From: Akkermansiaceae bacterium
GTDB taxonomy: Bacteria > Verrucomicrobiota > Verrucomicrobiia > Verrucomicrobiales > Akkermansiaceae
Length of the DNA: 33,990 bases
Assembly: GCA_903826205.1 (NCBI GenBank)
Contig: CAIKDP010000361.1
Location: 1 to 33,990 of the forward strand
Reading direction: 5' to 3'
Shown: one piece after another, positions 1-33,990 of the stretch
Layout of the letters: every line of letters begins with the position of its first letter
Numbering within the stretch: position 1 is the stretch's first letter
Program-made: the position numbers and the translations under genes
Notes under the pieces: model-generated
The model's database searches: none
Told to the model about the DNA's origin: nothing
Seen by the model: the letters and a program-made list of their open reading frames with translations, nothing else

Positions 1-1770
1 GCCGCCAAATTCGGAGCCGTCCGGAGCCGCCTCGGTTCCCATCAACTCCATTCCATCATGGCGTGCCAACCACGCGGCGGTGAGCCAGGCAGTTGCACGC
101 ATGTGGTTAGACTGCGTGGCATCGGCCCCGGCGTTGAGAGCCGCAACATATTTCTCCAACACCTTGTCGTAGGGTGGCTTCAAGTAGCGGGCAGCTTCGG
201 CGTAGCGATCCTCCCGGACAAGCCGGCGTCCTAGCAGGTAGGCCAGGCGTGGGGGAGCAGCCTTGGTGCCCTTGGTGTGAGCGTCGACATACGCCTTCAA
301 TTCATCCGCGGTGAGCACGCGCTCGGCCACGTAGGCCGCATCCGTCCACAGTCCGCCTATGAGGAACGTGTCCAACGCCTGGACAAATTCATCGCGCGCG
401 AGACGGATGAGTCCGAAGTCGCCGCTGGCCGACATTGGAAATGCGAAACTTTCCCCAGACGCTTCGTCAGCCGATTCGTTGGTCTCACTTTCGGCAGCGT
501 CTGGGACACTGGGTTTGACGAGTGCTTGCCACGCTAGCTGCATGCTCCTGGCGGCTTCGTTGAGTTGGCCGGCACGCCGTTGCAGCTTGGCACGCAACCA
601 GTTGGTAGTGGGCGTGTCGCCCTTGGCCAATTCCAGCCAATGTGCCGCCTGCTTGTAGTCCGCAATGGTGTAAGCGATCCACCCGAGATATTCCGCGTCT
701 TCGACAGGGCCTATCTTCGATTCTTTGATCACCGCAAGCCAGCGGGCACAACGTGAGGCGGGCTGCGTATCGCCGCTCTGCCACATGGGATCACCCGCCG
801 CCGCCAGAATGTGCGCAGAGACCAAGCGCCGCAGCAACGGATCGGCCGCCGCAGTCTTCAAGCCAACCTGGGCCTTCTTCTCCGCTGCGCGTTTCTGTTG
901 GTCGTTCCACGCCTGCCGTTCCTCCAACTCCGGGCCGTAATTGAGCATGCCATCGACCGGGGTGCGGTCAGGGATCAAAGCCTTGAGCGAGATGATGGCG
1001 CTCGCGTCGCCAAGCGCCAATTGGGTGAGATAAAGTGGTGCGGCTTTCGCCGGGTGATCCTGTTTCCACTCGCAGCGACCTTCCCAGCCATAGCTATCGT
1101 CGGCCATGCCTAACGAATCCGCAAAGCCGTCCCTGGCCAAGGCACGGGTCTTTTGAAACCATGCCACCGCCGCCGGATAGTCCCCGTTCTTCATGGCGGT
1201 TTTTCCCAGCATGAATGCAGCCCAGACGCTGCGGTAGTGGCGTTCTCCGGCAGGCCGGTTCAGCAAGGCCTCCCATGCCGTGCGGGCGTCGTCCCAACGC
1301 GCCTTTCCTAACCGATAGGCAAACGCCCCGCGATGGTAATCCGCAAACTCCGAAGCGAATTCCTCGGGCAGGGCGGCGCTTTGCTTGTCGTCGGTTACCG
1401 TGATGAGCTCCCGCGCCGTCGTGTGCTGCGCCGTCGCCTTGGCAGGGTCGGCGGGTTTGATTCGCGCCTCATTCAAAGCCGCGGCGAAGTCCTTGAGATC
1501 CGCATCCTGAAGGCTAAGCGCCTCCGGCACCTTGGTGAGGTGGAGTTGTGCGGGCGGATGGAAGTCCATCGCCAAGCGCGTGACCTCACGTTCCCAATAA
1601 AACTCAGGCGATGCCTGGATTCGCTCTTCGCTGCGGGAAAGGTACTCCCGTGGGCCGAAAAAACCTGTGGCAAAGCAAGTGCCGCCAGTGGTTAGCGATG
1701 CCAGAAGCAATCTAATGAGGCAGGTGGTGGATGCGCGTGACCTGCCAGCGTGGAGTTGTGATCCTATCAT
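1..1770 (-). CDS. TPR-like secreted protein, partial (3' end outside window)
   Basis: A minus-strand frame is open from the window edge to an ATG at 1770. I translated it by hand; no stop appears in the stretches checked. The N-terminus has a basic start followed by a hydrophobic stretch (LIRLLLASLTTGG...), which suggests a signal peptide. The body is rich in Ala, Trp and Tyr with helical repeats of TPR type, for example around 1140-1320 (KNGDYPAAVAWFQKTRA). No catalytic motif is visible, so the likely role is scaffolding or protein binding in the periplasm. The ATG lies 59 bases inside the preceding DUF3142 gene. A TTG at 1710, or an ATT overlapping that gene's stop, are other possible starts. 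The overlap implies translational coupling. The frame is confident; the exact family and start are not. Confidence 0.7.
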   Translation of the reverse strand, partial: MIGSQLHAGRSRASTTCLIRLLLASLTTGGTCFATGFFGPREYLSRSEERIQASPEFYWEREVTRLAMDFHPPAQLHLTKVPEALSLQDADLKDFAAALNEARIKPADPAKATAQHTTARELITVTDDKQSAALPEEFASEFADYHRGAFAYRLGKARWDDARTAWEALLNRPAGERHYRSVWAAFMLGKTAMKNGDYPAAVAWFQKTRALARDGFADSLGMADDSYGWEGRCEWKQDHPAKAAPLYLTQLALGDASAIISLKALIPDRTPVDGMLNYGPELEERQAWNDQQKRAAEKKAQVGLKTAAADPLLRRLVSAHILAAAGDPMWQSGDTQPASRCARWLAVIKESKIGPVEDAEYLGWIAYTIADYKQAAHWLELAKGDTPTTNWLRAKLQRRAGQLNEAARSMQLAWQALVKPSVPDAAESETNESADEASGESFAFPMSASGDFGLIRLARDEFVQALDTFLIGGLWTDAAYVAERVLTADELKAYVDAHTKGTKAAPPRLAYLLGRRLVREDRYAEAARYLKPPYDKVLEKYVAALNAGADATQSNHMRATAWLTAAWLARHDGMELMGTEAAPDGSEFGG

Positions 1771-2980
1771 AACGGAGCCAGCCTACACCCTGCGTGTCAC
1801 CAGGTGTCAACCGCAAACGATAAGCCGGCCTTGGCATGAAGACCGCCCGGCCCGCTTCCTCCTGCACCGTCCAACCGGGCAGCGCGTCGGACGCCACGAG
1901 TCCGGCCTCATCCCAGGTGACGACGACCGAAACATCTAACGAATCATCCGCCTCGCCGGTATTGGCAAGGGCGAAATCGACCGGATTTCCCCCTTGGGTG
2001 ACAACCTCGATATGATGCCGCGGCATGCGTCCTGCCATCACTGCCGCAAGCGTTGGCCAACGCCAGTTGCGAACGTCGCTTGCCACCGGAATCCGATACC
2101 ACAGCAACTCCTTCAACCCGCGCGGACGGAGCGTCTGCCATTCCTTGACGAGCGCGGCCAGTTCATCCGCGTCTGCGGAGAATTCCAGCACGCTTGTCAG
2201 ACCGGGCCACGACGGTTGCACGCCGTCCATTGCCACACCTAACAAATTACCCGCCGGATCATAGCCGGCCAGGCACCGATATGTGGGCAACGCCACGGCA
2301 AACGGGCGACCCAACCTCGCGGCTTTGGCAACCCATGATCGCGCCAATGCGGGATCGCAGAGTGCGGCGCGGCTGCTGTCTTTTGCGGGCGGAACGGAAT
2401 GCACCTGGAGCACGTATCCATCCGCCGCGCCAACCAACGCCACAAACTCCGGCTCATCCAACCACGCCGGCAGAGTGGTGATGACCAGTGGCATGGGGGA
2501 CACCGCCGGGCGCAATGCCTTCAGCCAGATCTGATAGCCCGCCAACTTTTTCTGGGCGCAATCGAAATCCAATTGAAACTCACTGACCCTCACCCCATGG
2601 GTCCGCGCCTCGGAGAGCAACGATTTCGCCACTTCAGTGATAGTCTGCGAGGGCGCGTCATCACTCGCGAACGGCCCCCCAAAGGGCGCAACGCGCAACG
2701 CGATGGCATATGGCTTTTTCGACGTTTGGAGGGCATTCCATGGAATGGACGCGCGGATGGTTTGCGGGGTGGCCCCATGCCATTGGATTTCCCCGCCGAG
2801 AATCACCAGGCCATCCATGATCCCCTCGGCCTGAGTCACGGCATCGACCACGGCAGGCGTCCACTCCCGCTGCCAAAGGTAACCGCGCTGGGCAAGCGGT
2901 TCCAACGGACGGGGTTGCCGCCGACGGCATCCGTTTAGAAACAGGGATGTCAACAGGCAGGCAAGCAGCGCCGCGATCAC
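1712..2980 (-). CDS. DUF3142 family protein, putative lipoprotein
   Basis: 422 residues from a GTG start. The N-terminus is a short hydrophobic segment ending in a cysteine (LFLNGC), which resembles a lipobox although Asn at -2 is not ideal. The rest matches my memory of DUF3142 proteins: a TIM-barrel-like domain of the glycosidase type with conserved stretches such as QLDFDCAQKKLAGY and VLQVHSV, followed by a C-terminal beta domain (about residues 320-420). The Asp-rich QLDFD strand end would sit where glycosidases place active-site acids, but no activity is established here. It overlaps the downstream TPR gene, so the two are probably cotranscribed and act together at the cell envelope. The function is unknown. 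Confidence 0.7.
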   Translation of the reverse strand: MIAALLACLLTSLFLNGCRRRQPRPLEPLAQRGYLWQREWTPAVVDAVTQAEGIMDGLVILGGEIQWHGATPQTIRASIPWNALQTSKKPYAIALRVAPFGGPFASDDAPSQTITEVAKSLLSEARTHGVRVSEFQLDFDCAQKKLAGYQIWLKALRPAVSPMPLVITTLPAWLDEPEFVALVGAADGYVLQVHSVPPAKDSSRAALCDPALARSWVAKAARLGRPFAVALPTYRCLAGYDPAGNLLGVAMDGVQPSWPGLTSVLEFSADADELAALVKEWQTLRPRGLKELLWYRIPVASDVRNWRWPTLAAVMAGRMPRHHIEVVTQGGNPVDFALANTGEADDSLDVSVVVTWDEAGLVASDALPGWTVQEEAGRAVFMPRPAYRLRLTPGDTQGVGWLRYDRITTPRWQVTRIHHLPH

Positions 2981-3212
2981 ATGGGTGGGTGCAAAACGTT
3001 GAATGATACGTCATGTCAGCGGATTTTGACATATCCTGCAACCCCCAAGCTGTCTGCGGCTGTTGGCGGTTGGCTGCGGCGCGGAAGCGCTGGATATGCG
3101 GGCGCTGTACCTTGCTCAGGAGATTGTCCGTTCGCTGCCCGATGATCTGCCGATGCCCGCGTTATCCAGCCCGTTTCCATTCAAGGATCATCGGCCTGCC
3201 GCCTTGTGCTTG

Positions 3213-4040
3213 TTAGAGGCAGAGCCGCCGGAACAGGAGATCGAGGGGCAGTTGCATGCCGATATAGAAGTCGCCGAAGTCGGCGTAGCGGGCGGAGACC
3301 TCGTCGAAGCGCATTTCATAGACGATGGCTTTGACGTCGCCGCTGTCCTTGGCGAGCAGGGTGACGCCCCATTCGTATTCATCGAGGCCGGTGGAACCGC
3401 TGATGACCTGGAGGATGCGGCCGGAATAAGTGCGACCGACCCGGGCGTGGCCGGCCATCAGGGCGCGGCGGGTCTCGAAATCCAGCGCATACCAATTGTC
3501 CCTGCCGCTGCGGCGTTTGGACATTGGATAGAAGCAGATGACCGGCCAGTCCGGCAGCGCCGGATAGAGGCGGAACTTGAGGTAATGGGCCATGCGGGCA
3601 TCGAATTCCTTGAGGGCGGTGGTGAATTCCGGGGAGCCGGCGGCGGGGCCCTTGTCGCCGCCGAGGGTTTCGGCGATGTATTGCTCGCGGGTGGGGGTGT
3701 ATTCGGACGCCTCGGTTTGGGAGAGATAGGAATAGACGGGGCTCAAAATTTCCGGGCCGAGCGAGAGGCTGAGTAGTTTTTCAAAGGCGTTGGCCACGTG
3801 CAAATCCGGGGTGAGCAGCATGAAGCCCAGATCGGCCTTGGGCGTGGCGATGGCAAAGCTCAGCAACTGGGTGTCCGGGGTGGCGCGGATTTCCTGCACC
3901 AACCCGGTGAGACGGGTCATGGCCTGGCGTTTTTCCTCGTCGCTGAAGAGCGACCACTGGGCGTGATCGACTTGATAGAAAAGGTGCATGACGTGCCAGC
4001 CTTCGCGAGGCACGAGTGGGGGCAGGGATGGCTCGGACAC
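3213..4040 (-). CDS. chdC: Chlorite dismutase-family coproheme decarboxylase (ChdC/HemQ)
   Basis: 275 residues from a GTG start, about the usual length for HemQ/ChdC. Members of this family decarboxylate coproheme III to heme b in the coproporphyrin-dependent pathway. The diagnostic segment YPMSKRR..DNWY is at 171-184; its first Tyr aligns with the catalytic tyrosine of Gram-positive ChdC. The probable proximal heme ligand is His198 in AGHARVGRTY, and GLDEYEWGVTLLAKD (218-232) is another family signature. There is no signal peptide, so it is cytoplasmic. It lacks the distal features of true chlorite dismutases and is better named ChdC. No other heme gene is nearby. The neighbour at 4066-5226 lies 25 bases upstream on the same strand. 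Confidence 0.9.
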   Translation of the reverse strand: MSEPSLPPLVPREGWHVMHLFYQVDHAQWSLFSDEEKRQAMTRLTGLVQEIRATPDTQLLSFAIATPKADLGFMLLTPDLHVANAFEKLLSLSLGPEILSPVYSYLSQTEASEYTPTREQYIAETLGGDKGPAAGSPEFTTALKEFDARMAHYLKFRLYPALPDWPVICFYPMSKRRSGRDNWYALDFETRRALMAGHARVGRTYSGRILQVISGSTGLDEYEWGVTLLAKDSGDVKAIVYEMRFDEVSARYADFGDFYIGMQLPLDLLFRRLCL

Positions 4041-4065
4041 GGGCTGGGTGCTGGGGGGTTAGAAG

Positions 4066-5226
4066 TCAGCGCTTCTCGGTGGAAATGGGTAATTCCAAAA
4101 GTGGTTGAAAGTCCTGCCTTGGGGCGTTGGCGGAGGGCGCCTCTAGCAGATGCAGCGTCCAAGGTTTGCTTTGGGCGGTGAGGTACACGGCATGCATGCT
4201 GACGTCTTCAAAGCCGTCGGTGGCCGGCAGGATCAGGGTGGTGTCGCCATCGACCTGACGGGTGATGGGATCGCCCACCGCCGTGCCGCGCTCGTTGTGC
4301 ACCAGCAGGCGGATCGCGCCCGGCCCGCCGCGCAGGGTGAGTTCGGTGACCGGGATGAGCACGACGCCGCGGCGGACGGTCTCCACCTGACCCATTTTAG
4401 TGACGGGAGCCCGCCAATAGGTCACGACCTTGGTCACCGTGAGGCGCTCCCCCTTGATGGGGAATATGATTTTACGGGTCTGGGTGGCTTGGTTGCGCAA
4501 GCGGCTGAGGCTGTTTTGATAGACCCAGAAGCCGCCCAGCAGCAACATCGAAACCAGTGAAATCAGGCCGAGGATCTCCATCTTGGTGAGACCGAGCTTG
4601 GGGCGCAGGGAGATCGGTTTGGCGTGGGGATTGATTCGGGGCGAGAACTCGTCGCGATCGCTCTCGGCCGCCGTGGCGGACACAAGCTCGGTGGCTGGCG
4701 CCTCGTCTGGCATGGAGACTTGCCGCACAGGTGACGCGGCGGATGCCGGCGCTGGCGGCCGGACTTGATAGGGGCGGGCGGAGTCGGCCGTGGGCAGCTC
4801 GCCGGCTTGGTGCCAATCGTCGAAGTTGTTGAAAGTGTCCTCCAATGCGTCGACTATTTTCAATGGGGAAGGAGTGGACTCGGGGTCGGCCGTAGCGGCG
4901 GTTGGCGGCGGAGTGGAGCTGCGGCGGCGGAGGTCGAGATGGGGATTTTGGCTGATTTTGCGCTGTGGGAGGGCGGGTACGCCGAGGACGGGCGTGGGCG
5001 CGTCGGCGGCTAGCGCGGGGAGAGGGGCGTCGGCAGGGGTTGGCGGCGCGCTGGGACGGGGGGGGAAGGCGGACAAGCGGGGAGCGGAAGGGAGGTCTGC
5101 CATGGCTTCGAGGGGCTCATCGAGGTCCCAGAGGTCCTGTTCCGTGGAGTTTTTGGCAAGGGTCTTCAAGTCCGGGCGGTGGCGCGGCGAAAGCGAGGAA
5201 CCTTCAGAGGAGGATCGGGAGGCCAT
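4066..5226 (-). CDS. Proline-rich single-pass membrane protein, unknown function
   Basis: 386 residues from the ATG at 5226. The open frame reaches 5328, but the added residues do not look like a signal and would enter the divergent promoter region. Residues 1 to about 210 are rich in Pro, Ser, Ala and Asp and look disordered. One membrane helix lies at about 217-240 (MEILGLISLVSMLLLGGFWVY). A 146-residue C-terminal domain with beta-strand character would then be periplasmic, and includes LTLRGGPGAIRLLVHNERG. The topology is N-in, with a long cytoplasmic tail. I do not recognise the family. The gene diverges from the ferredoxin gene and is followed by chdC. Confidence 0.75.
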   Translation of the reverse strand: MASRSSSEGSSLSPRHRPDLKTLAKNSTEQDLWDLDEPLEAMADLPSAPRLSAFPPRPSAPPTPADAPLPALAADAPTPVLGVPALPQRKISQNPHLDLRRRSSTPPPTAATADPESTPSPLKIVDALEDTFNNFDDWHQAGELPTADSARPYQVRPPAPASAASPVRQVSMPDEAPATELVSATAAESDRDEFSPRINPHAKPISLRPKLGLTKMEILGLISLVSMLLLGGFWVYQNSLSRLRNQATQTRKIIFPIKGERLTVTKVVTYWRAPVTKMGQVETVRRGVVLIPVTELTLRGGPGAIRLLVHNERGTAVGDPITRQVDGDTTLILPATDGFEDVSMHAVYLTAQSKPWTLHLLEAPSANAPRQDFQPLLELPISTEKR

Positions 5227-5376
5227 GGGGTTGACGTGGGGATGCTGGGGACGGCGGGAGTGCTTGGCCAGAATGAAACACGGAATTGCGCCGTTGACCT
5301 GAAAAAAATTCGGGAAAAAACCTTGCAAGTTCCGCGGTCAGGCTCCAAGCAGGTGGCGCAAACTCCTCGAACCACC

Positions 5377-5613
5377 ATGGCAGACAAAGAAGATAAGAAC
5401 AGCTCCAACGTTGCTGGAAAGTTTTATGTGGACAGTCAGTGCATTGATTGCGACCTGTGCCGCGAGACCGCTCCCAACAATTTTTCGCGTGCGGAAGACG
5501 AAGGATATTCCTACGTCCACAAGCAACCTGAGAACGACGAGGAAACCGCCCAGTGCCGCGAGGCGATGGAGGGTTGTCCGGTCGAGGCGATCGGCGACGA
5601 CGGAGACGCTTGA
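5377..5613 (+). CDS. Small ferredoxin, single Fe-S cluster
   Basis: 78 residues, starting at the ATG in ACCACCATGGCAG. The motif CIDCDLC near residue 22 and a distal CREAMEGCPVEAI near the C-terminus give the CxxCxxC...CP pattern of a monocluster ferredoxin. The protein is strongly acidic, as usual for a soluble electron carrier. Four cysteines of the pattern suggest [4Fe-4S], but a [3Fe-4S] form cannot be excluded. It begins a plus-strand run: the DUF721 gene starts 14 bases after its stop. No partner reductase is adjacent, so its electron donor and acceptor are unknown. Confidence 0.9.
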   Translation: MADKEDKNSSNVAGKFYVDSQCIDCDLCRETAPNNFSRAEDEGYSYVHKQPENDEETAQCREAMEGCPVEAIGDDGDA

Positions 5614-5627
5614 GCGCCGCCCGCGCG

Positions 5628-6008
5628 ATGAAACCGCCCGCCAACCTGCGCAGAATCCGAGAGGAAATTCTGGGTGAGTGGCGTGGCGGCGCGGAAGCGG
5701 ATGACCTCAATGCCGGCATTCACCTGCCCGGCGAATTTGTCGCGGCGATCCTGCGTGGTTTGGGCGCGACAGGTGCGGAAGATGGATTGGATGAAGAGGC
5801 GGTGCGGGCAGCTTGGAAGGAGCTGGCCGGCGACTTCATCGCCCGGCATGCCGAGCCTGTGTCGGTGAAGGGAGGGAATCTGGTGCTGCGCGTAACCCAA
5901 CCAGCCATGCGCTTTCATCTCGAGCAGATGAAGCCGTTGCTCCTCGAACGGATCCGCACCCAGCTTGGCGGCGAGCGCATCCGCTCCGTCAAATTCACCC
6001 ATGGCTAA
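5628..6008 (+). CDS. dciA: DUF721 / DciA-like protein
   Basis: 126 residues. The segment VRAAWKELAGDFIARHAEPVSVKGGNLVLRV followed by WxxxL-like spacing (MRFHLEQMKPLLLERI) is the DUF721 core. The W...G...A.H..P....G.L.V.V pattern is that of DciA, the widespread loader of the replicative helicase DnaB in bacteria lacking DnaC or DnaI. The name is a family-level inference. The start used is the ATG at 5628. An in-frame TTG at 5610 overlaps the ferredoxin stop codon and would couple translation. The HAD gene begins 11 bases downstream. Confidence 0.75.
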   Translation: MKPPANLRRIREEILGEWRGGAEADDLNAGIHLPGEFVAAILRGLGATGAEDGLDEEAVRAAWKELAGDFIARHAEPVSVKGGNLVLRVTQPAMRFHLEQMKPLLLERIRTQLGGERIRSVKFTHG

Positions 6009-6019
6009 GCCACCCCGCC

Positions 6020-6679
6020 ATGTTTCAAAATTTCATTTTCGACTGGTCCGGCACGCTGGTGGATGACCTCGGTCCGGTGATTGAGGCGACCAATGTGGTG
6101 TTGGGCCGATACGGACTTGCCCCGCTGGATCGGGAGGCCTTCCGCCGCCGCTTCCGCCTGCCCTACCGCGAGTTTTATGCCGAAGTGCTGCCTGCGGTGG
6201 CACTGGAGGAATTGGAAGGCCATTTCCGCCGCGCCTTTGCCGCCGCGCTGACGCCGGTCACGGTGCTGCCGCATGCCCGCGAAAAGTTGGAATGGTGCCG
6301 TGCCTTGGGGATGCGCGCGTTTGTCCTCACCTCGATGGATGCGGCCGCCTTTGAGCAACAATTGGAGGCATTTGGCTGGCGCCATCACTTCGAGGCGACC
6401 TATTCCGGGGTCCTCGACAAGCGCGAGGTGATTCATCAGATCCTGGCAACCCATCAATTGGATCCCCACCAGACCGCCTTCGTCGGCGATATGACTCACG
6501 ACGTGGAGACCGCCCGCCACGGCGGCATTTTTTCCATCGCGGTGCTCACCGGCTACAATCACGCGGAGGTGCTCGCCGCGGTCCGGCCGGATCTAACCGT
6601 GCCGGATCTCCGGGCGCTGCGAGAACTGTTAGATGAACGGCGTGGCATCCCGCGCCCGCACCCACCCACCCCCAGATGA
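6020..6679 (+). CDS. HAD-superfamily hydrolase with DWSGT motif I
   Basis: 219 residues, cytoplasmic. HAD motifs: motif I is DWSGT at 8-12, motif II is the Thr in VLTSMD, motif III is a Lys in VLDKREV, and motif IV is GDMTHDVETA. The helical cap lies between motifs I and II, as in phosphoglycolate phosphatase and beta-phosphoglucomutase relatives (subfamily IA). The second Asp of the usual DxDGT is Ser here. That Asp acts as the acid/base in phosphatases; phosphonatases have Ala at this place (DWAGT). The substrate is therefore uncertain and phosphatase activity should not be assumed. The stop codon overlaps the folB start (ATGA), so the two genes are translationally coupled. Confidence 0.85.
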   Translation: MFQNFIFDWSGTLVDDLGPVIEATNVVLGRYGLAPLDREAFRRRFRLPYREFYAEVLPAVALEELEGHFRRAFAAALTPVTVLPHAREKLEWCRALGMRAFVLTSMDAAAFEQQLEAFGWRHHFEATYSGVLDKREVIHQILATHQLDPHQTAFVGDMTHDVETARHGGIFSIAVLTGYNHAEVLAAVRPDLTVPDLRALRELLDERRGIPRPHPPTPR

Positions 6680-7032
6680 ACCCACCGGACACCATTGAAA
6701 TCCGCCGCCTCCGGGTGCTCACCCACATCGGTGTGCCGGAGGCGGAACGCGCCACCCCGCAAAGCGTGCTCATCACCCTGCTCCTGACGCCCAGCCAGGG
6801 GTTTGAGGGGCTGGCCGATGAGCTCGCCCGCACGCTGGATTATGGGGTGGTGGCCCAACAGGTGACGGCCTTGGCAGCCGCCCGCCCCCGCCACTTGCTG
6901 GAGACCCTGGCACTTGAAATCGCCGATGCCCTGCTGGCCGGACATCCGCTGAGACGGGTTGCCGTGACCATTGAAAAGCACATTCTGCCCGCGACCGAGT
7001 GCGTGGCGGTCCATCTTGAGCGCGGCCGTTGA
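6676..7032 (+). CDS. folB: Dihydroneopterin aldolase (FolB-type)
   Basis: 118 residues, the normal size for the T-fold enzyme of folate synthesis that cleaves 7,8-dihydroneopterin to 6-hydroxymethyl-dihydropterin and glycolaldehyde. Family features: IEIRRLRVLTHIGVPEAER near the N-terminus (the H.GV..ER-type strand), LDYGVVAQQV, HLLETLALEIADALL, whose LLE(T)LA.EIA pattern carries the pterin-binding Glu, and VAVTIEKH near the C-terminus. The Lys of EKH is a candidate for the catalytic lysine. It overlaps the HAD gene by four bases. Other folate genes are not in the window. FolX or a paralogue is possible but less likely. Confidence 0.85.
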   Translation: MNPPDTIEIRRLRVLTHIGVPEAERATPQSVLITLLLTPSQGFEGLADELARTLDYGVVAQQVTALAAARPRHLLETLALEIADALLAGHPLRRVAVTIEKHILPATECVAVHLERGR

Positions 7033-7117
7033 GGGCCAGCAGCCGTGGGCCGTGGATTTTCCGACTTTCTGGCTTTCCTTCTTTACTTCAGGAGCCGGTG
7101 GCGGTCTGTTTAGCGCG

Positions 7118-9571
7118 ATGTTGAAATGTGGTGCTCTGATCCTCTGGATGCCGCTGCTTCTGCCACTGGCTGCGCAGGAGCGGCCGGTGCTGCCCGATGC
7201 GGGTGATCCTCCGCCCGTGGACACCCTCACCCCGGTACCACTCTCCGGCAATCCCTTCAACTCGCGCGACCTGCTGCGCCCGACCCTGCCCAAGGAATTG
7301 AAGATCGACAATCAGGGGACCGTCGAGGGGTCCGTCGAGACCGGGGTCCACCTCGGTGGTCCTGTTAGAATCGACGGCGATAACGGGCTGCAGGTGTTTG
7401 CGGATACGGCGGTGCTGGATCTGAAGGAAAAATCCGTGACGCTGGAGGGCAAGGTCAGCGTCTATCAGGGCAACACCCTCCAGCGCGGACGCCGCGCGGT
7501 TTATTACTATGAACGGAAATTCCTCGACAGCCGCGATCTGAGCCTATCGATGGATCCGCTCATCCTGGAGGCCGGCAAATTCACGATGGAAGACCGCGGC
7601 GGCAAGCAGGTGTTCGTCGGTGAGAACGCCGGTCTAACAACCCATGACGTGGAGCATCCCAATTTTTGGGTGCGTGCGGCCGAGACCAAGGTTTACCCCG
7701 GTGACAAGGTCACCTTCAAGAACCTGCGCCTGTACGCCGGGGATGTGCCGATTTTCTGGCTGCCCTATCTGAGTCAGCCGATGAATGCGGATCTCGGCTA
7801 TCACCTCATTCCCGGCGCACGCTCCAGTTGGGGCCCGTACCTGCTCAACACCTACGGCATCATGCTCGGCGGCAAGCTCAATCCGCAAACCGGCGAAAAT
7901 GACGATGCCTGGTTGTTGTCACGCTGGCATCTTGACCTGCGCGGCCAGCGCGGCGTGGGCGCCGGCGTGGACTTGTCCGACACCCGGGTCAAGGACAACA
8001 AGAATCTAACGGGTTTGAGTATGTACTATTTGAATGACATCGCGCCGGAGACCCGCAACTCGGGGGTGCCGCGCGGCGTGGTCGACCCGGACCGCTACCG
8101 GGTGGAGTTGAAACAACGCCAGGCCTTGGATTTGCCGGATGCGGCCACGTGGTACATGGATGCCAATCTCACCCTGCTCAGCGACAACTACTATTTGGAG
8201 GACTTCGAGCCCGCGCGCTATCGCAGCGATCCCCAGCCTGACAACTCGCTGGGAATTTTCCGGCGGGATGAAACGTCGCTGCTGTCGCTGTTCACACGCT
8301 TGCAGCTCAATGATTTCCAACGCACGGCCACGCGCCTGCCGGAACTGGCGTTGGATCAGGCCCGCGGACCGTGGTTTGGCCTGCCCGTGTTGCATGAAGG
8401 GTCCACCTCGCTCGCGGTGCTGAGCGCGCAGGCCGGGGACATCACCCGCCGCACCCTCATCGAGCCGTTGCTGGCGTTGCCGCCCGGCGATAGCAGGGAG
8501 GCCGGCCTGCTCAGCCAGTTGTCAAGCTACGAGCGTGATCTGACCCGGCGCATCCGCAGCCTGCCGCCCGGCGACCCGCGGATCGGCCCCCTAACAAACC
8601 AATTGTTGGACGCCGGCTTCACCCGCTTTCATACCTATCATGAGTTCTCGTTGCCAATGATGTTAGGCGACTGGCTCAGTCTGACCCCGCAGGCGGGCGT
8701 CGGCTATACCCGGTATATGGCGGTGGAGGGGCCTGCCACGACGGACGACCGCACGCACCTGCACGCCGGAGTGGAGGCGGCGGTGAAATTTTCCAAAAAT
8801 CTGGGGGATTTTCACAACCACAGCTGGGGCTTGGACGGACTGCTGCACATCATGCAGCCGTATGCCAATTGGTCGGTGCTCTCCTCTAACGACCTTGACC
8901 CGCTCTACCCCGGCGTCGATCGGCTCACCGATTCGACCCGTCCGCCGACGCTCTACCCGGCACGCTTCACCGCCACTGATGCCCTGCAAGATTGGAACAT
9001 CCTGCGGCTTGGCGTGCGCAACCGCCTGCTGACCCAACGCGATGGACAGTCGCACGAGTGGCTGTACCTGAACACCTATGTGGATGGCTTTATCAACGAT
9101 CCGGAGTTGCACCGGACTTTTTCCAACCTCTACAACGACCTGCGGTTTGAGCCGGTGCCGTGGATGTCGGTGGCGGTGGAAACCCAGTTTCCCATCATTG
9201 ACGGTGGATCGGGTTTCAATGAATTTGCCACCACGCTGCGGTTTTTGCCCACCTCCAATCTGGAGTTTGCCTTGGGCTACCGTTGGCTCAACAATCATCC
9301 GCAGGTGTTGGATTCCAACCAGATCGATCTGCGCGCCTATGCCCGCATCAACGAGAACTGGGGCGTGGGCATGCAACAGGTGGTCGAGCTCGATGATGGC
9401 ACCGTCGAAGTCCAGCAATACACCTTGCACCGGGATCTTGGCAACTGGGTGGCGGGGATCGGCCTGACCCGCCGGGACAACCGCCTGCAACAGGGATACG
9501 GCGTTATTTTCAGCCTCACCCTGAAGGATTTTCCCTCCTTCTCGCTGCCCTTCCGCATCGACTCGAACTGA
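7118..9571 (+). CDS. lptD: LPS-assembly outer membrane protein LptD
   Basis: 817 residues from the ATG at 7118. The frame is open upstream to 6971, but that part overlaps folB, and the start used gives a clear signal peptide (MLKCGALILWMPLLLPLAAQ). An OstA/LptA-like N-domain follows (about 80-150; VFADTAVLDLKEKSVTLEG and neighbouring strands), then a long beta-barrel region with FWLPYLSQPMNADLGYHLIPG, the conserved FYLPYF-like segment of LptD. LptD with LptE places LPS in the outer leaflet of the outer membrane. Its presence indicates a diderm cell that probably makes LPS. No LptD-typical cysteine pair is obvious. Its stop is 25 bases from the convergent gene at 9597. Confidence 0.85.
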   Translation: MLKCGALILWMPLLLPLAAQERPVLPDAGDPPPVDTLTPVPLSGNPFNSRDLLRPTLPKELKIDNQGTVEGSVETGVHLGGPVRIDGDNGLQVFADTAVLDLKEKSVTLEGKVSVYQGNTLQRGRRAVYYYERKFLDSRDLSLSMDPLILEAGKFTMEDRGGKQVFVGENAGLTTHDVEHPNFWVRAAETKVYPGDKVTFKNLRLYAGDVPIFWLPYLSQPMNADLGYHLIPGARSSWGPYLLNTYGIMLGGKLNPQTGENDDAWLLSRWHLDLRGQRGVGAGVDLSDTRVKDNKNLTGLSMYYLNDIAPETRNSGVPRGVVDPDRYRVELKQRQALDLPDAATWYMDANLTLLSDNYYLEDFEPARYRSDPQPDNSLGIFRRDETSLLSLFTRLQLNDFQRTATRLPELALDQARGPWFGLPVLHEGSTSLAVLSAQAGDITRRTLIEPLLALPPGDSREAGLLSQLSSYERDLTRRIRSLPPGDPRIGPLTNQLLDAGFTRFHTYHEFSLPMMLGDWLSLTPQAGVGYTRYMAVEGPATTDDRTHLHAGVEAAVKFSKNLGDFHNHSWGLDGLLHIMQPYANWSVLSSNDLDPLYPGVDRLTDSTRPPTLYPARFTATDALQDWNILRLGVRNRLLTQRDGQSHEWLYLNTYVDGFINDPELHRTFSNLYNDLRFEPVPWMSVAVETQFPIIDGGSGFNEFATTLRFLPTSNLEFALGYRWLNNHPQVLDSNQIDLRAYARINENWGVGMQQVVELDDGTVEVQQYTLHRDLGNWVAGIGLTRRDNRLQQGYGVIFSLTLKDFPSFSLPFRIDSN

Positions 9572-9596
9572 CGCGCGCCGCGTCGCAAGGCCGCGC

Positions 9597-10052
9597 TCAA
9601 GGCCCTGTTTTCCGGGGTTCCGCCACCCCCAGAAGGCTGAAAATATCCTTGCGGAGACGGTTGACCACTTCGCTCATAACGTGGAATTCCTTCACCTTGC
9701 AATGCAAGCCGACGTTGAGGGACGGCACCTTGCCCAGCGGCGAATCGGCGGTGCCGATTTCCACAAACAGGCGCTCCTCCAGGGCGTCGGCCGCCGCCGC
9801 GTCCGTGGGCAAGTGCATTTTTCTCGCCAGGCCCACATCCTTGCTCACTTGCACCAGCAGGGCGTGCGCGCTGAGCCCTTGTTTGAGTTTGAGCACCGTG
9901 CTTGCCAGGCGCTCCGCAGGTTGGTCCGGCTTGATCGAGATGGGCAGCCAGACTTGTGTGGCGCGGTTCTGCTGGTAGCTTCGATAAGCGAAAGCACTTG
10001 CCCCCACGATGAGTACCAATAAAACTCCAGCTGCGACAATCCACCGTTGCAT
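9597..10052 (-). CDS. Small membrane-anchored protein, unknown function
   Basis: 151 residues from an ATG. A single N-terminal helix (WIVAAGVLLVLIVGASAFAY, residues 4-23) is either an uncleaved anchor or a signal peptide; the remainder would be periplasmic. The domain has SIKPDQPAERLASTVLKLKQG and ends with VMSEVVNRLRKDIFSLLGV, an amphipathic helix. I recognise no family. The gene is convergent with lptD and divergent from the M16 peptidase gene, with only 47 bases between the two starts, so the promoters must overlap or lie within the coding regions. Confidence 0.65.
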   Translation of the reverse strand: MQRWIVAAGVLLVLIVGASAFAYRSYQQNRATQVWLPISIKPDQPAERLASTVLKLKQGLSAHALLVQVSKDVGLARKMHLPTDAAAADALEERLFVEIGTADSPLGKVPSLNVGLHCKVKEFHVMSEVVNRLRKDIFSLLGVAEPRKTGP

Positions 10053-10099
10053 GAAGAAGTTTTATGCCTCATTTCATTCCCCCTCCAAGCCTATAATTC

Positions 10100-12625
10100 A
10101 TGGACTATCCGATTTCCGCCGCCACCGTTGAAACCCTGCCTAACGGTCTCACCCTGATTCTCGATCCGGATCCCAGCGCGCCCGTGGTCAGTTCCCAACT
10201 CTGGGTGGCCACCGGCAGCATGCACGAGGACGGCCACCTCGGGGCCGGCCTCTCGCATTTGCTCGAGCACATGGTCTTCAAGGGGACGCGTGATTTTGAC
10301 GCTGACTCGCTGGCCGCCACGGTGCAAGCCGCCGGCGGGCATTGGAACGCCTACACCACCTACGACCGCACGGTCTATTTCATCGATGGACCGGCGGACT
10401 CGCTCGAGGTTTTCCTCAAAGCCCTGACCGGCTTGGTGTTTTTCCCGCAGCTGCCGGAGGCGGAGTTTGAAAAGGAAAAAGATGTCATCCGCCGGGAAAT
10501 CGACATGGGCCTGGACGATCCGGACCACGCCGCCACCCGCCTGCTCTTCGCCACCGCCTTTGTCCTCGACCCCCGCCGCCACCCGGTCATCGGTCACCGC
10601 CACCTCTTCGATTCCCTCCGCTACCCCGACCTCACCCAATACCACCGCCTACGCTACTCTCCGGACCACGCGGTCGTGGTCATTTCCGGGGACTTCAATC
10701 CCGAACAAGCCCGCCAAACGGTCGCCGACCTCACCGCCGGCAGCGTCTCAACCCTGGGCCGTGAGCCACTCGTGGCCATCGACCCTCCCCAACTCGGCCC
10801 CCGCCGCGCCCGCGAAACATTCAACGTACCGACCAGTCGGGTTTCATTGGCCTGGAAGCTTCCGGCGCTGGACCACCCGTCGGCGCCGGCGTTTGAGGTT
10901 TTGGCGACCCTGTTAGGTCGGGGGCGGGCGGCGTTATTGCAGCGGCGTTTACGGGAGGAGCGCGAGTTAGCCCTGGAGATCTCGGCGTTTGCGTGGACCG
11001 TGCCGGGACGTGAGGGGCTGTTGGCGGTATCGGCGGACGCCATGCCAGCCAAGCGCGATGCCCTGATAGAGGCGATCTTTGCGGAGCTGGCCGCGCTGGC
11101 CACGCTGCCGCTTGATGAGGATCTGGCCAAAGCGCAACGCCAGATTGCAGCCAGCCAGTTCAGCAGTCTGACCAGCGCCTCGGGGCGGGCCTCCGATCTG
11201 GCCTCCAATTGGCACGAAGCCCGCGATCTTGACTACACGCGCCGCCACCTTGCCGCCATCCAAGCGGTCACTGCCGACGCGATCCGGTGTGCAGCGGCGA
11301 CCCTAAGCGACACACGGCTCACCCTCACGGTCCTCGACCCGATGGATGCGCCGGCGCCGCAGCGCATCGCCAAGCCCATACGTCGCCGCGAGGAAATCGA
11401 AGTGCACACCCTGCCCAACGGTCTGACCCTTGCGCTGGTGCCGGACCATCGGGTGCCGTTGGTCCACCTGCATGCCGCGGTGCGCGCCGGGCTGCTCTCG
11501 GAGACCCCCGGCAGCAATGGCCTCAACCAGCTGCTCGCCGCCACCCTCACCAAAGGCACTGCCACCCGTAGCGCCCAGCAACTCGCCGTGACTCTGGAGT
11601 CGCTCGGTGCCTCCATAGGCGCCAATACCGGCAACAATGCGCTGCTTGTGCAGGCCGGCGGCCTGGCCCCGGATTTTGCCACCATCGCCGAGGTGTTTGC
11701 CGAAGTGCTGCATTCCCCGGCTTTGCCGGCGGATGCCATGGCCCGGGAAAAGGCCAGCCAGCTCGCCACGCTCGAAGAAGCGCTGCAGGACCCCTTGCAT
11801 ACCGGCTTCCGCACCCTTCGCCACACCCTCTTCGGCGGCACCGGCTATGGCTTGGACCCGCTTGGCAAAATCGCCAGTCTCACCGAGCTGGAACGCGCCG
11901 CGCTCGTTGCCCACCACTCGCGCCACTTCACTGCCGCCAACCTGACCCTCGCCATCGCCGGCGATTTCGATCCCGCGGCCGCGCTGGCCCTCCTCACCGA
12001 AAAATTCGCGGCGCTGCCGGCGGGCCGCGCGTGGGTGGCCCCGGCCAGCGAGCTCCACCCCGGCGGCAGCCACAGTGCCCGCCTGCCGAAAAAGCAGGCT
12101 GTGTTGGCCATCGGATTCCCCGGAGCCACCATCAGCGGCAGCGACCGCCATGCGCTCGCGATGATTCAGGAATATGCGTCCGACATGGCGGGTCCGCTCT
12201 TCAAGCGCATTCGCGAGGACCTCGGTCTGGCCTATCAAGTCGGGGCCACCCAGTTTCACGGCTTTGATGCCGGGCTCTTCACCTTCTATCTGGCCACCGC
12301 TCCCGAACAGGTCGAGCTCGCCCACGGCGAGCTTCTCGCCGAAATCGGCAAAATTGCCGCTGCCGGCATTCCCACCGCCGTCTTTGAGCGCGTCCGCGCC
12401 GCCGTGCTCAGCGGCCTCGCCCTCCAGCAGCAATCGCCGTCGGCCATTGCCCAGCACGTCGCTCTCGACATCCTCTTCGGCCTGCCCGCCGATGCCCACC
12501 GCCGCCTGCCGGAAACTTACAAGGGCCTCACCCCCGATATTGTTAGAGAAACCGCCGCCCGCATCCTCGCCCAGCCCGCCACCGTTGTGACCATCCTGCC
12601 GGAGGCCCTGCCGCCCTGTCTTTAG
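10100..12625 (+). CDS. M16 family zinc metallopeptidase, two-domain
   Basis: 841 residues, cytoplasmic-looking (no signal peptide). The N-terminal half has the inverted zinc motif HLLEH at 53-57, with a downstream Glu at about 133 in EKEKDVIRREID as the third ligand. The matching position in the C-terminal half (after EVHTLPNGLTLALVPDHRVP) reads GLNQLLAATLTKGT, so the second domain has lost HxxEH and should be structural. The C-terminal R/Y-type signature is present (FKRIREDLGLAYQVGA). Relatives are PqqL, the mitochondrial processing peptidase and bacterial zinc peptidases that degrade short peptides. Codon use shifts to G-ending codons and TTA-Leu between about 10850 and 11150. Confidence 0.92.
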   Translation: MDYPISAATVETLPNGLTLILDPDPSAPVVSSQLWVATGSMHEDGHLGAGLSHLLEHMVFKGTRDFDADSLAATVQAAGGHWNAYTTYDRTVYFIDGPADSLEVFLKALTGLVFFPQLPEAEFEKEKDVIRREIDMGLDDPDHAATRLLFATAFVLDPRRHPVIGHRHLFDSLRYPDLTQYHRLRYSPDHAVVVISGDFNPEQARQTVADLTAGSVSTLGREPLVAIDPPQLGPRRARETFNVPTSRVSLAWKLPALDHPSAPAFEVLATLLGRGRAALLQRRLREERELALEISAFAWTVPGREGLLAVSADAMPAKRDALIEAIFAELAALATLPLDEDLAKAQRQIAASQFSSLTSASGRASDLASNWHEARDLDYTRRHLAAIQAVTADAIRCAAATLSDTRLTLTVLDPMDAPAPQRIAKPIRRREEIEVHTLPNGLTLALVPDHRVPLVHLHAAVRAGLLSETPGSNGLNQLLAATLTKGTATRSAQQLAVTLESLGASIGANTGNNALLVQAGGLAPDFATIAEVFAEVLHSPALPADAMAREKASQLATLEEALQDPLHTGFRTLRHTLFGGTGYGLDPLGKIASLTELERAALVAHHSRHFTAANLTLAIAGDFDPAAALALLTEKFAALPAGRAWVAPASELHPGGSHSARLPKKQAVLAIGFPGATISGSDRHALAMIQEYASDMAGPLFKRIREDLGLAYQVGATQFHGFDAGLFTFYLATAPEQVELAHGELLAEIGKIAAAGIPTAVFERVRAAVLSGLALQQQSPSAIAQHVALDILFGLPADAHRRLPETYKGLTPDIVRETAARILAQPATVVTILPEALPPCL

Positions 12626-12676
12626 TGTTTGCACCTTGGCGAGTCCTTCCGCATGCTGTGCCCGCAGAGTCTTCTT

Positions 12677-15600
12677 ATGAACCCACGGCACTCCGCTCAT
12701 CTCCCGGCCTTGTCAAGCCGCAGTCGCTTGCAGGTCCGTGGCTTTGCCTTGGTGGTCACGCTGGCCCTGATGGTGCTGCTCACGCTGCTCGCGGTCGGGC
12801 TGCTTTCGCTCTCCAGTGTGGCACTGCGCTCCGCCACCCAGGGTGAGGCGATGGCCAACGCCCGCGCCAACGCCCGGCTTGCCCTCATGCTGGCCTTGAA
12901 CGAGCTGCAAAAAGCCGCGGGCGATGATCGCAGGATCACGGTGGACGGCTCCTTTTTTGATGGCGCGAAGCACCCGAATGCCGTCGGCTTCTGGAAGTCC
13001 TGGTCGCCCAAGCTCGCGGACAATCCCACGGCGAGCCCACCGGATTACACCAAGAAATCCCAACAATTCGTCACCTGGCTTGCCTCCGGCTGCGACTCGA
13101 GAGAGCTGACCACTCTCAACTGGGTGAAGACCGGCCTGCTGGCCAAGCCCATCGATTTGTTCACGGAGAAATCCGATGGCTTCCTCCATTCCGGGTCCGC
13201 GGTGGATGTCGATAATGGCGCGCGTTACAAAGGCACGCTGGCGTGGGCCGTCGTGCAGGACGCCACCAAGGCCAAAATCAACGTCGCCGGCCCGGAACTC
13301 GCCCAGCGCCTTGCCAACGTGGATCTGCATGTCCAACCCCGGCCATCCCTGGCCAAGTCCGAGAGCTTCAAGCAACCCGCCGCGGATTGGAACCCGCGCG
13401 CGGCCCGCGTGCTCAGCATGGGCCAGGCATCACTCGACGCCGCGCTGTGGAAAGCCCGACCCGCCATTCTGGAAGGTGCCCACTTCACCGCCAATGGCTT
13501 CGGATTGCTGACCGACATCGTCAACGGTGGCCTCAAGACCGACCTCAGTCTCGGCTTTGAAATGCTGGATGCGGATTTCCTCAAGGACAAGTGGGGGGTT
13601 TTCAAGAATCCTTTCCGTGCCGTGAATTTTCCGAAAGTCGGCATTCCGTCCGGCTATAAGGGGGAACGCCCGCTGTTCAAGCCGCTCACTGATTCCGGCA
13701 GCGTGCATGTGGATCTGAATTTCTCGCCGGCCAACACGGTCTATGAATTTCCCGCCGCCGTCGTGCCCACCTTCACCGCCCTGCGCTCGTTCTATCGCAC
13801 CCCTTACCATCTCTACAGCACGGCCGATGGACCCACGGTGTTCGAGCGCGGGATGGATCATGTGGCACTCAAACAACCCATACCTAACAACGGCCAGTAT
13901 GTCAGCCCGTGTGCCACGCCCCTCGCCAAGAAATCCCAAACCAGCTACCGTCCGGTGCTCGACCGCATGCTGTTTGTTCTGAGCATGGGGCTTTCGGCGG
14001 AGGCGGCCACCCAGAACGAGATTCGTCTCATGCTGACGCCCATAGTGACCCTCTGGAACCCCTACAACGTCGCCTTGGAAATCGAAGGCGCCGTCTTGTA
14101 TCAATGGATGGACGCGGCGCATTACCCGAACTGGACGTTCTATCAGGACGGCAAGCCCACCGGCTCGGCCGGCCTGCACATGGCCAGTTTGCTCACCAAG
14201 CAATTTGTGTCGGTCGGCCACGGCCGCTCGGTCAATCCCTATTTCTACTTTTCCATCACGCCCAATGGCACCGGCACCGCCACCCCCGGCAAATCCATCC
14301 GTTTCCAACCGGGCGAGGTGCGGGTGTTCGCGCCTGCCAGCCCGGTGGCCAAGGAATTGCTGATAGCCGAGTCGATCCGGAACCGCACCCTCTATCTGCG
14401 ACCGGTGGAAAGCGTGGATCAACTCTCGCTGCGGGGCGGCTTCGCCATTCCCATGCGCAATGCGGTCTTCAATTACGGCATCACACGGGTGCTCAACCCG
14501 GCGGAATCCGTGCAGATTTCCTTCTCCGCCAACGGGGTCTATCCATTCGGCATCTGCCTGGAAGATGCCACCCGTGCCAAGTTGACGGATCCGGGTGAAG
14601 CCGATCGCGGCCAGGCGGTGACCGATGTGCAGACCGTCAACTTCATCGACTCCGGCGCCACGGCGACCTTGAACTCCAGCCAGATGTCGTTTGCCGAAGT
14701 GTCCAACCCCGCGATCCGGCAGCCCTTCGGCATGTTCGAGACCTATCACCGCGTCGCCAGCGATGCGGCCGCCTACCGCAAGTCCGACCTGGTCTTCACC
14801 ACCAATCCGCGCCAGGCCCATGTCAACCGCTACCTTACCACCGGGACGTTTTATGCCGGTCCCCACTATGAGACCCGGATGACTGCGGTCTCCAGTTTCA
14901 ACCAGGTCATTCAAACCGCCAATGCGGGCCGCAACGCCTACTATGGTGCCACTAACAGCTCTGGCAGCGGCGTGACCCACCTTGCGTTCTTCGATGTTCC
15001 GCGCGCGCCGCTGCTCTCGCTGGCCGCCCTGCAACACGCGGATTTCACCGGCACTTCCTATTCCACGGCCAACCAGTTTGCCAACAGTTGGGCCGGCGCC
15101 TATTTGAAACGGGAAAAGGTGGCGGATAAAATGCCTACCGAAACGGTGAGCATCCCGGGCGCCGCGGCCCAATACACCCGCGCCGAAATGCCGGTTTACG
15201 ACTACTCATATCTGGCCAACGAGATGCTCTGGGATAGCTTCTTTTTCAGTGGTGCCGCGCCCAAGCTGCAGCCGGGCAGCATCACCGGCAGTCCCAGCGT
15301 TTGGGACAAGGATATCGCCGTGGTCACCGAGGACTACAAGACGACCCTGCAAAAATTCATCGATGACCCGGCTAACCACCCGCTGCGCAACCCGCGCATG
15401 CGCTTGCACTCCGGCAATGTCACGGCGGACACCCTCAAGACGGATCTGCTGAGTCCCCAGGGCTGCCTGTTGATCGCCGCACATCTTCAGGTGGATGGAG
15501 CCTTCAATATCAACTCCACGAGCGAGAAGGCATGGACCGCCTTTCTGAGCGGGATGCGCGACGTCGCATTCGATCTAACCGATAACCCGAGGGCCGCCGC

Positions 15601-16243
15601 CAAGCCCGTGAACCGACCCGCCGCCACGGGCAATACCCCATATCCCAGGCTCCGCAACCCCGTCGGCACCGAAAACAATCGCTGGCTGGGCTTCCGCTCC
15701 CTCACCGATGCCCAGGTGGCCGATCTCGCCAAGAAGCTGGTGCTGCAAATCAAAAAGCGCGGTCCGTTCCTCTCCCTCGGGGAGTTTGTCAACCGGCGCG
15801 TTGACACCTCCACCCTGGGCCTGAAAGGAGCCATCCAGACGGCCATCGACGATGCCGGGGTCAATAAAGCCGCGCTGTATGACACCTTCGACACCACCGG
15901 CTACCCGGCCGACAGCAAAGCCAACATTGTTCCTAACAACACAGGTGTCGGCATCCCCGGCTATCTGACCCAGGCGGACGTGCTGCAAACCATCGCGCCG
16001 GTGATGACCCTGCGCTCCGACACGTTCACCATCCGTGGCTATGGCGAGACGAAGGATGCCTCAGGCAAGGTGCTTGCCACCGCCTGGTGCGAGGCGGTGG
16101 TGCAGCGCATCCCGGAGTTTGTCGATCCGAGCAATCCGCCGCACACGGCCATCGCGACCCTGAATCCAGCCAACCAGTTGTTTGGCAGAAGGTTTTCGAT
16201 TGTGTCGTTGCGCTATCTCGCCCCATCCGAGGTGGGTCTTTGA
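12677..16243 (+). CDS. Giant pilin-like protein, Verru_Chthon cassette protein A type
   Basis: 1188 residues from the ATG at 12677; in-frame upstream starts at 12653 (ATG) and 12629 (TTG) are less likely. After a basic leader comes RGFALVVTLALMVLLTLLAV (about residues 22-42), a prepilin-like G/F junction and hydrophobic helix without the canonical Glu at +5, as in PilX/GspK-type minor pilins. A very large extracytoplasmic region follows, with repeated Asn/Pro-rich segments and an ending typical of this group (TIRGYGETKDASGKVLATAWCEAVVQR). I recognise it as resembling the Verru_Chthon cassette A family found in Verrucomicrobia. The usual B, C and D genes are absent. Its role is unproven; a part in a type IV pilus or type II secretion pseudopilus is inferred. 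Confidence 0.75.
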   Translation: MNPRHSAHLPALSSRSRLQVRGFALVVTLALMVLLTLLAVGLLSLSSVALRSATQGEAMANARANARLALMLALNELQKAAGDDRRITVDGSFFDGAKHPNAVGFWKSWSPKLADNPTASPPDYTKKSQQFVTWLASGCDSRELTTLNWVKTGLLAKPIDLFTEKSDGFLHSGSAVDVDNGARYKGTLAWAVVQDATKAKINVAGPELAQRLANVDLHVQPRPSLAKSESFKQPAADWNPRAARVLSMGQASLDAALWKARPAILEGAHFTANGFGLLTDIVNGGLKTDLSLGFEMLDADFLKDKWGVFKNPFRAVNFPKVGIPSGYKGERPLFKPLTDSGSVHVDLNFSPANTVYEFPAAVVPTFTALRSFYRTPYHLYSTADGPTVFERGMDHVALKQPIPNNGQYVSPCATPLAKKSQTSYRPVLDRMLFVLSMGLSAEAATQNEIRLMLTPIVTLWNPYNVALEIEGAVLYQWMDAAHYPNWTFYQDGKPTGSAGLHMASLLTKQFVSVGHGRSVNPYFYFSITPNGTGTATPGKSIRFQPGEVRVFAPASPVAKELLIAESIRNRTLYLRPVESVDQLSLRGGFAIPMRNAVFNYGITRVLNPAESVQISFSANGVYPFGICLEDATRAKLTDPGEADRGQAVTDVQTVNFIDSGATATLNSSQMSFAEVSNPAIRQPFGMFETYHRVASDAAAYRKSDLVFTTNPRQAHVNRYLTTGTFYAGPHYETRMTAVSSFNQVIQTANAGRNAYYGATNSSGSGVTHLAFFDVPRAPLLSLAALQHADFTGTSYSTANQFANSWAGAYLKREKVADKMPTETVSIPGAAAQYTRAEMPVYDYSYLANEMLWDSFFFSGAAPKLQPGSITGSPSVWDKDIAVVTEDYKTTLQKFIDDPANHPLRNPRMRLHSGNVTADTLKTDLLSPQGCLLIAAHLQVDGAFNINSTSEKAWTAFLSGMRDVAFDLTDNPRAAAKPVNRPAATGNTPYPRLRNPVGTENNRWLGFRSLTDAQVADLAKKLVLQIKKRGPFLSLGEFVNRRVDTSTLGLKGAIQTAIDDAGVNKAALYDTFDTTGYPADSKANIVPNNTGVGIPGYLTQADVLQTIAPVMTLRSDTFTIRGYGETKDASGKVLATAWCEAVVQRIPEFVDPSNPPHTAIATLNPANQLFGRRFSIVSLRYLAPSEVGL

Positions 16244-16255
16244 AATCATCCTGTC

Positions 16256-16975
16256 ATGAAGTTCCCGCTGCCAGCCAAGTCCCTGCCCGTGCGCCTGTGC
16301 GCGCTGGCCTTCGCCACGCTCATGCTGAGCCAATCGCTGCAGGCCGTGCCGATCCGCGTGCTGGCATGGAATGATGAGGTGGCCGCCCGCAAGCTGGCCA
16401 TCGCGGATGGCAAGGGCAGCGTCATCATTGAGGCCATGCATCCCTCGAAGCGCACCAAGCCCTATCACGTGGCGGTCGGGGACAAGCCCATCACGATTCA
16501 GGCCCTCGACAAGACCGGCGCGGATGGCAAACCCGCGGCCAGTGCCATCCTCATTCCGCAAGGCACCAAGCTACCGCTGCTGTTGATATTGCCGGATGCC
16601 AAAGCCGCCACCGGTCTGCGCTTGTTCGTGCTTGATGATGATGTCGCGGGTTTCCCATGGGGGGGCCTCCGCTTCATCAACGCCTCCGGCAGCAAGCTGG
16701 GCTTCGTGTGCGAGAAAAAACCCGTGGTCCTGCCTGTGTCATGGACCCCTGTGTTGTTCAATCCCGGTGGTGACAACCGCAACATGGAAGTGCAGTTGTT
16801 TTTCGTCGACCAGCCCGCGGTGCCGATTTATTCCGCCGTCTGGGAGCAGCAGCAGGAGGTGCGGATGTTGATTTTCATCGTGCCGAGCGAAGACCCCCGC
16901 CAGGGCCCGGTCGCCCTCAAAATGATCACCGAGGACCGCAGGATCAAGGAAGTGCCCGTGCCCAACCCCCACTGA
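16256..16975 (+). CDS. Secreted hypothetical protein, partner of the pilin-like gene
   Basis: 239 residues with a clear signal peptide (RLCALAFATLMLSQSLQA, cleavage expected after the Ala). The mature part starts VPIRVLAWNDEVAARKLAI and contains GFPWGGLRFINASGSKLGF and VWEQQQEVRMLIFIVPS, segments I associate with hypothetical proteins next to Verru_Chthon-type genes; I cannot name the family. It begins 12 bases after the giant gene and is probably cotranscribed. The ending (ALKMITEDRR) suggests an all-beta fold. Function unknown; a periplasmic or surface role is inferred from the signal peptide. Confidence 0.75.
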   Translation: MKFPLPAKSLPVRLCALAFATLMLSQSLQAVPIRVLAWNDEVAARKLAIADGKGSVIIEAMHPSKRTKPYHVAVGDKPITIQALDKTGADGKPAASAILIPQGTKLPLLLILPDAKAATGLRLFVLDDDVAGFPWGGLRFINASGSKLGFVCEKKPVVLPVSWTPVLFNPGGDNRNMEVQLFFVDQPAVPIYSAVWEQQQEVRMLIFIVPSEDPRQGPVALKMITEDRRIKEVPVPNPH

Positions 16976-16977
16976 GG

Positions 16978-17175
16978 ATGCTGCGGTGCCGGGTGCGGTA
17001 TTTTTCGGATGGGGCGGGGCTCGGGAGCCGGGCGTTTGTGGACGGGGTGTTCCGGGCGTGCCGGGAGCGCTTTGGGGAAAAGCGCACAAGCGGTGCGCGG
17101 AAATTGCGGGGGAGCGCGGCGGCGGCGGCCGCCACCCTCTGGAGTGTTAGGGATTTGCAGAAGGGAATCGGGTGA
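16978..17175 (+). pseudogene. Remnant of a REP-associated Y1 transposase (C-terminal part)
   Basis: A 65-codon frame begins two bases after the preceding stop. Its translation (MLRCRVRYFSDGAGLGSRAF..., then RFGEKRTSGARKLRG, ending TLWSVRDLQKGIG) resembles the C-terminal tail of REP-associated tyrosine transposases (RAYT/IS200-like) of PVC bacteria, as I remember that family. The catalytic HUH and Tyr domain that should precede it is missing, so this is a decayed fragment or chance retention of the tail. An Ala run (SAAAAAA) interrupts the region. The family assignment is from memory and moderate. Confidence 0.5.
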
Positions 17176-17230
17176 ATACAAACGAAATCAAACGCCTAGA
17201 CGAGTGCCCATCTTTGTGTAAGTTTCCCTC

Positions 17231-17962
17231 ATGCCCGTTGCCGCTACCACACCCCTTGGGGAATTGATCTCACCCCCCGGTGAATTGATCTACCAGGCGA
17301 TCGGCCTGAAAAAACAATTCGACAATGGCAAGGTGGTCGCCTTGCGCGGTTTGGATCTGGAAATCCGAAAGGGTGAGTTTGTGGCGATTGTCGGCCAGAG
17401 TGGTTGCGGCAAGAGCACCTTGTTGCAGATGCTCGGGTCGCTGGACAAACCGAGTGCCGGCACGCTGAACTACCGTGGCCGTTCGATTCCAGACCTGCCG
17501 GATCCTGCGGCCTATCGCGCTCTCGAGATTGGGTTTGTCTTCCAAGCCTTTCACCTGCTGCCGACGTTCACCGTATTGGAAAATGTCCAGATGCCGATGT
17601 TCGGAGGCAAGCTCTCACGCTCGCAGCGCAAGGCGCGGGCCGTTGAGTTGCTGGAATCCGTGGGCCTTGGGCATCGGCTCAATCATTATCCTTCCGAACT
17701 GTCTGGTGGCGAGCGGCAGCGCGTCGCCATCGCCCGCGGTCTTGCCAACGAGCCTGCCGTGGTCTTGGCGGACGAACCGACCGGCAATCTCGACAGTGAG
17801 AGCGCCTTGCAGATCATCGACTTGCTGCTCGATCTTCATCGCAAATTGAGAGTGACGCTGGTGCTTGTCACGCACGACCCAAGCGTCGCCGCGCGCGCCT
17901 CGCGGATCATCCGGATGAAAGACGGACGCGTGATCTCGGATCAGCCCGCAGCAGCCCACTAA
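17231..17962 (+). CDS. ABC transporter ATP-binding protein, LolD/MacB type
   Basis: 243 residues. Walker A is GQSGCGKST (55-63), the Q-loop is in [18 protein letters not shown] (103-119), the signature is LSGGE (157-161), and Walker B is VVLADEP with the catalytic Glu (177-183); the H-loop His is in LVTHDPS. This is the class that powers non-canonical exporters with FtsX-type permeases (LolCDE, MacB). The first 20 residues ([15 protein letters not shown]) contain a repeated GELI and are additional to the core. It starts a four-gene operon; the permease follows after 12 bases. Confidence 0.93.
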
Positions 17963-17974
17963 GACCTTCCTGCC

Positions 17975-19090
17975 ATGACATTTTTCACCATCGTTCTCCG
18001 CAGCTTGACCCGCCGTCCTGTTCGCACTTGCCTGACCTTGGTTGGCATTTCCATCGGCATCGCCGCCGTGGTCACCCTGGTCGGGCTGGCTTCGGGATAT
18101 GAAAAAGGCATCGGCAAGCAACTGGACGCGGTCGGCATCGATGTGGTGGTGAGCAACATGAGCGGCGGCCTGATGCCCAAGAGCTTCAACGAGTCGCTGG
18201 AACAAAAGGTTGCGGCGCTGCCACGGGTTGCGGAAACGACGTCGGTTTTGATGCGGATGATGAGTGTGGAGGAGGCACCGATCATGATGATTTCGGGCCG
18301 CGAGTGGGGTGGCTTCGCATGGAGCGGTATGAAAATTCTCAATGGTCGGATGCCCAAAGACGGCTCCGAAAAGGCCGTCGTCCTCGGCACGCTCGCGGCC
18401 GAGGCGCTCAAGAAAAAGGTGGGCGATACCGTGCAAATCGAAGTTGAGGAACTGACGGTTGTCGGCATTGCTGACGGTCGCTCCATGGTGGAGAACGGCA
18501 CGATTTTCCTATCCCTGGGGGTGATGCAAGAGGTCACCGGGGATATAGGTAAAATCAATTTTGTGGACATCCGGGTCCCGCCCAACACCTCGAAGGAGGA
18601 AATTGATCTGCTGTGCCGGGACATCAAGGGCATTTTCCCGGAAGGCCGGGCGATGGTGGCGAGCGAGGTGGTTGGCAGCAGTCAGGGGTTCCGTGTGGTC
18701 CGTGCCATGAGTTGGAGCACCTCGTTGCTGGCCATCATTGTGGGCGTGCTCGGGGTGATGAATACCATGCTTATGACCGTGTTTGAGCGCACCCACGAGA
18801 TCGGCATTCTGTTAGCCCTGGGTTGGCGGCGGCGGCGGATTGTGTCCATGGTGCTGTGCGAATCCGCGCTGTTAGGGATGCTCGGCGGTCTCGTGGGTGT
18901 GGGGCTTGGCGTGCTTGGTCTCATCAGCTTGGGGTCCTCGCCCGGTATCCGCGGCTTTATTGAACCGGATCTCAACCCGCGACTGCTGCTTATTTCCATC
19001 GCCATCGCCGTCGTCGTCGGCGTGATCAGCGGCTTGTATCCGGCGTGGCGCAGTTCACGCCTGACCCCCAGTCTTGCGCTGCAAAGTTAA
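17975..19090 (+). CDS. FtsX/MacB-type ABC permease
   Basis: 371 residues with the MacB_PCD-FtsX architecture: TM1 at about 17-38, a periplasmic domain of about 210 residues, then three helices at about 250-275, 290-320 and 335-360. The family's coupling segment ERTHEIGILLALGWRRRRI lies after TM2, and the C-terminus PAWRSSRLTPSLALQS is also typical. These permeases do not carry substrate across the inner membrane in the classical way; they extract lipoproteins or move substrates by mechanotransmission in the periplasm. With the ATPase upstream and a LolA-like protein downstream, export of lipoprotein or another lipidic cargo is likely. It could form a homodimer, as no second permease is present. 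Confidence 0.9.
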   Translation: MTFFTIVLRSLTRRPVRTCLTLVGISIGIAAVVTLVGLASGYEKGIGKQLDAVGIDVVVSNMSGGLMPKSFNESLEQKVAALPRVAETTSVLMRMMSVEEAPIMMISGREWGGFAWSGMKILNGRMPKDGSEKAVVLGTLAAEALKKKVGDTVQIEVEELTVVGIADGRSMVENGTIFLSLGVMQEVTGDIGKINFVDIRVPPNTSKEEIDLLCRDIKGIFPEGRAMVASEVVGSSQGFRVVRAMSWSTSLLAIIVGVLGVMNTMLMTVFERTHEIGILLALGWRRRRIVSMVLCESALLGMLGGLVGVGLGVLGLISLGSSPGIRGFIEPDLNPRLLLISIAIAVVVGVISGLYPAWRSSRLTPSLALQS

Positions 19091-19105
19091 CCCCAATCCA
19101 ATCCC

Positions 19106-19897
19106 ATGAACCTGATGCTTCGATCCCTCCGCCACGCCGTGCCCTGCGTCGCGCTTCTGGTTTCAGTGGCGAGCGCCGAGGTGGCCGCGCCATCGGCGCG
19201 CGATCTCGCCGCGCAACTGAGCAACATCATCCAGGATGGGTCATCGGTGCTGCGATTGAAAATGGACATCAACAAGGCGGGTGGCGGTGGCAAGACCGTG
19301 TTGCAGATTCAAGTGAAGTCGCTGCGCGGCAAGGGTTCCACGGATTTGATCTATCAAATTCTCTGGCCCAAGGACCGCAAGGGCGAGTCCTTCCTCATCC
19401 ACAAGGCAGGCGGCCGTGCGCCCGGCGGTTCGTTGTTCACCCCGCCGGATTCGCTGGTGCCCCTCACCGCTGCCAAAATCAAGGATGGCATCTTCGGCAG
19501 CGATCTGGCGTATGATGATTTGTTAGATAATTTCTTCGCCTGGGACAATCAAGCCATCGTCGGCACCGAGGTGGTGGGCCGGGTGCCCTGTCAAATTCTG
19601 GAATCCAAGCCTGGCAAGGGTGATGACACGGGCTATTCGCATGTGCGAAGCTGGATCGATACCAAGCTCATGGTCACCATGCGGGTGGAAAAATACAGGG
19701 GCTCGGGCAAGCTGGCGAAACGCATCGATACCACCCGGGTTTCCAAGGGCGACTCAGGCAACTGGGTCGGCTCGAGCTTTTCATTGCAGCGACCGGGGCA
19801 GGATTCCGTCACGGAAATCGAAGGATCTAACAGCAAGCATGATGTGACCTTCACTGCCGCTGATTTCACTCCGGAGGCACTCCGCAGCCTCAAGTAA
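19106..19897 (+). CDS. LolA-like outer membrane lipoprotein-sorting protein
   Basis: 263 residues with a signal peptide (HAVPCVALLVSVASA, cut before EVAAP). The body matches the LolA-like lipoprotein-sorting group often paired with exporters: LQIQVKSLRGKGSTDLIYQILWPKDRKGESFLIHK, then FGSDLAYDDLLDNFFAWDNQAIVG near 130-155, and WIDTKLMVTMRVEKY. These proteins form an open half-barrel that holds acyl chains. It lies 15 bases after the permease and would receive the cargo in the periplasm. Cargo identity is unknown. Orthology to E. coli LolA is not claimed, because the sequence group differs and there is no LolB nearby. Confidence 0.85.
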   Translation: MNLMLRSLRHAVPCVALLVSVASAEVAAPSARDLAAQLSNIIQDGSSVLRLKMDINKAGGGGKTVLQIQVKSLRGKGSTDLIYQILWPKDRKGESFLIHKAGGRAPGGSLFTPPDSLVPLTAAKIKDGIFGSDLAYDDLLDNFFAWDNQAIVGTEVVGRVPCQILESKPGKGDDTGYSHVRSWIDTKLMVTMRVEKYRGSGKLAKRIDTTRVSKGDSGNWVGSSFSLQRPGQDSVTEIEGSNSKHDVTFTAADFTPEALRSLK

Positions 19898-19905
19898 TTC
19901 GTGCT

Positions 19906-21015
19906 ATGCAAGACCTCAAGCCAATGGGGGCTGTCGCCGCGTTGTATGCGGAGGATCAACATGAATTGGCGGAGGCCATCGTCGCGAGTTTGAGCCGCGC
20001 CATTTTCCACGCGAATGACACCAAGCCGGCCAGCAAGGCCAAAATCTTTATCGGGCACGTTTCACACAGGGTTGTGAGTTGGACCACCAGGGCCATACCT
20101 GCCGAGGATGGCCATGCGATCACCCTCTATCGGAATCCGTTGTTCGAGCGCTCCGGTCATCCTTATGCCCGGTCGCTGCTGGCCTCGTCCCGGAGCGAGA
20201 CCGTCACCCTGGTGGAAGGCGGAGATCCCATGAATGGTCCCTACATGATGCTCTCCCCGGAGATCCGCAAAAACAGCGGCTTGTGGGACCGGATTTTTTT
20301 TGAGTCCGTCCAGAGCAAAGATGTGCAGTTGCGCTTCACGCTGGAGACGCAAGCGACATACATCGCCGCCAAGCAGGTGTTGGACCGCGGTGACTCGGTC
20401 CGCATCAAGGGGGTGGCCGCCGGGACCGGACTCAGCCTGATTCTAGCCTACGACAAACTCATGCGTGAGGGATACGACCCGCATGCCATCACCGCCGTGA
20501 TCACCGACCGGGACCCTGCCAACATCGCGAAATCCAACCGGCTTCTCGCCAAATTGGCCAGCACCCGCAACCATCACAATGTTGCCGGGCAGGCCTATGG
20601 GATTTTCGCCGTGACCGAGGATGTCTTTGCTGCGCCGGATCCCTTGGTGACCGCTCTCCACGCCCCCTACCACATCGTCACTGCCATCGGCATCCTCGAG
20701 TATTTTCAAGGCGTCTCGCATGGCACGACGGAACAGCGCTTGAGGCTCCATGAGCCGGCAGAGCCCGTCACGGCCCGGGATCTGGTGGCGCAACTGGCAG
20801 CCATGACCACCCACCGCGGCAACCTGATCATGAACACCTACCGTGATCACTCCTGCATCCGGATTCTCGAACTCTTCGGCAAGCGCTTCGATTTCCGCGA
20901 CCGTGGGCACCTGCGGGACCTGCTCGCACCGCTGAACTTCCGGCCCTGCCATCTGGCCGGATCCGGTCACATTTACGACGTTGAGGTTTTTGAAAAATCC
21001 GCCAACGGGGAGTAG
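19906..21015 (+). CDS. SAM-dependent methyltransferase-like protein
   Basis: 369 residues, soluble. The C-terminal two-thirds resembles a class I methyltransferase: GVAAGTGLS (169-177) in the glycine-rich loop, acidic residues in ITDRDPANIAKSNRLL (199-214), and IVTAIGILEYFQG, which fits the motif-IV strand. The N-terminal 150 residues are not recognised. It is last in the exporter operon, eight bases after the LolA-like gene, so the reaction may modify the exported molecule. Substrate unknown. The glycine loop (VAAGTGLS rather than GxGxG) is unusual and leaves some doubt about activity. Confidence 0.65.
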   Translation: MQDLKPMGAVAALYAEDQHELAEAIVASLSRAIFHANDTKPASKAKIFIGHVSHRVVSWTTRAIPAEDGHAITLYRNPLFERSGHPYARSLLASSRSETVTLVEGGDPMNGPYMMLSPEIRKNSGLWDRIFFESVQSKDVQLRFTLETQATYIAAKQVLDRGDSVRIKGVAAGTGLSLILAYDKLMREGYDPHAITAVITDRDPANIAKSNRLLAKLASTRNHHNVAGQAYGIFAVTEDVFAAPDPLVTALHAPYHIVTAIGILEYFQGVSHGTTEQRLRLHEPAEPVTARDLVAQLAAMTTHRGNLIMNTYRDHSCIRILELFGKRFDFRDRGHLRDLLAPLNFRPCHLAGSGHIYDVEVFEKSANGE

Positions 21016-21088
21016 CATCAGCTTGACTTGGGGTCCCAAGGTTTATCCTGTCAAAGCAGGTTTTCATAACCCGCTAAATCCAGGAAAA

Positions 21089-21143
21089 TCCGTTGCGCAT
21101 CCGTTGCGCATCCGTTACGCATCCGTTGCGCATCCGTTACGCA
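21089..21143 (+). repeat. 11-bp tandem direct repeat, five units
   Basis: Five contiguous copies of TCCGTTRCGCA (R is G in units 1, 2 and 4; A in units 3 and 5), plus a partial sixth (TCCATTA). The G form contains the palindrome TGCGCA. The unit length is close to one helical turn, so identical faces of the DNA would be presented in phase. The array lies in the 280-base spacer between the convergent ends of the methyltransferase-like gene and the cytochrome gene; the remainder of that spacer shows no convincing gene. It may be a replication-slippage product or a protein-binding array. Confidence 0.9.
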
Positions 21144-21295
21144 TCCATTATCTTGCCTGCGCTCCAACCGCCTCATGAAAAGCACCGCCCGAACCACCAG
21201 CACCCTTAGCCGATGCCCAATCCCCCTCAAATGTGGTTCGATAGGGTGGCGGCCATTGTGTCACTGTGGCCTGAGCTTGATAGCCGAGAATCTTG

Positions 21296-22891
21296 TCACA
21301 AAGAGTTGAGAAACTCCACGAGGTCGCTGCGCTTCGCCTCATCCCGGATCACCCACGGGTGGGCCGGGTGTTTCGTGAGCGGCTTGGTATAAAGACTGCT
21401 GCCGGGTAGCAGCCGCTGCGGATTCAGGAGATCGTCCAGCGTGGCCACGGAGTGGTCGTGGAGGTACGGCGCCGTGGCGTAGATCGAGAGGAGCGGCGAG
21501 ACCCGGATCCCGCCGCTTTCCTTCATCCGCTGGGTCGGCTGGCCGTTGGAGCCGATCACGTCTAACGGAATTGAAGCCTGGTTGGTGTACATGCCCAACC
21601 ATGGCGTATGGCAGGTATAGCACTTGGCCTCATCGAACACCTTGCGCCCCCGGCCCGCCTTGACAAGGTCCACTTTCGTGTTGCGCAGTGGCGTCAGGCT
21701 GTTGAGGTAACAGCAGAGGGCGATGGAAACTTTAAGCGGCGCCATGTAGGGAGACCCTTGATTGATCCAGGCGTTTGAGTGCCGTTGGTACTCCGGCATG
21801 GGCACCCCGGCGGACGACCAATAGCGGAATCCATGGGTGCCCCGGGCGAGCATGATCGCCGTGGGGTTTTCGATCCCGTCGGGAAAGTAGCGGAAGGTCA
21901 AATCAGCAGTGCCGGCGGGCCAGCGGTCCGCCTGCTGGCGCATATCCTCCGGAATATTTTCCGCCATCGCGATCAACTTGCCAAACTTCAGGGTGCTCGA
22001 CGGCAGGCCCGCCGTGATCTTGTTGTCCACGGGATCGCGACCGGTGTGGCAGTAGGCGCACGAGTAACCCACCCGGATTTCGCCGTCGACTCCCTTCTGG
22101 ATCCGCACCCCCACGACCGGCGTGGGCTCGGAGAACCGGTCCGCCTCGCCCTCATCGACCAGGCAGTCCGCATCGTTGCGGGGAAGAAACCCATATTTGA
22201 CGTACTTGTGCGGGTCGGCGTTGATTTTGAGCTTGGGCACCTTGACCAGCGACGAAGCCTCCTCGTTGAGTTGGGTCCAGCCGAAAAAGAGCGCCTTGCC
22301 AAGCTTGATGTGTTCCTCCTGGCCGGTGACCTCGAAGCGGACCCCGTTGGATGAGCGGGGGTTCTTCACGAGCGGCCGGAAGTACCCCTTGGGGACCATC
22401 TCCATGCGGATCATCTCCCAGAGGGTGACCGTGACGTCGCCGGTGGTGGTGTGCTCCGGGACGGTGAACCGGATCTTCGTATCGGTCCATTCGAGCACCT
22501 CGACCTTGGGGACCGCCTCGGCCATGTTCAACGCGATACCGTTGAGCCCTTGCTGGGCCCCAAAGCCGGTGCCGGTGACCGTGACCACTGAGCCGGGATG
22601 GCCCGACCGGGGCGAAACGTCAGTGATGACCGGATCGGCCGCGAACGAAGGCACCATGATGCCTTCGTAGACCTTCAGGATGGCGTCCCCCATGCGGGTC
22701 ACATCGTCCGGTATTTCCACATTCACCACCACCGCCTTGGGCACCGCCGGGTTGAGGATGGCGTTCACCTTTCGGTACCCCCAATACCCTCCCGCTCCGA
22801 CCCCCACCAGTATCACCAAAAGGAGCCCGCGCCAGTGGCGCCTAACGGCTTTCACGCTTGCCAGGAAATAGCTTGAGGGGTTGCTGCTCAT
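21296..22891 (-). CDS. Membrane-anchored di-haem c-type cytochrome with TIG domain
   Basis: 531 residues from the ATG at 22891; the in-frame TTG at 22918 is an alternative. One helix at about 22-38 anchors the protein (RGLLLVILVGVGAGG). An IPT/TIG-like beta domain lies at 87-156 (PVITDVSPRSGHPGSVVTVTG). Two haem-binding motifs follow: CAYCH (278-282) and CYTCH (424-428). The C-terminal part (LLSIYATAPYLHDHSV then LDDLL) resembles the di-haem peroxidase/MauG-like group. It is therefore a periplasmic, membrane-tethered redox protein. Possible roles are peroxide reduction or oxidative tailoring; neither is shown. No cytochrome oxidase genes are nearby. Confidence 0.85.
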   Translation of the reverse strand: MSSNPSSYFLASVKAVRRHWRGLLLVILVGVGAGGYWGYRKVNAILNPAVPKAVVVNVEIPDDVTRMGDAILKVYEGIMVPSFAADPVITDVSPRSGHPGSVVTVTGTGFGAQQGLNGIALNMAEAVPKVEVLEWTDTKIRFTVPEHTTTGDVTVTLWEMIRMEMVPKGYFRPLVKNPRSSNGVRFEVTGQEEHIKLGKALFFGWTQLNEEASSLVKVPKLKINADPHKYVKYGFLPRNDADCLVDEGEADRFSEPTPVVGVRIQKGVDGEIRVGYSCAYCHTGRDPVDNKITAGLPSSTLKFGKLIAMAENIPEDMRQQADRWPAGTADLTFRYFPDGIENPTAIMLARGTHGFRYWSSAGVPMPEYQRHSNAWINQGSPYMAPLKVSIALCCYLNSLTPLRNTKVDLVKAGRGRKVFDEAKCYTCHTPWLGMYTNQASIPLDVIGSNGQPTQRMKESGGIRVSPLLSIYATAPYLHDHSVATLDDLLNPQRLLPGSSLYTKPLTKHPAHPWVIRDEAKRSDLVEFLNSL

Positions 22892-23255
22892 GGGAAAATT
22901 GGAGGGATTGAATTTCAAACAGGAAATTCTAAACGCAAGGATGACGATGAAGAAAAACCGTCGTGATCTTGGTTTGGAGTTTATGATTGATGGATTCGCA
23001 TTTCAGCCGGGACCCGGAAATGCGGGAGAAGGGGTGGCGGAGAAAGCGTTAAATCGCAAGCACCAAATTCCAGTTTGAAATTCCGGACGCAGGCAGGCTT
23101 GAATTATAGGGCGGTGGGCTCATGGGTTACAGGGGGGAGTGGCCGGGATCTTCTATCAACATGGATGGATCTCAGAGGTCAGTCCCGGCCCGGTTCTCGC
23201 GGCGCTCTGTGGGTCGGCACCTAGCGCCTCAACGGGTCGCTGAACCCAAAGCGCT
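22892..23255. other. Intergenic region, no gene supported
   Basis: This 364-base stretch between the cytochrome start and the GH95 end holds short open frames but none with convincing family similarity. It contains an inverted repeat (annotated separately) and is less GC-rich near 22905-22990 and 23050-23110. It should include the promoter of the cytochrome gene and the terminator of the GH95 operon; no clean hairpin plus T-run was seen. Confidence 0.6.
22910..23084. repeat. Inverted repeat pair flanking about 135 bp
   Basis: Left arm 22910-22930 reads GAATTTCAAACAGGAAATTC. The right arm at 23065-23084 is, as reverse complement, GGAATTTCAAACTGGAATTT. They share GAATTTCAAAC exactly and continue with one mismatch and one indel. 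The left arm is also internally symmetric (GAATTTC...GAAATTC). The architecture resembles a small MITE or a pair of binding sites. No target-site duplication was evident at the outer edges. Confidence 0.5.
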
Positions 23256-25544
23256 TCATTTCACCGACGTCAATACTTCCTTGAGTTCGCCATTGACGCG
23301 CAGCTTGACCTTGGCGGGCTTGGCGGAGCGGATGTGATAGGTGGTGACTTTGCCGTCCTGCCATTCGCAATCGAGGGTGTGGCCGCCACGGGCGCGCAGG
23401 CCACTGAAGGAACCCTTGGCGGCCCAGGCCTTGGGCAGGGCGGGCAGCAGGGCGATTTCGCCGGCGTGGGATTGCACGAGCATTTCCGCCATGGCGCCGC
23501 TGATGCCGAAATTGCCGTCCATCTGGAACGGAGGATGGTTGGTGAAAAGGTTGGGCAGCGTGTTGTAGGTGAGCAACCCGCGCACCATGATATGGGCGCG
23601 CTCGGCCTCGCCCAACCGTGCCCACAAGGCGCATCGCCACGGCCAGGTCCAGGACCGGCGGCTGTCGCCAATGGTGGTGTCCACGTCAAACGGCTTGCCG
23701 GTCTTGTCCTGGTGGTCGTTGCTGCGCACCTTGAGCGAAACGATGGCGGCCTTGGCCAGTTCCGGCGTGACGGTCGGGCTGATCTGGCGACCCGGATAAA
23801 CGGCAAACAGGTGCGAGGTGTGTCGGTGGGTGTCGTTCGGGTTGTCGCGATCCGCCTGCCACTCCTGCAATTGTCCCCACCGGCCAATTTTGTTAGGTGC
23901 GAGCTTGGCCTGCATTTCGGCCACCGTTTTCTGGTAATCGGCATCAACACCGAGGGCCTTGGCGGCATCAAGGTAGTTTTGGAACAGGTCCCAGATGAGT
24001 TGTTGGTCGTGCATGACGCCATCCTCGCGCGGGCCCTGCTCCGGGGACCAGCCGTTAGGAACGACCAGCGTGCCATTGGGCAGGGCCTTGAGGCGGTCTT
24101 CCCACATCTGGCAGATCTCCTTGAGCATCGGATAGGCGGATTTTTTCAGATAGGCGGGATCGCGGGTGAACGCCCAGTGCTCATAGACGTGCTGGGCATA
24201 CCAGGCGCTGGCAGGAATGTTCCAGTCCCAGCCGTTGCCACCGAAGATGCTCTGGCTGGTGCGGGCGGTCCAACCGCGGGTTTGCGGGCCGAACGCCTTG
24301 CGGGTGGCGATGCGGCACGGCTCGGCCTGCGCCTCGATGAAATCCACCAGGGGCGTCTGGCATTCGGATAGATTGGTGGATTCGGCGCCCCAGTAGTTCA
24401 TCTGGATGTTGATGTTGTTATGATAGTCGCTGGCCCATGCCGGCGAGTTGCTGTCATTCCACAGGCCTTGCAGGTTGGCGGGCAGGCCGCCGGGTCGCGA
24501 GCAACTGGCTAACAAATAGCGGCCGTATTGGAACAGGGTTTCCTCCAGATCGGGATCCGCCATGGATTCGGCGACACGCCTGAGTTTGTCGCCGGCACTG
24601 GCGTCCACGCCATTGCCCTGCACGGCCTTGAATTCGCCGCCGATGCCGGAATAGCGCTTCAGGCGTTGGTCGGTCGGCAAGGCGAGGACGGCGGGATCAG
24701 TGGAGCCGACGTCGATGCGGGCGCGGCGCAACAGGGATGATAGATCCTTGACGTGAGCGGCCTTGAGGGTGGCGTAAGGCTTGGCTTGGGCGGCGGCCAG
24801 TTCCTTGTCGATCACCGGCAGCGGGTCCGCACCACGCCAACCCGCCTTGTAATCCGGCTTGTAGTTGGTGCGGACGTCCATTAGCAACAACACGCTGTCG
24901 CAGTTTTCAAAAACGAACGCGTCGCCGTCCACGCGGGTCTTGCCTCCGGTGGTGAGGGCGCGCACCACCGCGGCGTGCTTTAATTTGTTAGGCATTTCGC
25001 CGTTGAAAGACAGGCCCTTGGCGGAAATTGTGGTGGCGGCCCCTTGCGCCGATTTCAAGGCGATTTTTCCAGACAAGGCGGCCGGCTTGTCTGCGGTGAA
25101 GCGGAATGCCATCACCTGATCCGGATGACTGGCGAACGCCTCGCGGGTGAACTTGATGCCGTTGTGGGTGAAGGTGGTGGTGTGTATGCCATCACTGATA
25201 GAAAGGGAGCGCTGGTAATCGGCGGGCACGGGTTCCGGCAGGTCCCAAGTGAGGGTCAAGTCGCCGAAGGTTCGATAGCACCCGAACCCGTGGTCGCCGC
25301 ATTCGTAGTTGCCGTCCCAGTTGTTATCGCCCGACCACAGGCTTTGTTCATTGAACTGGATGCGTTCTTCGCGCACGCCGCCGAAAAGCATGGCACCCAT
25401 CCGTGAGTTGCCGATGGGCAGGGCCCCTCCGGACCAATCGACAGCGGGTTGGCGGTAATTCAGCGTTGGATTGGCATCCTGCGGTGCGGCCTTAACCGGA
25501 GCCAGCAGGGCGAAGGCCAGCAGGAGTTTGGATAAATGGTTCAT
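23256..25544 (-). CDS. Glycoside hydrolase family 95 (alpha-L-fucosidase type)
   Basis: 762 residues from the ATG at 25544, which gives a signal peptide (HLSKLLLAFALLAPVKA). N-terminal beta domain: RQPAVDWSGGALPIGNSRMGAMLFGG and FNEQSLWSGDN, both hallmarks of GH95. The (alpha/alpha)6 barrel carries NLQGLWNDS and NINIQMNYW (the substrate-binding Asn pair), SPEQGPREDGVMHDQQLIWDLF with the general-acid Glu, and PFQMDGNFG with the catalytic-site Asp. GH95 enzymes are inverting 1,2-alpha-L-fucosidases or alpha-L-galactosidases. Secretion suggests use of fucosylated or sulfated algal or mucin-like glycans. It follows the deiminase-like gene by 19 bases. Confidence 0.92.
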   Translation of the reverse strand: MNHLSKLLLAFALLAPVKAAPQDANPTLNYRQPAVDWSGGALPIGNSRMGAMLFGGVREERIQFNEQSLWSGDNNWDGNYECGDHGFGCYRTFGDLTLTWDLPEPVPADYQRSLSISDGIHTTTFTHNGIKFTREAFASHPDQVMAFRFTADKPAALSGKIALKSAQGAATTISAKGLSFNGEMPNKLKHAAVVRALTTGGKTRVDGDAFVFENCDSVLLLMDVRTNYKPDYKAGWRGADPLPVIDKELAAAQAKPYATLKAAHVKDLSSLLRRARIDVGSTDPAVLALPTDQRLKRYSGIGGEFKAVQGNGVDASAGDKLRRVAESMADPDLEETLFQYGRYLLASCSRPGGLPANLQGLWNDSNSPAWASDYHNNINIQMNYWGAESTNLSECQTPLVDFIEAQAEPCRIATRKAFGPQTRGWTARTSQSIFGGNGWDWNIPASAWYAQHVYEHWAFTRDPAYLKKSAYPMLKEICQMWEDRLKALPNGTLVVPNGWSPEQGPREDGVMHDQQLIWDLFQNYLDAAKALGVDADYQKTVAEMQAKLAPNKIGRWGQLQEWQADRDNPNDTHRHTSHLFAVYPGRQISPTVTPELAKAAIVSLKVRSNDHQDKTGKPFDVDTTIGDSRRSWTWPWRCALWARLGEAERAHIMVRGLLTYNTLPNLFTNHPPFQMDGNFGISGAMAEMLVQSHAGEIALLPALPKAWAAKGSFSGLRARGGHTLDCEWQDGKVTTYHIRSAKPAKVKLRVNGELKEVLTSVK

Positions 25545-25563
25545 GGCAGAGGACTTGTTGATA

Positions 25564-26736
25564 TCACCAATCCCGCCAAGGTCCAGCCTGATTGCGACGT
25601 TTGAGCACGTTGACCAGACAATGCAGGCAACCGAAGTGACGATAAATGCTGGTGCAATCAACCGGTCTCACCTTGTAGCCTAGGCTTTCCCAAACCTCAC
25701 GCGCGGCGGCATTGAGCGGTTCGGCACCGCGATAGTATGGGAGATAGACGATGCGCTCTCCAGCCAGTTGGTCAATCAACACGTTGGCGTAAGTAAGATA
25801 GGTTCTGCCATCGCGCGCGGGGACGACCGGGAGACGCGTCACCTGATAACCTGCGGCTGCACATTGGTCGGCAACCGCATCGAACAGATGCTGGGTTTCA
25901 AGAGTGAAGTCAGGGCCCCCGGGAAGACCCATGAAACCTTCCGCCATCGCACCGTCATCACCGGCGGATTTGACATATCTTCTGCCAAGGCTCGGATCAC
26001 CCACCAGCATCCTGCGCCCGCCCACTGACACCATGTACATGCCAGCGTGATGGTCCGGTGATGTGTCTAACAATATAACGTGGCGTTTGAGTCCGCAGGC
26101 AAGAGTCTGCAGCAACTCATCCCGACTGTTCACGGTATGCTGGATGTTGCGCGGCAGGACCCGCGACACCACAAAGACATTCTCCGAGTCTGCCAGAAAG
26201 TCGCCACCGTCAAAATACAGGTTGCTGCGCAGCGCCCGCAGCGACGCCGCCATGGCTGCCGCAAGATCACTGCCAACCCGCTCGTCGCCTGCGCGCGCCG
26301 GCCAGATTTCCTCGGCGGCCTCGCCACGCGGACTCCAGAGTGTGGTCAACCCGCCATCGGATGCCGGAGCCAAAGCCACCCAGCGGTCTCGCGACCAAGT
26401 GGTAACCGGATGGCTCACCACCACCGGTGAGAGCCGGCACTTGACGTCACCCAGTGCCGTGGCCAGTTCGTCGAACGCGGTCTGGCTGGGACAGACAACG
26501 TGCACGGTGACGTCACTTGCCAGCGCGCCCAGGAAGTCGCGGTAAACCGGAACCACGCTGGCCTTGGCGGTTGGCTCATAGTGAATGACCAGTTCGCTTA
26601 GCTGACCGTCGCACTCCGAAAGGATCGGGCCGGCGGGCGGCGGCGGGATTTTACCGCCACCCCCGGTTAGTGTTAGAATGGCGGCCCCGGCCAGCAGTCC
26701 GAGCACCACTCCCATAACGGTTTGCCAACGCGGCAT
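25564..26736 (-). CDS. Membrane-anchored deiminase-fold (GME superfamily) protein
   Basis: 390 residues. One N-terminal helix (about 8-24, VMGVVLGLLAGAAILTL) with a Pro linker (KIPPPPAGP) anchors a periplasmic domain. The domain resembles agmatine/peptidylarginine deiminases: WSRDRW (114-119, equivalent to WxRDxGP), FDGGDF (175-180), a His in SPDHHAGMY (226-234), and a C-terminal Cys373 in GCLHCLV at the catalytic-Cys position. The substitutions (RDRW for RDxGP; HxG where many relatives have HxD) suggest a divergent substrate or altered chemistry. The substrate could be a guanidino compound or protein arginine. The assignment is from motif order; the function is not established. Confidence 0.7.
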   Translation of the reverse strand: MPRWQTVMGVVLGLLAGAAILTLTGGGGKIPPPPAGPILSECDGQLSELVIHYEPTAKASVVPVYRDFLGALASDVTVHVVCPSQTAFDELATALGDVKCRLSPVVVSHPVTTWSRDRWVALAPASDGGLTTLWSPRGEAAEEIWPARAGDERVGSDLAAAMAASLRALRSNLYFDGGDFLADSENVFVVSRVLPRNIQHTVNSRDELLQTLACGLKRHVILLDTSPDHHAGMYMVSVGGRRMLVGDPSLGRRYVKSAGDDGAMAEGFMGLPGGPDFTLETQHLFDAVADQCAAAGYQVTRLPVVPARDGRTYLTYANVLIDQLAGERIVYLPYYRGAEPLNAAAREVWESLGYKVRPVDCTSIYRHFGCLHCLVNVLKRRNQAGPWRDW

Positions 26737-26750
26737 GGGTTGATTAGCGG

Positions 26751-27341
26751 TTAGTTGTTAGCTGTCGCGGCTGGCACCGCCGGCACAGCGGTGGAGAAGT
26801 TCATGGCGACGATGCCGGAGAGCGGGACTCCCGCGCGCAGTTGCAGCGGCTTGAGTTCGGGGCTTGTAGCGGCGGCCGCGGCCGGTGTCGCGTTGGCCTC
26901 CCCGAGAGAAACCGCGATCATGTTGTTAGCCGGCAGCTTGACGGCAACGGGAATGCGGATCATCTTGGCTTCGTTAGGTTGGAGCACCAGCGGCTGATCT
27001 TGCTGCCACAGCGCCGAAGGCAGGCGCGGCACTCGCGACATCATGTCCCGCGGTGAGGAGGCGGTCATGGCGATGTGGATGGACGCGGTCGCGGCTTCGC
27101 CCGTGGTGTTGACCGCAGTGAGTTCAAACACCGGCTCTTCGCCCGCGGTTAAAGTCCGGTCGTCTGCCGCCGCCAGCGTCATCTCGATGCCATGAGCAAG
27201 CAGCTTGGGCTTGGCGTTCTGTGCGGCGGGTTTACCTTCATCGTCTCCCGCATTCAGTGCTCCCGACCAGAAGGTCATCACGGTGAGGGACGCGGTGGCG
27301 ACTGCCACTGTCATTACTGTCATCAGGTCTTTCGTTTTCAT
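26751..27341 (-). CDS. Secreted hypothetical protein
   Basis: 196 residues. The N-terminus (MTVMTVAVATASLTVMTFW then SGALNAGDD) is a signal peptide or anchor. The mature region has an Ig-like beta pattern: EMTLAAADDRTLTAGEEPVFELTAVNTTGEAATASIHIAMTA, as in BsuPI or CARDB-type domains, then an Ala-rich linker (PAAAAA) and a hydrophobic end. I do not recognise a family. It is the first gene of the probable operon, 14 bases before the deiminase-like gene. The divergent 205-base spacer to crtN should hold promoters for both directions. Confidence 0.7.
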   Translation of the reverse strand: MKTKDLMTVMTVAVATASLTVMTFWSGALNAGDDEGKPAAQNAKPKLLAHGIEMTLAAADDRTLTAGEEPVFELTAVNTTGEAATASIHIAMTASSPRDMMSRVPRLPSALWQQDQPLVLQPNEAKMIRIPVAVKLPANNMIAVSLGEANATPAAAAATSPELKPLQLRAGVPLSGIVAMNFSTAVPAVPAATANN

Positions 27342-27546
27342 AACATTTGTCAGTTGGTGGTTGTTTCAGTTTGCGATTGCCCAACCGGTGGCTGAGCAAT
27401 CACAGTCTACCATGGCGCCCACGGCCGTAAGTAAAGACCGTGTAAAATCCCGCGACGGGTGATGCGGGGTGATTGGCAGGAACGCATTTCGACTGAATAT
27501 GATGGCTAATTCCCGCGCCTATGGTAAAGGCAGGCACACAAAGTGT

Positions 27547-29061
27547 ATGAACAAGAAAATCGTAATCGTCGGTGCCGGGCCGGGCGGGCTCACCGCCGGC
27601 ATGATCCTTGCGCACCGCGGGCTGGATGTGACCCTCGTTGAGAAACGCAGCCGGGTCGGCGGACGCAACGCGGAATTGCGCTTGGGCGACTTCTCGTTTG
27701 ACACGGGGCCGACGTTTCTGCACCAGAAATTCACCTTGGACGAGGTGTTTGCCGAGGCCGGCAAAAAGGCGGAGGACTACCTAGATTTCCAGTTGCTGGA
27801 TCCGATGACGCGCCTCAGTTGGAGTGATGTGGCACTGGAAACGACCTCCGATGCCGTGCGCATGGAGTCCAACATTGAGGCCGCTTTCCCCAGCCACGGC
27901 GAGGGCTACCGGCGCTTCATGAGCGATCACGCGCGCAAACTCAAAACCATCTATCCGTGCCTGCTCAAGCCCTATCACGAACTCAAGGCACTGGTCAGTC
28001 CCACGCTGCTCAAGGCACTCCCCTACGTTGCCACCACCCAAACCGTGATGGATGTGCTGGACCAATATTTCAGCGACGACCGGCTCAAACTCGCCTTCAC
28101 CTTTCAGGCGAAGTATCTGGGCATGTCGCCGTGGAACTGCCCGGCCCTCTTCAGTATAATCTCCTATATTGAATACAAATACGGCATCTATCATGTCCGC
28201 GGCGGGCTGTGCCAAATTTCCGCGGCGATGAGCCGGGTGTTTCAGGAGAACGGCGGAACCCTCCGCCTGGATTGTCCGGTGCGCGAGGTCCAGTTCTCCG
28301 GCCGGCGGGCCGCCGCCGTCTTGTTGGAAAGCGGCGAGCGTCTCGCCTGCGACGACGTCATTATCAACGCCGACTATGCCCACGCCGCCACCCACCTGCT
28401 CAACGGACGCTCACAGGCGGTGGAGTCGATGGAACGCAAAAAATATTCCTGCTCCACTTTCATGCTGTATCTGGGGCTGGACACGATCTATCCGGACGAG
28501 CCGCACCACCACGTCATATTTGCCGACGACTATGGCCGCAACGTCGCGGACATTCAAAGCCAGCAACGGGTTTCCGAGGACATGTCGATCTATGTCCGCA
28601 ACTCGTCCATCAATGATCCCGGGGTGGCGCCACCCGGACAAAGCGGCCTCTATATTTTGGTGCCCACCATCAATACCCGCCATGGGTTCGACTGGCGTGG
28701 CCAGCAAACGGCCTACCGCGACAAAGTGCTCGAACGCATCGAGAACAAGACCGGCATGAAGGATTTGCGCAGCCATATCATTGCCGAACGCATCATCACG
28801 CCTGCCGACTGGCGCGACGACCAGGACATCTTCATGGGTGCCACGTTCAATCTCGCCCACACGCTTGACCAGATGCTCTATTTGCGCCCCCGCAACCGGA
28901 TGGCCGGCTTCGACAATCTCTATCTGGTAGGCGGTGGCACCCATCCGGGGTCCGGACTGCCCACCATCTACGAGAGCGGCCGTATTTCCAGCAACTTGCT
29001 CTGCGACAGCCACCGGGTGCCCTATCAGCGTGTTGATTACGCCCCGCAGTTCATCGCCTGA
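27547..29061 (+). CDS. crtN: C30 carotenoid desaturase (CrtN type)
   Basis: 504 residues from the ATG at 27547; the frame extends upstream to 27469 without a better start. N-terminal FAD-binding motif IVIVGAGPGGLTAG (GxGxxG at 9-14) and VEKRSRVGGRN. The body agrees with staphylococcal CrtN: YSCSTFMLYLGLD, HHHVIFADDYGRNV, and the C-terminal VGGGTHPGSGLP FAD motif. CrtN removes hydrogens from 4,4'-diapophytoene to give diaponeurosporene or diapolycopene. It is convergent with aldH and separated from crtP by it. The related C40 phytoene desaturase CrtI is less likely given the neighbours. Confidence 0.85.
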   Translation: MNKKIVIVGAGPGGLTAGMILAHRGLDVTLVEKRSRVGGRNAELRLGDFSFDTGPTFLHQKFTLDEVFAEAGKKAEDYLDFQLLDPMTRLSWSDVALETTSDAVRMESNIEAAFPSHGEGYRRFMSDHARKLKTIYPCLLKPYHELKALVSPTLLKALPYVATTQTVMDVLDQYFSDDRLKLAFTFQAKYLGMSPWNCPALFSIISYIEYKYGIYHVRGGLCQISAAMSRVFQENGGTLRLDCPVREVQFSGRRAAAVLLESGERLACDDVIINADYAHAATHLLNGRSQAVESMERKKYSCSTFMLYLGLDTIYPDEPHHHVIFADDYGRNVADIQSQQRVSEDMSIYVRNSSINDPGVAPPGQSGLYILVPTINTRHGFDWRGQQTAYRDKVLERIENKTGMKDLRSHIIAERIITPADWRDDQDIFMGATFNLAHTLDQMLYLRPRNRMAGFDNLYLVGGGTHPGSGLPTIYESGRISSNLLCDSHRVPYQRVDYAPQFIA

Positions 29062-29076
29062 GCCGGCTTGGCAGAG

Positions 29077-30459
29077 TCAGCCAGCGCCGAGGAAGCGCAA
29101 CAGGCGCTTCAACGCCGGCAATCCAACGCGGGGCGGCGGATAGCGGAACTTCGGGTCGAACGCCAGCGAGCACCCCAATACCGATCGCCGGTGCGTGAAA
29201 CAATCGAAACTCGCCCGGCCATGATAGGCGCCCATGCCGCTCTCGCCGAGCCCGCCAAAGGGCAGATCCGTGCCAAGAATATGCGTGATGGTGTCGTTGA
29301 TGCAGACCCCTCCCGAGCGGGTGCCGGCAAGTACCCGTGCCTGCGTGTCGCGGTCGCGGGTGAACAGATAGAGTGCCAGCGGCGACGCCAGCCCGCGCAG
29401 CTTGGCAAGCGTCTCATCCAAATCCGAAAACTCCAATACCGGCAGGATCGGTCCGAAAATTTCCTCCTGCATCACCGGCGCCGTCCACGGCACATCGGTT
29501 AGAATAGTTGGCTCGATGTAACATTCGGCGGCATCATGGCGTCCGCCCGCGGCGATTTGCCCGTCACGGAGATACCCTGTCAGGCGGTCAAAATGCCTGC
29601 GGTTGATGATGCGCCCATAGTCCTGACTCTGCTGCGGATCGTCACCATAAAACTCACGCACCGCCTGCTTGGCCGCCGCCACAAAAGCCCCTGCCACCCG
29701 CTGATCGACGAGGATGTGGTCGGGGGCGACACAGGTTTGGCCGGCATTCATGAACTTGCCCCAGACGATCCGGCGCGCGACGATCTCCAGCGGCGCATCG
29801 GCGCACACAAGGCTCGGGCATTTGCCGCCGAGTTCGAGGGTTACAGGTGTTAGATGCCGGGCGGCAGCGGTCATGACGGCACGTCCGGTGGGCGAGCTGC
29901 CCGTGAAGAAAATCGTGTCAAATCTATGTTGGAGCAAGGCTTCGGCTGTTGCCTGTTCACCTTGGACGACGGCGATGAAAGCTTCTGGAAAGGCGGTGCC
30001 GAGAATGTGTCCGAGCCGTGCCGCCGTGTGGGGCGCAAACTCGGAAGGTTTGAGGATGGCGCAGTTGCCGGCGGCAATGGCGCCGACCAAGGGTGAGAGC
30101 AAGAGTTGCAGCGGGTAGTTCCAAGGGCCGATGATGAGAGCCACGCCCATGGGTTCGGGACGGATGCTGCCGCGGGCGGGCCACACCAACAGCGGCGCAC
30201 GACGGCGTGCCGGCTTCATCCACTCGGACAGATGGCCGAGGGCATGACGGATTTCACCAAGCACGAAACCCAATTCCGAGGCGTAGGCCTCGTGCGGGCT
30301 TTTGTGCAAATCCGCGTGGAGCGCATCGAGCAAGTCCGTCTCGTGCGCCGCCAGCGTGTCGAGCAGGGTGTTGAGTTGCGCGCGGCGAAACTCCTGCGGC
30401 AGGGTCGCCCCGGACTGGAAAAATGCCCGCTGGCGCGCGATAAGAGGCGTGAAATCCAT
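29077..30459 (-). CDS. aldH: Carotenoid aldehyde dehydrogenase (AldH, ALDH class 3-like)
   Basis: 460 residues from the ATG at 30459; a TTG at 30501 is in frame. ALDH landmarks: the oxyanion Asn in GPWNYPLQLL (Asn114), the Glu in TLELGGK (Glu209), and the nucleophile Cys243 in NAGQTCVAPDH. The short length and lack of a long N-terminus fit class 3 aldehyde dehydrogenases that accept long hydrophobic aldehydes. In C30 pathways AldH turns 4,4'-diaponeurosporenal or diapolycopenal into the acid. Context, not sequence alone, supports that substrate. The gene runs opposite to crtN and crtP and ends 15 bases from the crtN stop. Confidence 0.85.
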   Translation of the reverse strand: MDFTPLIARQRAFFQSGATLPQEFRRAQLNTLLDTLAAHETDLLDALHADLHKSPHEAYASELGFVLGEIRHALGHLSEWMKPARRRAPLLVWPARGSIRPEPMGVALIIGPWNYPLQLLLSPLVGAIAAGNCAILKPSEFAPHTAARLGHILGTAFPEAFIAVVQGEQATAEALLQHRFDTIFFTGSSPTGRAVMTAAARHLTPVTLELGGKCPSLVCADAPLEIVARRIVWGKFMNAGQTCVAPDHILVDQRVAGAFVAAAKQAVREFYGDDPQQSQDYGRIINRRHFDRLTGYLRDGQIAAGGRHDAAECYIEPTILTDVPWTAPVMQEEIFGPILPVLEFSDLDETLAKLRGLASPLALYLFTRDRDTQARVLAGTRSGGVCINDTITHILGTDLPFGGLGESGMGAYHGRASFDCFTHRRSVLGCSLAFDPKFRYPPPRVGLPALKRLLRFLGAG

Positions 30460-30608
30460 ATTCTGCTTGCGGTATGCAGCTGTTGGAGTATCGCTTATCA
30501 AGTCATGACTAGCAAGCCGGTACTTCGGGTGTCTGCCGTCGCGCTGGGATCACAGGCGGAACGACCCGCCAAGGGTGGACTCTCCCGTATCAAGTAACAA
30601 TCGTCCCC
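30460..30608. promoter_or_regulatory. Divergent aldH/crtP control region
   Basis: 149 bases between the two start codons. It contains the perfect 10-bp palindrome AGTCATGACT at 30501-30510 and two copies of TATCAAGT, near 30496 and 30592, the second just before the crtP start. These could be sites for a shared regulator, as the divergent genes serve one pathway. No clear -35/-10 pair could be assigned by eye. Confidence 0.3.
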
Positions 30609-32087
30609 ATGAGATCCAAACAAGTCATCGTCATTGGAGCCGGCCTCGGTGGCTTGTCAGCAGCCATCTCGCTGGCGCAGCGCGGGTATTCGGTCGCCAT
30701 TCACGAGAAGAACGCGAAGATTGGCGGTAAGCTCAATGTGCTCAAAGAGGGCGGCTACACATTCGATCTCGGCCCGTCGATCCTCACGCTGCCGCATATC
30801 CTTGGGCGCTTGTTCGAGCGCTCGGGCAAACACATGAGCGATTACATTCCGATCCGCCCGCTGCGTCCCCACTGGCGGAATTTTTTTGAGGATGGCAAGG
30901 TCGTGGACCTCTATCCGGAAGCGGACCTGATGGCGGCGGAGGCGCGCAAGGTGGGCGAGGATCCCGCCCGGGTGGTGCGGTTTTTGAAGTACTCCGCCGA
31001 CCTCTTTGATCTGGTCAACGCCGGCTACTTCGAGCAGGGGCTCGACACCGCCAAGGACTTCAGGCGCTTTTACGGGTTGGCCAATTTTCTCCGGTTCGAC
31101 CTGTTCCGCAGCATGCACGGCGGGGTGAAGCGGTTCCTCAAGACGCCGCACATGCAGGATATCTTCGATTACTTCATCAAGTATGTCGGCTCGTCGGCCT
31201 ATCACGCGCCCGCGTTCATGAACTGTATGGCCACCATCCAATTCCGTTATGACCTTTGGTATGTGGATGGCGGCTTGTACAACATCGCCCTCGGCCTGCA
31301 GCGGTTGTTGGATGAAATCGGCGTGGTGGTCCACCTCCACAGCGAAGTCACCGAGGTCCGCAAGCAGGGGGCACGGGTGACCGGGCTCGTTGCCAACGGT
31401 GAATTCCATCCCGCCGACATCATCGTGTCCAACATGGAGGTCATTCCAGCCTACGAAAAATTGTTGTTGGAAGACGATGCGTTCATGCGTGGCCTGGATC
31501 GATTCGAGCCGTCCTGCTCAGGGTTGGTGCTCGAACTCGGGCTGGACTGCCAGTATCCGCAACTCGCCCACCACAACTTCATTTTCTCCCGGCATCAGCG
31601 TGAGCATTTTCACACCGTTTTCCGCAAACGCCAATTGCCGCCGGACCCGACGATCTATCTAGTTGCCGCGTCCAAGACCGATCCCACCGTGGCGCCGCCC
31701 GGCTGCGATTGTCTGAAAATCCTGCCGCACATTCCGTACATCGATGACGCGCATCCGCTTTCCCGCGATGACTACATGGCGCTCAAGGAGCGCGTGTTAG
31801 ACAAACTGGAGCGGATGGGTCTGAAGGATCTGCGCCGCCACGTCGTGTTTGAACATTGTTGGACACCGCAGGATATTCGCGAACAATATTATTCCAACAA
31901 GGGCTCGATCTACGGCGTCGTCAGCGACCGCTTCAAGAACCTTGCCTTCAAAGCCCCTAAACAGAGCACAAAGTATCCGAACCTGTTTTTCGTCGGCGGC
32001 TCGGTGAACCCCGGCGGCGGCATGCCGATGGTGGTTCTCTGCGGCCAGAACGTCGCAAACAATGTTGTCGCATGGGACCAATGCTGA
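30609..32087 (+). CDS. crtP: C30 carotenoid terminal oxidase (CrtP type)
   Basis: 492 residues. FAD motif VIVIGAGLGGLSAA at 6-19 and HEKNAKIGGK. Similarity to S. aureus CrtP extends along the whole chain: FDLGPSILTLPHI, FIKYVGSSAYHAP, IIVSNMEVIPAYEK, CQYPQLAHHNF, LKILPHIPYIDDA and the ending FVGGSVNPGGGMPMVVL. CrtP oxidises the terminal methyl of diaponeurosporene or diapolycopene to the aldehyde. It is a paralogue of the crtN product but clearly in the oxidase branch. Its stop overlaps the crtQ start by 16 bases, so crtP-crtQ-crtO is one operon. Confidence 0.92.
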   Translation: MRSKQVIVIGAGLGGLSAAISLAQRGYSVAIHEKNAKIGGKLNVLKEGGYTFDLGPSILTLPHILGRLFERSGKHMSDYIPIRPLRPHWRNFFEDGKVVDLYPEADLMAAEARKVGEDPARVVRFLKYSADLFDLVNAGYFEQGLDTAKDFRRFYGLANFLRFDLFRSMHGGVKRFLKTPHMQDIFDYFIKYVGSSAYHAPAFMNCMATIQFRYDLWYVDGGLYNIALGLQRLLDEIGVVVHLHSEVTEVRKQGARVTGLVANGEFHPADIIVSNMEVIPAYEKLLLEDDAFMRGLDRFEPSCSGLVLELGLDCQYPQLAHHNFIFSRHQREHFHTVFRKRQLPPDPTIYLVAASKTDPTVAPPGCDCLKILPHIPYIDDAHPLSRDDYMALKERVLDKLERMGLKDLRRHVVFEHCWTPQDIREQYYSNKGSIYGVVSDRFKNLAFKAPKQSTKYPNLFFVGGSVNPGGGMPMVVLCGQNVANNVVAWDQC

Positions 32088-33121
32088 TCCTGCTTGTCGT
32101 CACTGTGGCACTCTGGGCAGCGGGGTTTCTCCTGTTGCCACGGCGGCCGTGTTGGGACGCTGCCGAGGTGCCGCCATCCACCCCATCCCTCAGCATCATC
32201 ATCCCCGCCCGCAACGAGGAGCATAACCTCCCCACGCTGCTGAAGTCATTGGCCGCGCAATCGGTTAGACCAGCGGAAATCCTGGTGGTGGACGACGGTT
32301 CGACCGACCGCACCGGGGAGATCGCCAGGCAGCTGGGCGCCACGGTGGTCATCTCGCAACCGCTCCCAGACGACTGGCACGGCAAGACCTGGGCCTGTCA
32401 TCAGGGCGCACAGGCCGCCGCGGGCGAGTGGCTGTGCTTCGTGGACGCGGACACGTGCTTCGAGGCCGGCGGTTTGGCGCGCATTCTCTCCTGCTACCGG
32501 GGCGGCGCGTTCTCGGTGGGCCCGTGGCATGCGGTGAAAAGGCCCTATGAGAACCTTTCGTTGTTTTTCAATTTGAACATGGTTGCCGGAACCGGAAATC
32601 ACGGGCTGTTCGGGCAGATGTTGCTGGTGGATCGAAACAGTTATCTGTGGGTTGGCGGGCATGTCGTGGTCCGCAGGTGCATCCTCGAGAATTTCCAGCT
32701 AGCCCAACATTTTCTGGCGGCTGGCGTGCCGGTGCGCAGTGTGATCGGCAAGGGTGTATTTGCGTTCCGCATGTATCCGGGGGGAGTCGGCGAGCTCATC
32801 GAAGGCTGGATCAAGGGCTTTGCTGCCGGTGCCGGGCAGACGCCGCGCGCAACGCTGTGCCTCATCGTGGCATGGATGACGGGCCTGATGATAGCAGCAT
32901 CAGGCTGTGTGCAGAGCGGCGCGCAGCTGGCGTGGGTTTTGATCTATCTATCATGTGCCGCGCAGGTGGCGTGGTTCGGCCGCAGGGTCGGGGCGTTTCG
33001 CTGGTATGCGGCGCTGTTCTATCCGTTGCCGCTGCTGTTCTTTTTCGTCGTGTTTGGGCTGTCGGCCCTGCGCTCGGGCAACAAGGTCACGTGGAAAGGA
33101 CGCGAAATCCATGCCGATTGA
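32072..33121 (+). CDS. crtQ: C30 carotenoid acid glycosyltransferase (CrtQ type, GT2)
   Basis: 349 residues. An N-terminal helix (MLILLVVTVALWAAGFLLL) precedes a GT-A domain: SIIIPARNEEHNLP, VVDDGSTDRT, DDWHGKTWAC, FVDADTCF (DxD), and GQMLLVDR. Three C-terminal helices occupy about 265-330, ending SGNKVTWKGREI, which is like the end of CrtQ. CrtQ attaches a sugar to the carboxyl of diaponeurosporenoic or diapolycopenoic acid at the inner membrane. The sugar donor cannot be read from sequence; glucose is usual in Staphylococcus and xylose is found in Rubritalea C30 carotenoids. It overlaps crtO by 11 bases. Confidence 0.85.
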   Translation: MGPMLILLVVTVALWAAGFLLLPRRPCWDAAEVPPSTPSLSIIIPARNEEHNLPTLLKSLAAQSVRPAEILVVDDGSTDRTGEIARQLGATVVISQPLPDDWHGKTWACHQGAQAAAGEWLCFVDADTCFEAGGLARILSCYRGGAFSVGPWHAVKRPYENLSLFFNLNMVAGTGNHGLFGQMLLVDRNSYLWVGGHVVVRRCILENFQLAQHFLAAGVPVRSVIGKGVFAFRMYPGGVGELIEGWIKGFAAGAGQTPRATLCLIVAWMTGLMIAASGCVQSGAQLAWVLIYLSCAAQVAWFGRRVGAFRWYAALFYPLPLLFFFVVFGLSALRSGNKVTWKGREIHAD

Positions 33122-33578
33122 AGTGCCGGTTGTCTGGGTTGTCGTGACGAATGTGGTTGGCTGGCCGGTCATTCAACTCGGTCTCGCCTGGCTCTTCACG
33201 CGGCTGCCCGTGGCGTGGTTCGATCCGCCCGGCGCAGCGGCCTGGGAACAAGGCGGGCGCTTCTACGAACGCGTCTGCGGCATCAGGCACTGGAAAGACC
33301 GGCTGCCGGATGGCGCGCGCTGGATTGGCGGTGGATTTACCAAGGGGACGCTGACCGGAAGCGCGCCAAGTTACCTGCGCCGTTTCATTCAGGAAACATG
33401 GCGCGGCGAGCTCTGCCATTGGTTTGCCATCGGCTGCACGCCGGTGTTTTTCCTGTGGAATCCGTGGTGGGCCGATGCGCTGATCGTGGTCTACGCTGTG
33501 ACTGCCAATCTGCCGTGTATCCTCGCCCAGCGCTACAACCGCCTCCGCCTGCGCCATCTGCTGGCCCGCAAATCCTGA
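33111..33578 (+). CDS. crtO: Glycosyl carotenoid acyltransferase (CrtO type)
   Basis: 155 residues from the ATG inside the end of crtQ. Several hydrophobic segments (about 6-28, 104-124, 125-140) mark an integral membrane protein. It matches CrtO of staphyloxanthin synthesis in size and motifs: FYERVCGIRHWKDRLPDG, KGTLTG, RRFIQETWRGELCHW, and the C-terminal RYNRLRL (RYNRPRL in S. aureus). CrtO transfers a fatty acyl group to the sugar of the glycosyl carotenoid ester. A longer open frame begins at 32955 but lies within crtQ. It is the last gene of the operon and is followed by a palindrome. Confidence 0.88.
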   Translation: MPIEVPVVWVVVTNVVGWPVIQLGLAWLFTRLPVAWFDPPGAAAWEQGGRFYERVCGIRHWKDRLPDGARWIGGGFTKGTLTGSAPSYLRRFIQETWRGELCHWFAIGCTPVFFLWNPWWADALIVVYAVTANLPCILAQRYNRLRLRHLLARKS

Positions 33579-33604
33579 ACTCGTCTCCCTTATCTGTCTA
33601 ACTG

Positions 33605-33648
33605 TCGCGACAATGGCGTGGTCCGATCGGACCACGCCATTGTCGCGA
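33605..33648. terminator. 44-bp perfect palindrome, probable operon terminator
   Basis: Twenty-two bases beginning TCGCGACAATGGCG are followed at once by their exact reverse complement, centred on GGTCCGA|TCGGACC, with no loop. It starts 26 bases after the crtO stop. No T-run follows (next bases TTGGGCGGGCC), so an intrinsic terminator is not certain. It could act as a bidirectional block, an mRNA-stabilising hairpin or a mobile palindromic unit. Confidence 0.6.
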
Positions 33649-33718
33649 TTGGGCGGGCCGTTCATGAGGCGGTGGAGCGGGATGGATAGGTTATAACGGC
33701 ACTATATTGGGCTGTGGA

Positions 33719-33740
33719 AGGCTGCAGCCTGCGCTAGCGC
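33719..33740. repeat. Two abutting short palindromes
   Basis: AGGCTGCAGCCT (33719-33730) and GCGCTAGCGC (33731-33740) are each perfect and lie directly side by side. Together with the larger hairpin just downstream they make this spacer unusually rich in symmetry, as in REP-type repeats. Confidence 0.6.
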
Positions 33741-33743
33741 CAT

Positions 33744-33830
33744 CTCTTTCGCATCGACGCTCATAGAGCGCCGCTACAACGCTTCCCAGTGCGGCTTTGT
33801 AGCGGCGGTCGATGAGCATCGCTGGAAGAG
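33744..33830. repeat. Imperfect long inverted repeat, REP/MITE-like
   Basis: The left arm 33744-33779 and right arm 33796-33830 pair over about 35 bases with a few mismatches around a 16-base loop. The inner stem (CGCCGCTACAA with TTGTAGCGGCG) is perfect, and the outer part pairs GCTCAT with ATGAGC and CTCTT with AAGAG. It lies in the non-coding spacer between crtO and the next gene. A mobile, transposase-mobilised repeat is likely but not shown. Confidence 0.65.
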
Positions 33831-33849
33831 GTGCACTGCCTGTGTGGTC

Positions 33850-33990
33850 TCACAGCCGGGGCGGGGCAACTCCGGACATCTCGCGGATTGCCGCGCGGTC
33901 CAACCCGTCCATGCGCTTGCGCTTGTCGTCGTAGTAGCGGAATTTGTCGAGGTCACGCGGCCCCCAAATGTTGGATTCGGTGTAGTCGCC
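33850..33990 (-). CDS. Unidentified protein, C-terminal end only
   Basis: A minus-strand frame enters from the window edge and stops with TGA at 33850-33852. About 46 residues are visible, including YTESNIWGPRDLDKFRYYDD and KRKRMDGLDRAAIREMSG. The composition is protein-like and charged. I do not recognise the family. The gene is convergent with the crtPQO operon. Confidence 0.55.
   Translation of the reverse strand, partial: GDYTESNIWGPRDLDKFRYYDDKRKRMDGLDRAAIREMSGVAPPRL

Follow-up and report, generated by a model that had tools for sequence, protein, structure and literature searches.

A five-gene crt cluster in a verrucomicrobial genome as the likely dedicated part of a squalene-fed pathway to an acyl-glycosyl C30 carotenoid

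We describe a cluster of five crt-type genes, carried by a verrucomicrobial bacterium that probably belongs to the family Akkermansiaceae, which we consider likely to be the dedicated part of a squalene-fed pathway to an acyl-glycosyl C30 carotenoid. The window (the whole stretch of DNA analysed here, 33,990 nucleotides) is an entire contig; the cluster ends 412 bp from the contig end, beyond which a further downstream gene may lie. The five genes are as follows.

crtN, 27547-29061, plus strand: 504 amino acids; predicted C30 diapophytoene/squalene-type desaturase, of a lineage labelled type B.
aldH, 29077-30465, minus strand: 462 amino acids; class 3-type aldehyde dehydrogenase, predicted to convert the terminal aldehyde to the acid.
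crtP, 30609-32087, plus strand: 492 amino acids; predicted diapocarotenoid terminal-methyl oxidase (CrtP/CrtNb).
crtQ, 32072-33121, plus strand: 349 amino acids; putative GT2 glycosyltransferase, from its PF00535 match and its position between crtP and crtO.
crtO, 33111-33578, plus strand: 155 amino acids; putative glycosyl-diaponeurosporenoate-type acyltransferase, from its PF18927 match.

An ORF check showed that all five frames at 27547-33578 are intact, with no internal stop codon. crtN and aldH are convergent with a gap of 15 nt, and aldH and crtP are divergent with 143 bp between them. crtP overlaps crtQ by 16 nt (7 nt if crtQ starts later, at a possible second ATG at 32081), and crtQ overlaps crtO by 11 nt. 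These frames and their family matches bear out the initial annotation, which had placed the five homologues within 6 kb with crtP, crtQ and crtO overlapping in a diderm, probably verrucomicrobial host; the source is verrucomicrobial, and an LptD match in the window is consistent with a diderm. Ka/Ks values were 0.09-0.27 in all seven comparisons with orthologues in two same-genus genomes (two each for aldH and crtP, one each for crtN, crtQ and crtO), showing purifying selection on all five genes. Because Ka/Ks is low and many other loci carry these genes (see below), the cluster is more than a chance assembly. Promoter and terminator scans gave hits at the level of shuffled sequence (1 against 1.7 expected and 6 against 6.8 expected, respectively), and a search of viral contigs with CrtP gave no match.

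The two desaturases scored 450 bits (CrtN, which has the FAD motif GAGPGG at residue 9) and 334 bits (CrtP) with TIGR02734, the CrtI family model (cut-off, 238 bits), and theirs are the only two genes in the genome above this cut-off. As the staphyloxanthin reference we used a plasmid of Staphylococcus xylosus (NZ_CP007209), naming its genes from their positions and product lines. In a tree of 46 rows, selected from the 93 rows of a first tree, the window CrtN fell inside an 18-row clade of C30 CrtN together with Methylomonas CrtN (support 100/99), from which a CrtI clade that includes the CrtI of a same-genus species was separate (100/100). The CrtI set excludes duplicate rows and matches spanning less than 85% of the query. 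The window CrtN is 46-48% identical to the CrtN of Methylomonas and Methylobacter and 28% identical to that of S. xylosus, whose very long branch falls within neither the CrtN nor the CrtI clade and is of unsure placement. CrtP formed a single clade with the CrtP of Staphylococcus (S. xylosus) and of Methylomonas and other methanotrophs (100/100), with 58% identity to the Methylomonas protein. A CrtP-like protein of Niallia lay outside this clade in the first tree; it, a Sulfitobacter CrtD and Indioceanicola are among the rows left out of the discussion of the second tree. Judged by these relationships, CrtN and CrtP are of the C30 type rather than C40 CrtI, as had been proposed for the desaturases initially.

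The genome encodes only two SQS_PSY proteins, on contigs C73 and C439, and neither falls in the CrtB group of the synthase tree. No clear crtM was found in the cluster or between these two. The C439 protein is HpnD-like (257 bits against a cut-off of 278.6). The C73 protein reached no NCBIfam cut-off (39.8 bits with the squalene synthase model, cut-off 286.75) and groups with four squalene synthases of methanotrophs in a clade of 13 rows (100/100), so that a squalene synthase is predicted from its relatives only. As to the HpnCDE route, no HpnE exceeded the cut-off in the genome; the best candidate, C146, scored 85 of 283 bits, gave no match to Microvirga HpnE at 1e-10 and, from the translations read, is flanked by glycosyltransferase-like and membrane-protein-like frames. 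On these grounds we rejected this route for the present genome. A hopanoid use of squalene was also set aside, since the sole SQHop_cyclase_C match was a marginal C-terminal fragment (26.6 bits against a cut-off of 26.1, over 130 of 319 positions). Taken together, the lack of a clear crtM, the HpnD-like and squalene synthase-clade affinities of the two synthases, the lack of an HpnE above the cut-off and the marginal squalene-hopene cyclase match suggest that the backbone is probably squalene and, by analogy with Methylomonas, Methylobacterium and Rubritalea, that the aglycone is probably diapolycopenoic or diapolycopenedioic acid. Among 59 genomes, two (G005 and G058) have a third synthase beside CrtI that groups with CrtB (98/93), while the third synthase of a further genome, G054, is HpnD-like.

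The initial annotation had called the cluster staphyloxanthin-type. Taken strictly, this would mean that one of the two synthases is a CrtM converting FPP to 4,4'-diapophytoene, that CrtN carries this to diaponeurosporene and that the product is a staphyloxanthin-like mono-acid. CrtP and CrtO are indeed 46% and 36% identical to their S. xylosus counterparts, the latter also having the PF18927 match, and S. xylosus CrtM falls beside the C73 clade, albeit weakly (68/57) and in a join flagged as long branches meeting; because of this neighbourhood, C73 may have a CrtM-like activity. However, the C439 protein matches HpnD and is just 26% identical to S. xylosus CrtM, C73 groups firmly with methanotroph squalene synthases, and the window CrtN sits with the methanotroph rather than the staphylococcal CrtN. 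We therefore regard the strict staphyloxanthin pathway as unlikely, and the label is not supported in that sense.

The tail enzymes that the initial annotation had predicted were supported by GT2 and PF18927 family matches and by homology to S. xylosus. CrtO matched PF18927 with 108 bits (E 4e-31; cut-off, 27.3) and is the only match to it in the genome. CrtQ matched PF00535 (Glycos_transf_2; 82 bits), has DAD and VDDGS motifs and is 38% and 34% identical to two pieces of the S. xylosus glycosyltransferase. Since this GT2 protein stayed below every NCBIfam cut-off (its highest score being 83 of 379 bits, with HpnB), its putative assignment as CrtQ comes largely from position, together with the 34-38% identity, and does not extend to the sugar. 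AldH matched PF00171 (Aldedh) with 306 bits and contains ELGGK and GQTC motifs; its nearest solved chains include class 3 aldehyde dehydrogenases, and its identity to the aldehyde dehydrogenases of methanotroph loci is only 30-34%.

With CrtQ assigned in this way, CrtQ or CrtO could act on another lipid, leaving a free or methylated acid as the pigment. Methylobacterium extorquens PA1 offers a precedent, as it retains the glycosyltransferase and acyltransferase genes and its acid is reportedly unmodified (PMC10448405). Against this, crtP, crtQ and crtO overlap here; of the 80 loci examined, 48 have the complete trio, and in 44 of these the three genes are neighbours on a single strand. We consider such a partial pathway improbable, slightly more so than the strict staphyloxanthin pathway.

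A C40 pathway, in which both desaturases would work on phytoene as CrtI/CrtD-like enzymes, was rejected as very improbable indeed. In its favour, the two proteins fit the broad CrtI subfamily model, and CrtP scores 263 and 279 bits on two CrtD models (short of the respective cut-offs, 580 and 500). Against it, the CrtN clade is apart from the CrtI clade, the union of the two without type A CrtN is rejected, CrtP has its own clade, the genome lacks a CrtB-group synthase and CrtO is part of a C30 acid route. In that test, the fairer of the two that we made on the clades, 11 type B CrtN were forced together with eight CrtI-clade rows, a group named after the tree had been seen (p-AU 2.1e-5). The other, in which the window CrtN alone was forced together with seven CrtI, was an easy test that left close relatives apart (p-AU 2.8e-10). 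The comparison of the desaturases with C40 references thus speaks against a CrtI placement; its CrtD part is weakly tested, the single CrtD of the first tree lying on a branch of length >4 and being absent from the second.

The proposed squalene-fed pathway to an acyl-glycosyl C30 carotenoid has features in common with several known systems. With the staphyloxanthin crtOPQMN cluster, the window shares homologues of CrtP, CrtO and, putatively, CrtQ, and the glycosyl-acyl tail chemistry is predicted to be the same. Unlike the S. xylosus stretch, which has no aldH, the window cluster contains aldH and lacks crtM, its order and orientation differ, and its CrtN groups with methanotroph and verrucomicrobial CrtN. 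The Methylomonas and Methylobacter loci (crtN-ald-crtP, or crtN-crtNc-crtNb) match the window in these three genes and their order and have a squalene synthase in the same clade as C73, but their aldH runs in the direction of its neighbours, whereas that of the window is inverted. In the 13 methanotroph loci that have just these three genes, neither a crtO nor a crtQ match reached 80 bits; a few methanotroph loci gave weak GT2 matches (46-52 bits). One report describes Methylomonas as having SQS, without crtM or hpnCDE, and a crtN-crtNb-crtNc cluster, with 4,4'-diapolycopene-4,4'-dioic acid as its main product (PMC10745290).

M. extorquens AM1 uses crtN, crtP, a glycosyltransferase and an acyltransferase to produce an acyl-glucosyl diapolycopenedioic acid (META1p3670, 3665, 3664 and 3663 being its C30 pathway genes); the roles of the last two enzymes were shown by deletion and complementation, production persists after deletion of two AldH homologues, and squalene is made by HpnCDE (PMC10448405). 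Plasmid clusters of Azospirillum, Microvirga and Limimaricola resemble the window in having crtN, crtP, GT2 and acyltransferase genes and an inverted aldH. For Microvirga and Limimaricola, squalene is probably made via HpnCDE, two synthase domains and an FAD oxidoreductase being encoded alongside. The acyltransferase of AM1 and these alphaproteobacteria is of the lysophospholipid-acyltransferase type, whereas that of the window is a PF18927 CrtO, and the plasmid CrtN are type A (in a tree without AM1), whereas the window CrtN is type B. A parallel to the predicted product comes from the verrucomicrobial squalene producer Rubritalea squalenifaciens, which is reported to make, besides squalene, xylosyl esters A-C of diapolycopenedioic acid, a C30 di-acid bearing 2-acyl-D-xylose as its acylated sugar (PMC3967232). 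There the sugar is xylose, whereas that of the window cluster is not predictable. The titles and abstract beginnings that we searched held no description of a verrucomicrobial crt cluster, and we do not claim its absence from print.

To survey gene order, we examined 80 related crtP loci, 49 of them in Verrucomicrobiota, with 80 bits as the minimum score for a match. aldH was found in 69 of the 80 and was opposite to crtP in 47 of these, including all 42 Verrucomicrobiota loci with aldH. The initial annotation had contrasted the split arrangement, with aldH inverted between crtN and crtP, with the S. aureus crtOPQMN order. The inversion proved common and crtN-ald-crtP is the methanotroph order, but the exact arrangement crtN> aldH< crtP> is rare, with a single instance among the 80 loci (L059). 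In Verrucomicrobiota, 15 of the 49 loci fetched contained the complete five-gene set; it also occurred in single or few loci of other phyla, among them Acidobacteriota, Ignavibacteriota, Bacteroidota and Kiritimatiellota. Verrucomicrobial loci such as those of Haloferula sp. BvORR071 (L096) and two Akkermansiaceae MAGs (L058 and L059) have the same genes within contig reach, all five of them in L096, and a CrtP 75-90% identical to that of the window; among such loci, the position and lineage of crtN vary.

Across loci, two CrtN lineages, A and B (46-50% identical), alternate beside one conserved CrtP-CrtQ-CrtO module. Sister loci with a type A and a type B CrtN are L076 and L080. This count labels 53 of 84 rows, those whose locus had no CrtN or more than one being left unlabelled; eight identical CrtP rows had been dropped, as had loci in which CrtP is incomplete.

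In the pathway that we propose, squalene would be made elsewhere in the genome by the C73 synthase, perhaps with the HpnD-like C439 protein. CrtN would dehydrogenate it to 4,4'-diapolycopene (or -neurosporene, the desaturation number being a prediction), CrtP would turn the terminal methyl at one end or at both into an aldehyde, which AldH would oxidize to the acid. CrtQ would then attach a sugar to the acid through an ester link, and CrtO would acylate this sugar with a fatty acid. The product would be 4,4'-diapolycopenoic or -dioic acid esterified with an acylated sugar, with a presumed role as an antioxidant pigment. More tentatively, the cluster could be a hybrid of a methanotroph-type, squalene-fed front (SQS, type B CrtN and CrtP) and a staphylococcal-type CrtQ-CrtO tail, making an undescribed acyl-glycosyl diapolycopene(di)oate, with CrtN lineages repeatedly exchanged and perhaps tuning desaturation and colour.

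The same gene set is known in related bacteria, and the result is ordinary for this window alone. For acylated C30 glyco-carotenoic acids like those of Rubritalea, the cluster provides a candidate at the gene level, and the CrtN-AldH-CrtP-CrtQ-CrtO set is recurrent in Verrucomicrobiota. The alternation of CrtN lineages with one CrtP-CrtQ-CrtO module is a case in which replacement of a pathway's first enzyme can be put to the test.

The source genome (5.57 Mb in 469 contigs, 97.7% complete) carries the window as one complete contig of 33,990 bp, and the carotenoid genes within it were all found to be intact:

27547–33578: crtN (+ strand), aldH (−), crtP (+), crtQ (+) and crtO (+), five intact reading frames

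The convergent crtN and aldH are separated by a 15-nt gap and the divergent aldH and crtP by 143 bp; crtP overlaps crtQ by 16 nt (7 nt with the ATG at 32081 as the crtQ start), and crtQ overlaps crtO by 11 nt. Pfam and NCBIfam both assigned CrtN and CrtP to the CrtI family, AldH to the aldehyde dehydrogenases and CrtQ to the GT2 glycosyltransferases. The last frame was identified as CrtO by Pfam PF18927, and the NCBIfam search gave no match for this protein. CrtN and CrtP contain FAD-type motifs, AldH contains ELGGK and GQTC, and CrtQ contains DAD and VDDGS. The closest solved chains to AldH include class 3 aldehyde dehydrogenases. Comparisons with orthologues from two genomes of the same genus yielded Ka/Ks values of 0.09–0.27 in seven of seven cases. 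The frames, the crtP-crtQ-crtO overlaps and the family matches, taken together, uphold the five-gene cluster of the initial annotation.

Just after crtO (33607–33646) lies a perfect 40-bp palindrome belonging to a dispersed repeat, which has 24 sites in the genome with at most three mismatches, versus none for the reversed control. Its copies show paired arm changes that mostly preserve the palindrome, and three lie within 62 bases of the start of a contig; our guess is a REP or bidirectional-terminator family. Elsewhere, the window encodes a GH95-type glycoside hydrolase (23256–25661, − strand, 457 bits; GH95 is an α-L-fucosidase family), a weak match to Porphyromonas-type peptidyl-arginine deiminase (25564–26736, 29 bits against a cut-off of 25) and a protein that combines an IPT/TIG domain with a short stretch of RoxA-like cytochrome c (21296–22918).

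The desaturases were placed in a 93-row quick tree and then in a 46-row careful tree. In the former, Staphylococcus xylosus CrtN and Sulfitobacter CrtD had very long branches and unsure positions; the Sulfitobacter protein was left out of the latter. In the 46-row tree, the 19-row clade that holds CrtP (100/100) also takes in the CrtP proteins of S. xylosus, Cytobacillus, Methylomonas and alphaproteobacteria. CrtN is placed in a C30 clade of 18 rows (100/99). Separate from it is a CrtI clade of eight rows (100/100), which consists of seven pre-labelled C40 CrtI and one protein of genome G040 without that label. Forcing the 11-row lineage of the window CrtN together with the CrtI clade, away from the other CrtN, was rejected (p-AU 2.1e-5), as was the easy test of forcing the window CrtN alone with the seven CrtI (2.8e-10). 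These results agree with the proposal of C30 rather than C40 desaturases. Two CrtI-clade proteins come from relatives, G005 of the same genus (locus L229) and G058 (L230), where CrtI adjoins a further synthase of the CrtB group; judged by sequence, the order also contains this distinct C40 pathway.

CrtN comprises two lineages, 46–50% identical in three pairs: type B, in the window, methanotrophs and Ignavibacteria, and type A, in many verrucomicrobial loci and alphaproteobacterial plasmids. Both pair with CrtP of one clade; loci L076 and L080 have CrtP 92% and CrtN 46% identical. On a CrtP tree, CrtN type requires 7 changes across the 53 rows with an assigned type (31 B, 22 A), versus 17.1 on average and never fewer than 12 in 300 label shuffles; thus, CrtN type is mostly inherited, with several switches. 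One relative, G054, has both types (L232, L233). Replacement and differential loss of an ancient pair both fit this alternation.

We scanned GTDB genomes with the CrtP alignment and worked from the best 80 of the 484 matches that were confirmed. Among these 80, the nearest were Akkermansiaceae MAGs (90% and 88%) plus other Verrucomicrobia, followed by methanotrophs (56–59%), and other phyla contributed single or few loci; by record lineage, 49 loci were from Verrucomicrobiota and 15 from Pseudomonadota. The scan thus supports the verrucomicrobial host suggested initially, and an LptD match within the window fits its being diderm. Going by the MAG titles, the family is likely Akkermansiaceae.

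With matches of at least 80 bits counted, these best 80 loci contained aldH in 69, crtN in 50, crtQ in 50, crtO in 48 and all five genes in 26, numbers that are lower bounds as many loci end at contig ends. Of the 48 having crtP, crtQ and crtO, 44 had them adjacent on one strand. The commonest orders in the 80 were aldH< crtP> crtQ> crtO> (17), crtN> aldH> crtP> (13) and crtN< aldH< crtP> crtQ> crtO> (12). The inverted aldH had been thought to set this cluster apart from that of S. aureus, but among the 80 aldH was opposite to crtP in 47 loci versus 22 on the same strand, and so is not unusual: it was opposite in 42 of the 49 Verrucomicrobiota loci, the remaining seven showing no aldH, and on crtP's strand in all 15 Pseudomonadota loci. 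The window order crtN> aldH< crtP> is rare, recurring in one of the 80 (L059, in G035 of the same genus). G035 has crtN-aldH-crtP on one contig and crtQ-crtO on another (L234, L040), the latter preceded by a short piece from the 3′ part of crtP, 50 residues long and 66% identical, a split that suggests a rearranged or duplicated cluster. CrtO is patchy, occurring in 12 of the 37 genomes from the genus and in 3 of the 22 from elsewhere in the order.

As candidate sources of the C30 backbone, the genome encodes two SQS_PSY proteins, one HpnD-like (contig C439, 257 of 278.6 bits) and one fitting no model well (contig C73). In the synthase tree, the C73 protein and four squalene synthases of methanotrophs share a clade of 13 rows (100/100); S. 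xylosus CrtM joins this clade weakly (68/57), flagged as long branches meeting, and CrtB proteins form a separate group with those of G005 and G058 (98/93). HpnE gave no match over the cut-off in the source genome, and squalene-hopene cyclase gave one fragment (26.6 bits, barely over the cut-off of 26.1). All 59 genomes (own and relatives) had at least one synthase match (two in 50, one in six, more than two in three), versus CrtO in 15, so synthases are there with or without CrtO. The apparent extra synthase of G054 is one gene in two pieces and the G005 list includes two contig-end pieces, maybe one gene; a third synthase is therefore seen in G005 and G058. On contig C103 of G048, a CrtI-family fragment adjoins a synthase. 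We infer squalene as the precursor. A parallel to this proposed squalene-fed route is Methylomonas, which has SQS, crtN-crtNb-crtNc and diapolycopene-dioic acid, without crtM or hpnCDE (PMC10745290).

In Methylobacterium extorquens AM1, deletion and complementation assigned glycosylation and acylation of diapolycopene-dioic acid to META1p3663 and META1p3664, the acyltransferase being named a lysophospholipid acyltransferase (PMC10448405); it belongs to a different family from the window CrtO. The esters of diapolycopenedioic acid produced by Rubritalea squalenifaciens carry 2-acyl-D-xylose (PMC3967232). The initial reading of a glycosyl-acyl tail is supported, CrtQ being a GT2 protein and CrtO in PF18927. 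Of the staphyloxanthin-type designation, the C30 reading and the tail are supported, and the strict staphyloxanthin label is unproven or wrong. The cluster is predicted to make a product of the class found in AM1 and Rubritalea, here an acylated sugar ester of either a mono- or a di-acid.
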